In this document: piece by piece, positions 1 through 64,000 of the stretch
Position numbering within the stretch: the first letter of the stretch is position 1
Layout of the letters: every line of letters starts with the position of its first letter
Assembly: GCA_019429105.1 (NCBI GenBank)
Contig: JAHYJE010000003.1
Span: forward strand, 1-64,000
Direction of reading: 5' to 3'
Source: Syntrophobacterales bacterium
Lineage (GTDB): Bacteria > Desulfobacterota > Syntrophia > Syntrophales > UBA5619
Length of the DNA: 64,000 nucleotides
The notes under the pieces: generated by a model
The model's input: only the letters and a program-made list of their open reading frames with translations
What the model was told of the DNA's origin: nothing
The model's database searches: none
Made by a program: the position numbers and the translations under genes

Positions 1-278
1 CGATCGACCCGCGCAGCGGCCTGCGGCGAAGGCACCATCTCGACGATGCAGCTTTTCAGAACGCCATCCGCAAGGCGGCAAGGGCGGCAGGCCTTTCCCA
101 GCGGGTAACACCGCACACATTGCGTCATTCATTCGCCACCCATCTGCTGGTAGGCGGGGCCGACATCAGAACTGTACAGGAACTGCTTGGCCATGCCGAT
201 GTCGCCACCACGATGATCTACACCCATGTACTCAACCGGCCGGGGCTTGCGGTGCGAAGCCCGCTCGACAACCTTTAA
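1..278 (+). CDS. intI: Integron-type tyrosine recombinase, C-terminal fragment
   Basis: The window opens inside this gene; the last 91 codons are readable and end at TAA 276-278. The product is a site-specific tyrosine recombinase that would cut and rejoin attI and attC sites. The fragment shows the catalytic HxxR box ([12 protein letters not shown]), the second histidine region ([10 protein letters not shown]) and the tyrosine nucleophile in TMIYTHVL. Two stretches point to integron integrases rather than XerC/Xer[12 protein letters not shown], which matches the IntI-specific segment before the HxxR box, and the ending [13 protein letters not shown]. The attI site and cassettes would lie upstream, outside the window. 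No clear attC site is visible downstream. Confidence 0.85.
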
Positions 279-716
279 TTCGGAAAATTGTCGATTTTTC
301 TTGGGAGAATACAGCTCATCAGGTTCCAGTTTGCGCTCTTTACCTGTCTCCCGCAGCCTTTGAACAATGTTTCTATGAAAAAAGAATGGTGCCCACTATT
401 GACGACCGGCCTCATCACCGCTTACTCCCCCCTGTTTCATGCCATCAAGATAATCAGCCCACTGTTGCTATCATATTTGAAAAAGCAAAAGTCAAGAAAA
501 AGTTAACCACTCAGCGCTCTTCCAATTTGACGCTGATAAATTATGGGGGCTAACCCTGAAACGGGTAACGCAAGCTTCAGACGCAGCAACGCCGATTTTC
601 ACGGCCTCGCAGGAGAGGGCGGTATTGTCAGCAAAAAGGAACGGCATAAAGGAACCAGGCAGCAGGATCAGCCTCAACAACCTGGGCAGCAGCGAGTCTA
701 TCAAGTAATCTTTTTG
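279..716. other. Intergenic stretch with a possible degenerate GEMM-like RNA
   Basis: No convincing gene is seen between the integrase and mobB; short open frames on both strands lack ribosome sites and recognisable content. The only notable element is around 548-575 on the plus strand, where CTAACCC, a GAAA loop, GGGT and ACGCAAGC follow one another. This resembles the first helix and the ACGCAAAGC strand of GEMM-I (cyclic dinucleotide) riboswitches, but the expected second helix is not clear, so the resemblance is weak. Confidence 0.3.
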
Positions 717-746
717 TTGCCGTCCGTTGTGCGTTTTTGTTATAAG
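717..746 (+). promoter_or_regulatory. Candidate sigma-70 promoter for mobB
   Basis: TTGCCG (717-722) and TATAAG (741-746) are separated by 18 bases. They lie about 130 bases before the mobB start. The -10 box matches five of six consensus positions and the -35 box four of six. This is assigned by eye only. Confidence 0.35.
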
Positions 747-875
747 GGCCGCTATCCACTGATTATGGCGAGATCTGCAACAGATAAGAAATAACTGATT
801 TCAACAGCAGCGGAAAATCTTTTGCGAAGTAAATGCACCCGAAGAGCTCGAAAAAATCAGAAAGGAAGATTGCAC

Positions 876-1379
876 ATGACCGTAAAGGCGCTTTCGTTTG
901 TAGCAAAGTCCGGCACCGGCAAGACGACCCTGATGGAAAAGGTCATCGCCCTGTTGAAGCAGAGAGGTTACCGGGTGGGCGTTATCAAGCATGACGCCCA
1001 CCGTTTCGACATCGATCACCCGGGGAAGGACAGCTATCGCCTGGCCGCTGCCGGCGCCGACGTCATGCTGATCTCTTCTCCCGAAAAACTGGCGCTCGTG
1101 AAAAAACACCCCTCATCCCCGGCGCTTGAGGAACTTATCGAGTCCTACTGCACCGACGTGGATATCGTTTTGACCGAGGGATTCAAACATGGTTCGCTGC
1201 CGAAAATCGAGCTGCATCGTCAAGAGCGGAGCGTCACGCTGATCTGCCGGGGGGAGGAGAACGATCCGACGCTTTTGGCGGTGGCAAGCGATGAACCGCT
1301 TGCACTCGATGTACCGGTGCTCGATCTTAACGATGCGGCAGCGGTCGTTGACTTTATCGAGGAGAAATTTCTGAAATGA
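876..1379 (+). CDS. mobB: Molybdopterin-guanine dinucleotide biosynthesis protein MobB
   Basis: This 167-residue GTP-binding protein is expected to assist MobA in attaching GMP to molybdopterin, giving the bis-MGD cofactor used by DMSO-reductase family enzymes such as the formate dehydrogenase in this window. The P-loop is near residues 11-18 (SGTGKTTL), followed by the MobB-typical VIKHDAH and the TEGFKH motif near residue 105. The ATG at 876 is chosen over an in-frame ATG at 822 because AAAGGAAG lies eight bases upstream and the protein then starts directly at the conserved first strand. The stop overlaps the start of the modE-like gene (ATGA), so the two are probably translated together. 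Confidence 0.9.
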   Translation: MTVKALSFVAKSGTGKTTLMEKVIALLKQRGYRVGVIKHDAHRFDIDHPGKDSYRLAAAGADVMLISSPEKLALVKKHPSSPALEELIESYCTDVDIVLTEGFKHGSLPKIELHRQERSVTLICRGEENDPTLLAVASDEPLALDVPVLDLNDAAAVVDFIEEKFLK

Positions 1380-1726
1380 GAGACCCCGCGTCCCCACTAC
1401 AGGTGCGCTCCAAAATCTGGCTGGAGATCGACGGCGAACCGGTTTTCGGCCGGGGGCGAGAAGAGTTGCTGCGCCTGATTCAGAAAGGAAGTTCGATCAA
1501 TGCCGCGGCGAAGCAGATGGGAATTCCCTACCGCAAGGTATGGACGTACATTGATGCCATGGAAAAGCGACTCGGTTTTTCCCTGGTAATCCGGCAAAAA
1601 GGGGGGGTTGGCGGAGGAGCCTCCTCCCTAACCCCCGAGGCGGTTCTGATGCTGGATAAATTCACCGCGCTGCAACGGGGAATGAATGAGCTGATCGACT
1701 ACAAGTTCCGGGAGCTTTTTTTATGA
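1376..1726 (+). CDS. ModE-like winged-helix molybdate regulator (DNA-binding domain only)
   Basis: This 116-residue protein matches the N-terminal LysR-type winged-helix domain of ModE: an IWLEIDGEPVFGRGREELL opening, a helix-turn-helix around residues 38-62 (INAAAKQMGIPYRKVWTYID), and the GGGASSLTPEA wing near residues 80-92. It lacks the C-terminal TOBE/Mop domains that bind molybdate in E. coli ModE (262 residues). It may sense metal through a partner, or act on DNA constitutively. It overlaps mobB by four bases and is followed at once by a terminator, so mobB and this gene form one unit upstream of modABC. Control of modABC is inferred from position and family. Confidence 0.85.
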   Translation: MRDPASPLQVRSKIWLEIDGEPVFGRGREELLRLIQKGSSINAAAKQMGIPYRKVWTYIDAMEKRLGFSLVIRQKGGVGGGASSLTPEAVLMLDKFTALQRGMNELIDYKFRELFL

Positions 1727-1747
1727 CCGCCGTTAGGCGGTTTTGTT
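1726..1747 (+). terminator. Rho-independent terminator after the modE-like gene
   Basis: A six-base-pair stem, ACCGCC (1726-1731) with GGCGGT (1736-1741), closes a GTTA loop and is followed by TTTTGTT. It begins in the stop codon of the modE-like gene and separates mobB-modE from modABC. Confidence 0.8.
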
Positions 1748-1751
1748 ATAA

Positions 1752-1830
1752 CTGGTAAAGAGGCGACTTGCAGGTCGTAGCCTGCCCGCGGATTTGCGGA
1801 GGGAGCTTATCTAATCCAGGGAAGGACCAG
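1752..1830 (+). ncRNA. Structured leader of modABC, candidate Mo/W-cofactor riboswitch
   Basis: The sequence between the terminator and modA folds on paper into a closed multi-helix unit. CTGGT (1752-1756) pairs with ACCAG (1826-1830). Inside are CGAC/GTCG (1764-1767 with 1774-1777) and a helix AGC/GCT (1779-1781 with 1805-1807) enclosing CCGC/GCGG (1786-1789 with 1796-1799). The ribosome site AAAGGAG lies just after the closing helix. Molybdenum and tungsten cofactor riboswitches (Moco, Tuco, and the moco-II motif in deltaproteobacteria) are known before such genes. The assignment to one of them is inference; I could not match a family consensus. Confidence 0.35.
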
Positions 1831-1848
1831 CGAAAGGAGAAATGATTC

Positions 1849-2706
1849 ATGCGTTATGGATTGGTTCTGTGGGCGGCTTTGTTTTTATCGGCTCTGCCCG
1901 TTTTTTGTCCAAACGCCAATGCCGGTGAAGACCTGCTGGTTTTTGCCGGCGCCGCCAGTCAGCCCCCGACCGAGGAGGCGGCTGCTGCCTTTGAAAAAAA
2001 GACCGGGCTCGGGGTTGATCTTATTTTCGGCGGCTCGGGGTTCGTTCTTTCCCAGATGATGCTTGCCCAAAAGGGGGACATCTACTTTCCCGGTTCATCG
2101 GATTTCATGGAGATTGCCAGAAAAAAAGGGGCGATTGTTGCCGAAACCGAGCAAAAGGTGGCTTACCTTGTCCTGGCTATCAACGTGCAGAAGGGAAATC
2201 CCAAGGGAATTCATAACCTCCGCGACCTGATCAAACCGGGGATCAGTGTGGCCATCGCCAATCCCGAAGGGGTTTGCGTCGGACTCTACGCTGTGGAAAC
2301 CATCGAGAAGGAGTTTTCCCCGGCCGAGAAGGCCGCCTTCAAAAAGAATCTGGTAAACTACACGGAAAGCTGCGAGAAAACCGCCACGGCTATCTCGCTG
2401 AAAGCGGTGGATGCGGTCCTCGGCTGGAGCGTCTTTCAACACTGGGATCCGGCGCGGATTGAAACCATCCCGCTGAAGAAAAGCGAAATATTACGCATCG
2501 GCTATATCCCGGTTGCCGTGGCATCCTACAGCAAAAACCAGGCGCGTGCCCGACAGTTTATCGCTTTTCTCCTTTCCGAAGAAGGAAAGGCGATCTATCG
2601 CAAGTACCATTACTTCATGTCTCCCGAAGAGGCGAGCGTCTGGATCGGCGCCAAAAAGCCGGTCGGCGGCGAATATGCGCTGCCGGCGGAATGGCGGCCC
2701 AAATGA
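1849..2706 (+). CDS. modA: Molybdate/tungstate ABC transporter, periplasmic binding protein
   Basis: This 285-residue protein begins with a Sec signal peptide (residues 1-25, hydrophobic core then NANAG). The mature part starts LLVFAGAASQPP, the usual ModA opening, whose serines bind the oxyanion, and GGSGFVLSQM supplies a second oxyanion-contact region. It delivers molybdate or tungstate to ModBC. The sequence does not tell me which metal is preferred; the presence of an aldehyde ferredoxin oxidoreductase in the window makes tungsten plausible. The start has AAAGGAG ten bases upstream. It overlaps modB by four bases (ATGA). Confidence 0.9.
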   Translation: MRYGLVLWAALFLSALPVFCPNANAGEDLLVFAGAASQPPTEEAAAAFEKKTGLGVDLIFGGSGFVLSQMMLAQKGDIYFPGSSDFMEIARKKGAIVAETEQKVAYLVLAINVQKGNPKGIHNLRDLIKPGISVAIANPEGVCVGLYAVETIEKEFSPAEKAAFKKNLVNYTESCEKTATAISLKAVDAVLGWSVFQHWDPARIETIPLKKSEILRIGYIPVAVASYSKNQARARQFIAFLLSEEGKAIYRKYHYFMSPEEASVWIGAKKPVGGEYALPAEWRPK

Positions 2707-3479
2707 GCCTGCGCCGGGTTTCGATCCTTTTCGCGTTCAGCACTTTCGCGCTCTTTGCGGTGCTGGTGCTGTCGCTGTTTTATTTTTACCGGGGCGGGCT
2801 GTTTATGGAGACCCTGCTTGCGGAAAGAACGCTCTTTTCCATCCGCCTCAGCGTCTTTTCGGCGACCGTGGCGGCGCTTCTTGCCACCGCCCTTGCCGTT
2901 CCGTCAGCCTATGCACTGTCGCGCTGCGACTTTCCGGGAAAGGATGCCATCGACACCATACTGGAGCTGCCGCTGATCGTCTCTCCCGCCGCCCTCGGCG
3001 CGATGCTCCTGATTTTCTTCAGCAACCCGCTCGGAAACTGGATACAGACCCGCGGGATGCAGTTCGTTTTCGATAGCAACGGGATTATCCTTGCCCAGTT
3101 CGTAACAACGCTCGGCGTCGCTACCCGCCTGACCAAGGCGGCGATGGACGAGATCCCCAGGCGCTACGAAGATGTGGCGCGCACCCTGGGCGCTTCTCCT
3201 GCCGCCGCCTTTTTCAATGTTACCCTGCCCTTGTGCAAACGGGGGCTGATTGCGGCGTTCATCCTCTCCTGGGCGAAGGCCCTGGGGGAATTCGGCGCCA
3301 CCATTACGCTGGCCGGGACGATGGCGATGAAAACCGAAACTCTGCCGGTGGCGATCTTCATGAAGCTTTCCACCGCCGATATCGACGGAACCGTCGTGCT
3401 GATCCTCATCATGACGGCCATCGGCGTCGGCACCCTGTATGCGGTCAGGCTGATCGGCCGAAAGGGGATGCATGCTTGA
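2703..3479 (+). CDS. modB: Molybdate/tungstate ABC transporter permease
   Basis: This inner-membrane permease (258 residues from ATG 2703) has several hydrophobic segments and the EAA loop that contacts the ATPase (EDVARTLGASPAAAFFNVTLP, near residues 155-175). It is followed by the ModB-typical GLIAAFILSWAKALGEFGATI. The ATG at 2703 overlaps the modA stop codon and is preferred; an in-frame ATG at 2691 would add four residues. It overlaps modC by eight bases, so modABC is one tightly coupled operon. Confidence 0.92.
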   Translation: MSLRRVSILFAFSTFALFAVLVLSLFYFYRGGLFMETLLAERTLFSIRLSVFSATVAALLATALAVPSAYALSRCDFPGKDAIDTILELPLIVSPAALGAMLLIFFSNPLGNWIQTRGMQFVFDSNGIILAQFVTTLGVATRLTKAAMDEIPRRYEDVARTLGASPAAAFFNVTLPLCKRGLIAAFILSWAKALGEFGATITLAGTMAMKTETLPVAIFMKLSTADIDGTVVLILIMTAIGVGTLYAVRLIGRKGMHA

Positions 3480-4560
3480 GTTAAGGGATGTTGCGGTGCA
3501 AGCGGGGGATTTTTCCCTCGGCGGCATCTCGCTTAAGGTAGCTCAGGGGAGCTGTCATGTCATTGTCGGCGCCACCGGCAGCGGCAAAACGCTGCTGCTG
3601 GAGTCAATCCTCGGGTTGAAAAGACCCTCGCGGGGAAGCATCCTGCTTTCTGGCAGGGAGATCACCGACCAGCCTTTGGAAAAGCGGGGAATCTCCTATG
3701 TTCCCCAGGATCTGGCGCTTTTCCCCCATCTGACGGTGGAGGACAACATCCTCTATGGCCTGCGGATGAAGGGCGTCCAAGACCCGGAACATGGCCGGAT
3801 GGTGGAGATGCTGATCGAGACCGTCGGCATCAAGGAGCTGCTGCAGCGGTCGATCAAGAATCTGAGCGGCGGCGAGCGGCAGCGGGTTGCCTTAGTCAGG
3901 GCGATCGCCGCCGGCAACAATCATCTGCTCCTGGACGAACCGTTCTCGGCGTTGCACCAGGGGCTGCGGCGGGAGCTCTGGTATCTGCTCAAGGAGCTGC
4001 AGAAACGCTTTTCGCTTACCGTGCTGATGGTGACCCACGATATGGAGGAGGCTTTTTTCCTCGGCGAGCGGGTCACGGTCATGATCGACGGCGCCATCCG
4101 CCAGACCGGGACGGCGAGGGATGTTTACGAAAAACCGGCGGATATAGAGGTGGCCCGGTTCTTCGGCATTGGCAACATCTTTGTCTGTCGGGTGAAAGCG
4201 CTGACCGCATCGGCGCTGCATGTCGTCTGTGATTCGCTGAGAGTGGAACTGACCATCCCGATGAGCGCCGCCCGCTTACGCCCTCCCGCAATAGGCGCCC
4301 CTTGCACATTGGGGATCAGACCGGAAAATGTCATGGTGCTGAGAGCCGATCGCCCGAGTCATTCTCAGGAGAACCTGCTTGCCGGAATCCTGACCGGCAT
4401 CCTGCTCAAGGGCGCCTCCCATACCCTGCTTTTCCTGCCTGCGGGAAGCGCAACCGTTGTGGAGATTGAAGTCCCCGATTATGTATTGAAAAAATTGCAG
4501 TTGCACGTCGGGGACGGCATTTCGATTTTTTTCAAGGGCGAAACCCTGTTTTTACTGTGA
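3472..4560 (+). CDS. modC: Molybdate/tungstate ABC transporter ATP-binding protein
   Basis: This 362-residue ATPase powers the ModAB importer from the cytoplasmic side. Walker A is GATGSGKT (residues 33-40), the Q-loop is in YVPQDLALFPHL, the signature is LSGGERQR, and Walker B is LLLDEP, followed by the switch histidine in MVTHD. The C-terminal third, from about residue 240, looks like the regulatory TOBE/Mop region of ModC and related importers. The gene starts inside the end of modB. No further transporter gene follows; the next gene begins 36 bases later. Confidence 0.92.
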   Translation: MLELRDVAVQAGDFSLGGISLKVAQGSCHVIVGATGSGKTLLLESILGLKRPSRGSILLSGREITDQPLEKRGISYVPQDLALFPHLTVEDNILYGLRMKGVQDPEHGRMVEMLIETVGIKELLQRSIKNLSGGERQRVALVRAIAAGNNHLLLDEPFSALHQGLRRELWYLLKELQKRFSLTVLMVTHDMEEAFFLGERVTVMIDGAIRQTGTARDVYEKPADIEVARFFGIGNIFVCRVKALTASALHVVCDSLRVELTIPMSAARLRPPAIGAPCTLGIRPENVMVLRADRPSHSQENLLAGILTGILLKGASHTLLFLPAGSATVVEIEVPDYVLKKLQLHVGDGISIFFKGETLFLL

Positions 4561-4596
4561 TTGAGGGGATTAAAAAGTGCAAACTGAGGAATTTTT

Positions 4597-5571
4597 ATGA
4601 ACAAAATTATGTTGGTAGAGCGGATTCACCCGGCAGGGGAGGCGATGCTGGCAAAAAAGGCTAAACTGGTCTATCCGCAGCCGCAAAATCTGGAAGGCAT
4701 TCTGAGCGCAATCGGCGATTGCAACGCCCTCGTGGTCAGGAATACGAAAATTACCCGGCAGATCATGGAAGCGGCGCCGCAGCTTGCTGTGATCGGGCGG
4801 CATGGCGTGGGCTATGACACCGTTGATATCGCCGCGGCCGCTGATTTGGGGATAACGGTCGTTTACACCCCGGCTGCCAATACGGAAAGCGTGGTGGAGA
4901 TTGCCATCGGCTTTATCATCTGTCTCGGGCGAAAAATCGTTGAAGCGCATGCCGTGATGCAATCCGAACAATTGCTCAGCGACACAGCAACCATGCCGAT
5001 CCTGACTCGTCAAAAAGGGTTGATCAATGCCGATCTATGGGGAAAAACGCTGGGCGTGGTCGGGGTCGGCAGAATCGGTTCCTCTGTGGCGAAGAGAATG
5101 AAAGCGGCCTTCAACATGCGCGTTTTGGGCTATGATCCCTATGTGGATGAGGAGACGCTCTCCGGCTATGGAGTGCAGAAAATGTCTTGTCTCAAGGAGA
5201 TGCTTCCCCAGTGCGATTTTGTCAACATTCATTGTTCAGGAGGCGCGAAAACGCGCCATCTGCTCGATGCGGGCATGCTGGCCCTGATGAAGAAGGATGC
5301 CTACCTGATCAACACGGCGCGCGGCACCGTGGTAGATGAGGCCGCGCTGATTGACGCGCTCCAAAGCAAGCAGCTCGCCGGCGCGGCCCTCGATGTCTAT
5401 GACCCGGAGCCGCCGCGGCCGGGAAATCCGCTGCTGCACATGAAAAACGTAATCGTTACGCCGCATTTCTGTGCGATGACCGAAGAGAGCCTGTACAATA
5501 TGGCGACGATGGTAGCCCAAGGGGTCGTGGATGTGCTGGAGGGCCGGCAGCCGCAGTATCCGGTAATATAG
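4597..5571 (+). CDS. D-isomer 2-hydroxyacid dehydrogenase (SerA/HPR-like)
   Basis: This 324-residue NAD-dependent dehydrogenase has the family layout: a split substrate domain around a Rossmann domain with GVVGVGRIGSSVAKRM (near residues 153-168). The catalytic arginine is in INTARGTVVDE, the glutamate in YDPEPP and the histidine in VTPHFCAMTEES. These enzymes interconvert 2-oxo acids and D-2-hydroxy acids; phosphoglycerate dehydrogenase and hydroxypyruvate or glyoxylate reductase are the closest choices. At 324 residues it lacks the ACT domain of long SerA proteins. It may be co-transcribed with modABC by readthrough, but there is no obvious functional link. The true substrate is unknown. 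Confidence 0.85.
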   Translation: MNKIMLVERIHPAGEAMLAKKAKLVYPQPQNLEGILSAIGDCNALVVRNTKITRQIMEAAPQLAVIGRHGVGYDTVDIAAAADLGITVVYTPAANTESVVEIAIGFIICLGRKIVEAHAVMQSEQLLSDTATMPILTRQKGLINADLWGKTLGVVGVGRIGSSVAKRMKAAFNMRVLGYDPYVDEETLSGYGVQKMSCLKEMLPQCDFVNIHCSGGAKTRHLLDAGMLALMKKDAYLINTARGTVVDEAALIDALQSKQLAGAALDVYDPEPPRPGNPLLHMKNVIVTPHFCAMTEESLYNMATMVAQGVVDVLEGRQPQYPVI

Positions 5572-5600
5572 CGACCATTTCCTATAGCTCGTCTGGCGTT

Positions 5601-5786
5601 TCAACTGCCGCGAACACCTTTGTATGTTCTATCAGCGCCTGCCTTGATCATCTGAGCCGTGGCGATTGCGTTAGTCCCGAGGGCGATCAGTTCGACCGAG
5701 TCTCTATATGTTTCCCGCAAATACTTGATCAGGGTGGCCCCGTTTCCTCCCCCCTGACCGTCGATCACATGGATGGATTTCGACAA
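5601..5786 (-). pseudogene. DUF3842 family protein, 3'-truncated
   Basis: The 61 codons match the first half of DUF3842 proteins: IHVIDGQGGGNGATLIK at the start, then LIALGTNAIATAQMIKAGAD. Family members usually run to roughly 110-140 residues with a second conserved half, which is absent. The frame ends at TGA 5601-5603, and only 29 bases separate it from the convergent dehydrogenase gene. The missing half was therefore deleted rather than frameshifted. A shortened but working protein cannot be excluded; function of the family is unknown. Confidence 0.6.
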
Positions 5787-5839
5787 GCGTCTCTCTCCTT
5801 TTTCAATTTCAAGAAAGCTTGGGATATTCGAAATCAGGG

Positions 5840-6073
5840 CTATTTTTCAAGCTGGGACGGGTGAGAGTCGCCCTCAATTACGGTCGCCTGGTTCTGTTCG
5901 AGAAATATTTTTGAAGCAAAGAAATCAACCTCGATGATTTTCCCCTGCACTGCCTTGCGTTCCCCGAAAAGCGTCTCTATCTCCAGATTGTCGCCATCCA
6001 CTCTGAAGTGCGCGATATCCTTCATGATAAGTGGACCATTTTCGTTATTAAAGTAGGCCGACGCCAAACACAT
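5840..6073 (-). CDS. cooT: CooT-family nickel-binding protein
   Basis: This 77-residue protein opens MCLASAYF, the CooT signature in which Cys2 is the proposed nickel ligand. It continues with MKDIAHFRVDGDNLEIETLFGE and a closing VDFFASKIFLEQN. CooT helps nickel insertion into carbon monoxide dehydrogenase. The start at 6073 is fixed by AGGAGGT seven bases upstream; an ATG 21 bases earlier lies in front of that ribosome site. It sits 27 bases downstream of cooC. No CO dehydrogenase catalytic gene is in the window. Confidence 0.85.
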   Translation of the reverse strand: MCLASAYFNNENGPLIMKDIAHFRVDGDNLEIETLFGERKAVQGKIIEVDFFASKIFLEQNQATVIEGDSHPSQLEK

Positions 6074-6100
6074 TTTAAAGTACCTCCTTTTCAAAAATCA

Positions 6101-6880
6101 TTAGCTGGAATATTTTCCCTCGGTCTTTGCGAGGATGAAGTCCATTATCTCTTTGATTTCATTGGCTGCCGCTCCCTGTTTCGGAACACGACCATCCACG
6201 CTGGCCATGAAAATCTCCTGATCAAGATACACGCAGCCGATAACCTTGATGCCCCTTTGGGCGAGTTCTGCTTCGAGCCTTTGCCTGATTTCTTCATTGG
6301 GGATTTTATTCAGCACCGCCCAGGTATTTTTTATGCCGCTTACCTGGGACATGCCATGAATCTTTGTTGCCATCTCCATTGATTCCAGAGGCGGTTCGAC
6401 AACGATCAGCACATTGTCTATGCTCGTTTCCACCCCGCGGCCGAAATGCTCGACCCCGGCTTCCATATCGACGATCACCAGCTCGCCGTCTTTGACGGAG
6501 ATCTTCTTCAGGAATTCCCGGCTTAAGACCCCCATCGGGCAGGCGCAGCCTTCCAGCGACTGCATGATTTTTCCGATGCTGACCAGCATTATCCGGTCCT
6601 GCTGCAGCAAATGCCCGGCGGGAATTTCGTCAACCGGGATTTTGGCCTCGGCAAATATTTCGAGCTTTTTCATATTCTGCTTCAAGCCGGCTTTCCCGCC
6701 GAACAGCTCCATAAGCGGCAAGGGCGGCCGCTCAAACCCCAGCATTCTGTAGAGTCCCGAATTAGATTCGTCGGAATCCACTACCAGCACGCGGCGGCCC
6801 CTGTTGCTTGCTTCATTCGCCAATAGCGTCACAATCGTGCTTTTACCGCTGCCGCCTTTGGCGCATACCGATATCTTCAT
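6101..6880 (-). CDS. cooC: CO dehydrogenase maturation ATPase CooC
   Basis: This 259-residue MinD/ParA-type ATPase is expected to drive nickel loading of the CO dehydrogenase active site. The deviant Walker A is KGGSGKST (residues 8-15, with the extra signature lysine). The CooC-specific CxC metal site is at Cys112-x-Cys114 in EGCACPMG. VIVDMEAGVEHFGRG is the switch region that distinguishes CooC-like proteins. The gene lies five bases after a 54-residue companion gene and before cooT. Its client may be encoded elsewhere as a CooS- or Acs-type enzyme. Confidence 0.9.
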   Translation of the reverse strand: MKISVCAKGGSGKSTIVTLLANEASNRGRRVLVVDSDESNSGLYRMLGFERPPLPLMELFGGKAGLKQNMKKLEIFAEAKIPVDEIPAGHLLQQDRIMLVSIGKIMQSLEGCACPMGVLSREFLKKISVKDGELVIVDMEAGVEHFGRGVETSIDNVLIVVEPPLESMEMATKIHGMSQVSGIKNTWAVLNKIPNEEIRQRLEAELAQRGIKVIGCVYLDQEIFMASVDGRVPKQGAAANEIKEIMDFILAKTEGKYSS

Positions 6881-6885
6881 GCCTT

Positions 6886-7050
6886 TTATTTCTCCTTCGA
6901 AAAATGCTGCTGTTCGTTCATGGCCTTTTTTAATTCTTCTTCCAGGTCTTCAAGTTCCTGCCACATCGAAGGCTTGACCGAATGTGCCGGCCACCGCGCC
7001 TTCAGCTCGGCAATCCGTTCCTCTATCTCTCTTACCTTTTCGGCGTTCAA
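6886..7050 (-). CDS. 54-residue CooC-linked protein of unknown function
   Basis: A short gene starts at TTG 7050, directly after an in-frame stop and with GAGG eight bases upstream, and ends at 6886, five bases before cooC. The product is highly charged and helical: an N-terminal helix (AEKVREIEERIAELKARWP), a short linker containing HSVKPSMW, and a C-terminal acidic helix (ELEDLEEELKKAM), so a helical hairpin or coiled coil is likely. Tight coupling to cooC suggests a role in CO dehydrogenase or nickel handling, with the ARWPAHS segment as the most distinctive part. I do not recognise a named family. Confidence 0.65.
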   Translation of the reverse strand: MNAEKVREIEERIAELKARWPAHSVKPSMWQELEDLEEELKKAMNEQQHFSKEK

Positions 7051-7088
7051 TTATGATCCTCATAAATATGCGTCAGCACTGGAGCAAA

Positions 7089-7793
7089 TTAAAATTTCTC
7101 CGAGAACAACACCAAGGCATGGGGATTGGCGATGATGATCTGCTCCCTTTTGGATTTGACCCAGCCTTTCTTTTCCCACGCGCTCATTGTTCGGCTGACG
7201 GTAGAAAGGGTGGTTCCGGTGTAATCGGCCAGTTCCTGACGGCTTATCGGAAAATCGATCAGTATTTCGTCGCCTATTCTCCTGCCGGACTGTTTCATAA
7301 GCCTGAGCAGGGAACGCGCGATGCGCTGCTCTACCTGTTCAGCGAAGAGCTCCAGGTAGCGATTCTGGAGTTCTTCGAGACGATCCAGGGAGTTGCGAAT
7401 CATGTTCAGTGACAGCTGCGGATATGAGGCCATCAGCTTCAGCATCGTCTGTTTGTCCCATTCGACAACCTGCGTTACGCCGATCGCCTCGGCGGATACA
7501 GGGTACTCCCGCCCCTGCAATACCGCTACCATCGCCGCAAATTCTCCCGGGCCGATGTAGCGTATCAAAACCTCTTTGCCTAGTTCATGGAGCTTGCCGA
7601 GTTTCAGACGCCCCGCGACAACGAGGAAAGAACGGGTTGCCGGATCGCCCTGACGAAAAAGAACAGCCCCTGTTTGCAGGTCATGCAGGCGGCCTTGCCT
7701 GACAATCTCCTCTCCCTGTTCCGTCGGTATGCCGAGCAAGAAATCTGATCCGCTTAATGCGGAGCTTAATGTTTCCAAATCGGCTTCTTTCAT
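7089..7793 (-). CDS. Crp/Fnr-family transcription regulator (HcpR-like by context)
   Basis: This regulator has a cyclic-nucleotide-binding-type beta barrel (about residues 15-120, with TGAVLFRQGDPATRSFLVVAGRLKL), a dimer helix, and a C-terminal helix-turn-helix in SRQELADYTGTTLSTVSRTMSAW. There is no N-terminal Cys cluster as in Fnr, and I see no clear CooA-type haem ligands. It lies immediately downstream of fprA and the octaheme cytochrome gene in the same direction. Crp/Fnr proteins of the HcpR group control nitrosative-stress genes in anaerobes, which fits this context. The ATG at 7793 puts the barrel at the usual distance from the N terminus; an in-frame GTG at 7835 would add 14 residues. 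Confidence 0.82.
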   Translation of the reverse strand: MKEADLETLSSALSGSDFLLGIPTEQGEEIVRQGRLHDLQTGAVLFRQGDPATRSFLVVAGRLKLGKLHELGKEVLIRYIGPGEFAAMVAVLQGREYPVSAEAIGVTQVVEWDKQTMLKLMASYPQLSLNMIRNSLDRLEELQNRYLELFAEQVEQRIARSLLRLMKQSGRRIGDEILIDFPISRQELADYTGTTLSTVSRTMSAWEKKGWVKSKREQIIIANPHALVLFSEKF

Positions 7794-7852
7794 CAAGATG
7801 ATCTCTTGTATGTCTCTGATTTTAGGTAGCGACACGGCATGCCGTGCCCCTG

Positions 7853-9076
7853 CTATTTACCGAATTCGGCTTTTATTTTTGCCGCCAGTTCCCGGCTTCT
7901 GGCTGCTGCAAGGGTGAAAACATCTTCGGTCGGAGCGCCCTGCCATTCTACCGGACTCATGAAATCCCATTTGAGTTTCTCCGTCAGCGTCTCCAGCTCG
8001 CGCTGAGCGCCGCCCGACCAGCCGAAGGAACCAAAGCGCAGCACCTTTTTATTCATCACCTTCTTGCGGGCAAACATATCGAGCACCCAGGCCATCGGGG
8101 GAAACATCCGGTATTCGTAGGTAGGCATCCCGATTATCAGCCCTGCCGACTTCCACGCCGAGGCCAGAATAAAGCCGATGTCATCCTTCGGCGTTCGGTA
8201 AACGTGAACGGGAATTCCCTCGCTCCGGGCGCCCTGGATCATTGCGGCGACGACCTTTTCGGTGTTTCCGTACATGCTCGACCAGATGACCGTTATCTCC
8301 GGCTCCGCCGGACCGTTCATATAGCGCGCCAGGAGTGAATAGGCAGCGATGATCGCCCCGGGATTTTCCCGCCAGACAATGCCGTGGGAGGGCGCGATGA
8401 TTTTGATGTCGAGATTTTTGAGCAGGCTGATCGCCTTTTCAACAAAGGAGGAGAAAGCGGCCACGATGTTTGCGTAGTAGCGCAGGGCCTCCTGCATGAA
8501 GAAATCGTACTGATCGGAGGAGAGCTGGTCATCGAAAATCGTGTCGGTTATGGCGCCGTAAGAACCAAAGGCGTCGCAGGAGAAGAGGACTCCCGAACTG
8601 CTCTCGAAGGTCACCATTGTTTCCGGCCAGTGCAGGTTCGGCGCCTCGTAAAATGTCAGCATTTTCCCGGCGCCAAGATCAAGCGTATCGCCCGTTTTCA
8701 CTATATGAACATTTTTTTCTATTCCACAGAATGCCTTCAGTACGGCTGCCCCCTTGGCGGTAATGTAAAATTCCAGATCGGGATTTCTCCGGTAAAATTC
8801 CGGCAGCCAGCTAGTGTGATCCGGCTCCATGTGATTTATAATCAGGCAGTCTATGTCTGTCGGTTTCAGAGATAAAGAGGCCAGGGCCTGTTCGTACTCG
8901 GCGGGTTTTTCGCCGATATCCTCCACCAGATCGATCAGCGCGGTTGTCTTCCCGCGGACAACGTAGGAATTGATCGAGATTCCGTCCGGGATCGGCCACA
9001 TCCCCTCAAAAAGCAAATCTCCGGATAAGTTGACCCCCAACCGATATATGCCGTCCGTAATTTTTTCGCCTTTCAT
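7853..9076 (-). CDS. fprA: A-type flavodiiron protein FprA (NO/O2 reductase)
   Basis: This 407-residue protein combines a metallo-beta-lactamase-like diiron domain (residues 1-250) with a flavodoxin domain (from about 258). Diiron ligands are visible in HMEPDHTSW (His, Glu, Asp, His), NLHWPETM (His), SCDAFG (Asp) and APSHG (His). The FMN-binding loop is SSMYGNTEK. Such enzymes reduce oxygen to water or nitric oxide to nitrous oxide in the cytoplasm of anaerobes, using rubredoxin or F420 as electron source. The gene has GGAGG before ATG 9076 and lies 29 bases after the octaheme cytochrome gene and ahead of the Crp/Fnr regulator. Confidence 0.92.
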   Translation of the reverse strand: MKGEKITDGIYRLGVNLSGDLLFEGMWPIPDGISINSYVVRGKTTALIDLVEDIGEKPAEYEQALASLSLKPTDIDCLIINHMEPDHTSWLPEFYRRNPDLEFYITAKGAAVLKAFCGIEKNVHIVKTGDTLDLGAGKMLTFYEAPNLHWPETMVTFESSSGVLFSCDAFGSYGAITDTIFDDQLSSDQYDFFMQEALRYYANIVAAFSSFVEKAISLLKNLDIKIIAPSHGIVWRENPGAIIAAYSLLARYMNGPAEPEITVIWSSMYGNTEKVVAAMIQGARSEGIPVHVYRTPKDDIGFILASAWKSAGLIIGMPTYEYRMFPPMAWVLDMFARKKVMNKKVLRFGSFGWSGGAQRELETLTEKLKWDFMSPVEWQGAPTEDVFTLAAARSRELAAKIKAEFGK

Positions 9077-9105
9077 AACCTTTTCCTCCGCTATCTAAAT
9101 GGGAA

Positions 9106-10641
9106 CTATTTCTTATCTTTTTTTATCTTTCCATTTTTCCCGGCTGCATGCGTTGCTTCAAGAAAATGCAGCCAGTCAGACATCTGTTGAATATTTTTTG
9201 ACATATACCAACGGCCATTGGCAAAAACACCGTAATCAGCTCCCCCCATAGCCGAGGCAAAACGTGTAGAGTTTGCGTAGAAAAGCCACTGTTCGACCCA
9301 CATCCGCTCGATTGCCTCGTTGAAAATGCTGTCATTCTTTGCAAGCCCTTGGGCAAGGCCTTTTTCCCAGGCGGAAAGAATGATGTCCGTGGCGGTTCTG
9401 GTCATCTGGTTGGTGGTCTCGATGGATTTTTCCAGACGGGCAAAATGACCGTCCACCCAGGAAGTTGCATGGCACTGAAGGCAGATTGTCTGCAGGGAGG
9501 CGCGCCGCTTTTCCTGCTCTTTTTTATCGATCAGATAAACGGCCGCCGCTTCTCCCGTTAGTTCTGTCGGCAGGGGGAGCCCCGCCTTGTTCCTGATGAT
9601 TGTGGTATCGGGGGACAGGGGATGCGGGTGGGCGTATATCAGACCGAACAGACGCCAGGGGCTTCGGTCGTTCATCTGGTGGCTCCTTTTGGCGACAACA
9701 TCACCCGCTTCGTTTACAAGGAGGCTTGCGTGGCAGGTCGCGCAGGTCGGTGCGGTGAAATCCTTGCCGAGAGTCCAGGGCACAGCCCCGAAGTTCCACT
9801 TGTCGCCGGTTGATTCGTAGAGATTCCCGTGCTTGCTTGCCTGATAAACCTTGTAAGCCGGGACGTCAGGGCCCTTGTGGCACGCCGAGCAGGTCGCCGG
9901 TTTGCGGGCCATCTCGATCGAAAAGGCGTGGCGGGTGTGACAAGCGGAGCAGGCCCCTTTGGTGCCATCCGGATTTATCCGCCCGACACCGCCACTCGGC
10001 CAGCCGGAAAGAACCGGGAATTCCATCTCGCCCATGGCTGTCTCGCGGCTCCTGCTGCCCGTGACCTCAACCTTCGTACCGTGACAGTAGATGCAGGAAT
10101 CCTCCTCGGTAAGCTTGTCAACAGAGGTGAGCCGGGCGTGGGCGCCATCAAATTTCTGCAGGCTGTTGGCGGCATCCATCAGGCTTTTATAAACGGGGTT
10201 TTTCAAGAGGTTGCCATGCGCCTCGGACATGATGTTCCGGGAGTACTCGTCCGTTTCCTGAGGGTGACAGGTTGCGCAATCCCCGGGAGTGACCACAATA
10301 TGCACCTTGAAGCCGTTATGGTTGAACGTGTCTTTGTGGGCATCCGGATTCAGGGCGTGGCATTCCGCGCAACCGACAAAAATAGTTTCCAGCCCCCGGG
10401 GCTGGTCTTTAAATGAGACCCGCCGTTCCAGAAGCGGTTTTTTTATTGCCTCTGCCGGGGTTACGGTTGCATGATGGCTTTTTTGCCAGTCTGACACAAT
10501 GCCTGGAGTTACGTTCTCGTGACAGCCAAGGCAGGTTTTTGTTGCTTCGCTGAGCGCAGCGGCCCCTGATTGTGCGGAAAATACCAATATTGAAACCGAC
10601 ATTAACAGAATCCAGAAAATAACGGTGTGCCTCTTCTTCAT
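9106..10641 (-). CDS. Octaheme c-type cytochrome, hydroxylamine oxidoreductase-like
   Basis: A 511-residue exported cytochrome has a signal peptide (residues 1-28) and eight CxxCH haem motifs: CLGCH, CAECH, CATCH, CIYCH, CSACH twice, CATCH and CLQCH. Number, spacing and the long helical C-terminal region (SWVDGHFARLEKSIET onward) fit the HAO/multihaem cytochrome family. No CxxCK motif is present, so it is neither an NrfA-type nitrite reductase nor an octaheme tetrathionate reductase. Relatives reduce nitrite or NO, or oxidise hydroxylamine, in the periplasm. AGGAGG lies seven bases before ATG 10641. It heads a run with fprA and a Crp/Fnr regulator, suggesting nitrogen-oxide detoxification. 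Confidence 0.85.
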   Translation of the reverse strand: MKKRHTVIFWILLMSVSILVFSAQSGAAALSEATKTCLGCHENVTPGIVSDWQKSHHATVTPAEAIKKPLLERRVSFKDQPRGLETIFVGCAECHALNPDAHKDTFNHNGFKVHIVVTPGDCATCHPQETDEYSRNIMSEAHGNLLKNPVYKSLMDAANSLQKFDGAHARLTSVDKLTEEDSCIYCHGTKVEVTGSRSRETAMGEMEFPVLSGWPSGGVGRINPDGTKGACSACHTRHAFSIEMARKPATCSACHKGPDVPAYKVYQASKHGNLYESTGDKWNFGAVPWTLGKDFTAPTCATCHASLLVNEAGDVVAKRSHQMNDRSPWRLFGLIYAHPHPLSPDTTIIRNKAGLPLPTELTGEAAAVYLIDKKEQEKRRASLQTICLQCHATSWVDGHFARLEKSIETTNQMTRTATDIILSAWEKGLAQGLAKNDSIFNEAIERMWVEQWLFYANSTRFASAMGGADYGVFANGRWYMSKNIQQMSDWLHFLEATHAAGKNGKIKKDKK

Positions 10642-10715
10642 AACGGCCTCCTGAATATTTTATGTTGGTTCCGCTTTCCAATTGCTCAGGCGTGAAGGAG
10701 TCTTGCAGGGGCATA

Positions 10716-11864
10716 TCAACCCCTTGTCTTGCCGTTCTGATGGATGGTTACGGCAAGGTTGTCGCGGTGGATCGCCTCGTCGTAGTCCTTGTAGCCAAGG
10801 GCCGACTCAATTTGCGAGCTCTTCAAGCCGATGATTTTCCGCATGTCTTCGGAACCGTAGTTGACAAGCCCCTTGGCGATTGTGTTTCCCGTCAAATCAA
10901 CGCAACTGACAGGATCTCCCAAAGCGAACTCCCCTTCTACCTGGTTTATTCCTGAGGGCAAAAGGCTTTTTCCATCCCGCACTATCGCTGCCTTGGCCCC
11001 GTCGTCCACAAGCAGACGTCCGCGGGAACGCAGTGTGAAGGCAATCCAGTATTTTCGGCTGTTCAGATGATCCGCGGAAGGAAGGAAGAGGGTGCCCACC
11101 TCCTTGCCATCCATGATTTCCTGAAGGACTCCCTTCCGCTTGCCGGGGGCGATAATGTAAGGGGTGCCGATGGCAATAACCTTTTTCGCGGCCAGAACCT
11201 TGCTTTTCATGCCGCCAATCCCCGCACTGGTGCCTTCATCGCTCGCGGCATTTTCTATTTCCTCGGTTATTTCGGTCACCAGGGTGATCAGCTTTGCTTT
11301 TTGGGAGTGGCTCGGATTCTGATCGTAGAGGCCGTTTGTACTTGTCAGATTGACGACAAGATGCGCCTCGACGATATTGGCGCACATCGCGGCCAGATTG
11401 TCGTTGTCTCCGAACTTTATCTCTTCGACGGCGACTGTGTCATTCTCGTTGATGACCGGGATTACCCCCCAGTCCAGCAATTGAAACAGGGTGTTGCGAA
11501 TATTGAGAAACCGCTTGCGGTCGGTGATATCGCTCATCGTCAGCAGCACCTGGCCGACAAAGAGCCCGTGTTTGCCGAAAGCGTTGGAATATACCCGCAT
11601 CAGTCTTCCCTGTCCTACCGCCGCCGCCGCCTGCTTCTGCGGCAGGCTTTTCAGTTTTCCTTCGATTCCCAGCCGGTGTTTGCCGGAGGCAATGGCCCCG
11701 GAACTGACAAAAATTACCTGAAATCCCTGCTCGCGCAGGGCAGCGATGTCGGAAACCAGTTGTTCGATTACTTCAAGGTCAATGCCGTCCTCGCCTGTCA
11801 GGACGGCGCTGCCGACCTTGACGATAATTCTTTTGACATTGCCAAGCTGTTCTTTGCGTGTCAT
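10716..11864 (-). CDS. proB: Glutamate 5-kinase
   Basis: This 382-residue enzyme phosphorylates glutamate in the first step of proline synthesis. The amino-acid kinase domain spans residues 5-265 (IIVKVGSAVLTG, VSSGAIASGKHRLG, VINENDTVAVEEIKFGDNDNLAA, GTSAGIGGMKSK). A C-terminal PUA domain (about 285-370) completes the long bacterial form. It follows obg by 70 bases; obg-proB order is common in this group. proA is not in the window. Confidence 0.95.
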   Translation of the reverse strand: MTRKEQLGNVKRIIVKVGSAVLTGEDGIDLEVIEQLVSDIAALREQGFQVIFVSSGAIASGKHRLGIEGKLKSLPQKQAAAAVGQGRLMRVYSNAFGKHGLFVGQVLLTMSDITDRKRFLNIRNTLFQLLDWGVIPVINENDTVAVEEIKFGDNDNLAAMCANIVEAHLVVNLTSTNGLYDQNPSHSQKAKLITLVTEITEEIENAASDEGTSAGIGGMKSKVLAAKKVIAIGTPYIIAPGKRKGVLQEIMDGKEVGTLFLPSADHLNSRKYWIAFTLRSRGRLLVDDGAKAAIVRDGKSLLPSGINQVEGEFALGDPVSCVDLTGNTIAKGLVNYGSEDMRKIIGLKSSQIESALGYKDYDEAIHRDNLAVTIHQNGKTRG

Positions 11865-11934
11865 AATTTACCGCTCCTCAAAGGGACTTTCTCCTCTTAG
11901 CCTGTCCATCCCGAACAAAATGGAAACAAAGGCG

Positions 11935-12972
11935 CTATTGATCAACGATGTCCTGTGATTCGCCTGTTTTTTCTTCCCGTGAAATCAGCAAGACCATCTC
12001 GCGGATTAACTCCGGAACGCCTTTTCCCGTTACCGCCGAAAAGAGGAATAACTTTATGCCTTTTTCGGCGAAGATGTCAATTTCCTTTTTTAAGCGCTCC
12101 TCGGTTATGGGAAGATCGAGCTTGCCGATGGCAACGATCTGGGGTTTTGCGAGCATCTCCGGGCTGAAAAATTCGAGTTCCCGGTTGATCAGTTCATAAT
12201 CATGCCAGGCGCCGCGGCTCTCTTCGGGCGATATGTCGATTATATGCAACAAAACCGAGGTGCGCTCGACATGACGCAGAAACCTTATGCCCATGCCCTG
12301 CCCCGTATGGGCGCCCTCTATCAGTCCCGGAATGTCGGCGACCACGAACGATTCATGTTCTCCGAACTGGACAACGCCCAGATTGGGAATCAGCGTTGTA
12401 AAAGGGTAGTCGGCGATTTTGGGCCGGGCCGCGGATATTCTTGAAATAAGTGTGGATTTTCCGACATTGGGAAGTCCGACAATCCCGACGTCGGCAAGAA
12501 GCTTCAGCTCCAGGGTGATCCAGCGCTCCTCCCCCTCTATCCCCGGTTGGGCGAAGCGCGGCGTCTGCCGGGTGGCGGTGGCAAATCTCGCGTTTCCCCG
12601 ACCTCCCATGCCCCCTTTGGCGACTATGCAGACGGCGCCGTCAACAGTCAGGTCGGCAAGCAGCTCGCCGGTCTCCGCTTCCCGGATTACCGTCCCCACC
12701 GGAACAAGTATCTCCACGTTCTCCGAGTCCCTGCCCGTTCGCTTGCTTCCCTCGCCGTGTCCTCCATGTTTTGCAACGTAGTGCTGGCGAAACTTGAGAT
12801 CAAGCAGTGTACGTCTGCTCAGGGAGGCCCGGATGCTTACATCTCCACCATGTCCTCCGTCGCCGCCGTCCGGTCCGCCGTGGGGAACATACTTTTCCCG
12901 GCGGAAACTGACGCAGCCTCGCCCTCCGTCGCCGGCCTTGACATAAATTTTCGCTTCATCAATAAATTTCAT
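11935..12972 (-). CDS. obg: Ribosome-associated GTPase Obg
   Basis: This 345-residue GTPase acts in 50S subunit assembly and stress signalling. The glycine-rich Obg fold is residues 1-158 (FIDEAKIYVKAGDGGRGCVSFRRE), followed by the G domain with GLPNVGKST (G1), DIPGLIEGA (G3) and a weak G4 in IGKLDLP, where the usual NKxD is GKLD. The extended C-terminal domain of some Obg proteins is absent. The start is set at ATG 12972 with GAGGTG eight bases upstream; an in-frame ATG at 13041 precedes the ribosome site. Confidence 0.95.
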   Translation of the reverse strand: MKFIDEAKIYVKAGDGGRGCVSFRREKYVPHGGPDGGDGGHGGDVSIRASLSRRTLLDLKFRQHYVAKHGGHGEGSKRTGRDSENVEILVPVGTVIREAETGELLADLTVDGAVCIVAKGGMGGRGNARFATATRQTPRFAQPGIEGEERWITLELKLLADVGIVGLPNVGKSTLISRISAARPKIADYPFTTLIPNLGVVQFGEHESFVVADIPGLIEGAHTGQGMGIRFLRHVERTSVLLHIIDISPEESRGAWHDYELINRELEFFSPEMLAKPQIVAIGKLDLPITEERLKKEIDIFAEKGIKLFLFSAVTGKGVPELIREMVLLISREEKTGESQDIVDQ

Positions 12973-13411
12973 CTTAAAATGCACCTCATATAAACTAAAA
13001 AGATGCCGTCCCGCACTGACGAGGGATATTGGAACGGGCATTTTCCCCTGAAAGCATGATCTTAAGCAACTGATCTAAATAAATTTTTCGTGATACTGGA
13101 AAACATTCTGCATCCAGCGCTCAATTTTGGAGAGGACAAGCATAAGCCGCGCTGTTTTTGTGAGGCTTATCTAAAGGGGGCAGGAATGGAGCGGCGAAAA
13201 GAGAATTGGCATTGCGCCTCCCTAACCGGCTGCGCAAACTGGCGGAAAAAAAAGAGCGGCAGGAGGTCGCCCAAGCTCTCCACCTGCCGCTATCGGAAAA
13301 ATTATTCATGGGATAACATTGGCTGACAAAATCCGCCTGGATGTCCAACCCCCGGTATTTGAGGGAAAGAGGCCAATGGCGCCGCTGGTGTCCGCAGAGC
13401 AGTCAACCGCA
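12973..13411. other. Unusually long rpmA-obg gap, possible gene remnant
   Basis: rpmA and obg are usually only tens of bases apart; here 439 bases intervene. A plus-strand frame open from 13164 to TAA 13316 has no good start codon but encodes a basic helical stretch (RLPNRLRKLAEKKERQEVA followed by a short tail) that looks protein-like. It may be a remnant of a small gene. No promoter or strong hairpin is obvious. Confidence 0.3.
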
Positions 13412-13669
13412 TTACGCATCAGCGTAAACGCTTATTTTCTGTCTCTTTTTATCAAGCCGCTCGAATTTTACGAAGCCGTCGATCAGGGAGTAAATGGTGT
13501 AGTCCTTGCCCAGCCCCACATTTTTCCCCTGATGGAAGACAGTGCCCAATTGCCGCACGATAATGGTTCCGGCCGTTATCTTTTCACCGCCGAACCTCTT
13601 TACGCCCCGCCGCTGGGAATTGCTGTCTCTTCCATTCCGGGAGCTTCCCTGTCCTTTTTTATGTGCCAT
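13412..13669 (-). CDS. rpmA: 50S ribosomal protein L27
   Basis: This 85-residue protein starts [18 protein letters not shown], the classical L27 N terminus that reaches the peptidyl transferase centre, and includes [10 protein letters not shown] and [24 protein letters not shown] precedes the start. It lies 12 bases after rplU in the usual order. Confidence 0.97.
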
Positions 13670-13681
13670 AGCGTCTTCCCC

Positions 13682-13993
13682 CTAAATGGATATTTCCTTG
13701 ATTTTCATGCTGGTCAGTTCCTGACGGTGACCAGTTTTTTTGTGATAGCCCTTCCTTTTTTTCATCTTGAAGACGACTATCTTGTCACCCTTTGTCTGAC
13801 AGACTATTTCGCCGGTCACCCTGGCGCCCTCAACAACGGGCCTGCCGATCCGGATATCATCGTCCTTGCCGACCATGAGAACCTGGTCAAAAACGACCGT
13901 ATCCCCTTTTGCGCCATTTATCTTCTCAATGGCCACCACGTCTCCTTCAGAGACCCTTTGCTGCTTGCCGCCTGTTTTTATCACTGCATACAT
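13682..13993 (-). CDS. rplU: 50S ribosomal protein L21
   Basis: This 103-residue protein opens [18 protein letters not shown] and ends with the L21-typical [19 protein letters not shown], which binds 23S rRNA. It begins the rplU-rpmA pair. Confidence 0.97.
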
Positions 13994-14093
13994 GGCTCAT
14001 ATCCCTCTAAAAAAATTTGAACGTGGATGATACCGAAAGGAAGGCACTTTTGTCAAGACAATTTATCAGCTTGCTGCGTGGGCAATAAATTTA

Positions 14094-16646
14094 TCACCCC
14101 AGAAAAATTTTCCGATCGTCAGCTCCGGCGAAAGCGGCTGCGCGCACGGCAGTTTTGACAATGCGAAACCGGTGGGATTCCTCGTCGGTGAATCCGAAAA
14201 GCGCGGTCAGAAGTTCCGTGGGACGGATTGTGCCCATTGCGCCGGCGTTCGCAGCAAGGTGAATAACCCCTGCGGCTTTATCGAGCGTCATTGCCGCCAC
14301 GAACTGGCGAATATCTTTGATGTTTTCTTTAGGGGAAGGGGCGCCGGCCTTGGGAGCGTTTCCCCGGTTGACCAGAAAATGCCGCTCCGCCAGAAAGCGC
14401 TGCATTGCTTCCTCAATTCGCTCCAGGTTGCCTTCCTCCATTTTATCCGGTAAAACAATCGTATAATTAAACCCCGTTGTCAGTTTGGCAAGGGAATAGT
14501 CGTTGGGAAACAGTTCCCGGATTGCCGTCACCCTTACACCCTCCGGAAGGCCGCCGTTGATCAGGTTCGGGAGCTCGGGAAGGGCGATTGCGGGATCATG
14601 GATGCGGATGTCGGCCAGCTCGCAATGGCTTTCCATGCCGACCGACGTGGCCGCGGAAAACGAGATCAGCGGATGGGGGTGAAAGCCCTGGGAATAGGCG
14701 AAAAAGATGCCGCCCATCATCATCGCCCGGCTGAGCGCAGACGAAAGTTCCAGGTGGGAAAGAAACCGCGCCGCGGCAAGTTTCGTAAAGCGCAGGCGAA
14801 AACTTCGCTCCCGCCCGGCAGAAAGCGGCGCTTTTGCGAAGGTGGAAATAAACTGACCGGCCGGAGCGTCCTTGGGGGCGGTAACGACCCGGATGGTTTT
14901 ATGGTCGCAGACGCCGCAGTTGCTGCACGGGCCGGTGCGGCAGTCCGGCGTTGCCGTTTCTGTCTTGGCTTTTGCGGCTTCGGCAAGGAGGAATTCACGG
15001 CTTACGCCGCAGTCGATAATTCCCCAGGGCAGTTTTTCGTCAGTGGACCGTTCCCGCAGATAAGAAGCGGCGTCGATTCCTGTCCGGCGCAGGGCCTCCT
15101 CCCACAAATCAAAACGGAGCTTGTCACCCCAGCCGTCGAACCGGCAGCCAAGCCGGTACGCCTGTTCGATCAGCGCCCCGGTTTCCGCTCCCGCGCGGGA
15201 AAAAATGCCTTCGAGCTGGCTCATCCGGGCATCGTGCCATTTGACGCTGATACTGCGGTTTTTGAGACGCTGTTTGAAGAAATCCTGCCTTTCGTTTATT
15301 TCCTCGATCCCGATCTGGCGCTCCCACTGGAAAGGGGTGTGCGGTTTCGGGACAAAGCTTGAGAGGCTCACCGTGACCTGTCCCCGGTTTTTTGCCGTCC
15401 GCAGCACCTTGTGGGCAAGCTCGATGATGCCTTCGAGATCCTCCTGACGTTCCCCGGGAAGGCCCAGCATGAAGTAGAGTTTCACCCCCCGCCAGCCGGC
15501 CGCAAATACCCGCTCTGTCGTTGTCAGCAGCGCCTCCTCGGTGTTCCCCTTGTTGATTGCATCCCGCAGCCGCTGGGTGCCCGCTTCCGGGGCGAGGGTA
15601 AAGCTGGTTTTCCGGACCCGCTTGATATCCTCGATTAGCCGGGGGGTGATTGTCTCAGCGCGCAGCGAGGGCAGGGCCATCGCGATGCGCTGGGGATAAT
15701 AACGGTCCATCAGTGTCGCCAGCAGCGATTCGATGTGGGAATAGTCTCCGGAACTGAGCGAGAGCAGTGATATTTCGTTATGACCGGTCGCTTTCAGCAT
15801 CCCTTCGGCCATTTCCTCGAGTACGAAGGGCGTTCTTTCCCGAACCGGACGCCATACCATTCCCGCCTGGCAAAAGCGGCAGCCCCGGGTACAGCCCCGG
15901 GCGATCTCCAGGCTTATCCGGTCGTGAATAGTCTTCATCAGCGGCACGATGGGGGCAAGCGGTTCGCGCCATCTGCCGGGATCGGCGATTATCCGCTTTT
16001 TTATCCGTTCGTTTTCCTGATGGACGGATGGAACGTAGATTCCCGGGATGGCGGCCAGAGCCGCCAGTTGTTCCTCCCTTTTTCCGCCGCGACTTCGCAC
16101 CTCCCGTACCGCAAGCGCTATTTCCGAGATGACCTCCTCTCCCTCGCCGATGACAAAAAGGTCGATAAAATCGGTAAGCGGGGCAGGGTTGAACGCCGCG
16201 GGGCCGCCGGCGACTATCAGCGGGTGCGTGTCTCCCCGTTCTCCCCGCTTCAGGGGGATCCCTCCCAGATCGAGCATCATCAGGATATTCGTATAGGAGA
16301 GCTCGTACTGGAGGGAAAAGCCGACGATGTCGAAGGCAAAAAGCGGGCGGCGTGATTCCAGCGAGCAGAGGGGAAGTCCGTTCTGGCGGAGTTTTTCCTC
16401 CATGTCCGGCCAGGGGGCGTAACAGCGTTCGCAGAGGACATCCGGCATCCGGTTGAGAATCCCGTACAGTATTTGGAGCCCGAGATGCGACATCCCGATT
16501 TCGTAAACGTCCGGGAAGGCAAGGGCGAAACTGAGACGTCCTGCCGGATCCTTGCGGACGGCGTTCAATTCGCCTCCCTTGTAGCGGCTCGGTTTTTCGA
16601 CGGAAAGAAGGAGGTCGTCAAGATTAATTGCTGGAAAATTGGTCAT
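14094..16646 (-). CDS. Radical SAM protein, TIGR03960 type, fused to a DUF2344 domain
   Basis: This 850-residue protein has an N-terminal B12-binding-like region, then a radical SAM core with the [4Fe-4S] motif at Cys252, Cys256 and Cys259 (RGCTRGCRFC), and a C-terminal DUF2344 domain from about residue 625 (FRLRFTKLAAARFLSHLELSS). Two extra cysteine pairs (CRTGPCSNCGVC, about 585) lie between them and could bind metal. The fused form is common next to ribonuclease G and rplU-rpmA in anaerobes; its substrate is not established. No rng gene lies between it and rplU here. AAAGGAAG precedes ATG 16646. Confidence 0.9.
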   Translation of the reverse strand: MTNFPAINLDDLLLSVEKPSRYKGGELNAVRKDPAGRLSFALAFPDVYEIGMSHLGLQILYGILNRMPDVLCERCYAPWPDMEEKLRQNGLPLCSLESRRPLFAFDIVGFSLQYELSYTNILMMLDLGGIPLKRGERGDTHPLIVAGGPAAFNPAPLTDFIDLFVIGEGEEVISEIALAVREVRSRGGKREEQLAALAAIPGIYVPSVHQENERIKKRIIADPGRWREPLAPIVPLMKTIHDRISLEIARGCTRGCRFCQAGMVWRPVRERTPFVLEEMAEGMLKATGHNEISLLSLSSGDYSHIESLLATLMDRYYPQRIAMALPSLRAETITPRLIEDIKRVRKTSFTLAPEAGTQRLRDAINKGNTEEALLTTTERVFAAGWRGVKLYFMLGLPGERQEDLEGIIELAHKVLRTAKNRGQVTVSLSSFVPKPHTPFQWERQIGIEEINERQDFFKQRLKNRSISVKWHDARMSQLEGIFSRAGAETGALIEQAYRLGCRFDGWGDKLRFDLWEEALRRTGIDAASYLRERSTDEKLPWGIIDCGVSREFLLAEAAKAKTETATPDCRTGPCSNCGVCDHKTIRVVTAPKDAPAGQFISTFAKAPLSAGRERSFRLRFTKLAAARFLSHLELSSALSRAMMMGGIFFAYSQGFHPHPLISFSAATSVGMESHCELADIRIHDPAIALPELPNLINGGLPEGVRVTAIRELFPNDYSLAKLTTGFNYTIVLPDKMEEGNLERIEEAMQRFLAERHFLVNRGNAPKAGAPSPKENIKDIRQFVAAMTLDKAAGVIHLAANAGAMGTIRPTELLTALFGFTDEESHRFRIVKTAVRAAAFAGADDRKIFLG

Positions 16647-16757
16647 TTACTTCCTTTTCTTGCAGAAAGTCTGCATAAAAGCGGTTCGTTATTTTGGCTG
16701 CGTTCAGTAACATTTTAGCAACAGGACTGCAATCAGGTTTATTTTTTATGTTTTTTA

Positions 16758-16786
16758 TTGACAGTCTTTACGGTGTCGTTTAGTGT
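16758..16786 (+). promoter_or_regulatory. Candidate sigma-70 promoter for hpt
   Basis: A perfect TTGACA (16758-16763) is followed after 17 bases by TAGTGT (16781-16786), a weak -10 box. It lies in the 304-base divergent gap between the radical SAM gene and hpt, leaving a leader of about 160 bases before the hpt start. The rest of this gap shows nothing I can name. Confidence 0.4.
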
Positions 16787-16950
16787 TCCAAAAGAGCTTT
16801 TTTGCGGGAGTGGGCGACCATTCTTCCGGTTTGGTTCCATCCCCTTGAGCAAACGCCATGTTGGGGGCAAGAAAAGCTAAGGTTGAAAATGAACCATGGT
16901 ATCGGGCAAACACTGCAAAGCCGTGCGAAAGATGGCAAGGGGGGGCTGTA

Positions 16951-17478
16951 GTGAAAGAATCGGCGACCGAGGTGCTCTTGCCGAAAGAGGAAATTATGGG
17001 CCGGGTAGCAGAATTGGCGGCCGCCATAACCCGAGATTATCAGGGGAAGAATCTGCTCGTAGTCGGCGTTCTCAAAGGCGCCTTCATTTTTATGGCTGAT
17101 CTGCTCCGCATGATCCAGGTTCCCAGTGCCGTTGATTTTGTCCGGATTGCGAGTTACGGAAGAAATCAGGAAAGTTCGGGACGGATAGTGCTGGGCAAGG
17201 ATGTCGAGACGCCGGTTGCGGGGCGCGATCTGCTGATTGTGGAGGATATATTGGATACGGGCTTCACCCTTTCTTCCCTTGTTGATATTATGAAGCAACG
17301 GCAGCCGGCGTCGCTGAAGGTCTGTGTCCTGCTCGACAAGCCGTCCCGAAGGCGCGTGCCCTTTACTGCCGATTACGTCGGCTTTTCCATTCCTGATGAG
17401 TTTGTTGTCGGGTACGGGCTTGATTATGACGAAAAATATCGTTATTTTCCTGAAGTACGCGTATTAAGGGAAAATTAA
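16951..17478 (+). CDS. hpt: Hypoxanthine phosphoribosyltransferase
   Basis: This 175-residue purine salvage enzyme joins hypoxanthine (and probably guanine) to PRPP. The PRPP-binding signature is LLIVEDILDTGFTL (about residues 92-105), with VVGVLKGAFIFMADL and the flexible-loop SYG region upstream. The C terminus FVVGYGLDYDEKYRYFPEV is typical of Hpt. The GTG at 16951 is chosen because a run of AAGGGGGGG sits six bases upstream and the length then equals the family norm; the upstream frame to 16858 has no such support. Confidence 0.93.
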   Translation: MKESATEVLLPKEEIMGRVAELAAAITRDYQGKNLLVVGVLKGAFIFMADLLRMIQVPSAVDFVRIASYGRNQESSGRIVLGKDVETPVAGRDLLIVEDILDTGFTLSSLVDIMKQRQPASLKVCVLLDKPSRRRVPFTADYVGFSIPDEFVVGYGLDYDEKYRYFPEVRVLREN

Positions 17479-17526
17479 ATAAGCGAAGCTGAATGTTTAT
17501 AAATTGCCTGAATGTAAGGAGGGGCT

Positions 17527-18543
17527 ATGATTATTCAGTGCCCGAAGTGTGAAACCCAGTACAGATTTGATGATTCTTTGCTTGCGAGCGACGGCGTCTG
17601 GGTGCGCTGCAGCCGCTGCCAGAATGTTTTTTTCCAGCCGCAACCGTCCAACCACCGCCTGGGGGAGTCGGACGAGATTGCTTCGGTCAGAATCAGCGAT
17701 GCCAAGAGGGCGCCCGATGATCGTTTTCCTCCGGGCAACGGAACCATGGGCAATACAGACGAGAAAATCACGCAGGCGCCGCCGCTTCCCGGGCAGCCTT
17801 TAGCGGAAAGTGAGCCGGTGATCGATGTTAAAAGCGACCCCTTGGCGGGCTTCCCTGATCACGATATAAAGCCTGAGGATTTGTCGCTCCTTGGTCAGGT
17901 GAATGAAACAGAGGAGGAGCTCCGGGAGAAGGTTGCCAAACCGCAGCAACGACCCAAAAAGCGGCGACGCTGGGGAAGAATCATCCTGGCGCTGATTGCG
18001 CTCCTTTTATTCATCGCGATTGTCGCAGGCGCCGTTGTTTTGTTCGTCTCTCCTGAGATCAGACGTGAAGCGCTGCAGGAGGCTGCTCCCTATCTCAAGG
18101 GTATTCCCGTTTTGGAAAACCTTGTTCCGGTAGAGAAGACTGATACAAGGGCGCCGTTTGAATCCTTGCTGGTAAAGGATCTGCGCCAGCGTACCGTCAC
18201 GAACATCATCACGGGCAGTCTCCATGTTATTGAGGGGGTTGTCGTGAATCAGGCCGCCTATCCGGTTTCCGGAATAAAAGTGCGCCTGGTCGTTGTCGAC
18301 CCCTATGATGTTGTCCTCGGGCAAAAGATAGTCTATTGCGGCAATACTCTGACGGACGAGGAACTGGGGGCAATGACGGAGGCAGAGATTCAGCGGGAGC
18401 TGTCGATTCCCCAGGGAAGCGACTTTTCCGGCGAGCGGGTTTTGCCGAACGGTGAAATCCCCTTCATGATTGTCTTCATGCAGGAGCAAACCGGGGCGCT
18501 CAAGACGTCCGTTACCATCGCGGGCGCAGAGCGAGCCTTATGA
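17527..18543 (+). CDS. Zinc-ribbon (MJ0042) and DUF3426 membrane protein
   Basis: A 338-residue protein starts with a zinc ribbon of MJ0042 type: IQCPKCETQYRFDDS followed by VRCSRCQNVF. A low-complexity acidic linker leads to one membrane helix (about residues 157-177, IILALIALLLFIAIVAGAVVL) and an outward-facing DUF3426 domain. Such proteins are widespread in deltaproteobacteria and their role is not known; the topology suggests a bridge between cytoplasm and periplasm. AAGGAGGGG precedes the start. It lies 48 bases after hpt and may be co-transcribed with it. Confidence 0.85.
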   Translation: MIIQCPKCETQYRFDDSLLASDGVWVRCSRCQNVFFQPQPSNHRLGESDEIASVRISDAKRAPDDRFPPGNGTMGNTDEKITQAPPLPGQPLAESEPVIDVKSDPLAGFPDHDIKPEDLSLLGQVNETEEELREKVAKPQQRPKKRRRWGRIILALIALLLFIAIVAGAVVLFVSPEIRREALQEAAPYLKGIPVLENLVPVEKTDTRAPFESLLVKDLRQRTVTNIITGSLHVIEGVVVNQAAYPVSGIKVRLVVVDPYDVVLGQKIVYCGNTLTDEELGAMTEAEIQRELSIPQGSDFSGERVLPNGEIPFMIVFMQEQTGALKTSVTIAGAERAL

Positions 18544-18599
18544 TTTTGACGCGCTCTGCATAGATTTTCATCATGTTACAGGGAAAAGAGGAAGGAAGC

Positions 18600-19577
18600 A
18601 TGAAAAAAAAGATATTGATCACGCGGGAGGTATTCGCGGAGGCGCTGGATTTGCTGGCGGCTCATTTCGAGGTTGAGGCCAATCAGGAAGACAGGGTGCT
18701 TACCGCCGAGGAATTGGCGAAGAGGCTTGCCGACAAGGACGGGGCGATGATCGCCCTGACCGAGCGGATCGACGGGGAGCTGCTCGGCCGCTGCCCGCGC
18801 CTGAAGGCGGTCTGCAATATCGCCGTCGGCTACAACAATATAGATCTTGCCGCCTGCAGCGCCCATGGCGTCATGGCCACGAACACCCCCGGCGTTCTGG
18901 ACGATACAACCGCCGATTTCACCTGGACGCTGATTCTCGCCGCGGCCCGCCGGCTGACCGAGGCGGAGCGGTACCTCCGGGACGGTAAATGGGAAAAGTG
19001 GAAGCTGAAGCAGTTGCTGGGTCTTGACATCCATCAGGCCACGCTGGGAATCATCGGCATGGGAAGAATCGGGCAGGCCGTGGCGCGCCGGGCGCTCGGA
19101 TTCGACATGGAGGTGCTCTACCACAATCAAAACCGCGTTTCGCCGGAGCTCGAATCAGCCTGCCGGGCGCGCTATGTATCAAAAGAGGAACTCCTGAGCC
19201 GTGCGGACATCGTTACCCTCCATGTGCCTTACAACCAGCAGACCCATCATCTGATCGGCGCGCAGGAGCTGTCGCGGATGAAAAAATCCGCGATTCTCAT
19301 CAATGCCGCCCGGGGGGGGGTGGTTGATGACAAAGCCCTCATCGCGGCGCTGCGCTCGGGGACAATAGCGGGCGCCGGGCTGGATGTCTTTGAGGGGGAA
19401 CCGGCGCTGAATCCGGGATTCCGGGAGCTGACCAACGTGGTGCTTTCGCCCCATATCGCCAGTTCTTCCGAGAAAACCCGTCTGAGAATGGCGATGAAGG
19501 CTGCGGAAAACCTCGTTGCCGCCCTGACTGCCGGCAATCCCCCGGACCTGCTTAATCCGGAGGTCAAACATGGATAG
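18600..19577 (+). CDS. D-isomer 2-hydroxyacid dehydrogenase (glyoxylate/hydroxypyruvate reductase-like)
   Basis: This 325-residue NAD(P)-dependent enzyme resembles GhrB-type reductases. The Rossmann motif is LGIIGMGRIGQAVARRA (about residues 147-163). Catalytic residues lie in INAARGGVVDD (Arg), VFEGEP (Glu) and LSPHIASSS (His). The early part, NIAVGYNNIDLAACSAHGV, is typical of glyoxylate reductases. The start has AGGAAGG just upstream; an ATG at 18573 precedes it. It overlaps the amidase gene by eight bases, which implies a shared transcript. It is the second such dehydrogenase in the window, and the two are clearly divergent. Confidence 0.88.
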   Translation: MKKKILITREVFAEALDLLAAHFEVEANQEDRVLTAEELAKRLADKDGAMIALTERIDGELLGRCPRLKAVCNIAVGYNNIDLAACSAHGVMATNTPGVLDDTTADFTWTLILAAARRLTEAERYLRDGKWEKWKLKQLLGLDIHQATLGIIGMGRIGQAVARRALGFDMEVLYHNQNRVSPELESACRARYVSKEELLSRADIVTLHVPYNQQTHHLIGAQELSRMKKSAILINAARGGVVDDKALIAALRSGTIAGAGLDVFEGEPALNPGFRELTNVVLSPHIASSSEKTRLRMAMKAAENLVAALTAGNPPDLLNPEVKHG

Positions 19578-20916
19578 ACCGCTTTCCGCCTTGAGCCTGA
19601 TTGACGCGGTTAAGGGAATTGCGGAAAAGCGTTTCACCTCCGAAGAATACACGCAGGCGTTGCTTGCGAGAATTAGCCTTTATGACGAAGAAATCCGCGT
19701 CTGGGCTTGGTTTGATCCCGAGGCGGCGCTCACAGCCGCCCGTATTTCCGATCGCCGCCTCAAGGGGGGGGAGGCGCCCGGCCCGCTGCAGGGGATACCC
19801 GTCGGGGTGAAGGATATCTTCGCTACTGCCGGAGTGCCGACGGAAATGGGTTCTGCGGCATTCGCCGGCAATATTCCTGAAAAATCGGCCCGCGTGGTGG
19901 AACGACTCCAGGAGCAGGGCGCCTTTGTAATGGGAAAGACCGTTACCGCGGAGTGTGCCTTTTACGCGCCCGGCAAGACTCGCAATCCCTGGAACATACT
20001 CCATACGCCGGGCGGCTCTTCCAGTGGCTCGGCGGCGGCAGTTGCCGCCGGTTTTGTCCCCGCCGCCATCGGAACGCAGACCAACGGCTCCGTCATCCGC
20101 CCCGCCGCTTTTTGCGGGATAGTGGGCTTCAAACCGACCCAGGGGGTTATCCCGGTAGAGGGGGCGCTGACATTCAGCCACACGCTGGATCAGCCGGGCG
20201 TATTTACCCGCAGCGTCGCAGATGCCGCCTGGTTTGCGGCTTCACTGTCCGCCGAAAATGCACACATCTCCCCCGCCGTAGTCAAACGCGGCGCCGCGCC
20301 GTTTTTGGCGGCAGTAAAGACCCCAGTCTGGGAGCAGGCCGACGAACACGCCCGGCAAAATTTTCAAAACACCATCGAAAAATTGCGAACAGGCGGCGCC
20401 CATGTTGAAGAGTGTGAACTGCCGGAGAGCTTTGAGCTTGCGCAAGGAACAATCCAGACGCTCATGGCGGCCGAAGCGGCCTTTAACATGGAGGAACTTG
20501 CCCTTCAGCATGCCCCGCTTTTGAGCGCAACCCTGCGGGACATCATTGCCAAAGGAGCAAAGATCGGGGTTGTTGCCTATCAGCGGGCCCTTTCCCAGCG
20601 CCTTTGCCTCCGCGATGAACTGAGGCTTTTTCTTGCCCGGTTCGACGCCATCATTACCCCGCCCGCAACAGGCGAGGCGCCGGCCACCCTTGCCCAGACG
20701 GGCAACCCCGCCTTCTGCTCCATCTGGAGTCTCTGCGGCGTTCCGGCAGTCACCATCCCGACGGGCCAAGGTCCCCTGGGCCTGCCCCTGGGTTTGCAGA
20801 TTGTCGGCGCCGCGGGGAATGACGATCTTGTCTTGTCCACGGCCCTGTGGTGCGAAGAGCGGCTGCCCTTTCCCGTCTGGGCTCCTTTCCATGCAAGCGG
20901 TAATGATGTATGTTGA
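19570..20916 (+). CDS. Amidase (GatA-like amidase-signature family)
   Basis: This 448-residue amidase-signature hydrolase carries the Ser-Ser-Lys triad: lysine in VGVKDIFAT (about residue 80), the cis-serine in GGSSSGSAAAVAAG (about 150) and the nucleophile in GTQTNGSVIRPA (about 175). The nucleophile loop has NGSV where GatA has GGSI/GGSV, which favours a stand-alone amidase over the tRNA amidotransferase subunit. gatB and gatC are absent nearby. It is translationally linked to the upstream hydroxyacid dehydrogenase, so its substrate may be an amide whose acid enters that pathway. Confidence 0.85.
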   Translation: MDRPLSALSLIDAVKGIAEKRFTSEEYTQALLARISLYDEEIRVWAWFDPEAALTAARISDRRLKGGEAPGPLQGIPVGVKDIFATAGVPTEMGSAAFAGNIPEKSARVVERLQEQGAFVMGKTVTAECAFYAPGKTRNPWNILHTPGGSSSGSAAAVAAGFVPAAIGTQTNGSVIRPAAFCGIVGFKPTQGVIPVEGALTFSHTLDQPGVFTRSVADAAWFAASLSAENAHISPAVVKRGAAPFLAAVKTPVWEQADEHARQNFQNTIEKLRTGGAHVEECELPESFELAQGTIQTLMAAEAAFNMEELALQHAPLLSATLRDIIAKGAKIGVVAYQRALSQRLCLRDELRLFLARFDAIITPPATGEAPATLAQTGNPAFCSIWSLCGVPAVTIPTGQGPLGLPLGLQIVGAAGNDDLVLSTALWCEERLPFPVWAPFHASGNDVC

Positions 20917-20941
20917 AATTTCAAGCTTTATCTTTGATAGT

Positions 20942-21106
20942 TCAATGATAATTAGCAATTTCCGGAGGAATCGCCAGGAACGCGACCACCTCGAAAGCGT
21001 TCACGCCGGCAAAGACTGGAGCGCTCAAGAAAATGCAGGCAAGGAAAAAAGAAGCCAACGATAAGACAAGGTCCTTGTACCCGCGTGGGATGTTTTCTGA
21101 AAGCAT
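20942..21106 (-). CDS. 54-residue membrane protein of unknown function
   Basis: ATG 21106 has a strong ribosome site (AAGGAGG, six bases upstream) and opens a frame of 54 codons ending at TGA 20942-20944. The N terminus is charged (LSENIPRGYKDL), followed by a long hydrophobic helix (VLSLASFFLACIFLSAPVFAG) and a second hydrophobic stretch near the end (FEVVAFLAIPPE). It is convergent with the amidase gene and divergent from the next gene. I recognise no family. Confidence 0.6.
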   Translation of the reverse strand: MLSENIPRGYKDLVLSLASFFLACIFLSAPVFAGVNAFEVVAFLAIPPEIANYH

Positions 21107-21218
21107 GTTGTCCTCCTTCCCGATGATTGCTGATTGACTACGTTAATTATTTCCCCTATAATATCACAGAAAAACAGTGTCAACATCATTGTCTGCTCAT
21201 CTCCAGAGGGGGGACTTT

Positions 21219-22556
21219 ATGAGTCTGCATGCAAAACTGCAACAACTCGCCGCCAATCATCAAGCAATCCGTGTGGGACTAATCGGCGCCGGCAAGTTTG
21301 GTTCTATGTACCTGGCGCAACTGCCCAATATCCCCGGCGTTCATTTGGTCGGCATCGCCGATCTCTCGCCCGCAGGGGCCAAACGCAACCTGGCGCGCGT
21401 TGGCTGGAAGGAGCAGCAATCCGCTGCTCCTTCCCTCGATGACGCGCTAAAAACGGGGCTCACCTGCATTTCCGAAGATTGGGAGGCGCTGGTCAAACAT
21501 CCGGCCCTTGACGTCATCGTTGAATGCACGGGACAGCCACTCGCCGCGGTTGAACACTGCCTGCTCGCTTTCAGGCATGGCAAACACGTCGTCAACGTGA
21601 CAGTCGAAGCCGATGCCTTTTGCGGTCCCCTGCTCGCCCGGAAGGCTGCGGAAGCGGGGGTGGTCTATTCACTGGCCTTCGGCGATCAGCCGGCCCTGAT
21701 TTGCGATTTGGTGGATTGGGCAAGGACGTGCGGTTTTCCGGTTGTTGCCGCCGGTCGCGGCCATAAGTGGCTCCCCCACTTCAATCAATCCACGCCCGAT
21801 ACCGTCTGGGGCTATTACGGGCTCACGCCGGAGCAGGCGGCGCGGGGCGGCTTGAACCCGAAGATGTTCAACAGTTTTCTGGATGGCTCTAAACCTGCCA
21901 TTGAGAGCGCCGCCGTCGCCAATGCCACCGGATTGTCTGTGCCCAGCAATGGCTTGCTTTACCCTCCGGCCAGCGTTGAGGATATTCCCTATGTAACCCG
22001 CCCGATTTCCGAGGGCGGCGTTCTGGAAAAAAAGGGAATGGTCGAAGTCATTTCCTCGCTGGAGGTGGACGGCAGAAAGATCCCCTATGACATCCGCATG
22101 GGTGTTTGGGTGACAGTGGAGGCCGAGACAGAATACATCAAAAACTGTTTTGAGGAATACAACGCCCATACGGATCCCAGTGGAAGATATTTCACCCTCT
22201 ATAAGCGCTGGCATCTGATCGGCCTGGAGGTTGGCATGTCGGTGGCGAGCGTGGCGTTGCGCAGGGAGGCAACGGGCTCAGCCGAATGCTGGAATGCCGA
22301 TGTGGCGGCAACCGCCAAAAGCGATCTGCAGCCGGGAACTATCCTCGATGGTGAAGGCGGTTACACCGTCTGGGGGAAATTGCTGCCGGCCGAAAAATCG
22401 GTCGCCCTGGGCGGATTGCCCTTGGGACTCGCCCATGACGTCAAAGTCATCCGTCCGGTTAAGCAAGGCCAGATGCTCTGCTGGGATGATGTAGCGATGG
22501 ATGAGACAACGCGTGCCTACAAGCTTCGTCGGGAGCTGGAAAAACTATTTGCATAG
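21219..22556 (+). CDS. NAD(P)-dependent oxidoreductase with SAF domain (homoserine dehydrogenase-like)
   Basis: A 445-residue protein begins with a Rossmann fold (VGLIGAGKFGSMYLAQL, about residues 19-35) and belongs to the group called predicted homoserine dehydrogenases, COG4091. The central region DVIVECTGQPLAAVEHC and the C-terminal SAF-like part (from about residue 360, DLQPGTILDGEGGY) match that group. Members act in threitol, erythritol or branched sugar-acid pathways and some use carbohydrate substrates; the substrate here is unknown. The start is set at ATG 21219 behind AGAGGGGGGAC. An upstream ATG at 21177 has no ribosome site. Confidence 0.8.
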   Translation: MSLHAKLQQLAANHQAIRVGLIGAGKFGSMYLAQLPNIPGVHLVGIADLSPAGAKRNLARVGWKEQQSAAPSLDDALKTGLTCISEDWEALVKHPALDVIVECTGQPLAAVEHCLLAFRHGKHVVNVTVEADAFCGPLLARKAAEAGVVYSLAFGDQPALICDLVDWARTCGFPVVAAGRGHKWLPHFNQSTPDTVWGYYGLTPEQAARGGLNPKMFNSFLDGSKPAIESAAVANATGLSVPSNGLLYPPASVEDIPYVTRPISEGGVLEKKGMVEVISSLEVDGRKIPYDIRMGVWVTVEAETEYIKNCFEEYNAHTDPSGRYFTLYKRWHLIGLEVGMSVASVALRREATGSAECWNADVAATAKSDLQPGTILDGEGGYTVWGKLLPAEKSVALGGLPLGLAHDVKVIRPVKQGQMLCWDDVAMDETTRAYKLRRELEKLFA

Positions 22557-22573
22557 CGCTTCGGAAAACCTTC

Positions 22574-22602
22574 TTGACAAGCCATTTTCATTTTGTTATG
22601 GG
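22574..22602 (+). promoter_or_regulatory. Candidate sigma-70 promoter of the ilv operon
   Basis: A perfect TTGACA (22574-22579) and TATGGG (22597-22602) are 17 bases apart, 57 bases before the leader peptide start. The -10 box is weak (three of six), but the place is right for an attenuated operon. Confidence 0.45.
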
Positions 22603-22658
22603 TGACTCCACAAACAGGAGCGAAAAGCGCAGTTTAATGTTCATAAACGGGAAGAGCC

Positions 22659-22769
22659 ATGAATAATCAGTTTATTAAGAAATCAGAGATTGATCTTTAC
22701 GCGTTATCGCTTATATCGGGCGTAGTAGTAGTAATTATCCCCGGGAGGGTTGCTGCTCGGCGTCTTTGA
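22659..22769 (+). CDS. ilv operon leader peptide (attenuator)
   Basis: A 36-codon frame starts at ATG 22659 behind GGGAAGAG and ends at TGA 22767. Its centre reads Gly followed by four consecutive valines (GTA GTA GTA GTA) and two isoleucines, with further Leu and Ile nearby (LYALSLIS). Clusters of codons for the operon's end products are the hallmark of transcription attenuation. Ribosome stalling at these codons when Val-tRNA or Ile-tRNA is scarce would prevent the terminator at 22791 from forming, and so permit ilvBNC expression. The peptide itself is unlikely to have another role. Confidence 0.88.
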   Translation: MNNQFIKKSEIDLYALSLISGVVVVIIPGRVAARRL

Positions 22770-22790
22770 CACAATCAAATAGAAGATGCG

Positions 22791-22828
22791 AGCCGCGACC
22801 CCGCAAAGGATCGCGGCTTTTTTGTTTT
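22791..22828 (+). terminator. Attenuator terminator upstream of ilvB
   Basis: AGCCGCGA (22791-22798) pairs with TCGCGGCT (22811-22818) around a 12-base loop and is followed by TTTTTTGTTTTT. It lies 22 bases after the leader peptide stop and 98 bases before ilvB, as expected for an attenuator. Confidence 0.88.
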
Positions 22829-22935
22829 TAGGGGCTGCGGTTTGACAATTAAAACCAGGGGCCCGGCACGTGCGCCCCAACAGGGAAAACAGCGTAAACA
22901 GGGATTAACAGCTACTGCAAGAAGGGAATTTTGAA

Positions 22936-24594
22936 ATGAAAACCATTGGCGCGGACATTGTTTTACAAGTTCTGGAAGAAGAAGGGGTGGAAGCGATTTT
23001 CGGGTATCCGGGGGCCAACACCCTGCCCCTCAATGATCGGCTTGCCGACAGTCCCATCCGCCACTACCTGATGCGCCACGAACAGGCGGCGGCGCACGCT
23101 GCCGACGGCTATGCCCGGGTAACCGGCAAAACGGGCGTATGCCTTGCCACATCAGGCCCCGGCGCTACCAATCTCGTGACCGGCATTGCCACCGCCTACA
23201 TGGATTCCACCCCGCTGGTTGCGATCACCGCCCAGGTGAACAGCGAACTCTGGGGCCGGGATGCCTTTCAGGAGACGGACATCATCGGGATTACGATGCC
23301 CATCACCAAGCACAGCTTCATGGTGCGGGACCCCGAGCAGATTGCCTCATCCCTGCGCAGCGCCTTTCGCCTGGCCCGCTCGGGCAGGCCCGGCCCGGTT
23401 CTGCTCGACATCCCCCGGGATATTCTCGGCACCCCTGACAGCGGCAACGAACGCAGCATTCCGGAAAACACACCGCTGCCGTATGAAAACGGCGAGGCGC
23501 TTGTCCGGATTGCCGAGGCGCTCAATCGTAGCGAACGGCCGATCATCCTGATCGGCGGGGGAATCAAACTTGGCGATGCCTGCGACCTGGCAACCGCTTT
23601 CGTCAAGAAAACCGGCATACCCTTTGTTTCCACGATGATGGGCATCGGCTCGATCATCTCCGGCAACGGCTACGACCTCGGCTTCATCGGCACCCACGGA
23701 AACCAACTTGCCAACAGCATGATTCACCAGTCCGATTTCATTCTCGCCCTGGGCTCCCGCTTTACTGAGCGGAGTACCTCCGTCATTGCCAAGTTCGCGC
23801 CGCTGGCGTCGGTCGCCCAGATCGATATCGACCCCACCTCGATCGGGAAAAACATCAAGGTCGATTTTCAATGGATAGGTGATATCAAAGACGCCCTTGT
23901 CGCTCTTTCCGAACTTGTGCCTCCCCGTGATCGCTCCCAGTGGGAAACAAGAATAAACGAGGAACGGGCGCTGTCGGCGGCAAAAGAGGGCGATGACGGT
24001 TGCGGGGAGGCGGGTTTGCTGATTCGCAAAATTCAGGCCGCGCTGCCCCGGGACGCGATTGTCATTCCCGATGTGGGACTCAACCAGATATGGACCGTCC
24101 GCTCCTGGCAGTGTCGTTCTCCCCGCAGCCTCATTACCACCGGCGGCATGGGGACAATGGGCTTCTCCCTCCCCGCCGCGATCGGCGTGAAAATCGGCGC
24201 CCCTGAGCGGGAAGTGGTGACTGTCAGCGGCGATGGCGGTTTTTTGATGAATATCCAGGAGCTGGCGACAATCAGCTCGTACTGTCTGCCGCTCAAGATC
24301 GTTGTCCTCAATAACGGCCATCTCGGAATGATCCGGCAGATGCAGGATCTCTTTTTTGAAGCGCGTTTTACAAACTGCGCCCTCGGCGACACGGTCGATC
24401 TTGTCGCCGTCGCGCGCGGCTTCGGCATCCCCGCCGAACGGATTCCCGTGCATGGCAACCCGGACGCGGCAATCGCGCGGATGAAAGAGGCGAAAGGCCC
24501 CTATCTTGTGGAGGCGGTCATCGATCAGGACACCTACGTCTATCCGATCATTCCTCCGGGCAAGTCAAACGTGGAGATGATTTCCGGCAAATAA
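22936..24594 (+). CDS. ilvB: Acetolactate synthase large subunit
   Basis: This 552-residue thiamine-diphosphate enzyme condenses pyruvate to acetolactate, or pyruvate and 2-oxobutyrate to acetohydroxybutyrate, in valine, leucine and isoleucine synthesis. Features are the catalytic glutamate in RHEQAAAHAADGYAR (about residue 48), SGPGATN, the FAD/linker domain, and the ThDP motif GDGGFLMNIQELATI closing with LNNGHLGM (about residues 434-465). AGAAGGG precedes ATG 22936. It is the first enzyme gene of ilvBNC. Confidence 0.95.
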   Translation: MKTIGADIVLQVLEEEGVEAIFGYPGANTLPLNDRLADSPIRHYLMRHEQAAAHAADGYARVTGKTGVCLATSGPGATNLVTGIATAYMDSTPLVAITAQVNSELWGRDAFQETDIIGITMPITKHSFMVRDPEQIASSLRSAFRLARSGRPGPVLLDIPRDILGTPDSGNERSIPENTPLPYENGEALVRIAEALNRSERPIILIGGGIKLGDACDLATAFVKKTGIPFVSTMMGIGSIISGNGYDLGFIGTHGNQLANSMIHQSDFILALGSRFTERSTSVIAKFAPLASVAQIDIDPTSIGKNIKVDFQWIGDIKDALVALSELVPPRDRSQWETRINEERALSAAKEGDDGCGEAGLLIRKIQAALPRDAIVIPDVGLNQIWTVRSWQCRSPRSLITTGGMGTMGFSLPAAIGVKIGAPEREVVTVSGDGGFLMNIQELATISSYCLPLKIVVLNNGHLGMIRQMQDLFFEARFTNCALGDTVDLVAVARGFGIPAERIPVHGNPDAAIARMKEAKGPYLVEAVIDQDTYVYPIIPPGKSNVEMISGK

Positions 24595-24676
24595 ACAACG
24601 GGACGAAAAGCAGGGGTGGACGCGGCTTTTCAAGAGGGCGTCAAACGTACAGGCAGGTAAAGGAGGTTTAAAAATA

Positions 24677-25171
24677 ATGGCAGTTCAGGAACATATCATT
24701 TCGTTGCTCGTCAACAACCAGCCCGGGGTGCTCTCCCGGATTGCCGGCGTCTTTTCCAGCAAGGGCTACAATATACGGAGCCTCTGCGTCGCCGAAACGA
24801 CCAATCCCGATGTTTCGCGGATCACGCTTACCAGTCGGGCGGACAGGGATTTCACCGACAAGATCAAAAAACAGCTCGACCGGCTGGTCGATATCGTTTC
24901 GGTGACCGATCTGACCGATATCCCTTCCGTCAAGCGGGAGCTGATGATCATCGGTCTGCGCATCAAGGAGGAAAACCGCCGGGAGATTCTCCGGGCAATC
25001 GATCTGTTCGGCTGCAAAATCGTCGCGATGGATGAGGATTATCTGATTTTGGAAGTTACAGCCAATACCGACAAGACTGCGGCGATACTCAAATTTTTCG
25101 AACCGTTCGGGGTGGAGGAGATGAATCGCACCGGGGCGATTGCCGTTTTCCGACAGCCGTCCGGCCGGTAA
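24677..25171 (+). CDS. ilvN: Acetolactate synthase regulatory small subunit
   Basis: This 164-residue subunit has an N-terminal ACT domain (HIISLLVNNQPGVLSRIAGVF, residues 6-75), which binds valine for feedback inhibition, and the ALS-specific C-terminal domain with KRELMIIGLRIKEENR and LFGCKIVAMDEDYLILEVT. AAAGGAGG precedes the start. It lies 82 bases after ilvB. Confidence 0.95.
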   Translation: MAVQEHIISLLVNNQPGVLSRIAGVFSSKGYNIRSLCVAETTNPDVSRITLTSRADRDFTDKIKKQLDRLVDIVSVTDLTDIPSVKRELMIIGLRIKEENRREILRAIDLFGCKIVAMDEDYLILEVTANTDKTAAILKFFEPFGVEEMNRTGAIAVFRQPSGR

Positions 25172-25314
25172 AAAACGAAAAAACTGAAGAGTTTTTTCGA
25201 ACAAGAGGGACTCCCTGGCGGACGGCAATAGAAGGGAGAGGGAAAACCTGTGAAGGGTTTTATTCAGGGATATAGCACAGCGAGTGCTTTCCACAACAAC
25301 GAAAGGAGCGGAAT

Positions 25315-26364
25315 ATGGCAAAGATCAATTTTGGTGGCGTTTGGGAGGATGTTGTTACCTCGGATGAGTTTCCTTTGGACAAGGCGCGGGCGGTCCTCAG
25401 CGGGGAAACGATCGCGATTTTAGGCTACGGGGTGCAGGGTCCCGGCCAGGCTCTTAACCTCAGGGACAACGGGATTCGGGTGATTGTCGGACAGCGTGAG
25501 GGGGGCGCTACCTGGGAAAAGGCCATCCGCGACGGTTTCGTCCCCGGAGAAACCCTTTTTTCGGTAGAAGAGGCGGCGAAGCGGGGGACGATTATCGAGT
25601 ATCTGCTCTCCGATGCCGGACAGACACAGCTTTGGCCCATTGTCAAACCGTGCCTGACCAAGGGTAAAACCCTTTATTTTTCTCACGGATTCTCAATTAC
25701 GTACAGCAAGCAGACAGGCGTCGTTCCCCCGGCTGATATCGATGTGATTCTCGTGGCGCCCAAGGGTTCCGGCCGCTCGGTGAGAAACAATTTTCTCGAC
25801 AAGAGCGGCATCAACTCCAGTTACGCCGTCTTCCAGGATGCCACCGGCAAGGCGACGGAAAAGACCATGGCCCTCGGCATCGCCGTCGGCTCCGGCTACC
25901 TTTTCCCGACGACGTTTGAGAAGGAAGTCTTCAGCGATCTGACCGGCGAGCGGGGCGTTTTGATGGGATGTCTTGCCGGCGTCATGGAAGCCCAGTACAA
26001 CGTGTTGCGGAAAAACGGCCACAGCCCGAGCGAGGCGTTCAATGAAACGGTGGAAGAACTGACCCAGAGCCTGATCCGCCTGGTTGCGGAGAAGGGTATG
26101 GACTGGATGTACGCCAACTGCAGCACGACCGCCCAGCGCGGCGCCCTCGACTGGAAGGGCCCCTTCCGGGACGCCGTTGCCCCGACTTTCGAAAAGCTCT
26201 ATGAAAGCGTCCGTTCCGGCGAGGAAACGCGGATTGTCCTTGCGGCAAACAGCGCCCCTGATTATCGGGAAAAACTCGACACCGAACTGGAGACGATGAA
26301 AAACAGCGAGATGTGGCAGGCGGGCGCCGCTGTCCGCGCGCTTCGTCCGGAAAACCGGAAATAA
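25315..26364 (+). CDS. ilvC: Ketol-acid reductoisomerase
   Basis: This 349-residue enzyme rearranges and reduces acetolactate to dihydroxyisovalerate using NAD(P)H and magnesium. The nucleotide-binding loop is AILGYGVQGPGQALNLRDNG (about residues 37-56), with VGQREGG following. Metal ligands are in DLTGERGVLMG and EELTQSLIRLVAEKG. It differs in loop sequence from common 330-residue proteobacterial enzymes and resembles the slightly longer variant found in some anaerobes and Bacteroidetes. AAAGGAGCGG precedes the start. Confidence 0.93.
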   Translation: MAKINFGGVWEDVVTSDEFPLDKARAVLSGETIAILGYGVQGPGQALNLRDNGIRVIVGQREGGATWEKAIRDGFVPGETLFSVEEAAKRGTIIEYLLSDAGQTQLWPIVKPCLTKGKTLYFSHGFSITYSKQTGVVPPADIDVILVAPKGSGRSVRNNFLDKSGINSSYAVFQDATGKATEKTMALGIAVGSGYLFPTTFEKEVFSDLTGERGVLMGCLAGVMEAQYNVLRKNGHSPSEAFNETVEELTQSLIRLVAEKGMDWMYANCSTTAQRGALDWKGPFRDAVAPTFEKLYESVRSGEETRIVLAANSAPDYREKLDTELETMKNSEMWQAGAAVRALRPENRK

Positions 26365-26407
26365 ACGGCGCTTACTTTTATTGCTTGCATTTGGTTCTTC
26401 TTCAGCA

Positions 26408-26441
26408 GAGGCGCACGGGTTTTTTGCTGCCCGCGCGTCTC
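26408..26441. terminator. Hairpin after ilvC, possible terminator
   Basis: GAGGCGCACGGG (26408-26419) pairs with CCCGCGCGTCTC (26430-26441) at ten of twelve positions around a T-rich loop. The T tract after it is poor, so the hairpin may protect the 3' end or act with Rho. It sits 44 bases after the ilvC stop. Confidence 0.4.
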
Positions 26442-26566
26442 TCACCGCGTTTTCCCGTTATGGCAGCCTACCATGCACCATGCTGCCCTGTCCAGATTTC
26501 GGGGAGTGTTATAATTCAGAAATTGCCATAAATTAAGACATAATGTGTCTCTGACCCCAGTTTTTT

Positions 26567-27052
26567 TCAGAGGTCGTACAGGGTTTCGTCAACGCAAGGA
26601 GCGGTTCTTTTTCGGCCGCTCCCTTTTTTATTGAATAAAACCGGCTCCTCCGCCTCCAGAAGCGAGCCCAACTCCTCTTCAATGCGGTCCGGATCTTCCC
26701 CCTGCTCCAAACGGTTCAGGGCATCTTCCATGCCGTCGCCGAAGGAGATTCCCGCGGCGTCGCTCAGCTTCCTCATCAACTGCGCCGCCTGGCGCGGATC
26801 GTTTTCGTCCATTTTCTCAGTCTCGCCGGCCAGCATCGCCATCGCCTTTTCCATCTTCGCCTCGTCGAGTTGCGGCATTTCCTCGCCGGCGGATTCTTCT
26901 TTGCCCCTGGAGACCTTTGCGAAGAGAGACATCTGCCGCTTCAGAGGACCCTGGCAGCGCGGGCAGATGGGGGCTGCCTGCGTGTTTACGCCCCGGGAGA
27001 AAAAATTAAAGACGGTGTTGCAGTTTTCACAGTAAAATTCATAAATTGGCAT
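26567..27052 (-). CDS. FmdB-type zinc-ribbon protein
   Basis: This 161-residue protein starts MPIYEFYCENCNTVF and has the second CxxC pair in APICPRCQGPLKRQM, the FmdB/CxxC zinc-ribbon signature. The following 100 residues are acidic and helical (LDEAKMEKAMAMLAGETEKMDENDP), with a basic tail (KKGSGRKRTAPC). The first member was named as a regulator of formamidase, but no general function is established. AAAGGAG precedes ATG 27052. It is divergent from the helicase gene. Confidence 0.85.
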   Translation of the reverse strand: MPIYEFYCENCNTVFNFFSRGVNTQAAPICPRCQGPLKRQMSLFAKVSRGKEESAGEEMPQLDEAKMEKAMAMLAGETEKMDENDPRQAAQLMRKLSDAAGISFGDGMEDALNRLEQGEDPDRIEEELGSLLEAEEPVLFNKKGSGRKRTAPCVDETLYDL

Positions 27053-27241
27053 ATTTTGTGGTTTTCTCCTTTTTCATAACGCTGTAGTACGTATAGCATG
27101 AAACGACTATTTTTTGAACCACCATAAAAATATAAGGACGCGATTCCATTAAAACTGACATTTACGCTTCTTCCGCTTGAGGCAGGGAGGCCTCTGTCTA
27201 TTTAAATTATACAGATATTCGTAACTTAGACAGCAAATTAC

Positions 27242-27270
27242 TTGACAATATCCCGCCGCCGGCGTATAGC
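27242..27270 (+). promoter_or_regulatory. Candidate promoter and long leader of the DEAD-box helicase gene
   Basis: A perfect TTGACA (27242-27247) and TATAGC (27265-27270) are spaced by 17 bases. Transcription from here would give a leader of about 155 bases before the helicase start. That leader contains a CCGGGT/ACCCGG hairpin (near 27377-27393). Long structured leaders are common on cold-responsive RNA helicase genes. The remainder of the 380-base gap from 27053 is AT-rich with nothing recognisable. Confidence 0.5.
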
Positions 27271-27431
27271 GGTATGCGGGTCGGTTGACTTTAAGCCGCT
27301 GAGTATGAAGTATTCTGATGGCTGCGGCCCTTGGCGAAGAATCCGTCAGGAATGGCGATGGAGAGGGTTCTCCGGGTAAAAGACCCGGGGAAAAGAGATA
27401 GATAACGCCCGAGCAGGGCAGAAGGTGAGAG

Positions 27432-28985
27432 ATGGAAGAGGATTATAAAGAGGAGCAAAATCAGACAGCAAATAGTCAAACAATGGAGTTGGAACAACCG
27501 GTGCGCAATGGCGATGAAGAACATCCGGAAAACCCGCTTGCCGCAATTACCCTTTCCGACCTTTCGCCGCGCCTCCAGAAGGCATGCGCGATGGCCGGCT
27601 GGACGGGATTGCTGCCGGTTCAGTCCCAGGCCGTTCCCTATATCATGGCCGGCAGGAATCTGATGGTGCAGTCGCAGACGGGGAGCGGCAAGACAGGCGC
27701 CTTTTTGCTGCCGATCATCGAGAGGATAAATCCGCAGAAAAAGGCGTGCCAGGCGCTGGTTCTGGTGCCGACAAGGGAGCTTGCCCTGCAGGTTTCCCGG
27801 GAAGCGGAGCTTTTAACCGAGGGGAGCGGACTCAGAACAGTCGTCGTTTATGGCGGCGTCAAATACGAACCCCAGCTTGAGGCCATTCGCGCCGGGGCGC
27901 AGCTTGTTGTCGGAACGCCGGGGCGCATTCTGGATCACCTCCTCAAAGGCGCCCTGAAGCTCGACAAATTGAGCATTTTCGTCTTCGACGAGGCAGACCG
28001 GATGCTTTCGATGGGGTTTTATCCGGACATGAAAAGGGTTCAGCAGTTTCTCCCCAAGCACCCCCTCAACGGGTGCATGTTTTCCGCGACCTTTTCGCCT
28101 TTTATCATCCGGCTGGCCGAGGAGTTTCTGGGCAAGGCGGATTTCCTCAGTCTGAGCCGCGACCATATCCATGTCGCCAATACAGCGCACCTTTTCTACA
28201 TTGTTCAGGGAGTGCAGAAGGAACGGGCGCTGATAAGAATCATTGAGATGGAAAACCCGATTTCGGCAATCATATTTTGCAATATGCGCTCGACGGTCCA
28301 TTTTGTCACCGTGGTGTTGAAACGCTTTGGCTACGATGCCGATGAACTCAGCTCCGATCTTTCCCAGGGCGACCGGGAAAAGGTCATGGGGAGGCTCCGC
28401 AAGGGCGACCTGCGTTTTCTGGTGGCAACCGACGTGGCAGCCCGGGGGATTGACATCCCCGATCTTTCCCATGTCTTTCAATATGAACCGCCGGAGGACC
28501 CGGAGCTCTACATCCACCGGGCGGGAAGAACCGGGCGGGTGGGGGCAAGCGGCACCGCGATTACCCTGGCGGCCGGGATGGAGCAGTTTGCGCTTAAGGC
28601 CATTGCTCGCAGTTTCAACATCACCGATATGGAAGAACGAAAACTCCCCGAGGAAAATGATGTCGCGGAGATCGTCGCCCAGCGGGTCATCGCCGGCCTG
28701 GAAGCTGATCTCCGGTCGCGCGACAACCTCGAGCGGGAAAGGATGCGGCGCTTCATTTCTCTGGGCAGAACCCTTTCCGAAGCGGAAGAAGATTCCCCGC
28801 TGATCGCGATGCTTCTGGATGATTACTACAACAAAACGCTGCACAAGGCGCCTCAGTCGCCGTCCATAAGCGTGGCGATAACCGCGGCGGTGGCGCCGAA
28901 TGGCGGTGCAGGCAAAAAACGGCCGAGGACGAGAAAACCCCGGCGCAGTTCCTCCGGGGAGGGGTCAGCAGCCGCACAGCAATAG
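27432..28985 (+). CDS. DEAD-box ATP-dependent RNA helicase
   Basis: This 517-residue helicase has the full motif set: Q motif ([16 protein letters not shown]...PVQSQ), motif I QTGSGKTG (about residues 83-90), Ia PTRELALQ, motif II DEAD (VFDEADRML), motif III SAT, motif [13 protein letters not shown] and motif [15 protein letters not shown] basic C-terminal tail ([14 protein letters not shown]) probably helps RNA binding. It likely remodels ribosomal or messenger RNA at low temperature. GAAGGTGAGAG precedes the start; typA follows 50 bases after it. Confidence 0.93.
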
Positions 28986-29035
28986 ACAATTTACAAATCA
29001 GGAACATACATAAGGGAAGGATTGAAAGAAAGCAG

Positions 29036-30841
29036 ATGAGAAAAGAAAAAATACGCAATATCGCCATCATATCCCATGTTGACCACGGCAAGACAACGCT
29101 TGTGGATGGGCTTTTACGGCAGACCGGCACGTTTCGCGAGAATCAGGTCATCGAGGAGCGCGTCATGGATTCCATGGAGCTCGAAAAAGAGCGGGGAATC
29201 ACGATCATGGCCAAAAACACGGCGATTCTTTACAAGGATGTGAAAATAAATGTCGTTGACACCCCCGGCCATGCCGACTTCGGCGGCGAGGTCGAGCGGA
29301 GTCTCAATATGGTGGATGGGGCGATTCTCCTCGTTGACGCGAGCGAAGGACCCCTTCCCCAGACCCGCTTTGTGCTGAAAAAGGCCCTGGCGCGCGGACT
29401 CCCGATCATTCTGATCATCAACAAGATTGACCGCCCGGATGCGCGAATCGAGGAGGTAATCAACGAGGTTTACGACCTTTTCATCGATCTCGACGCCACG
29501 GAAAAGCAGATCGAGTTTCCGATTCTCTACACAAACGCCAAAAAGGGCGTCGCCCACGTCAAATTGGGGGATAATTCTAACGACATGACGCCGCTCTTTC
29601 AGGCGATAGTGACGTCCATCCCCGGGCCGGAGGCGGACGACGCGGCGGTTCCGCAGTTTCTGGTAACTAATCTGGATTACGACTCCTACGTCGGGCAGCT
29701 TGCCGTCGGGCGTCTGATGAACGGCGTTCTGGAACTCCGCCAGGCCTATACCCTTTGCGGCGAAAATGGCGCAACACAAGCTGTTAAATTTTCAGCCCTT
29801 TATACGTTTGTCGGCATGAAGAAGGTGGCCGTCGAAAAAATAGAGGCCGGCGATATCGCCGCCTTTGCCGGGGTGGAGAATCTGAATATCGGCGACACGA
29901 TTTCCTCGCTGGAAAACCCCCAGCCCCTGCCGCGAATCAACGTTGATGAGCCGACGGTGTCGATGCTATTTTTTGTCAACAACGGGCCGATGGCCGGTCG
30001 GGAGGGGAAATTCCTCACCTCCCGCCATATCAAGGACAGGCTGGAACGGGAAACCCTGCGCAATGTGGCGGTCCGGATCAAGCCGACGGAACGGGCAGAC
30101 GCCTTCGAGGTTTGCGGGCGGGGGGAGTTGCAGATGGCGATCATCATCGAGACCATGCGTCGGGAAGGGTATGAGTTCATGGTTTCGAAGCCCCGCGTCA
30201 TCACCAAAATGCAGGGCGGCAAGGAGTTCGAACCGGTGGAAAGGGTGTTTATCGATGTCCCGGAGGAGTTTATCGGGGTGCTGTCCGAGAAACTGGCGGC
30301 GCGCAAGGGGCGGATGGTCAGTCTCGTCAACAAGGGCAGCGGGCGGGTGAACCTCGAATTCATCGTCCCGTCGCGGGGGCTCATTGGCTTCCGGAGCCAT
30401 TTTCTGACCGATACGAAAGGCTCCGGGGTAATGAACACGCTGCTTGAAGGCTACGAGCCATGGGCCGGTCCCATCCCTCAGCGGCTGACCGGCGCGCTTG
30501 TTGCCGACCGTCCGGGGAAAACGACCGCCTATGCCTGCCATGCGATGGCCGATCGCGGCGAGCTGATTATTTCCCCCGGCACGGAGGTTTATGCCGGGAT
30601 GGTTGTCGGGGAGCGCAACCGCACGGTGGATATTGACGTCAACATCGTCAAGGAGAAAAAGCTGACCAACATGAGGGCTTCGACTTCCGATCAGACGGTA
30701 ATCCTGCGCCCGGCGCGGCTCATGTCGCTCGATGTGTGCATCGAGTTTATCGCTGAAGACGAGTTGGTGGAGATTACGCCGGGAAGCATCCGCCTCAGAA
30801 AGGCCGATCTTTCCGCCCATTCCCGGCCCACGGTAAAATAA
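29036..30841 (+). CDS. typA: Ribosome-binding GTPase TypA/BipA
   Basis: This 601-residue translational GTPase starts with [17 protein letters not shown] (G1), has the switch region [13 protein letters not shown] (G2), [14 protein letters not shown] (G3), NKIDRPDAR (G4), EF-G-like domains and the BipA-specific C-terminal domain ([11 protein letters not shown], near residue 540). It binds ribosomes under stress and assists 50S assembly. Length agrees with the family (about 600). It is adjacent to the DEAD-box helicase, another assembly factor. Confidence 0.95.
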
Positions 30842-30926
30842 AAAATAAAATATTCAAGCTGATAAGGGAAGAAGAGAGTAATATCCGAGGAAACCGACCG
30901 TAAGTTAAAACTGATGGAGGTGAAAG

Positions 30927-32126
30927 ATGAAATATCCGGAAATTGCCTTTGAACCTTTTTTTACCTGGGTAAACCGGCCGCGGATCCTCTACGCGCCGGG
31001 CGTTCGCAAGGAGATCGGCTTTGAGATGTCGCAACTCGGTGGAACGAGAGTCGCCCTCTTTACCGACCGGGGGCTCGTCAATGCGGGCGTTGCGGAGATG
31101 GTCATCGCCGAGGTCAAAAACTCCGTTTTGGAGCTGGCCGGCGTGTTTGACGGCGTTCTGCAGGACGCCCGGATCGAGGTAATCAACGCCGGGGCGGCCT
31201 TTTACCGCAGCGTCAACGCCGACTGCCTGATTGCCGTTGGCGGCGGGAGCGTGATGGACACCGCCAAGGCGGTGAACATCATGATCGGCAGCGGCGATCA
31301 TGACTTTCAACCCCTCGCCGATCAGGCGGGGCTGTGGGACGGGGCAAAGCCGCTTGCCCCCCATATCGCCTTTCCCACGACGGCGGGAACCGGTTGCGAA
31401 ATCACCAGCGCGATGGTTGTCCTCGATACCAAAGCGAAGGCGAAGCTTTCGGTCACGCATCCTTACTGCAACGCCGATCTCGCGCTGCTCGATCCGGAGC
31501 TGACCTTCAAACTTCCCCCCAAAATAACCGCGTTTACCGGGATGGATGCGCTGACCCATGCGATAGAAGCGGCGCTCTCCACCGGCGCGGAACCGATTGC
31601 CGACGCACTGTCGCTGCACGCGATCCGCCTGATCTTCAAATATCTGCCTAAGGCGGTGCGCGAACCCCAAAACAGCGAAGCCCGAGGCAATATGATGCTG
31701 GCCAGCACGATGGCGGCCATGGGGTTCGGAAACACGATGACCGGGGCGGTGCACGCCCTGGCCCATGCCCTCGGCGCCCTTTATGGAATCCCTCATGGGC
31801 TGGCCAATGCGATCATGCTGCCGCATGTAATGGCCTTCAATATTATTGATGAAAGAAGCGAAAAATTCCGGATGATTGCCGACGCGATGGGGATCGAGGT
31901 CGGAAAGATGGATCCACAGATGGCCGCCGCAGCAGCCGTCGAGGCGGTGAAACAGTTGCTGGCGACGATTGGCTTGTCCGAGACGCTGAAGGATTTCGCC
32001 GTTCCGACGGACCGGGACGCCCTGCAGCCCTTGGTGGAGCTCGCAGCCGCCGACGGGCAGATCGGCTACAATCCGCGGTATGTCGAGGAAGACGATATCT
32101 TAACCCTCTATCAGCAGGCTCATTAG
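30927..32126 (+). CDS. Iron-containing alcohol dehydrogenase
   Basis: This 399-residue group III alcohol dehydrogenase binds NAD near GGGSVMDTAKAVN (about residues 95-107). Metal ligands are expected in GMDALTHAIEA (Asp, His) and in the region TGAVHALAHALGALYGIPHG, which supplies two more histidines. It would interconvert an alcohol and an aldehyde or ketone. The downstream SCP2 protein and tungsten aldehyde oxidoreductase suggest an alcohol-to-acid route. TGGAGGTGAAAG precedes the start. Confidence 0.9.
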   Translation: MKYPEIAFEPFFTWVNRPRILYAPGVRKEIGFEMSQLGGTRVALFTDRGLVNAGVAEMVIAEVKNSVLELAGVFDGVLQDARIEVINAGAAFYRSVNADCLIAVGGGSVMDTAKAVNIMIGSGDHDFQPLADQAGLWDGAKPLAPHIAFPTTAGTGCEITSAMVVLDTKAKAKLSVTHPYCNADLALLDPELTFKLPPKITAFTGMDALTHAIEAALSTGAEPIADALSLHAIRLIFKYLPKAVREPQNSEARGNMMLASTMAAMGFGNTMTGAVHALAHALGALYGIPHGLANAIMLPHVMAFNIIDERSEKFRMIADAMGIEVGKMDPQMAAAAAVEAVKQLLATIGLSETLKDFAVPTDRDALQPLVELAAADGQIGYNPRYVEEDDILTLYQQAH

Positions 32127-32140
32127 AAAGGAGAAAAATC

Positions 32141-32560
32141 ATGCTATACTGGAAGGATTCACAAGAGGCGGTAACCGCAATCACAGGGCTTTTCGCAGGA
32201 GTGGCCAATGATCCGGAGCTGGGAGAGTCGATGAAAAAGGTCAATCAACTAATACTTTTCGATTATTCTGAAAGCGGGCCGGGCTGCGCGATCTGGGTTG
32301 ACACCCGCAACGGCAAGTACGAATTCGGCGCCGGCGATCCTCCGGGCGCGCCGGATTTGATCATGAGCCTCTCCGCGGATGACGCCCATCTGTCCTGGCT
32401 AAACAAGCTCAACCCGGTTATGGCGATCACCCGCAAAAAGATCCGGGTGAAGGGTTCTGCGACCGGGCTCTTGAAGCTGGCCCCGAAGCTCAAAAAGGTT
32501 GCCGTTATCTACGAGCAGGTTTTGAAAGAGCTGGGGATGGAAGACAAGATCGTCAAATAA
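32141..32560 (+). CDS. SCP2 sterol-transfer-family protein
   Basis: A 139-residue soluble protein matches the SCP2 lipid-binding fold: an N-terminal helix, then LILFDYSESGPGCAIWVDTRNGKYEFG, a PDLIMSLSADDA strand-helix unit, and the closing ITRKKIRVKGSATGLLKLAPKL motif. Such domains bind lipids or acyl-CoA-like molecules. It lies 14 bases after the alcohol dehydrogenase and 84 bases before the aldehyde oxidoreductase, so it may carry a hydrophobic substrate between them; this is inference from position. Confidence 0.85.
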   Translation: MLYWKDSQEAVTAITGLFAGVANDPELGESMKKVNQLILFDYSESGPGCAIWVDTRNGKYEFGAGDPPGAPDLIMSLSADDAHLSWLNKLNPVMAITRKKIRVKGSATGLLKLAPKLKKVAVIYEQVLKELGMEDKIVK

Positions 32561-32644
32561 TCGTGGCGCCCTGTCCAGTCAGGCGCTGCTCCTGCCAAGA
32601 GAAAAGTCCGGGGGAAACTGCTAAAAAACAAGAGGAGGCGAGCG

Positions 32645-34522
32645 ATGAAAGGCAATACCGGAAAGATCATCAACATCAACCTCAGTACACGCTCGATCGC
32701 AATAGAAACACTGCCCGAGGAATGGTATCGTCTCTACATCGGCGGCAGCGGACTGGCGGCCAAAATCTTCCAGGAGCGGGGGGACTTCTCCCTTGATCCG
32801 TTGGCTCCCGAGGCGATGCTGATCTTCATGAACGGCCCGTTTGCCGGTTTGAAACTGTCCGGCGCGAGCCGCGGCAGCGTCGCCGGCTGCTCCCCCCTCA
32901 CCGGACACTGGGGGGATTCCTCCTGCGGCGGTTATTTCGCGCCGGAGCTGCGCTATTGCGGTTTTGACGGTCTGGTTGTTACCGGGAGAGCGGCTGAACC
33001 TTCCCTGATCAGCATCGAGGGCGAGCAGGTCACGCTTCTGCCGGCTGCCCAGTATTGGGGACGCGGCACGGAGGAGGCGACAAGATTGCTCAAGGAGGGT
33101 TTCGGCAAGGACAGCCGTTCGATGATGATCGGACCGGCCGGGGAAAACGGCGTGAAGTTCGCCAATATCATTCATGAGGGGCAAAACGCGGCCGGCCGGG
33201 CGGGATTCGGGGCGCTGATGGGCGCCAAGAACCTCAAGGCGGTCGTCGTCAAGGCACGCAAAAAGGAGATGGCGCTTGCCGACGCCGAAGGGTACGAAAT
33301 CCTCCGGGGAGATCTGAACGGACGGATAAACGACGCCTTGGCCTCGAGCGTCTTGCGCGAAAACGGCACTGCGGCGAATCTGATCGGCGGCGTTTACAGC
33401 GGCGATGTCCCGGTTAAAAACTGGACTTCCAATTTCTGGGAGGAGGCCGCGGAGGCGCTTAACGGGACAACGCTTACGGAAAAATATCTGACGCGGCGCA
33501 CCGGCTGCCTGTACTGCGGGATTGCCTGCAAGCGGATTGTCGAGGTGAAGGAGGAGCCGTTTGCGGTGCCGGAAGGAGGAGGACCGGAATACGAGACAAT
33601 CGTCGCCTTCGGCACGCTGCTGGGGTCGCTGGATTTGGCCGCAACCTGCAAGGCCAGCCGGCTCTGCAACGATTCCGGGGTGGATACAATCTCCTGCGGG
33701 GCGACGATCGCCTGGGCGATGGAGGCCTTTGAGAAGGGCGATCTGACCCGGGAGGACACAGGCGGACTGGCGCTGCACTGGGGAGACATGACGGCGGTGC
33801 TTGATATTCTGCTGCCGGCAATCGTCAAAAAAGAGGGAAAATTGGGCGCACTTTTGGCGGAGGGCAGCCGGGAGGCGGCCCGCAGACTGGGCAAGGGGCT
33901 CGACTACACCGCGCAGAGCAAGGGGCTCGAAGCGCCGATGCACGACCCCCGGGGGGGTGGTTACGGGCTGGCCTTGACCTACGCGATGAGCGCTCGCGGG
34001 ACGTGCCATGTCGCCGATCCGATGCTGTTTATAGAAATGGGCGCCCGCTACTATCCGGAGATCGGCTTCGAGTACATCCTGGAGCCGCAGTCAGAAAAAG
34101 ACAAGGCAGCGGCGGCCGCGGTTTCCGTGGCGCTGGGGGCGATCGAAAACAGCGCCTGTTTCTGCCAGTTTGCCGATGCCGAGGTGACGATTCCGGATTG
34201 GCTTGCCCTCTTCAAAACCGTTGCCGGTTACGAGTGGGATGCCGAAGAATTCCTGAGGGCGGGACGGCGGATTTTCTACCTGAAGCGGCTGATCAACGGC
34301 CGCTACGGTTTGAGCGGGAAGGACGATGATTTAACCCCGCGGATGCGGGCGCCGGGAAGCGGCGGCGAGGCGGATGGCGCCCGTTTTGATCTGGAAAAGA
34401 TGAAGGCGCGTTTCTATGAAATTATGAAAATAGATCCCGAAAGCGGCCTGCCGACAAAAGCGGCGCTGGCAGATTGCGGCATGGCCGATGAACTCGACAA
34501 GCTTACCGCAGAATGTCCATAA
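32645..34522 (+). CDS. aor: Tungsten-dependent aldehyde ferredoxin oxidoreductase
   Basis: This 625-residue enzyme oxidises aldehydes to acids (or the reverse) with ferredoxin, using a tungsten bis-pterin and one [4Fe-4S] cluster. Three cluster ligands are Cys288, Cys291 and Cys295 (GCLYCGIACKR), and a further cysteine lies near residue 506 (NSACFCQFAD). The pterin-binding stretch GRAGFGALMGAKNLKAVVV is at about residues 184-202, and the first domain has SGASRGSVAGCSP. Tungsten may reach it through ModABC upstream. GAGGAGGC precedes the start. It closes a run with an alcohol dehydrogenase and an SCP2 protein. Confidence 0.93.
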   Translation: MKGNTGKIININLSTRSIAIETLPEEWYRLYIGGSGLAAKIFQERGDFSLDPLAPEAMLIFMNGPFAGLKLSGASRGSVAGCSPLTGHWGDSSCGGYFAPELRYCGFDGLVVTGRAAEPSLISIEGEQVTLLPAAQYWGRGTEEATRLLKEGFGKDSRSMMIGPAGENGVKFANIIHEGQNAAGRAGFGALMGAKNLKAVVVKARKKEMALADAEGYEILRGDLNGRINDALASSVLRENGTAANLIGGVYSGDVPVKNWTSNFWEEAAEALNGTTLTEKYLTRRTGCLYCGIACKRIVEVKEEPFAVPEGGGPEYETIVAFGTLLGSLDLAATCKASRLCNDSGVDTISCGATIAWAMEAFEKGDLTREDTGGLALHWGDMTAVLDILLPAIVKKEGKLGALLAEGSREAARRLGKGLDYTAQSKGLEAPMHDPRGGGYGLALTYAMSARGTCHVADPMLFIEMGARYYPEIGFEYILEPQSEKDKAAAAAVSVALGAIENSACFCQFADAEVTIPDWLALFKTVAGYEWDAEEFLRAGRRIFYLKRLINGRYGLSGKDDDLTPRMRAPGSGGEADGARFDLEKMKARFYEIMKIDPESGLPTKAALADCGMADELDKLTAECP

Positions 34523-34746
34523 AGCGAAGTTTTCAGGCATGGAAAAACATTTCGCCGTCGGCTCAACCCGATAATAAAATCTCCTTCGTGGGCAAGATCG
34601 ACAAGAAGATCCTGCGGAAAGAGGCCCAATAGAGAAACCTTTGAAAGACGAGACTTTCGTCGTTTGGATGTATCTCAACGGGATAGAGCAAAAGGGTGGC
34701 AATAATTGTCTTTGCTAACAGGGATGACATATGCCATATTGAACAT

Positions 34747-35902
34747 ATGATCAGCGATAACTTAAAATACGTCATCCGTCAATTCGTCGAAAGGGTGTTG
34801 CCTGCCTGCAAACCACGGGAACTGGTTATCCCCACCGGCACCGGCAAAGTTGTCGGTCTGGCCGGCGTCAGACGGTCCGGCAAGACGTTCCTGTTCTTTG
34901 ATGCCATCCAGAGGCTGGCATTGCAAAGGGTTGATCGTCGTCGGATCATGTATCTGAATTTCGAGGATGACCGGCTGGGAGCGGTGGATACGCCGCCTCT
35001 GCGACACGGAAGACGTGGAGGTGTTCATCACCGGAGCCTCTTCGCAGTTGCTGACGCGCGACCTGGCCACGGCCTTGCGGGGCCGCAGCATTACCCTGGA
35101 AGTGTTCCCGCTCTCTTTCCGGGAATATCTGATGTTCCGGGAGATCGAGGTCGTGCCGCACAGCGCCGACAATGAGAGCCGCCTTCGCCATGAACTGGAG
35201 TCGTATCTGTCCTGCGGCGGCTTTCCGGAGATCGTGCTAGCCGATGAGGCGTTGCGGCCGTTGATTCTGGAGGAGTATTCGTCTCTGATGCTCTACCGGG
35301 ACGTGGTGGAACGATATGGGGTGCGCAACGAGAAGCTGATGCGCGATCTGTTGCGGCACTGCTTCCGCAATACCGGTTCGCTCCTGAACGTGAGCAAACT
35401 GCACAAGGACTTCGCATCTCTGGGGTATAACGTTTCCAAGAACACCCTCTTTGACTATCTCGGCTACCTTGAGGACGCCTTTCTGGCGTTTCTGCAGCCG
35501 AAACGGGAAGCCTCGCTCCGGAAGCAGGAGCACAATCCCAAGAAGCTGCATGTGATTGACACGGGACTGATTGCCGCCTACCAGCCGTTTCCGAACCGTG
35601 ATCTGGGCCACAAACTGGAGACCGTGGTATTCCTGGAGAACCGGCGCAGCCGCAAGGATCTTTTCTATTATGCCAACGGCAGCGAGGTTGATCTGTGCGA
35701 CGGAGAGGGAAAAATGTTCGTCAATACCTGCTGGAATCTGGCTGATGCTGAAACATTCCGACGGGAGAAGGCCGCCATGGCGTTTGGCGTCGCCCAGTGG
35801 CCGGAAGCGGAAGGGCGGCTTCTCTTTCACGAGTACGCGCCCGGACAGGAGCGGGAGGCGCCCGGAGCGCAGGCCGCCTGGAGGTATTTGCTTCGCTTAT
35901 AG
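34747..35902 (+). pseudogene. AAA-type ATPase of DUF4143 family, inactivated by internal deletion
   Basis: The first frame (from ATG 34747) encodes the start of a DUF4143-type ATPase with Walker A in GVRRSGKTFLFF and the strand MYLNFEDDRL near codon 78. It then loses sense. A second frame, entered around 34967, carries on with GWERWIRRLCDTEDVEVFITGASSQLL and the complete DUF4143 C-terminal part to 35902. Intact relatives have roughly 30 residues between these points, including Walker B. The join lies in CCGGCTGG, so a deletion removed Walker B and shifted the frame. The gene sits before the DUF1156 methyltransferase. Confidence 0.8.
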
Positions 35903-36051
35903 AGAGCAAACCCTGCACATGGAGTGGATCGCCGCGCTGGACCTTCAGGAGTTTTCAACGGAGGATCGAGATCGGGAAAAGCTATTTTAGCCAAAGGAAT
36001 GGAACGTGACGAAAGGTTGCATTGCCTCGGAGAAAAGATTATAGGCACATC

Positions 36052-38265
36052 ATGTCCATCGAAAAAAAATTCGACATTCCCTTTATTTCCGACCTTGCCC
36101 TGCGGGAAAAACAGATCCAGCAGAACTATCGCCCTATCATTGCCGTACATAAGTGGTTTGCCCGCCGGCCCGGTACGCTGTTCCGGGGTCTTATCCTTTC
36201 AGAATTCAGCGACAAACCTCTTCGGGAAGCTTTCTACAGATCAAACGACCTGAAAGGAATCGCCATCGCCGATCCCTTCATGGGGGGCGGCACGCCGCTC
36301 ATCGAGGCTAACCGCGTTGGCTGCGATGTGACCGGCTATGACATCAATCCGATGGCCTACTGGATTGTGAACCGTGAGATCGAACATCTTGATTTGGGAA
36401 AGTACCGAAAATCGGCGGAAAATCTTACCCGTGGCCTGGAGGCACAGATCGGCGCCTTCTACCGCACCCAATGTCTGGAATGCGGCTCCCCGGACGCTCA
36501 CGTCAAGTATTTCCTCTGGGTGAAAAAGCAGCACTGCCGCGATTGCGGTCATGAATTCGACTTGTTTCCCGGCTACCTGCTGGCCGAAAACCGGCGGCAT
36601 CCGGAGAATGTTTTCATCTGCTCAGCCTGCGGAGACTTGAACGGCGTCGAAGACCGAACAAATCCAGGTATATGCAAGTCCTGTGGCGGCAAAATATCCC
36701 TCGCCGGACCGGCAAAAAGAAGCAACTGCACCTGCCCCCGATGCGGGAAGGTTAATGTTTACCCAAACCCGGCCGCAGGCCCACCCAGTCACCGCATGTT
36801 CGCCATCGAATATCATTGCCGCCGCTGCAAGGCGACCCACCAAGGTCGTTTCTTCAAACGGCCGGATGAAAACGACCTGCTTCATTACACCTGGGCTTCC
36901 TCCATGCTTGAACAAATCGGAACAGCCCATGTCCCCGATGACAAAATCCTGCACGGCGACGAAACCGACCGTCTCCTTCGCTGGGGGTACAAGAGATACC
37001 GGGAGATGTTCAATAACCGCCAATTGCTGGGTCTGGAACTGAGTTGCCGGGCCATTGCCGAGGAGCGGGATGAACGGATCAGAAACGCGCTGATCACAAA
37101 CCTTTCGGATCTCTTGCGCTATCAGAACATGCTTTGCCGATACGATGCCATGGCTCTCAAGTCTCTCGATATTTTCTCCGTTCATGGTTTTCCCGTCGGG
37201 CTGATCCAGTGTGAATCGAACCTCCTCGGCATCGCCAACGGCGGCGGCACGAGCGTGGGGAGCGGCGGTTGGTCAAACATCCTGGAGAAATACGTGAAAG
37301 CAAAGGCCTACTGCGATCACCCCTTCGAGACCCGCCATGAAGGGAGCAGAAAAATCCAGACACCCATCGCGGAAGAATGGATTGGCGACCGGAGAAACGG
37401 CGATTCGACCACAGAACCCCGTGGCGTTCATCTTCTTTGCGGGAGCGCCACAAATGCGGATTTGCCCGGCAACAGTCTTGATGGCGTTTTTACCGATCCC
37501 CCCTATTTCGGCAACGTCCAGTACGCCGAGTTGATGGATTTCTGTTATGTCTGGGTTCGGAAACTGGTCAGTCCGGAAAACCCGATATTTCAGTTCTGCT
37601 CTACTCGCAACCCTGACGAATTGACCGGCAATATCACGATGGAACGAGGTCTTGAACACTTTACCCTCGGATTGTCCGACGTCTTTCAGAACATGGCCAA
37701 GGCCCTGAAACCGGGAAGACCGATGGCCTTCACCTACCATCACAACAAGTTGGAGGCGTATCATCCCGTGATCGTGGCGATCCTGGATGCCGGACTGACC
37801 TGCTCCGCTTCCATCCCCTGCCCGGCGGAAATGAGTGCATCGATCCATATCAGCGGCACCGGTTCGTCGATCGTGGATACGGTTTTTGTCTGCCGTTCGA
37901 CCGGAACGATACCGCGCAAATGGCTTGCGGAATCGCCGGAACAGATTGCCGCCCTGGTCCTGGATGATCTGGATAAACTGAAGATCGGCGGCCTTAAACC
38001 GACCCGCGGCGACATCCGTTGCATTATCTACGGCCATTTGGCCCGTCTTGCCGTCTGGCGGCTTCGCGTGGCCTGGGACAAGACGCAACCGGCGTCGGCA
38101 AAACTCGCCATCGCGGCTGCTGAGCTGAGGCAAGGACGGGCACTGAAATGTATCGAGGATCATCTGGCGGAAAGGTACCTGAATGCGCCGCGGCTTCAGC
38201 AGAATGATTATGTTCAGGAAAATAGGACTTTATATGGAGGAGTTGGTGATGAAATATCCTTTTGA
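36052..38265 (+). CDS. DUF1156 DNA methyltransferase with zinc ribbons
   Basis: This 737-residue protein has the DUF1156 opening (DIPFISDLALREKQIQ...HKWFARRPG), a SAM-binding motif I DPFMGGGT (residues 74-81) followed by GYDINP, and the catalytic TDPPYFGN near residue 482. The order motif I, long insert, motif IV suggests an N6-adenine or N4-cytosine methyltransferase. The insert holds several cysteine pairs (CLECG...CRDCG, CSACG...CKSCG, CPRCG...CRRCK, about residues 142-260), probably three zinc ribbons for DNA recognition. Start ATG 36052 has only a weak site; TTG 36022 is an alternative. It overlaps the nuclease gene by 17 bases. Confidence 0.85.
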   Translation: MSIEKKFDIPFISDLALREKQIQQNYRPIIAVHKWFARRPGTLFRGLILSEFSDKPLREAFYRSNDLKGIAIADPFMGGGTPLIEANRVGCDVTGYDINPMAYWIVNREIEHLDLGKYRKSAENLTRGLEAQIGAFYRTQCLECGSPDAHVKYFLWVKKQHCRDCGHEFDLFPGYLLAENRRHPENVFICSACGDLNGVEDRTNPGICKSCGGKISLAGPAKRSNCTCPRCGKVNVYPNPAAGPPSHRMFAIEYHCRRCKATHQGRFFKRPDENDLLHYTWASSMLEQIGTAHVPDDKILHGDETDRLLRWGYKRYREMFNNRQLLGLELSCRAIAEERDERIRNALITNLSDLLRYQNMLCRYDAMALKSLDIFSVHGFPVGLIQCESNLLGIANGGGTSVGSGGWSNILEKYVKAKAYCDHPFETRHEGSRKIQTPIAEEWIGDRRNGDSTTEPRGVHLLCGSATNADLPGNSLDGVFTDPPYFGNVQYAELMDFCYVWVRKLVSPENPIFQFCSTRNPDELTGNITMERGLEHFTLGLSDVFQNMAKALKPGRPMAFTYHHNKLEAYHPVIVAILDAGLTCSASIPCPAEMSASIHISGTGSSIVDTVFVCRSTGTIPRKWLAESPEQIAALVLDDLDKLKIGGLKPTRGDIRCIIYGHLARLAVWRLRVAWDKTQPASAKLAIAAAELRQGRALKCIEDHLAERYLNAPRLQQNDYVQENRTLYGGVGDEISF

Positions 38266-39277
38266 ACTACCTTTTGCCGAAGTTCAGGCAGATATCGACA
38301 CGTTCGTTACCGCGGTTTTTTCGTGCCTCGAATCGGAATTTCTCATCATGCCGAAAGGCCTCGGTTTCATCGACTACCCCGTTTTCGAACAGGGTTACGA
38401 GGCGCTGAAACAAGCCACCAAGGGCTTCACCTTCCTTAAACCCGAATCGCTGTTTCAAAAGACTTTTGAAGCCCCCATTGTGATCCTGGTATTACGGACC
38501 ATGCTGGGCTTCACGCCGCCGGAATGGGCGTATCTCGCCACTCTACAGACAGGTGTTGAAGTCAGCCAGGGCTTTGTCCGCGCCCTTGACCGAAAAATAC
38601 GTTTATCACCCCTTTCTCCTCTTGCCGACGGTAAAGTCACCGTTGAACGAGTGAAGGCATTGATAGACACTGCTTGCCGGCTGCTGAAAGAAGGAGCACC
38701 CCCGGCTACAACCGATAAAATCCATCGCCTCGACAAGGCTGATACAAAAACAGGCATTTCCGGAGTACAGACGCTTGCGGGAATGGGCGTTCCCTATGCC
38801 ATGCTTCTCTACGAGCGTTTTCTTGGGCGACCTTTTGCCGGTCACCGCGATTCCGTCAGTGATCTTGTCGGAGACAGCCTTGAGGCAGCCGTTGAGGATG
38901 CGTTGAGCAAAGCTGGCATCAGTTACCGGAAAACAAAGCGGGCGGAGAGAATACCCGGCTTCGACCAGACACCCGATTTCATCGTCCCGAGTGAGTTTAA
39001 TCCCCAGATCATCATCGAGGCAAAAATTACGGAAGACGACGGCACGGCCCGTGATAAGGCCACCAGAATCCAGCATCTGGGGGCGCTGAGCATGGCCGGG
39101 CAACCAACGGATAAACCGAAATTCGAGGTAATTGCCTGCATTGCCGGGCGAGGGTTCGGGGTACGTCGTGAGGACATGAAGAAGATGCTTATCGCAACGA
39201 GAGGCAAGGTATTTACCTCACGTAACCTCGACCGCTTGATTGATTGTACCGGACTGCAGCAATACAAAACTCGGTAG
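38249..39277 (+). CDS. PD-(D/E)XK nuclease, putative restriction partner
   Basis: A 342-residue protein with a PD-(D/E)XK catalytic core in the C-terminal third: Asp243 in TPDFIV and Glu257-x-Lys259 in IIIEAKITEDDG, preceded by a helix with Glu212 (DSLEAAVEDALSKAGI) as usual in this fold. The N-terminal 200 residues are not recognised and may read DNA sequence. ATG 38249 follows GGAGGAG by eight bases and lies inside the end of the methyltransferase gene, so the two are translationally coupled. It is most likely the endonuclease of a restriction-modification pair. I know no named enzyme of this exact type. Confidence 0.75.
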   Translation: MKYPFELPFAEVQADIDTFVTAVFSCLESEFLIMPKGLGFIDYPVFEQGYEALKQATKGFTFLKPESLFQKTFEAPIVILVLRTMLGFTPPEWAYLATLQTGVEVSQGFVRALDRKIRLSPLSPLADGKVTVERVKALIDTACRLLKEGAPPATTDKIHRLDKADTKTGISGVQTLAGMGVPYAMLLYERFLGRPFAGHRDSVSDLVGDSLEAAVEDALSKAGISYRKTKRAERIPGFDQTPDFIVPSEFNPQIIIEAKITEDDGTARDKATRIQHLGALSMAGQPTDKPKFEVIACIAGRGFGVRREDMKKMLIATRGKVFTSRNLDRLIDCTGLQQYKTR

Positions 39278-39354
39278 TTGATATTTTACAGGTTCTGATA
39301 CAGCCAGCGAAGAAACAATAGCGGGGACGAGGTATGATGTAAAAAGGGAGAAAT

Positions 39355-39523
39355 ATGGATCCGGAATTAGCAGATCTGGTTTACCGTCACAAGGAAATCG
39401 CGCGGGAGGAGAAAGAGAAAAGCGGGCGTCTGGTGTTTGGAACGCTCTGCTCCTATGTTCCCGTCGAGATTCTGCATGCGTTCGATATCCTGCCGGTCCG
39501 GTTTTGGGGGGATGGCAGGAACA
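39355..39523 (+). pseudogene. 2-hydroxyacyl-CoA dehydratase subunit, N-terminal fragment
   Basis: A normal start (AAAGGGAG before ATG 39355) leads into about 55 codons that match the N terminus of HgdB/FldB-type 2-hydroxyacyl-CoA dehydratase subunits: a charged helix, then LVFGTLCSYVPVEILHAFDILPVRFWG, where the cysteine is a probable [4Fe-4S] ligand. The match stops abruptly at about 39515, and a CoA-transferase gene begins in another frame. The remaining 300 or more residues are missing. Confidence 0.7.
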
Positions 39524-40249
39524 ATGAACTATCCACTGCATGGCATGAAGATTCTTGACTTCACCTATCTGTTTCCCGGTCCCTATGGTACCATGATGCT
39601 GTCCGATATGGGGGCTGAGATTATTGAAGTTGAGAACTTTAATAATCCCGCCCTTATGCGGATTACTCCTCCGATACAGGAAGGTATGTCCGCCGTTTAC
39701 GCGCGGGTAAATCGAGGCAAAAAATCCCTTGCCTTGAATTTAAAAAGCGATGAAGCGAAGGAGATCGTTTACAAACTTCTCGGGGAATACGATATCGTGC
39801 TTGAGCAGTTCAGGCCCGGCGTGATGTAAAGGCTCGGGCTGGGATATGACAGGCTGAAACGGGTTAAAAGCTCGATCATTTACTGTTCCCTGACGGGCTA
39901 CGGCCAGACAGGCGGTTACGCGGACAGAGCGGGGCATGATATCAATTATCTCGCGTTATCCGGAATTGAATCATTTTCGGGAAGAAAGGATTCAGGGCCG
40001 TTGCTGAGCGGGATACAGATTGCGGATATCGCAGCCGACTCCAAGAATCTTGTCATCGCCGTGCTGACTGCGTACATAAAAAGATTAACGACCGGCGAAG
40101 GCGATTATGCCGACATATCCATTAAAACAATGGCTGAATGGCATTCAATATTCAAAAATACCGACGCCTGCGCGGAGCCTGTTTTCAATCTTCAGGAGGC
40201 GATAAGCAAAATAGAAACTGGAATAATACGTCAGGAGGCAAAACAATGA
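39524..40249 (+). pseudogene. CaiB/BaiF-type CoA-transferase, nonsense codon and internal deletion
   Basis: From ATG 39524 the frame encodes a class III CoA-transferase N terminus (GMKILDFTYLFPGPYGTMMLSDMGAEIIEVE, LNLKSDEAK, FRPGVM). A TAA at 39827-39829 replaces the expected Asp of the VMDRLGLGY motif. The same frame then resumes with RLGLGYDRLK, SLTGYGQTGGYADRAGHDINYLALSG (with the catalytic Asp in HDINY) and reaches KTMAEWHSIFKNTDACAEPV, the normal C-terminal region. About 130 central residues are missing, so two lesions inactivate the gene. It directly abuts a dehydratase fragment. Confidence 0.82.
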
Positions 40250-41877
40250 AGCTGGTTTTAGCGGCCATCCATATCAAGGCATCTGCCAGGGCCATGCCGC
40301 TGGGGCCTGCCATGCTCGCCGCTATGCTGAAGAGATCATTCGGGCGGAAGATACAAACACGCATCGTTAATCTCTTTTTAAATCAAACCGTTGTAGAGTG
40401 TGCAAACCAAATCCTTGCCTTGGATCCGGATTATGTCGGGTTTTCGATGTATGTTTGGAATCGCAGCCTGAGCCTGGAGGTGGCCTCGCTTCTGAAACAA
40501 CGCCAGCCGGGGCTTGTCCTCTTTGCCGGCGGGGCCGAAGTCACGGCGGATCCGGTGGGCGTCGGGAGCGATCCCGCGCTGGATTTTGTTTTGGCCGGCG
40601 AAGGGGAAGAGCTCATCGTCGAGACCGTGGGTCGCCTTCTCAAGGGCGCGACGCCGCGGGAGATTGCTGCCTCCGCAAACCCGATTTCCGTCAAGGATCT
40701 CGCCACCCTGCCCTCCCCTTTTCTGGAGGGCGCCCTCCAACTGGCCAACTACAGCGGTGTGCTTTGGGAATTGTCCCGCGGCTGCCCCTTCACCTGCGAT
40801 TTTTGCTTCGAATCCCGCGGCAGACTGGGTGTCCGCCGGATTCCCCCGGACCGGCTGGAAGCCGAGCTGGAACTCTTCGCCGCCGCCGGCGTCAGCGAGG
40901 TCTTCGTACTGGATCCCACATTCAACTACCACAAGGCAAAGGCCAGGCAGATACTGCGCCTGATCGCCTTGAAGGCCCCGGATATACACTTTTTTTTCGA
41001 GATTCGCAGCGAATTCATCGACCGGGAAATGGCCCGGCTCTTTGCGGCCATCCGATGCTCCCTGCAGATAGGCCTGCAGAGCGTTCACGATAAGGTGCTC
41101 CAAAACATCGGTCGCAGTTTCGATATAGCCGATTTCGAGGCCAAGATACTTCTCCTGCACAAGGCCGACGTTACCTATGGCTTCGACCTCATCTACGGGC
41201 TGCCCGGCGACTCCCTGGAAGGTTTCCGCACGAGCGTTGATTTCGCCATGACCCTCGTTCCCAATCACCTGGACATCTTCCGCCTCGCCGTCCTGCCGGG
41301 CACCCGCCTGGCCGAAACAGCGCCGGCTTGGCATTTGGAACACGAGCCCGGCAGCCCCTATCAGGTGATCGCCTCGCCGACCTTCAGCCGTGAGGACATG
41401 GCGCTGGCCGCTCGAATCGCTCAGGGCTGCGATGTTTTCTACAACCAAGGCCAGGCCGTGCCCTGGTTCGATATCATCGTGGAACCACTGGAAATGTCGC
41501 CTGCATGTTTTTTTGAACGCTTCGCCGCCTGGCTGGAAGCCCACCCCTCCGAGTGCCTCGTCCGAACGCAACGGGATTTCGTCGCGTCTCTCTTTGAGGA
41601 AACAGGCAATTCCCTGCTGGGCAGCGTTGCCGCGGACATCATCAGCTACTTCGGCTACGCTGCCAAACTGATGGATGTCCAAACGACCGATCCGGACCGC
41701 CAGGCCCCGCCATCCTGCCGCGTAGCCTTCAACCACGACCCCATGGAATTACTGGCGCAGATGGAAGCCGGAACGATCAACATTGAGGAACTTGTCTTCA
41801 GCCTACCGGAAAAGTCCTGCGAAGCCGTTCTGTCCGTAAACCACGGCATGATCGATATTCAGGTTTGCCTTACCTGA
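40246..41877 (+). CDS. B12-binding-domain radical SAM protein
   Basis: A 543-residue protein has an N-terminal cobalamin-binding-like domain (KLVLAAIHIKASARAMPLGPAML, LDPDYVGFSMYVWN, VLAGEGEEL) and a radical SAM core with CPFTCDFC (SRGCPFTCDFCFES, about residue 178). The C-terminal 200 residues are helical and poorly conserved, recalling DUF4080-type members. It probably methylates or rearranges a small molecule or a peptide; the substrate cannot be told. AGGAGG lies eight bases before ATG 40246, which overlaps the stop of the ruined CoA-transferase, so it was once the next gene of that operon. A terminator follows. Confidence 0.82.
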   Translation: MKLVLAAIHIKASARAMPLGPAMLAAMLKRSFGRKIQTRIVNLFLNQTVVECANQILALDPDYVGFSMYVWNRSLSLEVASLLKQRQPGLVLFAGGAEVTADPVGVGSDPALDFVLAGEGEELIVETVGRLLKGATPREIAASANPISVKDLATLPSPFLEGALQLANYSGVLWELSRGCPFTCDFCFESRGRLGVRRIPPDRLEAELELFAAAGVSEVFVLDPTFNYHKAKARQILRLIALKAPDIHFFFEIRSEFIDREMARLFAAIRCSLQIGLQSVHDKVLQNIGRSFDIADFEAKILLLHKADVTYGFDLIYGLPGDSLEGFRTSVDFAMTLVPNHLDIFRLAVLPGTRLAETAPAWHLEHEPGSPYQVIASPTFSREDMALAARIAQGCDVFYNQGQAVPWFDIIVEPLEMSPACFFERFAAWLEAHPSECLVRTQRDFVASLFEETGNSLLGSVAADIISYFGYAAKLMDVQTTDPDRQAPPSCRVAFNHDPMELLAQMEAGTINIEELVFSLPEKSCEAVLSVNHGMIDIQVCLT

Positions 41878-41929
41878 CGTGTTCAACGGGGGATAAAATA
41901 CCATCGGCACAATAACCAAGCAGGAAGCG

Positions 41930-41978
41930 GGCGGTGGCGCTTCGCGGCAAAATCCTTGGCCACCGCCACTCATCTTTT
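41930..41978 (+). terminator. Terminator after the B12-type radical SAM gene
   Basis: GGCGGTGGC (41930-41938) pairs with GCCACCGCC (41959-41967) over nine base pairs around a 20-base loop, followed six bases later by TTTTT. It lies 53 bases past the stop codon. Confidence 0.7.
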
Positions 41979-42004
41979 TCGTTCGCTTTTATCTATGATC
42001 TAAT

Positions 42005-42178
42005 GAGGCAATTGCAAAACTCTCACATTCTGTCATTCCCGCAATGATTTTAAGCGGGAAAACGAAGTTTAATGTTCATAATCTGGTTCTAACTGCTTGA
42101 AAAACCGTATTCCCGATAGAAGCATTGTGTACATTAAGCTCCGCTTTCGGGAATGACAAATAGTTTTGCAATTGGCTC
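42005..42178. repeat. 174-bp inverted-repeat element (MITE-like)
   Basis: The ends are near-perfect inverted repeats: GAGGCAATTGCAAAACT at 42005 and its counterpart ending at 42178 (reverse complement GAGCCAATTGCAAAACT), each followed inward, after a spacer of unequal length, by GTCATTCCCG. The inner part holds a second inverted repeat set and no open frame. Short palindromic elements with GTCATTCCCG ends are common non-autonomous repeats in deltaproteobacteria. No target duplication or transposase is visible, and I see no second copy in the window. Confidence 0.75.
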
Positions 42179-42587
42179 CGATGTTTTAATTATTGTTGCG
42201 GCGCAGCAATTTTTCGAAACAGCCGCTCAGGGCATTGGGAAGGCGACCATTTTATCGATTTTTGCGCAAAACGAATCTTCATGTGCAGCGCTATTTGCTG
42301 ATTAAATGGACGAAATAGCGGTATTTCAATCTTTGTAAACGTGGCAATCCTGAATGCGGATGCTCGACGCAACGGCGGCTTCATCAGCGGATTGGCTGTT
42401 CATGGCGGAACCATTTTTCATGACCATTGCCGATGTCCATCACATCCCGCCTGCGACGCCGGCGTGACCGTTGTGATAATTTAACCTTCTGAGTGGAAAT
42501 GACATTGAAATTGGCGTGATATACGGAAAGACAAAAAAAGAATGCTTGATAAATGGTTGTCCCGATATTATAAGTCACATCCAATAG
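42179..42587. other. Intergenic stretch between the repeat element and the HigA gene
   Basis: About 400 bases, more AT-rich than the surroundings, with no convincing gene. Minus-strand open frames here have no ribosome sites and no recognisable content. This may be leftover sequence from insertion and deletion events. Confidence 0.4.
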
Positions 42588-42668
42588 TTCCCCTGCTTGC
42601 AAGGTTTCGAAAGTCCACAGGCGGCAAAGTCGGCAAAAGATTTTGAGATTGTGGATTATCACGGATGA
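42588..42668 (+). pseudogene. Possible 3' remnant of a HigB-type toxin gene
   Basis: The frame open from 42588 ends DFEIVDYHG at TGA 42666-42668, which overlaps an ATG at 42665 in the antitoxin frame. HigB/RelE-like toxins end in a similar way (acidic residues, then VDYxDYH), and their stop often overlaps or abuts the antitoxin start. The rest of the toxin is not found upstream. The match is very short, so this is tentative. Confidence 0.25.
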
Positions 42669-42679
42669 GAGAAAATACG

Positions 42680-42991
42680 ATGGACAAAACTTTATCACCT
42701 ATTCACCCTGGCGAGATTTTGCCGGAAGATTTTAGGAAGCCTCTTGGCTTAAGTCAGTATAGCTTGGCGCATGACATCGGCGTTACTCCAATTCGTATCA
42801 GTCAGATTGTTAATGGTGAACGTTCAGTCACCGTTGATACTGCCATGAGTCTTGCCCGTTATTTTGGCACAAGTGCGGCAGTTTGGCTTCGTTTGCAAGT
42901 CCGCTATGATTTGGAAGTTGCAGAAGGCGAATTGAGCAACAAAATTAATCGTGAAGTCAAGGTATTAACCCAAACACCAAGTCATGTGTAA
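42680..42991 (+). CDS. higA: HigA-family antitoxin
   Basis: This 103-residue helix-turn-helix protein begins with the HigA signature SPIHPGEILPEDFRKPLG and has the DNA-binding helices SQYSLAHDIGVTPIRISQIVNGERSVT, then ALARYFGTSAAVWLRLQ-like sequence. In HigBA systems it neutralises a ribosome-dependent mRNA interferase and represses its own operon. The start ATG 42680 gives the usual short N terminus; an in-frame ATG at 42665 is possible. No intact toxin lies on either side. Confidence 0.85.
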   Translation: MDKTLSPIHPGEILPEDFRKPLGLSQYSLAHDIGVTPIRISQIVNGERSVTVDTAMSLARYFGTSAAVWLRLQVRYDLEVAEGELSNKINREVKVLTQTPSHV

Positions 42992-43117
42992 GCGAGCAGG
43001 CAAGCCAACAAAGCGTGCCCTCAAGTGATACGAGGCATTTGCCTCTATCAGGTGTCTATCGACGGGGATCACTGAAAAATATAGGGTGAAGACAAAAAGG
43101 AGAGCAGTAAAAAAATT

Positions 43118-43912
43118 ATGTTGAAAACGACATTCCACATATCCCGGATGGACTGCCCGGCTGAAGAGCAGATGATCCGGATGAAACTGGCGGGCCTGAC
43201 TGATATCCAATCCCTGCAGTTTGATATACCGGGCCGCAGGTTGGAGGTATGCCACGCGGGTAGCTATGACAGCATCCTTGCTGCCCTCGACAGTCTCCAA
43301 TTCGACACCAAATTTGTTTCCTCGGAAGAGATTGATATGCAGGACCGAAAAGAGAGCCGCCGTCAGGAAAGAGGGATCCTCTGGCAAGTCCTCGCCATCA
43401 ACTTTTTCTTTTTTATCCTGGAAATGCTCACGGGTTTTATTGCTGATTCCATGGGGCTTGTTGCTGACAGCCTGGATATGCTGGCTGACAGCCTGGTCTA
43501 TGCGCTTTCGCTGTTTGCTGTCGGGAAAGCGGTCTCACGGAAAAAAAATATTGCCAAGGTTGCCGGTTACTTCCAAATGGCGCTGGCCGTTTTGGGGTTT
43601 GCCGAGGTTATCAGGCGTTTTTGGGGACGCGCAGAGATGCCCGATTTTTCCCTGATGATTATTATCTCGCTGCTCGCGCTGGCCGGCAATGCAATTTGTC
43701 TTAAACTGCTTCAGCAGTCCCGGAGTAAAGACGCTCATATGCAGGCGAGCATGATCTTCACGTCGTTGGATGTAATTGCCAACCTCGGCGTTATTGCCGC
43801 GGGCGTGCTTGTCTATCTGACAGGGTCGAAACTGCCTGACCTGGCAGTCGGAACGATCGTTTTCATCCTTGTCGGCAGGGGAGCGTATAGAATTCTTCAA
43901 TTATCAAAGTGA
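43118..43912 (+). CDS. Cation diffusion facilitator with N-terminal HMA-like domain
   Basis: A 264-residue membrane protein starts with a small ferredoxin-like metal-binding domain (residues 1-70, with MDCPAEEQ in the usual metal-loop place, one cysteine instead of two). It is followed by about six membrane helices of the CDF type. Metal-site residues are in GFIADSMGLVADSLDMLADS and SLDVIANLGV. CDF pumps export divalent metals such as zinc in exchange for protons. The typical cytoplasmic C-terminal domain is absent, so the N-terminal domain may replace it as sensor. AAAGGAG lies before ATG 43118. Confidence 0.8.
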   Translation: MLKTTFHISRMDCPAEEQMIRMKLAGLTDIQSLQFDIPGRRLEVCHAGSYDSILAALDSLQFDTKFVSSEEIDMQDRKESRRQERGILWQVLAINFFFFILEMLTGFIADSMGLVADSLDMLADSLVYALSLFAVGKAVSRKKNIAKVAGYFQMALAVLGFAEVIRRFWGRAEMPDFSLMIIISLLALAGNAICLKLLQQSRSKDAHMQASMIFTSLDVIANLGVIAAGVLVYLTGSKLPDLAVGTIVFILVGRGAYRILQLSK

Positions 43913-44016
43913 TTTTCCTTTGCGACTCAAGATAAGGAAGCTGATATCCAAAATATTTTTAACCGGGTGGTTGTCCGCAAAACAGCAACTGCCAGAAAAC
44001 ATTCGGAGGAAAAACG

Positions 44017-44811
44017 ATGAAGTCCCCGGATTTCAGCCGCAAGGTCAAACAGAGCGTCGCCGCCAATTTCGATCAGAGCTTTGCAATTTACCAGGATTTT
44101 GAAGACAAGCATCGCTTATTTGCGGAAATGGCGGGACAACTGGCTGACTGGGTCGGCGTACGTCCCGGTTCAGCGGTTCTGGATTTGGGCTGCGGCAGCG
44201 GCATTTCAGCGCGCGTCCTTTGTGAACGTTACGGCTGCCGGGTTCTGGGGATCGACCTTTCCCCGAAAATGGTCGAGGCTGGCCAAAAGCGACTGGGCGA
44301 TCTCGCAGATGTCCGCCTAGTGGTGGGCGACGGCGAGGCGCCCGGCACGGCGGCGGGGGAGGAACGCTTCGACTATGTACTCTACAATGCCTCCATTTTC
44401 GTTTTTCCCGATGTTGACCAGGCCGTCCGGGAAGCGGCTCGATGTCTGAAAAAAGGAGGAGAAATGGCCTTTTCCTTCTATCCCCTGCTGGTCGGCCCGC
44501 AGGACGAGGATCTGCTGGACGAGGCGTTTCGGAGAACCGGTTACACCCCTCCCAAATTCCGGGTGATCGCCAGTTACGAAGCGGCGTGCCGGGCGCTGGC
44601 AGAGCATAAGGGGCCGGTAAGCCACTACCGTTGGGTACGGCCGCTGGATATCGGGTTTCTGAAAGATTTCTTTTCCATCCCTGCCCAATCCTCCTCGCTT
44701 TTTCCAGGCCTCGCCTACGAAGAGCGCCGTAACCGGGCATGTGCTTTATGTGACTCCCTCGCAGATTTTGCGGACGGGGGAGCTGTGGTCTGGCGGATGG
44801 CAAAAGCATAA
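44017..44811 (+). CDS. Class I SAM-dependent methyltransferase
   Basis: A 264-residue methyltransferase carries motif I VLDLGCGSGISARVL (about residues 55-69), motif II GIDLSPKMVE and DVRLVVGDGEAPG, with FDYVLYNASIF after it. The C-terminal region is not diagnostic. The substrate is unknown; small-molecule methylation is likely. GGAGG precedes the start. It lies about 100 bases after the CDF gene. Confidence 0.82.
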   Translation: MKSPDFSRKVKQSVAANFDQSFAIYQDFEDKHRLFAEMAGQLADWVGVRPGSAVLDLGCGSGISARVLCERYGCRVLGIDLSPKMVEAGQKRLGDLADVRLVVGDGEAPGTAAGEERFDYVLYNASIFVFPDVDQAVREAARCLKKGGEMAFSFYPLLVGPQDEDLLDEAFRRTGYTPPKFRVIASYEAACRALAEHKGPVSHYRWVRPLDIGFLKDFFSIPAQSSSLFPGLAYEERRNRACALCDSLADFADGGAVVWRMAKA

Positions 44812-44929
44812 TTACGGCGGCTACTTGTTCGTTCCTCTGCCTGGAGGACTCCCTGAATGTAGAGCCATTTATTGCCGCGGCTTTTCTGCAAACACGCCTC
44901 CTTGAACAACCCTCCGCCGGAAAATTTTC

Positions 44930-44959
44930 TTGACAGACGCGTCGGCTTTTTACTATGAA
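44930..44959 (+). promoter_or_regulatory. Candidate promoter of the acetyltransferase gene
   Basis: A perfect TTGACA (44930-44935) is followed after 18 bases by TATGAA (44954-44959), giving a leader of about 140 bases before the start at 45105. The rest of the 293-base gap from 44812 shows nothing recognisable. Confidence 0.45.
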
Positions 44960-45104
44960 CAAATCATAATCTTCCCAAACACATCGCGGCATAAGGCCTC
45001 TCTCTTTCGATCAGACGTTTATGATTTCGCCGAACTGCCCATCCGGGAGACAGCACGGCGGTTAAAATGTTGGCCGGTCAACTTTTGCGAAGGAGGTGCA
45101 CAGT

Positions 45105-45620
45105 ATGGACGATTTGAAAAGCGCAGTGATTGTTCAGAAGATGCTTATCGAGGACGTTGACGCCGTTTTGGGGATTGACAAGAAGATAAGGAGGATCGGG
45201 GAGGCGATCACCTATCTCCACGCGACGACGGAGTCTATCCTGACCATCGACAGGATAGGCCGGGGGAAAAACGCGAGCAGCTATGCGGACATGATTACCG
45301 GAGACATCGCCGGGATGCTGGAGACAAGCTTTGTCGCGAAAATGAATGGCAAGGTAGCGGGATTCATTATCAGCCGCAAGGCCTCCATCGGCGAGCCGCC
45401 GACGGAGATAGGGCTTATCCTGATCATGGGGGTAAACCCCGAGCATTGGGGCAAGGGGGTAGCGAAGAAACTGGCCGACGCGCTGATCGAAAAATACAAA
45501 TCACTGGGGGTCAGGGAGCTCCGGATACCGATCGACGAGCGTGATATGCAGCTCCGCGATTTCTTCAGCAAAATGGGATTTGGCGTCGGTCACATGATCG
45601 ATTACGCCAAAAAATTATAA
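45105..45620 (+). CDS. GNAT-family N-acetyltransferase
   Basis: This 171-residue protein has the GNAT fold. The acetyl-CoA loop is VNPEHWGKGVAKKLADALIEKY (about residues 106-127), close to the Q/RxxGxG/A signature, and is followed by LRIPIDERDMQLRDFFSKMGF, typical of RimI-like enzymes. It may acetylate a protein N terminus or a small amine; the substrate is open. AAGGAGG lies eight bases before ATG 45105. Confidence 0.85.
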   Translation: MDDLKSAVIVQKMLIEDVDAVLGIDKKIRRIGEAITYLHATTESILTIDRIGRGKNASSYADMITGDIAGMLETSFVAKMNGKVAGFIISRKASIGEPPTEIGLILIMGVNPEHWGKGVAKKLADALIEKYKSLGVRELRIPIDERDMQLRDFFSKMGFGVGHMIDYAKKL

Positions 45621-45649
45621 ATATCCGTGAAGATGCGCCCGTTGCGGCT

Positions 45650-46876
45650 TCAGAGCACCTGGCTTATATGGACGGCTTTGAACAGCCCGCCGGAGGCCGC
45701 AGCCGCCTTGGAAAGCTGAATCAGGCAGCCGGGGCAGTCGGTTACGACCAGAGAAGCGCCTGTTTCTTCGATATTTTTTTGTTTATTTGCCAGAATCTTG
45801 GCCGCTGTATCGGGATGATCGACATGAAACGAACCGGCGCCGCCGCAGCAGACGCTGGCCCCGTTCATCTCGACAAAATTTCCCGCTTTGCGGAGCAGCG
45901 CGCGCGGCTCTTTCGTTATTCCTTGACCACGCGCCAGGTGACAGGGATCGTGATAGGTCAAAACCGCGTCTGTCCTCTGGCGAGGGGTGTAACCAGCCTG
46001 CGCGAGATATTCGGTCAGGTCCATAACCTTGTTGCTGAATCTTTCCGCCTTTTCCTTTATCTCCGGATCGTCCGTGAAGAACGAGCCGTAATTTTTAAGG
46101 GTCGCGCCGCAGCTTGCGCAATCCGTGACGACAACCTCGGCGTCAGCGAAGATTTCGATGTTTTTACGGGCAAGGGCGAGAAAATCCTGCCGTTCGCCGT
46201 GGGCCAGATGGGGCAGGCCGCAGCAGACGTTCCTTTTTTCAACCAGGGGGGCGGTGGTTCCGATTATTTTCCGACTTTGGGCGGCGGCTTCGGGGAACAT
46301 CATCTCCATGCCGCAGCCGTGAAAATAGGAAACGGGGGCGCCCTTGGTCACTGTTTTGTCGGAGGGAGGCGCCTGCCGGCCGAGGGCGGCGGGTCCCGCG
46401 AACGAAACCAGAAAATGGGAGCGGGTGTACTCCTCCGGCGCCATGCCGTGCGGGACGAGACTATTGAGGCCGGTGCGGCGCAGCAGCGCCAGGGTTTTTG
46501 CCGCCGCCGAGACAACCCCCCGCCGCTTCAGGATGCCGCCGACTATTCTGTATTCCAGACTTGGCCCGCCGAACAGATCAACGAGGTGCTGGCGGACATC
46601 AACCATTGCCTCGTCGGTAGGAACATTGGCCGGGCAGATTTCCACACAGGCCCGGCACAACAGGCAGAAATCGACCGCCTTTTGCAAGGCCCGAGTCGGC
46701 TTCAATCCCCCCCGGGCCAGGGCGAGAACAAGCGAATTTTTCCCCCTTGCCCCGGTCGCTTCGATTTCCTTTACCCCGAAGAGCGGGCAAACCGTCAGGC
46801 AAGAGCCGCAGCGGTCGCAACTGTGTATTCTTTTTGCCGCCGCCTCAAGGAGCGTGCCATTGGCTTCTTTCTCCAT
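45650..46876 (-). CDS. glcF: Glycolate/lactate oxidase iron-sulfur subunit (GlcF-like)
   Basis: A 408-residue Fe-S protein has two ferredoxin-type motifs (CDRCGSCLTVCP and CLLCRACVEICP, residues 20-95) and two CCG domains, seen as CGMEMMFP...CCGLPH and CHLARGQG...CCGGAGSFH with VTDCPGC. CCG proteins pass electrons from a flavin dehydrogenase to the quinone pool or to a heterodisulfide-type partner. ATG 46876 has GAGG upstream; an ATG at 46933 overlapping the glcD stop is the alternative. It forms a pair with the FAD subunit. Confidence 0.88.
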   Translation of the reverse strand: MEKEANGTLLEAAAKRIHSCDRCGSCLTVCPLFGVKEIEATGARGKNSLVLALARGGLKPTRALQKAVDFCLLCRACVEICPANVPTDEAMVDVRQHLVDLFGGPSLEYRIVGGILKRRGVVSAAAKTLALLRRTGLNSLVPHGMAPEEYTRSHFLVSFAGPAALGRQAPPSDKTVTKGAPVSYFHGCGMEMMFPEAAAQSRKIIGTTAPLVEKRNVCCGLPHLAHGERQDFLALARKNIEIFADAEVVVTDCASCGATLKNYGSFFTDDPEIKEKAERFSNKVMDLTEYLAQAGYTPRQRTDAVLTYHDPCHLARGQGITKEPRALLRKAGNFVEMNGASVCCGGAGSFHVDHPDTAAKILANKQKNIEETGASLVVTDCPGCLIQLSKAAAASGGLFKAVHISQVL

Positions 46877-46926
46877 TGTTTCCTCTTCTTTATCTTTTTT
46901 TGTGACGGAGCGCCGCCACGAGTGCT

Positions 46927-48315
46927 TCACCATATTTTTCCGGGATTGAGCAATCCCTGGGGATCGAGCGCGGCCTTGACGGCCTTCATCGTTTTGAGGG
47001 CGATGTCGCCTACGGCATTGGCAAAGTACGGCCGCTTGGTGATGCCGATGCCGTGCTCCCCGGAAAGGGTGCCGCCAACGCTGAGCGCCGCGGCGAAGAT
47101 CTCTTCAATCGCCTGGTGCACCTTTTCCTTTGCACCCGGCCGGGAAATATCGCAGAGGAGCGACGGATGAAGGTTCCCGTCGCCAGCGTGGCCGTAAACC
47201 GCGATGAGCAGATCATGTTTTTCTCCAATCTTTTTGATCAGTCGCACGACCTCGGGAAACGCGTCGCGGGGGACGGAGATGTCCTCGCTGAAATGGTCGG
47301 GGGCGAGGGTGGAAATGGCCGAGCTGATTCCCCGGCGGATTGCCCACAGTTCGTCAGCCTCCTGTTGCGAGCCGGCGGCTCGAAACAAAAGCGCCCCGCA
47401 GGATTGGGCAACGTTCTTTATTTTGTTTGTCTGTGCATCCAAAGACGGATCATCATTTCCGTCTATTTCGATGATGACCGCGGCGGCAGCGTCGGCGGGG
47501 AGTGTCATGTTCCGCCGTTCGGCAGCGATCGTGAGGCAGGTTTTGTCAAGTATTTCCGAGGCGGCAGGGACAATGCCCGCCTGCAGCATATCGTGGATCA
47601 TCCGGCAGCCGTCGTCGAGCGAGGCGAACATGACCTGCAGCGTGCCCCGTTTTTCCGGCATCGCAATCAGCCGCATCAGTACCCGGGTGATCACGCCGAG
47701 GGTTCCCTCGGAACCGACAAAGATGCTCGTCAGATCGTACCCGGTGACATTTTTGATCATCTTGCCGCCGGTATGCAGGATCGAGCCGTCAGCCAGCACC
47801 ACCTCGAGCCCCATCACATAGTTTTTTGTCACCCCGTACTTGACGGCGCGCATTCCGCCGGAGTTTTCCGCCACATTGCCGCCGATCGTCGAAAATTTCC
47901 AACTGGCCGGATCGGGGGGATAGAACAGTCCCTTGGCGGCGCAGCAGTCGTAGAGGTCAACCGTGCGGACGCCGGCCTCGGCTGTAACCATCATGTTGCG
48001 GTAGTCGAGCTCGATGATCTGTTTCATCCGGTCCAGCGAAAGGGCAATGCCGCCCTTGAGCGGGATGCTGCCCCCGGTGCGGCCGCTTGCGGCGCCCCGC
48101 GGCGTTACGAAAATTTCATGTTCCGAGGCGATTGCCATGACCCGCGACACCTCGTCCGTGGTCAGAGGGCGGACAACCAGCTCCGGTTTGTTGGCCGGCA
48201 CAAGCGGGACGAACGACGAGTCGTAGGAGTAGCCGAAGAGATCAAGCTCGGCATCGAGTACGTTGGGGGCGCCGACAACATCACGGATTTTCTGTACTAT
48301 ATCGTTGGACAGCAT
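46927..48315 (-). CDS. glcD: FAD-linked 2-hydroxyacid dehydrogenase (GlcD-like)
   Basis: This 462-residue flavoprotein oxidises a 2-hydroxyacid such as glycolate or D-lactate. The FAD-binding PCMH domain has VTPRGAASGRTGGSIPLKGG, NMMVTAEAGVRTVDLY and ENSGGMRAVKYGVTKNYVMGLEVVL. The C-terminal FAD-oxidase domain has VYGHAGDGNLHPSL and SGEHGIGITKRPY with its histidines. The start at ATG 48315 has AAGGAG upstream. It is co-transcribed with the Fe-S subunit, and could act with the two NAD-linked hydroxyacid dehydrogenases of the window. Confidence 0.9.
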   Translation of the reverse strand: MLSNDIVQKIRDVVGAPNVLDAELDLFGYSYDSSFVPLVPANKPELVVRPLTTDEVSRVMAIASEHEIFVTPRGAASGRTGGSIPLKGGIALSLDRMKQIIELDYRNMMVTAEAGVRTVDLYDCCAAKGLFYPPDPASWKFSTIGGNVAENSGGMRAVKYGVTKNYVMGLEVVLADGSILHTGGKMIKNVTGYDLTSIFVGSEGTLGVITRVLMRLIAMPEKRGTLQVMFASLDDGCRMIHDMLQAGIVPAASEILDKTCLTIAAERRNMTLPADAAAAVIIEIDGNDDPSLDAQTNKIKNVAQSCGALLFRAAGSQQEADELWAIRRGISSAISTLAPDHFSEDISVPRDAFPEVVRLIKKIGEKHDLLIAVYGHAGDGNLHPSLLCDISRPGAKEKVHQAIEEIFAAALSVGGTLSGEHGIGITKRPYFANAVGDIALKTMKAVKAALDPQGLLNPGKIW

Positions 48316-48405
48316 ATTGGGCGTTCTCCTTTCAAGCCGGCAGTTTTTAGCATAACCAGGCCGGCGATACAACGGGTGAAACAGGGCAGGCATTCCCCGG
48401 CGCTT

Positions 48406-49551
48406 TCAGTAAAGGGGATATTCGAGAAGACGGCATTCTATCGCACCGTTGTAAAAGGGGATGCGCCTTTTTGTCCGTAGGCCGATGCTCTTGGCCAAAG
48501 TCAGGTTGCCGGTGAAGATGAAGCCGCTGCACCCTTTCCCTCGCTGCTTGAAGAAATCGCCGATTTCCTTGTACAGTCCTCCCAGCGTTGCAATGTCTCC
48601 GGTTCTCTCCCCGTAGGGCGGGTTGACGACGATCACGCCGCCGCCGGGGACGGGCGTCTCGGCGAGCGGGCAGACGGTGAATTCGATTGTCTGCTCCACG
48701 CCGGCGGTCTTGGCATTTTGTCTCGCCGCAGCGATGGCTTCCGGATCGATATCCGCAGCGACGATCCGGGCATTGCTTGGATGTTTTGCGGCTCGCGCGT
48801 GCAGACGGAGTTTACGCCACTCGACTGGGTCGAACCCCCGCAGATGGTGAAACCCATAATTGCTCCGGAGCAATCCCGGCGCCATCCCCTCAGCCTGAAG
48901 CGCCGCCTCAATCGCGAGCGTGCCGCTGCCGCACATGGGATTTATAAAAAATCCTGTTTTGTCCCAGCCGGTTGCGGCGATAACCGCGGCGGCCAGGGTT
49001 TCGCGCATCGGCGCCGCGAGCGGAATCTTGCGGTAGCCCCGCCGGGAAAGCGGCTCGCCGGAGGTATCGAGATAAACCTCGACGTCGTTTTCCTTCCAGA
49101 AAACATGCACCACCGCCTTGTCCCGCGTCGGTCCGGAATCGGGTCTTCTGCCCCGCCTCTCCAGCATCCGATCCACTATCGCGTCTTTCGTCTTCTGGTT
49201 GACGAAGCGGGTGTCGGTAATGGACGGGGTGTCCACCGTCGAGGTGACGCACAGATAGGCGTGTTCTCCCCGATCCCAGAGGATATCCTCCCAGGAGATC
49301 CCCCGTACCCCTCGGTAGAGGTCGAAGGGATTATTCGCGCGGAAGGTTTTGAGCCGGTACAAAACCCGATGCCCCGTCCGCAGGTGCAGATTGAGAAGCA
49401 TTGTGTCGGCGAGCGTTCCTTGCGTCTCGACGGATGCCTCTCCCTCCTTCAGGGCGGAAAAACCGAGGGCGCGGACCTCCCCGACCAGCCACGGAGCGAT
49501 TCCCTTCGGGCAGGTGATCAGAATTTTTTCTTTATAATCGTTAAGCGGCAT
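48406..49551 (-). CDS. THUMP-domain RNA methyltransferase (RlmL/TrmN-like)
   Basis: This 381-residue class I methyltransferase has an N-terminal THUMP domain (residues 45-155) and a catalytic domain with motif I INPMCGSGTLAIEAAL (about residues 205-220), IVAADIDPEA, and the N2-guanine-type catalytic VVNPPYGERTGD. It resembles the first half of RlmL, which makes m2G in 23S rRNA. GAGGAGACC precedes ATG 49551. It lies 91 bases upstream of glcD in the same direction. Confidence 0.9.
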   Translation of the reverse strand: MPLNDYKEKILITCPKGIAPWLVGEVRALGFSALKEGEASVETQGTLADTMLLNLHLRTGHRVLYRLKTFRANNPFDLYRGVRGISWEDILWDRGEHAYLCVTSTVDTPSITDTRFVNQKTKDAIVDRMLERRGRRPDSGPTRDKAVVHVFWKENDVEVYLDTSGEPLSRRGYRKIPLAAPMRETLAAAVIAATGWDKTGFFINPMCGSGTLAIEAALQAEGMAPGLLRSNYGFHHLRGFDPVEWRKLRLHARAAKHPSNARIVAADIDPEAIAAARQNAKTAGVEQTIEFTVCPLAETPVPGGGVIVVNPPYGERTGDIATLGGLYKEIGDFFKQRGKGCSGFIFTGNLTLAKSIGLRTKRRIPFYNGAIECRLLEYPLY

Positions 49552-49702
49552 CGGCTGGTCTCCTCAAAAATCGTTTGCTATCTTCGCCGGAAGCAGGTAG
49601 AAAATCAAGCTGTTTTAATGGCAACAGGTAGATTGCCGACAGGGGAGCTGCTCTGGCAACGCTGAGAATATCAATGCTTTTTGCCGCAGGAGGCGAAAAA
49701 AG

Positions 49703-50740
49703 ATGGAACTCAAAAAAAATAGCAATATTCCCTTTTTGATCCTGTTGTGGTTTGTGACGCTCCTTTTTTTCTGGCTGCTGAAACCCTTTGCCTTCCCGAT
49801 CTTCTGGGCCGCTGTCATCGCCGGCATTGCCCGCCCTTGCTACTCCCGGATAAACAAACGGCTTGGGCGCCCAACCCTGAGTCTCTCGCTGCTCTTTGTT
49901 GCCGGTGTGTTTGTCCTGCTGGTTCTGCTGGCGGGGCTGGGGGTGATGATTTTTGATGAAGCCGCGGCCCTGTATCAGATGGCGAAGCCCGGAGAAAACA
50001 GCATCAACGCCGGTTTTCAGCGGATTATCGACGCATTTACGGACAACTACTTCGCCCGGCTGGCCGGTGTAAACCGGGAGATGGCGCTTGCCAAGGCAAC
50101 TGACGCGGTGCGCTCCCTGGCGAATTATCTTGTGATCCATCTGACGAGTATCACGCAAAACACCCTCGGTATGCTGGTCCAGTTCGGCATCATGCTCTAC
50201 ACACTCTTTTTTTTCCTGCGGGATGGAGACAGTTTTATTTCTATGGCGGCAAAAATCCTGCCTGGCGATGAGGAACAGCAGCGATTCCTCTTCAAGCAGT
50301 TTATCGCTACGGCCCGCTCGACGCTGAAGGCGACGCTGATCATCGGCGGCATCCAGGGGGCAATCGGGGCGGTTGTCTTTTTGATTGCCGGGGTAAAGGG
50401 GGCGTTTATCTGGGGCGGGATGATGGTCGTCATGTCAATCGTGCCAGTTGTCGGCTGCACGATCATCTGGGCGCCGGCTGGCGTCATCATGCTGTTACTG
50501 GGCAATGTCTGGGAGGGAATCCTGATCCTCGCCGCCGGTTTTTTCCTGATCAGTGCGGTGGACAATCTGCTCCGCCCGGTTCTGGTTGGACGGGATGTGG
50601 AGATGCACCCGCTTTTAATCTTTCTTTCGACGCTCGGCGGGATCGCCCTGTTCGGTTTTTCCGGATTCGTCATCGGCCCGGTTGTTACCGCACTTTTGAT
50701 TGCCGTCTGGGAGCTGCGCGAGAAGTTTTACCGGAAATAG
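49703..50740 (+). CDS. AI-2E family membrane transporter
   Basis: This 345-residue protein has about seven to eight hydrophobic segments, the first pair at residues 8-45. The family pattern of a long soluble loop (FDEAAALYQMAKPG to NREMALAKATDAV) is followed by FLRDGDSFI, GGIQGAIGAVVFLIAGVKGAFIWG and VDNLLRPVLVGRDVEMHPLLIFLSTLGG. Members export varied small molecules or sodium; the AI-2 link is only one case. AGGAGG precedes ATG 49703. It is divergent from the THUMP methyltransferase. Confidence 0.88.
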   Translation: MELKKNSNIPFLILLWFVTLLFFWLLKPFAFPIFWAAVIAGIARPCYSRINKRLGRPTLSLSLLFVAGVFVLLVLLAGLGVMIFDEAAALYQMAKPGENSINAGFQRIIDAFTDNYFARLAGVNREMALAKATDAVRSLANYLVIHLTSITQNTLGMLVQFGIMLYTLFFFLRDGDSFISMAAKILPGDEEQQRFLFKQFIATARSTLKATLIIGGIQGAIGAVVFLIAGVKGAFIWGGMMVVMSIVPVVGCTIIWAPAGVIMLLLGNVWEGILILAAGFFLISAVDNLLRPVLVGRDVEMHPLLIFLSTLGGIALFGFSGFVIGPVVTALLIAVWELREKFYRK

Positions 50741-50887
50741 CTCTATAACCGCTAAACGTCTGCCGGAAGCCTTGACGCTTATGACTTCGGGGCTTGCCTT
50801 AGGCGTGGCCGGGGCGTTTTTTACCTTTGCAAAGGCATCCGCAATTCTTGCGGACCAGAAGGGCAAGGGCGGGGAGATATTTCTGTT

Positions 50888-52567
50888 CTACGGGGCAATC
50901 AGCAGGAACGGGGAGTAGCGCCCTTCCAGGTCGTTTTCGGCGATATTTTTGTATTCCTCGGAAAATTCCTCCCAGATAAGCTCCAGCGCCGCGCGCAGGG
51001 AGTTGGCCGCATCTGGTTCAAAATCGGGAGCTCCTTCCAGAAAAGCGTTTATAAATAAATTTTTATATGACAGCATCCGATACGGGGGGTGTTCTTCCCC
51101 TTGACGCAGCGAGTGGAAGAACCGGCCGGCTTCGCTGCGCGAAAGGGGGGTAAACGACTGGCCGCCGTCCAGAATTTTGTGCGCCCAGCGGGTGAACAGC
51201 AGGGAGTGAACGTCCTTGCGTTCGGCAAGTCGTAACTGATCAGCGTGGCCCACGGGCGACAGGCGGGCCAGCATCCGGTCGAGGGCCTGCATCATGCGGA
51301 GCTGCTCTCGGGCGTGATCCAGCTCCTCCATACTGGCAAATTCATTGAATGGTTCGTCATTTTTATCGCCCGTGAAAAAGTGGGGGCGCTCCCCAAGGAG
51401 GCCGTCCAAAGTGTCGCCCCAGGGGCTTCCCCAGAACTCGTTTTTCCAGCCCTGGCCAAAGAACCAGCTTTCCTGCCGCCACCGTTTTGCGTCCCGTTGC
51501 AGGCTGACCGCAAAACCGTATCCGGAGCGAAAGAGAGTCAAAAGGGAGTGTTTGCGCAAAAGATTTTCTGCTGCGGCGCTATTATTGCCGCAGAGACGCT
51601 CCAGAACGATATTCAAGTATCCTGCTGCCTGTTTGCAGGAAGCGGCAAGAACATCCGGATCGGAGAGCTCGGGGAAGTTTCCGGCGGCGATAATCCGGTT
51701 GGCAAGATCGGCGAATTCCAGAGAGAGGCGGTCAAATAGCAGGGAATCGGAAATGCGGGAAAGAGACAGGGAAAACAGACTCTCCTTGGCAACCTGTAAA
51801 AGCGGCAGCGTGGGGATCAGCTCGTTTTCGCTCTGGTCAAAGAGTTTGCCGGGCGCAAGCGGCAGCGTTTCCGCGTCGAGGGCAGACACGGCAAGCGGGG
51901 CGTAAACTGCAATCGCCTCTGCAAACGGGAGAAAACCATGCTCGGCGATGCGGTTGTTCCTGAGGCGGTACAATTCCTCCTCCGCCTCGGTGGGGCTGAG
52001 CGCGGCAAGACCGAAGAGCAGTTCCTGATACTCTTCGTGGTCGTTCTTTCCCAGCAGGGAAAGCAGCTCCTCGATCGTCTCCTGGTCCTCTTCGTGAAAG
52101 GCCTTGATGTAGAACCGTCCATCCAGCGTAAACCAGGTGTTCGGGAGGTCAGTGTCATCACCCTCATCCTTGATGATCACCTCGGCCATGCGGAACAAAA
52201 GCAGCGACAGAAATGTCTGCTCCTCTTCGAACAGCCAGGCGGACAGCCTCTCCGGATCGGCTTCGGCAAGGATTTTCAACCAGCCCAGGGCCTTTTGGGG
52301 GGACAACAGATCCTTGCGCCAGACATCGAGATCAACCAGATACTGCCATTGTTCTTCGCTCGCAACTTCAAGTAGGGCAAGGCAGTCCTCTTGGCCGATG
52401 CGCTTGACGATCCAGAAAAGATCCTCGGCGGGCAATTTCCGCACCAACTCCCCGGGGTTTTCGCTGTCGAGGATGCGCTGGAGCAGCTTGTCGCCGGAAA
52501 GCGACAGCAAATCAATATTGCTGGCTTTTCCGTAAAGGCGTTTTGATAAAGTTAATGGTGAAGTCAC
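50888..52567 (-). CDS. DUF6178 family protein
   Basis: A 559-residue soluble protein, highly helical and acidic, with no enzyme motif I can see. It matches my recollection of the DUF6178 family of deltaproteobacteria: an N-terminal LSGDKLLQRILDSENPGELVRKLPAEDLFWIVKRIG, then repeated helical blocks (LLELASEEQW-like, LSLLLFRMAEVIIKDEG, YQELLFGLAALSPTEAEEELYRLRNNRIAEHGF). The repeat-like helices suggest a protein-protein scaffold. GTG 52567 has AGGAG upstream. It stands alone. Confidence 0.75.
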   Translation of the reverse strand: MTSPLTLSKRLYGKASNIDLLSLSGDKLLQRILDSENPGELVRKLPAEDLFWIVKRIGQEDCLALLEVASEEQWQYLVDLDVWRKDLLSPQKALGWLKILAEADPERLSAWLFEEEQTFLSLLLFRMAEVIIKDEGDDTDLPNTWFTLDGRFYIKAFHEEDQETIEELLSLLGKNDHEEYQELLFGLAALSPTEAEEELYRLRNNRIAEHGFLPFAEAIAVYAPLAVSALDAETLPLAPGKLFDQSENELIPTLPLLQVAKESLFSLSLSRISDSLLFDRLSLEFADLANRIIAAGNFPELSDPDVLAASCKQAAGYLNIVLERLCGNNSAAAENLLRKHSLLTLFRSGYGFAVSLQRDAKRWRQESWFFGQGWKNEFWGSPWGDTLDGLLGERPHFFTGDKNDEPFNEFASMEELDHAREQLRMMQALDRMLARLSPVGHADQLRLAERKDVHSLLFTRWAHKILDGGQSFTPLSRSEAGRFFHSLRQGEEHPPYRMLSYKNLFINAFLEGAPDFEPDAANSLRAALELIWEEFSEEYKNIAENDLEGRYSPFLLIAP

Positions 52568-52828
52568 TATTTATAGCTCCTTTTCCTCTGTGGGGCGTAG
52601 AAAGGCTGCTCCGTTTTCGTCTGCAGCGGCGATTCATTGCGCGGCCAGACTGGCGGCAAGCGCTTCCTCCTCGTTGTTTACTCCTTTTCCGTACGGAGTT
52701 TTTCGTAAATGCCTGATATCGTTGTCAGCGGAACTTGTCAATGAAAAAGCTTGAACGCAGCAGGGGACTTTTCTTGTAGCCGTCAATTATCCCCGCCGAT
52801 GTTCGGTATAGCTCATGGAATCTCGTGA

Positions 52829-52874
52829 AATCCCCACTTCGATCTGGCCATATGCCCAGATCGGAGTGGGGATT
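52829..52874. promoter_or_regulatory. Long palindrome upstream of the formate dehydrogenase operon
   Basis: AATCCCCACTTCGATCTGG (52829-52847) pairs with the segment 52856-52874 over 19 positions, only one of them a G-T pair, around an eight-base loop. There is no T tract, so it does not look like a terminator. Its centre lies about 105 bases before the expected start of transcription from the sigma-54 promoter at 52931, the usual distance for an enhancer-binding activator. The rest of 52568-53135 apart from this and the promoter shows no gene. Confidence 0.6.
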
Positions 52875-52930
52875 AATAACTCTATCTGCGTAATTATCTA
52901 ATTATAGTAGTAAATTAAAATATGATTTTC

Positions 52931-52945
52931 TGGCATGTTTATTGC
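52931..52945 (+). promoter_or_regulatory. Sigma-54 (RpoN) promoter of fdnGHI
   Basis: TGGCATG, four bases, TTGC (52931-52945) matches the -24/-12 consensus with GG and GC at the right spacing. Transcription would start near 52957, leaving a leader of about 180 bases before fdnG. Formate metabolism genes are often RpoN-dependent, for example under FhlA in E. coli. Confidence 0.72.
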
Positions 52946-53135
52946 GTATTTTGCAACGTCATCAAGGAAGGCGGCGCTCGGCCGCTCGGAATTCTGTGCA
53001 CCGGTTGCGGGGCCGTTATGTTTTCCATTGGCACCAAATCTTATAGTTGTAGAATCCGACATCCTAAAAGTTGTTTCTGTCCAATATCAAAATCAGCCAT
53101 TAAAAATCAATTCTTGTAAGGAGGATCTGACGTCT

Positions 53136-56100
53136 ATGGGAATCTCTCGACGGAAATTTTTGCAGTATTCAGGGCTTACCGCAGGATCTATTCTTTTGCC
53201 TTCCGGTATGGCGGTATCCTCGGAAAAAGTCAAAGCATTTCCAATGCATAAGCCAATCAGGGAAGCCGCCACGATCTGTCCTTACTGTTCCTGCGGCTGC
53301 GGGTTGCTCATTGCCACGGGGCCCGATGGACACATCATCAATGTGGAGGGGGACCCCGACAATCCCGTCAACCGCGGGGCGCTCGATCCGAAATCTGTCG
53401 CCGTCCGGCAACTTTCCCAGAGCCCGTTGCGCCTGAAAAAGCCTCTATACCGAGCGCCGGGCAGCGACAAGTTTGAGGAAAAGGACTGGGATTGGACGAT
53501 TGCCGAAGTGGCCAAACGGATCAAAACGACCCGGGATGCCACCTTTCAGAAGACAAACGACAAGGGCGTGACGGTGAACCGCAACACCGGCATTGCCTTT
53601 ATGGGCGGCGCCGCCAACAACAATGAGGAAGGTTATCTGGCGGCCAAGTTAAGCCGTGCTCTGGGCATGGTGTATATCGAACATCAGGCCCGGGTCTGAC
53701 ACTCATCTACTGTGGCCGGTCTGGCCGCAAGTTTTGGTCGGGGTGCAATGACCAATACCTGGGTGGATCTGAAAAATGCCGATGTGATCCTGGTCGACGG
53801 CTCCAATTGTGCAGAAAATCACCCGGCATCGATGACCTGGATCAATAAGGCGAAGGATGACAGAGGCGCGAAGCTCATCGTCGTGGATCCCCGTTTCACA
53901 AGGACGGCCTCGCAGGCAGACCTTTACGTCGCGATCCGCAGCGGCACCGATATCGCCTTCTTCGGCGGAATGATGAAATACCTGGTGGACAAGCAATTGA
54001 TCCAGAAGGAGTACGTGATCCATTATACCAATGCGGCCAACGTAATCGCCCCCGGCTTCAAAGGCCCCGCGGATCTGGATGGCGTGTTTTCAGGGTTCGT
54101 GGATAACGGCGACGGTTTCGGCAAATATGATCAGGGCACATGGAAGTACCAGATCGATGCCCAGGGAAACCCGCTCCGGGACGAGACCCTGCGGAACCCC
54201 GGCTGCGTGTTTCAGATTATGAAGCGTCATTACGCCCGGTATACGCTAAAAACGGTCTCCGGAATCACCGGCTGTCCGCCGGACAAACTGGAGGCGGCCT
54301 ATAAACTATACGCCTCCACGGGGGCCCGCAACAAATCCGGGACCATTCTCTATGCCATGGGGCAAACGCAGCATACCGTGGGATCTCAGAACATACGCTG
54401 TATGGCCATGATCCAACTGCTTTTGGGCAACATGGGCGTTCCGGGAGGCGGGGTGAATGCGCTGCGCGGCGAGTCCAACGTCCAGGGGTCGACGGACCAG
54501 GGCATCCTGGCGCATCTGATTCCCGGATATTTGGGCATCCCCAGGGCGGGGGATCATCCCACATTGGCCGCCTACCTTGAGAAGGAAACCCCCAAAACGG
54601 GCTACTGGTCCAACAAACCGAAATTCTTCGTCAGTCTGCTGAAGGCTTGGTGGGGAGATCATGCAACTGCGGAAAACCAATTCGCCTATGATTATCTGCC
54701 CAAGGTGGAGAGTCCAGCCAAACATTACTGGATTAGTCTGTTTGAGGATATGTACGCCGGGAAAATTCAAGGCCTGTGGCTCATGGGACAGAATCCGGCG
54801 GTCAGCGGACCCAATTCCCGGCTGGAGCGGGAGGCCCTGAAGAAACTCAAATGGATGGTCGTTCAGGAGATCTTCGATACCGAAACCTGTTCGTTCTGGC
54901 GCGCCCCGGACGTAAAACCCGCCGATATCAAGACCGAAGTCTTTATCCTGCCGGCGGCGGACGCCATGGAGAAAGAGGGAAGCATCGCCACCAGCGGCCG
55001 CTTGATTCAATGGCGCTCCCAGGTGGCCGCTGCCCCAGGGATGGCGCTGCCGGATCATCAGATCCTCAATCTTATCGCGCTTAAATTGAAGGCGCTCTAT
55101 GCTGCCGCCCCCGGACCCTTCGCCGATCCGCTCCTTCATCTCAACTGGGATTACGGCAAGGAATTGAGTGTGGAGAAGGTGGCCCGGGAACTCAACGGAT
55201 ATGCCATTGCCCCGATCAAGGATCCGCAGGGCAATATCGTCGCCCGGGAGGGAGAAATCCTGAAAACGTTCGGCCTGTTGCAGGCAGACGGGAGCACGGC
55301 GTGCGGCTGCTGGATCTATGGGGGATATTTTGCGCCCGCCGATGACGGGACCGGGAAGATGATGCCCGCAACCAAGCGTCGGGGGCAGAAAGACCCCGGT
55401 GGGCTGGGAATGTACCCGTTCTGGGCCTTTGCGTGGCCGGCCAACCGGCGCATCATTTACAACCGCTGTTCCGCAGATCCCAACGGCAAGCCCTGGAGCG
55501 AGGAGAAAAAACTGATCTGGTGGGACATGACCCAGAAAAAATGGGTGGGCTACGACGTTCCCGATTTCGCCCCCACCAAGGCCCCTTCGGATCCCGGCGG
55601 GAAAGATCCTTTCATCATGCGCGCGGACGGGCGAGGGGGGCTCTTCTCCCCCCTCGGCGAGGGACCGCTGCCGGAACACTACGAACCCCTGGAGACGCCG
55701 GTCGCGAAGAATCCTTTTTCTTCCCGCCTGCACAATCCGGCAATCAAAATCTGGAAGACGGATCAGGGGAAAGCGATTGGGGACAATGTGGGGAAGCTGG
55801 ACAAATTCCCCATCGTGGCCACGACATACCGGGTTGTCGAGCACTGGCAGGCCGGGGGGATGTCGCGCTGGCTGGACTGGCTGACCGAATGCCAGCCCCA
55901 GATGTTTGTCGAGATGAGCAAGGAATTGGCGGCCGAGCGCAGGATTGGTAACGGAGATCGCGTCAAAGTCAGTTCCGCCCGAGGGGAAATCACAGCGGTA
56001 GCGGTGGTTACGGCCCGCTTCAAGCCTTTCATGGTGGAGGGAAAAACCGTCCACCAAGTCGGAATGCCCTGGCATTTCGGATGGGCCGGCCTGGCGACGG

Positions 56101-56195
56101 GAGATACGGCCAACGATCTGACGCCCCACGTGGGGGATGCCAATACGACGATTCCGGAATACAAGGCATTCCTGGTCGATATCAAAAAGGCATAG
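53136..56195 (+). CDS. fdnG: Formate dehydrogenase catalytic subunit, selenocysteine-containing (FdnG-like)
   Basis: The frame runs from ATG 53136 through an in-frame TGA at 53697-53699 to 56195, giving 1019 residues with selenocysteine 188 in ARV-Sec-HSSTVAGL; E. coli FdnG (1015) has the same motif. A twin-arginine signal (SRRKFLQYSG) shows export to the periplasm. The [4Fe-4S] site has Cys48, Cys51 and Cys55 (CPYCSCGC), but the usual fourth ligand (GALCPKG) reads GALDPKS. bis-MGD-binding segments include GRGAMTN, DPRFTRTASQADL and QHTVGSQNIRCMAMIQLLLGNMG. It oxidises formate and passes electrons to FdnH and FdnI. AAGGAGG lies 11 bases upstream of the start. Confidence 0.95.
53697..53731 (+). 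promoter_or_regulatory. SECIS element for selenocysteine insertion
   Basis: Eleven bases after the UGA codon, TGTGGCC (53711-53717) pairs with GGCCGCA (53723-53729) and closes the loop GGTCT. GGUCU is the apical loop that SelB recognises in E. coli fdnG and fdhF. Both stem and distance are right, so UGA 53697-53699 encodes selenocysteine. Confidence 0.92.
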
Positions 56196-56207
56196 AAAGG
56201 GGAGCTT

Positions 56208-57011
56208 ATGGCGCGCAAAGCGATGTTGATTGACGAATCCAAGTGCACCGCCTGTCGCGGATGCCAGGTGGCCTGCAAGCAGTGGAATGAACTTACGGGG
56301 TGGAATTATTCAAAGACCGTCAACACAGGCGGCTATGAGAATCCTCCGAAACTTACCCCGCAGACGTGGACGCGGATTAAATTTACCGAATATGACGGCC
56401 CTCAGGGATTTAGGTGGCTTTTTCTGAAAGAAGGCTGCATGCACTGCGGAGAGGCCGTCTGTGTGGACGTCTGTCCGACGAAGGCCCTGAAGAAGCAGGC
56501 CGACGGCAGGGTGACGCTGGAGCCGGATCTGTGCAACGGCTGCGGTTACTGCTCCCAGTTCTGCCCCTTCGGCGTCCCTAAACTTGAAGTTTCCAATGTG
56601 CTCACAGGGAAGGCTAAGGCCTCCAAATGCACCTTCTGCCAGGACCGTACGGATAACGGTCTGATTCCCTCCTGTGTGAAGACCTGCCCGGCCCAGGCCC
56701 TCCACTGGGGTGACCGGGACCAGATGATCGCGGCGGGAAAGAAACGGGTGGAAACGCTCAAGACCCGTGGATTCGCCGCGGCCAATCTCTATGGGGAGGA
56801 GGCCGTTGGCGGGCTCGGGCGCCTGTATGTGCTGGTCGAAAAACCAGAGGCCTATGGACTTCCGGCGAATCCCCAGTATCCAGCCCTGGCCGTGATGTGG
56901 CAAAACGTCATTCAGCCTTTGGGCAAGATTGCCATTGGGGGAACGGTGCTGGGGACCTTGGTGGCCTGGTTGATTATCCGCCGGAATATCAATATGGAGG
57001 AAGTCGAATGA
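56208..57011 (+). CDS. fdnH: Formate dehydrogenase iron-sulfur subunit (FdnH-like)
   Basis: This 267-residue subunit has four [4Fe-4S] motifs: CTACRGCQVACKQW, CMHCGEAVCVDVCP, CNGCGYCSQFCP, and CTFCQDR...CVKTCP. A single C-terminal membrane helix (about residues 238-258, IAIGGTVLGTLVAWLII) anchors it as in FdnH. It relays electrons from FdnG to the cytochrome b subunit. GGGGAG precedes ATG 56208, 12 bases after fdnG. Its stop overlaps the start of fdnI. Confidence 0.95.
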   Translation: MARKAMLIDESKCTACRGCQVACKQWNELTGWNYSKTVNTGGYENPPKLTPQTWTRIKFTEYDGPQGFRWLFLKEGCMHCGEAVCVDVCPTKALKKQADGRVTLEPDLCNGCGYCSQFCPFGVPKLEVSNVLTGKAKASKCTFCQDRTDNGLIPSCVKTCPAQALHWGDRDQMIAAGKKRVETLKTRGFAAANLYGEEAVGGLGRLYVLVEKPEAYGLPANPQYPALAVMWQNVIQPLGKIAIGGTVLGTLVAWLIIRRNINMEEVE

Positions 57012-57730
57012 ACGGTCAAGGAGAAAAAGCAGGACATGTCTTCCAGATCCGCTGGATCCCGAAGTACACATTTGTAGAGCGTTTCCTGCACTGGATTAAT
57101 ACCGCCCTTTTCATCCCTCTGGTGGTCACAGGTCTCGTTCTCTATCTGGACGTTTTCAAACCCCTGGCTCAGGGGGACGCCGGGCAATGGATGCGCCTCA
57201 TGCACCGTTTGACAGCAATTCTTTTCATCGCGGTACCCTTGATATACGGCATCCTGCAACCGCGGCGCTTGTGGATGCATTTGAAAGAGTTCGGCTTTGG
57301 AAGGGATGATCTGGGCTGGCTGAAAAACGCCTTCGGTTATTACGTATGGGGAAAGCACGATGCCATGCCGCCGCAGGGCCGGTTCAATACCGGGGAAAAG
57401 ATCAATGCGGTGGTCATGATCGTCTCCTGGATACTGTTCGTAGTCAGCGGTTTGATCATGTGGTACGGCAAGGGAATCGTATCGCCTGAACTGTTCCGCT
57501 GGATGGTGGTGGTCCATGACCTGGCCATGATCGTCGCCTTCTGCATGCTCATAGTCCATCTGTTTCTGGCGGTGGCGCATCCGCTGATGTGGGCCGCCCT
57601 GGTCAGCATGCGTTTCGGCGTCACCTCCGCCACTTATGCGGCCGAACACCATGCGAAGTGGTATTATGGACCCAAGCGGGCGAAGGAACTCTACGAAGCA
57701 AAGAAGAAAAATGCTTCCCACGGAGACTAA
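57008..57730 (+). CDS. fdnI: Formate dehydrogenase cytochrome b subunit (FdnI-like)
   Basis: This 240-residue membrane protein has four hydrophobic segments and the haem-b histidines of the FdnI/FdoI family: FLHWIN near residue 26, LMHRLTAI near 62, VVHDLAM near 168 and LIVHLFLAVAHPL near 185. It binds two b haems and passes electrons to the quinone pool or another acceptor. ATG 57008 overlaps the fdnH stop (ATGA) and is chosen on that basis. The membrane-embedded quinone site cannot be judged by eye. Confidence 0.93.
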   Translation: MNGQGEKAGHVFQIRWIPKYTFVERFLHWINTALFIPLVVTGLVLYLDVFKPLAQGDAGQWMRLMHRLTAILFIAVPLIYGILQPRRLWMHLKEFGFGRDDLGWLKNAFGYYVWGKHDAMPPQGRFNTGEKINAVVMIVSWILFVVSGLIMWYGKGIVSPELFRWMVVVHDLAMIVAFCMLIVHLFLAVAHPLMWAALVSMRFGVTSATYAAEHHAKWYYGPKRAKELYEAKKKNASHGD

Positions 57731-57747
57731 TTGAAGGAGGAAGAGGT

Positions 57748-58122
57748 ATGTCCAAAATCCTTGTTGTTGATGACGATCCCGATTTTATCAAGATTACCCG
57801 GACGATTCTGCAGTTTCAGAACCACGAAGTGTTGACGGCGGCCAACGGGGAGCAGGGGCTGAAGGTAATGCGGGAGGAAAAGCCCGATCTGGTCATCCTG
57901 GATGTCATGATGTCCTATATCCTCGACGGTCTGGATACCCGCCGCCAGATGGCAGCCGACAAGGATCTCAAGGATATTCCGGTGATCATGGCCACTTCAC
58001 TCACCGGGGACCGGGTGCGCAGTGAACTGCCGTCCGACGAATACGTCCCCGCTTCTGAATGGATTCACAAACCCATCGACCCGGACAAACTTCTCGAACA
58101 GGTCAAAAGGATCCTCGGATAA
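57748..58122 (+). CDS. Single-domain response regulator (CheY-like)
   Basis: A 124-residue receiver domain with the acidic pair in VVDDDPDF, the phospho-acceptor Asp in LVILDVMMSYILDG (about residue 53), the switch threonine/serine in MATSLTGD and the lysine in HKPIDP. It has no output domain, so it signals by protein contact or passes phosphate on. AAGGAGGAAGAGGT precedes ATG 57748, 17 bases after fdnI; it is probably part of the fdn operon and a partner of the kinases next to it. Confidence 0.88.
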   Translation: MSKILVVDDDPDFIKITRTILQFQNHEVLTAANGEQGLKVMREEKPDLVILDVMMSYILDGLDTRRQMAADKDLKDIPVIMATSLTGDRVRSELPSDEYVPASEWIHKPIDPDKLLEQVKRILG

Positions 58123-58167
58123 AAAGTGCCGGTTGAGGGGGCCCGTCCATTGTTAGGGCGCGCCTCT

Positions 58168-59355
58168 TCAACCCTTCGAGTCTTCACCCGGCGGGGCGGC
58201 GGCCAACGGCAGCGTGAAGCAAAAGAGGCTCCCCTCGCCGAAGGTGGATTTTACCTCGACGTTGCCGCCGTACCCTTCCACAATGCGTTTGGCGAGAGGC
58301 AGTCCCAGCCCCGTTCCCCGCCGCACCATCTTCTTTGCCTCTACGGTCCGAAAAAATTCGTTGAAGATGAAGGGCAGATCCTGCGGCAAGATGCCGATCC
58401 CCGTGTCCTCAACGTCCCCAATAGCGTTTCTCTCATCCCGGGATAGCGTTACCCGGATGCGCCCCCCGCTCCGGGAGTATTTGATGGCGTTGGAAATCAG
58501 GTTGGTCCACAGATGCTTCATGTGATTGGGGTGGACCTCCACCCTGGGATTATCAAGGATGGTCAGCGTCAGCAAAAGCCCCTTCCCCTCGGCCTCGGTT
58601 TTCAGGGAAGGCAGAACATCTTCCAGTTCATCCCCGAGTTGCACAACTGACCGATTCTCCGGGGACATTTCCTGTCTTGCGGTGGCCAGATTCATCAGGC
58701 TGTCGACGAGGTTCAACAGATCCTCGGAACGATCCAAGGCGTGCTGGATCATCTCGTTCCATTTTTCCGGAGGGACATACCCCTTCAGCAGAATGAGCAG
58801 AAAACTCTGAAGGGCGGTGAGCGGGGCGCGGAATTCATGGGCAATCGTAAGCCGGAAGGCGGCCGGCGCCAGGAAATCCTTGTCGAAAAGCTCGGAGGTC
58901 TCCAGCTCCCCCTCGGTGACGGACAAAAGGCGGGAGACATCCTGCTCGAAAATCTGAAGCCTTCTAAATTCCAGGGCCTTCCTGCGCCATTCCAGGGCAC
59001 GGTCGATGCGCAGCGACAGGAGTTCGGGAATGATTGGCAGTAAAATGAGATCGTAAAAACCCGACTTCACCATTTGCAGAGCCCGATTCCATGTTGAGGG
59101 TCCGCTCAGCAGGATGCATGCCCTTTCGGGGTCATCCACCGTCAGGTTCTCATGAAGATTCGTCTCCGGCTGATCCGGGAGCAGCGCGGCATCCATGAGG
59201 ATGATATCGATATCCTTTCCGGGGGGCGCGCATATCCGCTCCGGCAGGGTAGCGGTCATCTGGACGGAAAAGCGCCCCGGCTCCAAAGCCTGAAGGCAGG
59301 CCTTCTGGAGGTCGGTATTTCCACTGATGATAAGGATCATTACTTTGGTTTCCAT
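58168..59355 (-). CDS. Sensor histidine kinase with a degenerate receiver-like N terminus
   Basis: A 395-residue soluble kinase. The first 120 residues resemble a receiver (IILMDAALLP, ACILLSGPST) but lack the acidic pair (IISGNTD) and the conserved lysine (LLPIIPE), so they are probably not phosphorylated. Then follow a linker and the HisKA region with the phospho-accepting histidine in IAHEFRAPLTAL. The ATPase has NLISNAIKYS (N box), DTGIGI (G1) and GTGLGLPLAK (G2). It ends the kinase operon (62493 to 58168) and faces the receiver gene 58122 tail to tail. Confidence 0.85.
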   Translation of the reverse strand: METKVMILIISGNTDLQKACLQALEPGRFSVQMTATLPERICAPPGKDIDIILMDAALLPDQPETNLHENLTVDDPERACILLSGPSTWNRALQMVKSGFYDLILLPIIPELLSLRIDRALEWRRKALEFRRLQIFEQDVSRLLSVTEGELETSELFDKDFLAPAAFRLTIAHEFRAPLTALQSFLLILLKGYVPPEKWNEMIQHALDRSEDLLNLVDSLMNLATARQEMSPENRSVVQLGDELEDVLPSLKTEAEGKGLLLTLTILDNPRVEVHPNHMKHLWTNLISNAIKYSRSGGRIRVTLSRDERNAIGDVEDTGIGILPQDLPFIFNEFFRTVEAKKMVRRGTGLGLPLAKRIVEGYGGNVEVKSTFGEGSLFCFTLPLAAAPPGEDSKG

Positions 59356-59362
59356 AGCTTGT

Positions 59363-61348
59363 TTACTGGATCAGCGTATCTGAGGCATTTGCCCCTTTCC
59401 GGGATGATTCCGTTTTGGGCGGAATTATCGGCAGGGTTATGATAAAGGTCGTTCCCTTGCCAACTTGACTGGATACCTGAATCTGGCCGCGATGCATTTT
59501 AATAATTCCGTAGACGATGGATAAACCCAGCCCCGTCCCTTTTCCGAGGGGTTTGGTGGTAAAGAAGGGGGTAAACAGTTTCTCCAGGTTCTCTTCCGCG
59601 ATGCCGTGGCCTGTATCCGTCGTCACGATCTCCACTGTCCGCCCTATGGAGAACCGGGTGGTGATGGTGATGACGCCGCCCGACATGGCGTCGGCCGCAT
59701 TATTGAGCAGGTTGACAAACACCTGCATCAATTGGGCCGGGTCTGCCTGAATGAGCGGCAGATCCGGAACAAAATGCCGGATGATCTGCACATGTTCGAA
59801 ACTTGGTTGACTGCTTACGCTTTTAATCGCCTCCTCCAGGATAACGTGCAGATTGCTCTGCTGGGTCAGCATTTCCTGCTCGCGGGCAAAATTCAACAAG
59901 TTGGCGACAATCCGCTTGCAGCGGTGGGTCGCATCGATGATCATCTTGAGATCCTCCCGTTTGGCGTCGTCATCCCCGGCTTCCCGATAGAGGGTTTCCG
60001 AGTATAGCATGATGGCGCCCAGGGGGTTGTTGATCTCATGGGCGACCCCGGCGGCCAGTTGGCCCATGGATGCCAGTTTTTCCTTATAGACCAATTCCTT
60101 CTGGATTCTGTCGAGCGTTTCCACCATGGTGTTGAAGGAGTGGCCCAGCGCTGCCAGTTCCCCTTTTCCGGACACCTTCACCCGAACGCTCATATCCCCC
60201 TCGGAAAGGCGGCGATTGGACTCCACCAAGGCGCCGATTGGCTTGATGAACAATCGGGCGATCGGCACGGCGATCAACCCTGCCAGAAGAATGCAGACGA
60301 ATGCAATCAGAGCGACCTGGTTGTTGAATTCGTGAACCAAGGTCAGGAACAACGATTCCCTGGCGCCCACATAGAGGCTCCCCACAACGCGACCCCGGCT
60401 GTCCATGAGGGGGGTATACCGGGTGATGAACCACTCGTTTACCACATAGGCACGGCCCACATAATCGCGACCCTCCGAGAGAACTATGTTGCGGACCTCC
60501 TGCGATATCCGGGTGCCCACGGCGCGTTTTCCCTGCTCGGCCATAACGTTGGTGGATACCCGCAAGTCGCCAAAAAATATGGTGACCGTGTCGATCCCTG
60601 CCACCTCCTTGATGCGGTCCACCAAATTGAAATCGTTGTTGAACAGATACACCGATAAAACCGCGCCGATGATCCGCTGATCCTGGTTGCGCAGCGGATA
60701 GACCCCGGTCAGGGCGAGGCCGGCTGTCCCTTCCCGCGGATCAAAAGGCTCCGGGGCGGCCAGCGGCGTCTCGATCAGAGGAATGTACGCCTGCTGATCC
60801 AGACCAACCTGGGCCAATAGTTCCTTCGATATAACTTCGGTGGCGGTCTGTGGTTTGCCTGTCTCCAGAGCCTCCTGAACGATTGGCAACCATTTCCACT
60901 CGCCTTGCAAAAGCGGGGCCGACAGTTGCCCTGTTTGGGAGAGAACCCGGCCGACAACCGTACGCCCTTGTTCATCCAGGACGGCAATAAAATGGGTACC
61001 GCCGAGGGCAAGCACGGAGATTTTATTAGTGATCTGCTGGTCGATGATCCGTGTGGCGTTGGCTTCTCCCCGGGCGGCGGCTGACAGACCATCGATAATC
61101 CATGTATCCAGAGACAAGCGGTGGCTGATGGCCTCCACCTCCTCCAGTTTGAGCCGGTAAAAGGCCTTCGCCAGATCCATGTCCCGGGATACAAGATTCG
61201 CTTCCGCCTTGGAAAGATAGGTACGGATAACCCGGGATGTGACCAGTGTATCCAGACCGATGGTGAGTCCGGCCACCAGGGCGAAGGAGGCGATCAGCAC
61301 TTTTTGCAATCGGCCTCCAAGAATGACCCCTAGCCAGCGCTTCATCAT
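59363..61348 (-). CDS. Membrane sensor histidine kinase with Cache-type and HAMP domains
   Basis: A 661-residue protein has a membrane helix at residues 15-40, a periplasmic domain of about 300 residues (a double-Cache/4-helix type sensor, with ARGEANATRIIDQ and the DTVTIFFGDLRVSTN strand), a second helix near residue 345 (VALIAFVCILLAGLIAVPIARL), HAMP, and a HisKA with VAHEINNPLGA. The ATPase has NLLNNAADAM, DTGHGI and GKGTGLGLSIVYGII. It is the only membrane sensor of the cluster and may detect an external ligand. ATGA overlap links it to the upstream hybrid gene. Confidence 0.88.
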   Translation of the reverse strand: MMKRWLGVILGGRLQKVLIASFALVAGLTIGLDTLVTSRVIRTYLSKAEANLVSRDMDLAKAFYRLKLEEVEAISHRLSLDTWIIDGLSAAARGEANATRIIDQQITNKISVLALGGTHFIAVLDEQGRTVVGRVLSQTGQLSAPLLQGEWKWLPIVQEALETGKPQTATEVISKELLAQVGLDQQAYIPLIETPLAAPEPFDPREGTAGLALTGVYPLRNQDQRIIGAVLSVYLFNNDFNLVDRIKEVAGIDTVTIFFGDLRVSTNVMAEQGKRAVGTRISQEVRNIVLSEGRDYVGRAYVVNEWFITRYTPLMDSRGRVVGSLYVGARESLFLTLVHEFNNQVALIAFVCILLAGLIAVPIARLFIKPIGALVESNRRLSEGDMSVRVKVSGKGELAALGHSFNTMVETLDRIQKELVYKEKLASMGQLAAGVAHEINNPLGAIMLYSETLYREAGDDDAKREDLKMIIDATHRCKRIVANLLNFAREQEMLTQQSNLHVILEEAIKSVSSQPSFEHVQIIRHFVPDLPLIQADPAQLMQVFVNLLNNAADAMSGGVITITTRFSIGRTVEIVTTDTGHGIAEENLEKLFTPFFTTKPLGKGTGLGLSIVYGIIKMHRGQIQVSSQVGKGTTFIITLPIIPPKTESSRKGANASDTLIQ

Positions 61349-62493
61349 CCTGCTCCAGTCATGGTGGCCGTTTGGGGAAGAATAAAGCGAAATGAGCTGC
61401 CTAACCCCGGGTTAGAATCGATTTCAAGGGCGCCGCCGTAAAGAGAGACAATCTGCTGGACGATGCACAATCCAAGACCTGTGCCGGTTTCCTGCATAGC
61501 CCTGGCCCCCTCGGTCCGATAGAACTCCTCGAAAATCCGGGGAATCTCTTCAGTGGTGATTCCAATACCCGTGTCGGTCACCGTCCCAATGATTCTCTTT
61601 TCGATTGTATTTTCCTGAAGGGAAAGGGTGATCTGCCCGCCCGGTGGGGTATAACGGATGGCGTTGCCGAGCAGGTGCATCCAAAGCGCCTGGAGGTATT
61701 CTCTGCTTCCTGAAATAAGCGTGTGGTCCATCCGCTCCACGCTTACGGTCAGACCGTGTTCAGCAAACTCTTTTTTGAAGGCGGCAAGGGCGCCTTCGGC
61801 CATGTCCGCCAGGTGAACGGTCTCCGTCTTCGCCCCTCCTATATTTTCTTTGAGACGCGACAGGAGGAGCAGGTCATCAAGGATAGCAAGCAATTCCCCG
61901 GCGCGTTCTTCGACTTGTTGCAGAAAAGCAACCTGTTCCGAGGGGGGGACATATCCTTTGCGGATGAGTTGAATGGTGTTTTGAACAACGGCCACCGGCG
62001 CCCGGAGGGTGTGCACCATGGTCATCATAAAACGGCCCTGCATTGTGCCGATCTTCTCTGTTTCGGCTTTGACCCTCGCAAGCCCGAGGAGTTTCTCCTC
62101 CAGTTCGTTTACCCTTTGGGCTTCACGGTTGAGTCTCTGCCGATCCATCTCCCGATTGATGACGTGCATCAATAATTCGTGAGTAAAGGGCTTGGCAATA
62201 AAATCATGGGCCCCCTCGCGGATGGCCTGAACGGCAAGTTCGATGGTCGCATACCCGGTGATGATGATGCTGATGATGTCGGGTGCTATTTTTCGCACCT
62301 GCTGCATCATCTCCAACCCACTCATGCCGGGCATCATGGCATCGACCAGCAAGACATCAAAAGACCCCTGACGGAGTTTGTCCAGGCCGTCAGGCCCGTT
62401 TTCGGCTACTTCCACCTCCAATCCTGAAGACGTGAGAGCCCGCCGGCATCCTTCACGAATTCCCAACTCATCATCAACCACAAGCACGCGCAT
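61345..62493 (-). CDS. Hybrid response regulator-histidine kinase
   Basis: A 382-residue protein has an intact N-terminal receiver (VVDDELGIRE, LLVDAMMPGMSG, IITGYA, KPF). It is followed by a coiled linker (RVNELEEKLLGLARVKAETEKI), a HisKA segment with MVHTLRAPVAVV and an ATPase (HLLGNAIRYT, DTGIGI, GTGLGLCIVQQIV). The receiver-then-kinase order is typical of proteins that take phosphate from another kinase and alter their own activity. The start at 62493 has AGGGAGC upstream; an ATG at 62526 is the longer choice. It heads the kinase operon, divergent from fdhE. Confidence 0.87.
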   Translation of the reverse strand: MRVLVVDDELGIREGCRRALTSSGLEVEVAENGPDGLDKLRQGSFDVLLVDAMMPGMSGLEMMQQVRKIAPDIISIIITGYATIELAVQAIREGAHDFIAKPFTHELLMHVINREMDRQRLNREAQRVNELEEKLLGLARVKAETEKIGTMQGRFMMTMVHTLRAPVAVVQNTIQLIRKGYVPPSEQVAFLQQVEERAGELLAILDDLLLLSRLKENIGGAKTETVHLADMAEGALAAFKKEFAEHGLTVSVERMDHTLISGSREYLQALWMHLLGNAIRYTPPGGQITLSLQENTIEKRIIGTVTDTGIGITTEEIPRIFEEFYRTEGARAMQETGTGLGLCIVQQIVSLYGGALEIDSNPGLGSSFRFILPQTATMTGAG

Positions 62494-62567
62494 ATTTTCT
62501 GCTCCCTGCCAAGGTTCCTGATTCACAACTTATGGGACTTGTAGCAAAAGAACCCTGTAATGTCAAA

Positions 62568-62597
62568 TTGAGTTCAATGTCATCGCTGTTTTATAAC
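62568..62597 (+). promoter_or_regulatory. Candidate sigma-70 promoter of fdhE
   Basis: TTGAGT (62568-62573) and TATAAC (62592-62597) are separated by 18 bases in the 242-base divergent gap between the kinase operon and fdhE. The leader would be about 130 bases. The assignment is by eye. Confidence 0.35.
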
Positions 62598-62735
62598 AGA
62601 GCCGTGTACGCAAGCCGATTATAAAAAGGTGGGTAAGAAGGGAAAATTTCAGCTTTGCAATAAAGACGTTTCCGTCTATACTTACCGCGAAATATTTTTC
62701 TTTCGCAAATCACTTTTCTACTTGGAGGATCGGGC

Positions 62736-63560
62736 ATGAAGTTCAGTCTGCAGGACCAAAACATCATTGAGCATTTGTCCAAGGCAAGGACCATGCATCC
62801 CGATTTGGAGGCGTTGTTCCATTTCTATGAACAACTCTTTCATGTCCAGTTTACTTTCAAGGCTCACCTGAAAGAGGATCGTCATCTCGAATATCTGGAG
62901 AATAGAGAAATCGATCCCGCCTGTTTGGCATCCGGAATTCCCCAGGTGAGCTTTGAGGAACTCCGGATGGAGGCCGCTCCGTTCCTTGATCTGTACAGAG
63001 ATATTGCGCCGCTGTTGATTCGTTATACGGGATATCTCCCTCCCGATAGCGATGAGCCGAAACCGGAGACGATCCTGGCCCATGCGCAGGAGATCTTTAA
63101 CAGCAGGCTCCCGCTCGTTGGCGCGGGCCAGTCGGCGGATGTGATCAGAGCGGCCAGTGGTCTTGTTTTGGCCCCGTATGTCCAACTGGCTTGCGAACGA
63201 ATCATGCCCCGCATCGCGCAGGACGCGTGGCACCGCGGATATTGCCCCGTCTGCGGCGGAGCGCCGTCTTTTGCAGTCGTTCATGCTGAGCCCGGTTTCC
63301 GCACCCTGTTGTGCTCGCGTTGCAATGCGGAGTGGCGTTTTCGCCGAATGGGGTGCCCTTTCTGCATGGAGAGGGATCGCCAGACCTATTATCCCAGTGA
63401 GGAGGGGAGATACCGACTCTACGTTTGTGAAGCCTGTCACCGGTATCTTAAATCCATCGACATGCAGGAGTCCGATTCAGAACTGTGCCTGCCCGTAGAG
63501 ACCCTGGCGACCGTCTCTATGGATGTTGCTGCCCAGGAAAAAGGGTGTCTGTTTTTTTAA
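62736..63560 (+). CDS. fdhE: Formate dehydrogenase accessory protein FdhE
   Basis: A 274-residue cytoplasmic protein needed to make periplasmic formate dehydrogenase active; in E. coli it binds the exported FdnG. It has the four FdhE metal-binding cysteine pairs: YCPVCGG, LCSRCNAEW, GCPFCMERDR and VCEACHRY (residues about 169-247), and the helical N-terminal half. TTGGAGG lies before ATG 62736. Its presence beside fdnGHI argues that the complex is assembled for export. It ends by overlapping the convergent kinase gene by 44 bases. Confidence 0.93.
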   Translation: MKFSLQDQNIIEHLSKARTMHPDLEALFHFYEQLFHVQFTFKAHLKEDRHLEYLENREIDPACLASGIPQVSFEELRMEAAPFLDLYRDIAPLLIRYTGYLPPDSDEPKPETILAHAQEIFNSRLPLVGAGQSADVIRAASGLVLAPYVQLACERIMPRIAQDAWHRGYCPVCGGAPSFAVVHAEPGFRTLLCSRCNAEWRFRRMGCPFCMERDRQTYYPSEEGRYRLYVCEACHRYLKSIDMQESDSELCLPVETLATVSMDVAAQEKGCLFF

Positions 63561-64000
63561 TGGGAAAAATCATGATAAACTCTGTTCCCTCGCCTAATTT
63601 GCTTTTGACGCTGATGCGCCCGCCAAAACGGGTTATCAGATTTTTGGTGATCGCCAGACCCAGTCCGGTGCCCTCCTTGACTTGCGCCCGGGCGTTCGGT
63701 GCGCGGTAAAATTCCTCGAACAGACGCGCCCGGGCATCGTCCGCAATGCCGATCCCCGTGTCCATTACTTTCAGGCGCACGTGCCCTTCAACGCGGTCCA
63801 TCGTTACGGTTACAGCCCCGCCCTGGGGAGTGTACTTGATTGCATTGGAAACGAGGTTATTGAGGATAAGATCGAGCTCCTCGTTTGTGGCGGATACGAT
63901 AAGCGGTGAATCTTCTGGCTCGCACTGCCACTTTAGTTTAATCTGTTTTTCTTTGGCCGACATTTCAAAGCGCGTAATGACTCGTCCGACCGCTTCTGCC
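63517..64000 (-). CDS. Sensor histidine kinase, C-terminal part (gene continues beyond the window)
   Basis: The readable 161 codons encode the ATPase domain of a histidine kinase: NNLVSNAIKYTPQGG (N box), KVMDTGIGI (G1), FEEFYRAPNARAQVKEGTGLGLAI (F and G2 boxes) and TEFIMIFPI. Its start lies past 64000. It is most similar in style to the soluble kinases at 58168 and 61345, so the cluster holds at least four kinases. The last 44 bases overlap the end of fdhE on the other strand. Confidence 0.88.
   Translation of the reverse strand, partial: AEAVGRVITRFEMSAKEKQIKLKWQCEPEDSPLIVSATNEELDLILNNLVSNAIKYTPQGGAVTVTMDRVEGHVRLKVMDTGIGIADDARARLFEEFYRAPNARAQVKEGTGLGLAITKNLITRFGGRISVKSKLGEGTEFIMIFPIKKTDTLFPGQQHP

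Follow-up and report, generated by a model that had tools for sequence, protein, structure and literature searches.

Two overlapping genes in the window analysed here, a stretch of 64,000 nucleotides from a Syntrophobacterales bacterium, were read in an initial annotation as a compact DUF1156 methyltransferase and PD-(D/E)XK nuclease pair, possibly an undescribed restriction-modification system. The locus raises the question of whether the two genes form such a system by themselves and, if so, which of the two proteins would select the DNA site. The results are most consistent with a stand-alone two-gene Type II restriction-modification system composed of a nuclease of an unnamed family and an unusual methyltransferase, a reading to which we assign a probability of about 0.8.

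Gene organization of the pair

The sequence agrees with the coordinates and lengths first given for the two genes and with their overlap of 17 bases (38249-38265). The features are located as follows.

36052..38265, + strand: methyltransferase gene, ATG 36052 to stop 38265, 737 aa
38236..38242, + strand: GGAGGAG, likely ribosome-binding site of the nuclease, inside the methyltransferase gene and 6 nt before the nuclease ATG
38249..39277, + strand: nuclease gene, ATG 38249 to stop 39277, 342 aa, presumed restriction endonuclease
35999..39255, no strand: mobile cassette, defined by DNA homology to the closest relative (L063; blastn, 92-94% identity)

Purine stretches like GGAGGAG are also present in several relatives. 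Longer alternative starts are found at TTG 36022 for the methyltransferase and ATG 38183 for the nuclease; homology starts only from ATG 36052 and ATG 38249. The cassette lies among gene remnants. Directly upstream (34696-35902) is an AAA_14/DUF4143 ATPase pseudogene split over two frames and with an internal stretch missing (profile positions 3-45, then 75-129), and directly downstream (39355-39830) is a CoA-transferase family III gene, recognized with Pfam, that is truncated and preceded by a short fragment resembling a dehydratase subunit by eye.

Recurrence and linkage of the two genes

The two-gene arrangement proposed from this one locus recurs elsewhere. A scan of 84,980 species genomes revealed 316 relatives of the nuclease, and 84 loci (80 genomic and 4 viral) were read in detail. 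A DUF1156-like methyltransferase is located directly upstream of the nuclease in 83/84 loci and the genes overlap by 8-17 bases in 79 of those 83, the commonest value being 17. Among 395 genomes of the phylum both genes are intact in the same 14 (14/14) and neither is intact without the other, copies ended by contig edges being counted as intact; the chance of such co-occurrence is ~1e-25 before allowing for phylogeny. Elsewhere in the phylum, remnants of the pair were detected (L018, L023, L026, L029 and L033). The two genes are also co-inherited, as the protein distances of methyltransferase and nuclease are correlated with r = 0.80 while the highest of 2000 permutations reached 0.23. Clustering of all neighbouring genes revealed no third conserved gene near the pair, the next family being present in 9 loci, and no conserved ATPase or helicase.

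The carriers, most of which are metagenome bins, belong to at least 19 phyla and include an archaeal genome bin. Cultured carriers include Desulfacinum hydrothermale DSM 13146 (L073), Desulfocicer vacuolatum DSM 3385 (L091), Heliophilum fasciatum DSM 11170 (L135) and Halochromatium roseum DSM 18859 (L139). These phyla are intermixed in the tree, a result indicating that the pair moves horizontally. Neither protein had a match among phage records, and only four IMG/VR contigs carry the pair. The closest relative, L063, is from a Syntrophobacterales bin in which the flanks gave no blastn match and were unrelated when read side by side. Since homology ends at the edges of the cassette, the unit moves by itself. 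An apparent break in the methyltransferase of L063 was rejected on finding a run of N in the record.

The nuclease had a dN/dS of ~0.11 and the methyltransferase, analysed as two halves, one of 0.17-0.18, indicating that both genes are under purifying selection. The nuclease is interrupted beside an intact methyltransferase in L098 and L123, and that of L082 has lost the catalytic glutamate (E257G). Both genes are broken in L134. In L138 the methyltransferase gene is interrupted by a stop codon close to its end, in a part that is poorly conserved. L138 apart, no broken methyltransferase with an intact nuclease was seen in the loci read. The asymmetry appears to run in the direction expected of restriction-modification, in three or four loci where assembly errors are possible. 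A candidate in-frame methyltransferase-nuclease fusion in L138 was rejected, as a stop codon lies between the genes on the reading frame.

A divergent DUF1156-like methyltransferase

The methyltransferase (36052..38265, + strand) belongs to the DUF1156-like class of DNA amino-methyltransferases, with the motif order I - insert - IV in an alignment of 77 members. The features within it are as follows.

36271..36294, + strand: motif I DPFMGGGT, residues 74-81, S-adenosylmethionine binding; DPF.GGG invariant in 77/77
36472..36828, + strand: three CxxC...CxxC zinc-ribbon-like sets, residues 141-259, putatively metal binding
37102..37326, + strand: candidate target-recognition segment, residues 351-425
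37492..37506, + strand: catalytic motif IV TDPPY, residues 481-485; invariant in 77/77

All the motifs originally reported for this protein are present: DPFMGGGT at 74-81, the three cysteine sets, and the TDPPY placed near 482. The sole variable position in the DPF.GGG and TDPPY motifs of the 77 proteins is M77. The start of the insert has six CxxC pairs (141/144, 162/165, 190/193, 208/211, 228/231 and 256/259), with the cysteines of 162/165, 190/193, 208/211 and 228/231 invariant in 77/77. The third set is gone in 13/77 methyltransferases through loss of C256/C259 and change of C144 to Y (L117, L119, L123, L126, L130 and eight more). The AlphaFold model (pLDDT 87.6, pTM 0.89) has a Rossmann methyltransferase core, and solved relatives match over the core only.

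The class assignment first made from the letters stands with one qualification. Pfam DUF1156 (PF06634) scored 19.7 bits (E 9e-4) with hmmscan and 23.5 bits in the genome search, below the cut-off of 24. The wider kinship is clear from matches to NCBIfam DUF1156_antiphage (E 6e-25) and PADLOC HmaB (E 2e-22), each far below the model's full-length score, and PHROG 10183 'DNA methyltransferase' matched at E 6e-87. Judged by these profiles, the protein is related to the DUF1156 proteins but has diverged from them.

Within the subfamily, conservation of residues 351-375 reaches 96%, but related methyltransferases with other partners match only 24% of them, gap-free. Conservation inside the subfamily together with poor matching outside points to this stretch as the likely recognition segment, and all members of the subfamily may accordingly read one DNA site.

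DUF1156 has been treated in a DUF499-centred, BREX-related context, and methyltransferases related to this class are believed to act inside multi-protein systems (PMC12839542). The protein resembles HmaB of the Hma/DUF499 systems in two respects: its N-terminal part is helical and DUF1156-like, and its motifs are separated by a long recognition insert. The pair differs from those systems in having a dedicated small nuclease in place of the DUF499 ATPase, Snf2 helicase and DUF3780 (PMC12839542). The initial annotation had noted that no DUF499 system is present here, which was found to hold for the whole host genome: DUF499 is absent from it and there is no conserved helicase neighbour, features that place the pair outside the Hma systems. 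A reduced Hma system, from which ATPase and helicase had been lost and to which a spare nuclease had been added, would fit the kinship with HmaB and DUF1156 antiphage proteins. Such an origin is very improbable given the absence of DUF499, conservation of the two-gene form across at least 19 phyla, and a subfamily clearly set apart, the nearest other DUF1156-like methyltransferases being 28-34% identical and of similar or larger size.

Related methyltransferases are found with several other partners. In L177 (L177:5476-8454) an EcoO109I-family restriction enzyme is located 9 bases from a DUF1156-like methyltransferase. This pair is likewise composed of two adjacent genes encoding the same methyltransferase class and a small Type II nuclease; it differs in the nuclease family, in having the nuclease first, and in a methyltransferase only 34% identical. 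Two unnamed families of ~250-310 aa with PD...ExK-like motifs by eye adjoin compact DUF1156-like methyltransferases, the first at L186:8548-9306, L188:1-855 and L189:4178-4966 and the second, in the L179-L182 group, at L179:6321-7232, L180:7174-8103 and L182:7460-8392; three members scanned had no Pfam match. Helicases are the partners in L183 and L184. Related plasmid methyltransferases adjoin DUF499 genes in haloarchaea, whereas in Tabrizicola and Acidiphilium the gene preceding them encodes a hypothetical protein of 270 aa. HVO_A0006 of Haloferax was considered as a relative; the literature presents it as a Type IIG protein fragment (PMC4389544) and the kinship was unsupported. The host genome contains further distant DUF1156-like genes (G000:C22:60199-61254, G000:C10:79615-81351, G000:C31:6148-8346 and G000:C11:3036-3146).

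The nuclease belongs to an unnamed PD-(D/E)XK family

The features of the nuclease are as follows.

38249..39277, + strand: PD-(D/E)XK nuclease, 342 aa (80-member alignment, AlphaFold, Foldseek)
38249..38818, + strand: all-helical N-terminal region, residues 1-190 (helices in model), presumed DNA-recognition domain
38849..39238, + strand: catalytic domain, residues 201-330 (motifs and model), with a core common to group C nucleases
38975-38977, 39017-39019 and 39023-39025, + strand: catalytic residues D243, E257 and K259

The catalytic residues are at the positions assigned to them earlier (P242-D243 and E257-A-K259); D243 and K259 are invariant in 80/80 relatives and E257 is present in 79/80. 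Conservation among relatives rules out chance for the motifs of both proteins. In the AlphaFold model (pLDDT 84.8, pTM 0.54) the N-terminal region is all-helical and the PD-(D/E)XK elements are found in the C-terminal domain, the first core strand being weakly assigned; the pTM leaves the relative placement of the domains uncertain. Foldseek against the PDB identified BstEII (GGTNACC; PDB 9ibq) as the best match with a probability of 0.99 and a moderate E of 2.2e-3, followed by weaker matches that include Can2, EcoT38I and BsoBI. A viral fold library yielded weak generic nuclease matches only. Thus, the model agrees with the PD-(D/E)XK fold first proposed, and the best solved match is a Type II restriction enzyme.

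The likeness to BstEII is one of fold, as a profile search of PDB sequences found no sequence-level match to solved restriction enzymes, BstEII included. No name above threshold was obtained for the nuclease in Pfam, NCBIfam, PADLOC, PHROGs or the PDB sequence search, and in Pfam it matched neither the DpnII family (PF04556) nor the BanI family (PF24447). The description of the system as undescribed holds within these five resources and an open-access paper library.

Distant nuclease relatives and a partner swap

Two groups of distant relatives bear on the role of the N-terminal region. Group B nucleases are 28-32% identical, and their alignment with this family (hhalign 99.8%, E 5e-30) starts at residue 37 and extends almost to the end, so that most of the all-helical region is common to nucleases adjoining another methyltransferase, a protein of ~300 aa related to M.PvuII. 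Group C nucleases have the catalytic core in common with this family (E 2e-9), pass the Pfam DpnII cut-off and adjoin one or two methyltransferases. The likeness to the DpnII and BanI families (PF04556, PF24447) is one of the catalytic core, which is homologous to that of group C; the nuclease of this pair matches neither family. Residues 80-118 resemble an XRE-type helix-turn-helix by eye only. The suggestion in the initial annotation that the specificity domain may be the N terminus is plausible, as this region is all-helical in the model and mostly common to group B.

The nuclease of L129 (L129:4389-7023), 64% identical to the one described here, is located behind an SPPY-motif methyltransferase. 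The latter has 46% identity with a group C methyltransferase and no full-length similarity to the DUF1156-like methyltransferase of the pair. This arrangement, found on a single contig, has the appearance of a natural partner swap. A nuclease family that can change its methyltransferase partner most simply carries its own specificity; together with the group B and C partners this swap, the only close one, suggests that the nuclease may recognize its site independently of the methyltransferase.

These observations also bear on a quite unlikely alternative, in which the nuclease lacks specificity and works only when complexed with the methyltransferase. The recognition segment of the methyltransferase would then pick the target for both proteins, much as in Type I, Type III or BREX-related systems except that no ATPase takes part. 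A complex would suit the nearly constant overlap, the rarity of loci in which the two genes are apart, and the multi-protein systems in which relatives in the methyltransferase class are believed to act (PMC12839542). Against this are the nuclease family's occurrence beside three or more unrelated methyltransferase types, with one swap at 64% nuclease identity, and the lack of a conserved ATPase or helicase gene nearby. A Type IV-like nuclease of modified DNA, accompanied by a methyltransferase with another purpose, is highly unlikely: no tool result favours it, cutting methylated DNA while linked to a methyltransferase is suicidal unless the marks differ, and the nearest relatives are restriction enzymes of the DpnII and BstEII kinds.

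Discussion

The results support the earlier reading of the locus as a restriction-modification pair, since the pair recurs and the modelled nuclease fold is PD-(D/E)XK. The type is indicated by linkage of nuclease and methyltransferase, intact catalytic motifs in both, and no ATPase or helicase subunit. As in classical Type II systems, an amino-methyltransferase and a PD-(D/E)XK nuclease are encoded by adjacent genes that have no ATPase gene with them, move as a unit and have a dispersed distribution. The pair differs from them in that the methyltransferase is large and DUF1156-like with zinc-ribbon sets and an alpha-type motif order, whereas classical Type II methyltransferases are usually of the smaller beta or gamma type, and in that the nuclease matches no named family.

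In the proposed Type II mechanism the methyltransferase would modify a fixed DNA site in the host, the modified base probably being adenine-N6 based on the DPPY motif. The nuclease would recognize the same site alone, through its helical N-terminal domain and PD-(D/E)XK core, and cut it when unmodified, such that methylation protects the host while incoming phage or plasmid DNA is destroyed. With the methyltransferase gene first and the nuclease started from a ribosome-binding site inside its end, the proportion of the two proteins could be kept and the methyltransferase made first. The unit moves between genomes as one cassette.

A broader proposal, speculative and in our view unlikely, is that the pair represents a general class of restriction-modification systems built on one zinc-ribbon DUF1156-like methyltransferase scaffold, to which small nucleases of at least three or four unrelated kinds have been joined, and that the nuclease here chooses the target jointly with the methyltransferase and without an ATPase, an intermediate between Type II and BREX-related systems.

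The pair is probably a defence system, and hundreds of sequenced species carry it, cultured strains included; the defence-finding and annotation libraries tried miss it, and none of them names the nuclease. It would also mean that a methyltransferase class known from BREX-related multi-protein systems provides modification in compact two-gene systems too, where it is combined with several different nucleases. Since the candidate recognition segment is nearly invariant, the site of the whole family could probably be read from the methylome of a single cultured carrier, and the nuclease might serve as a new reagent enzyme.
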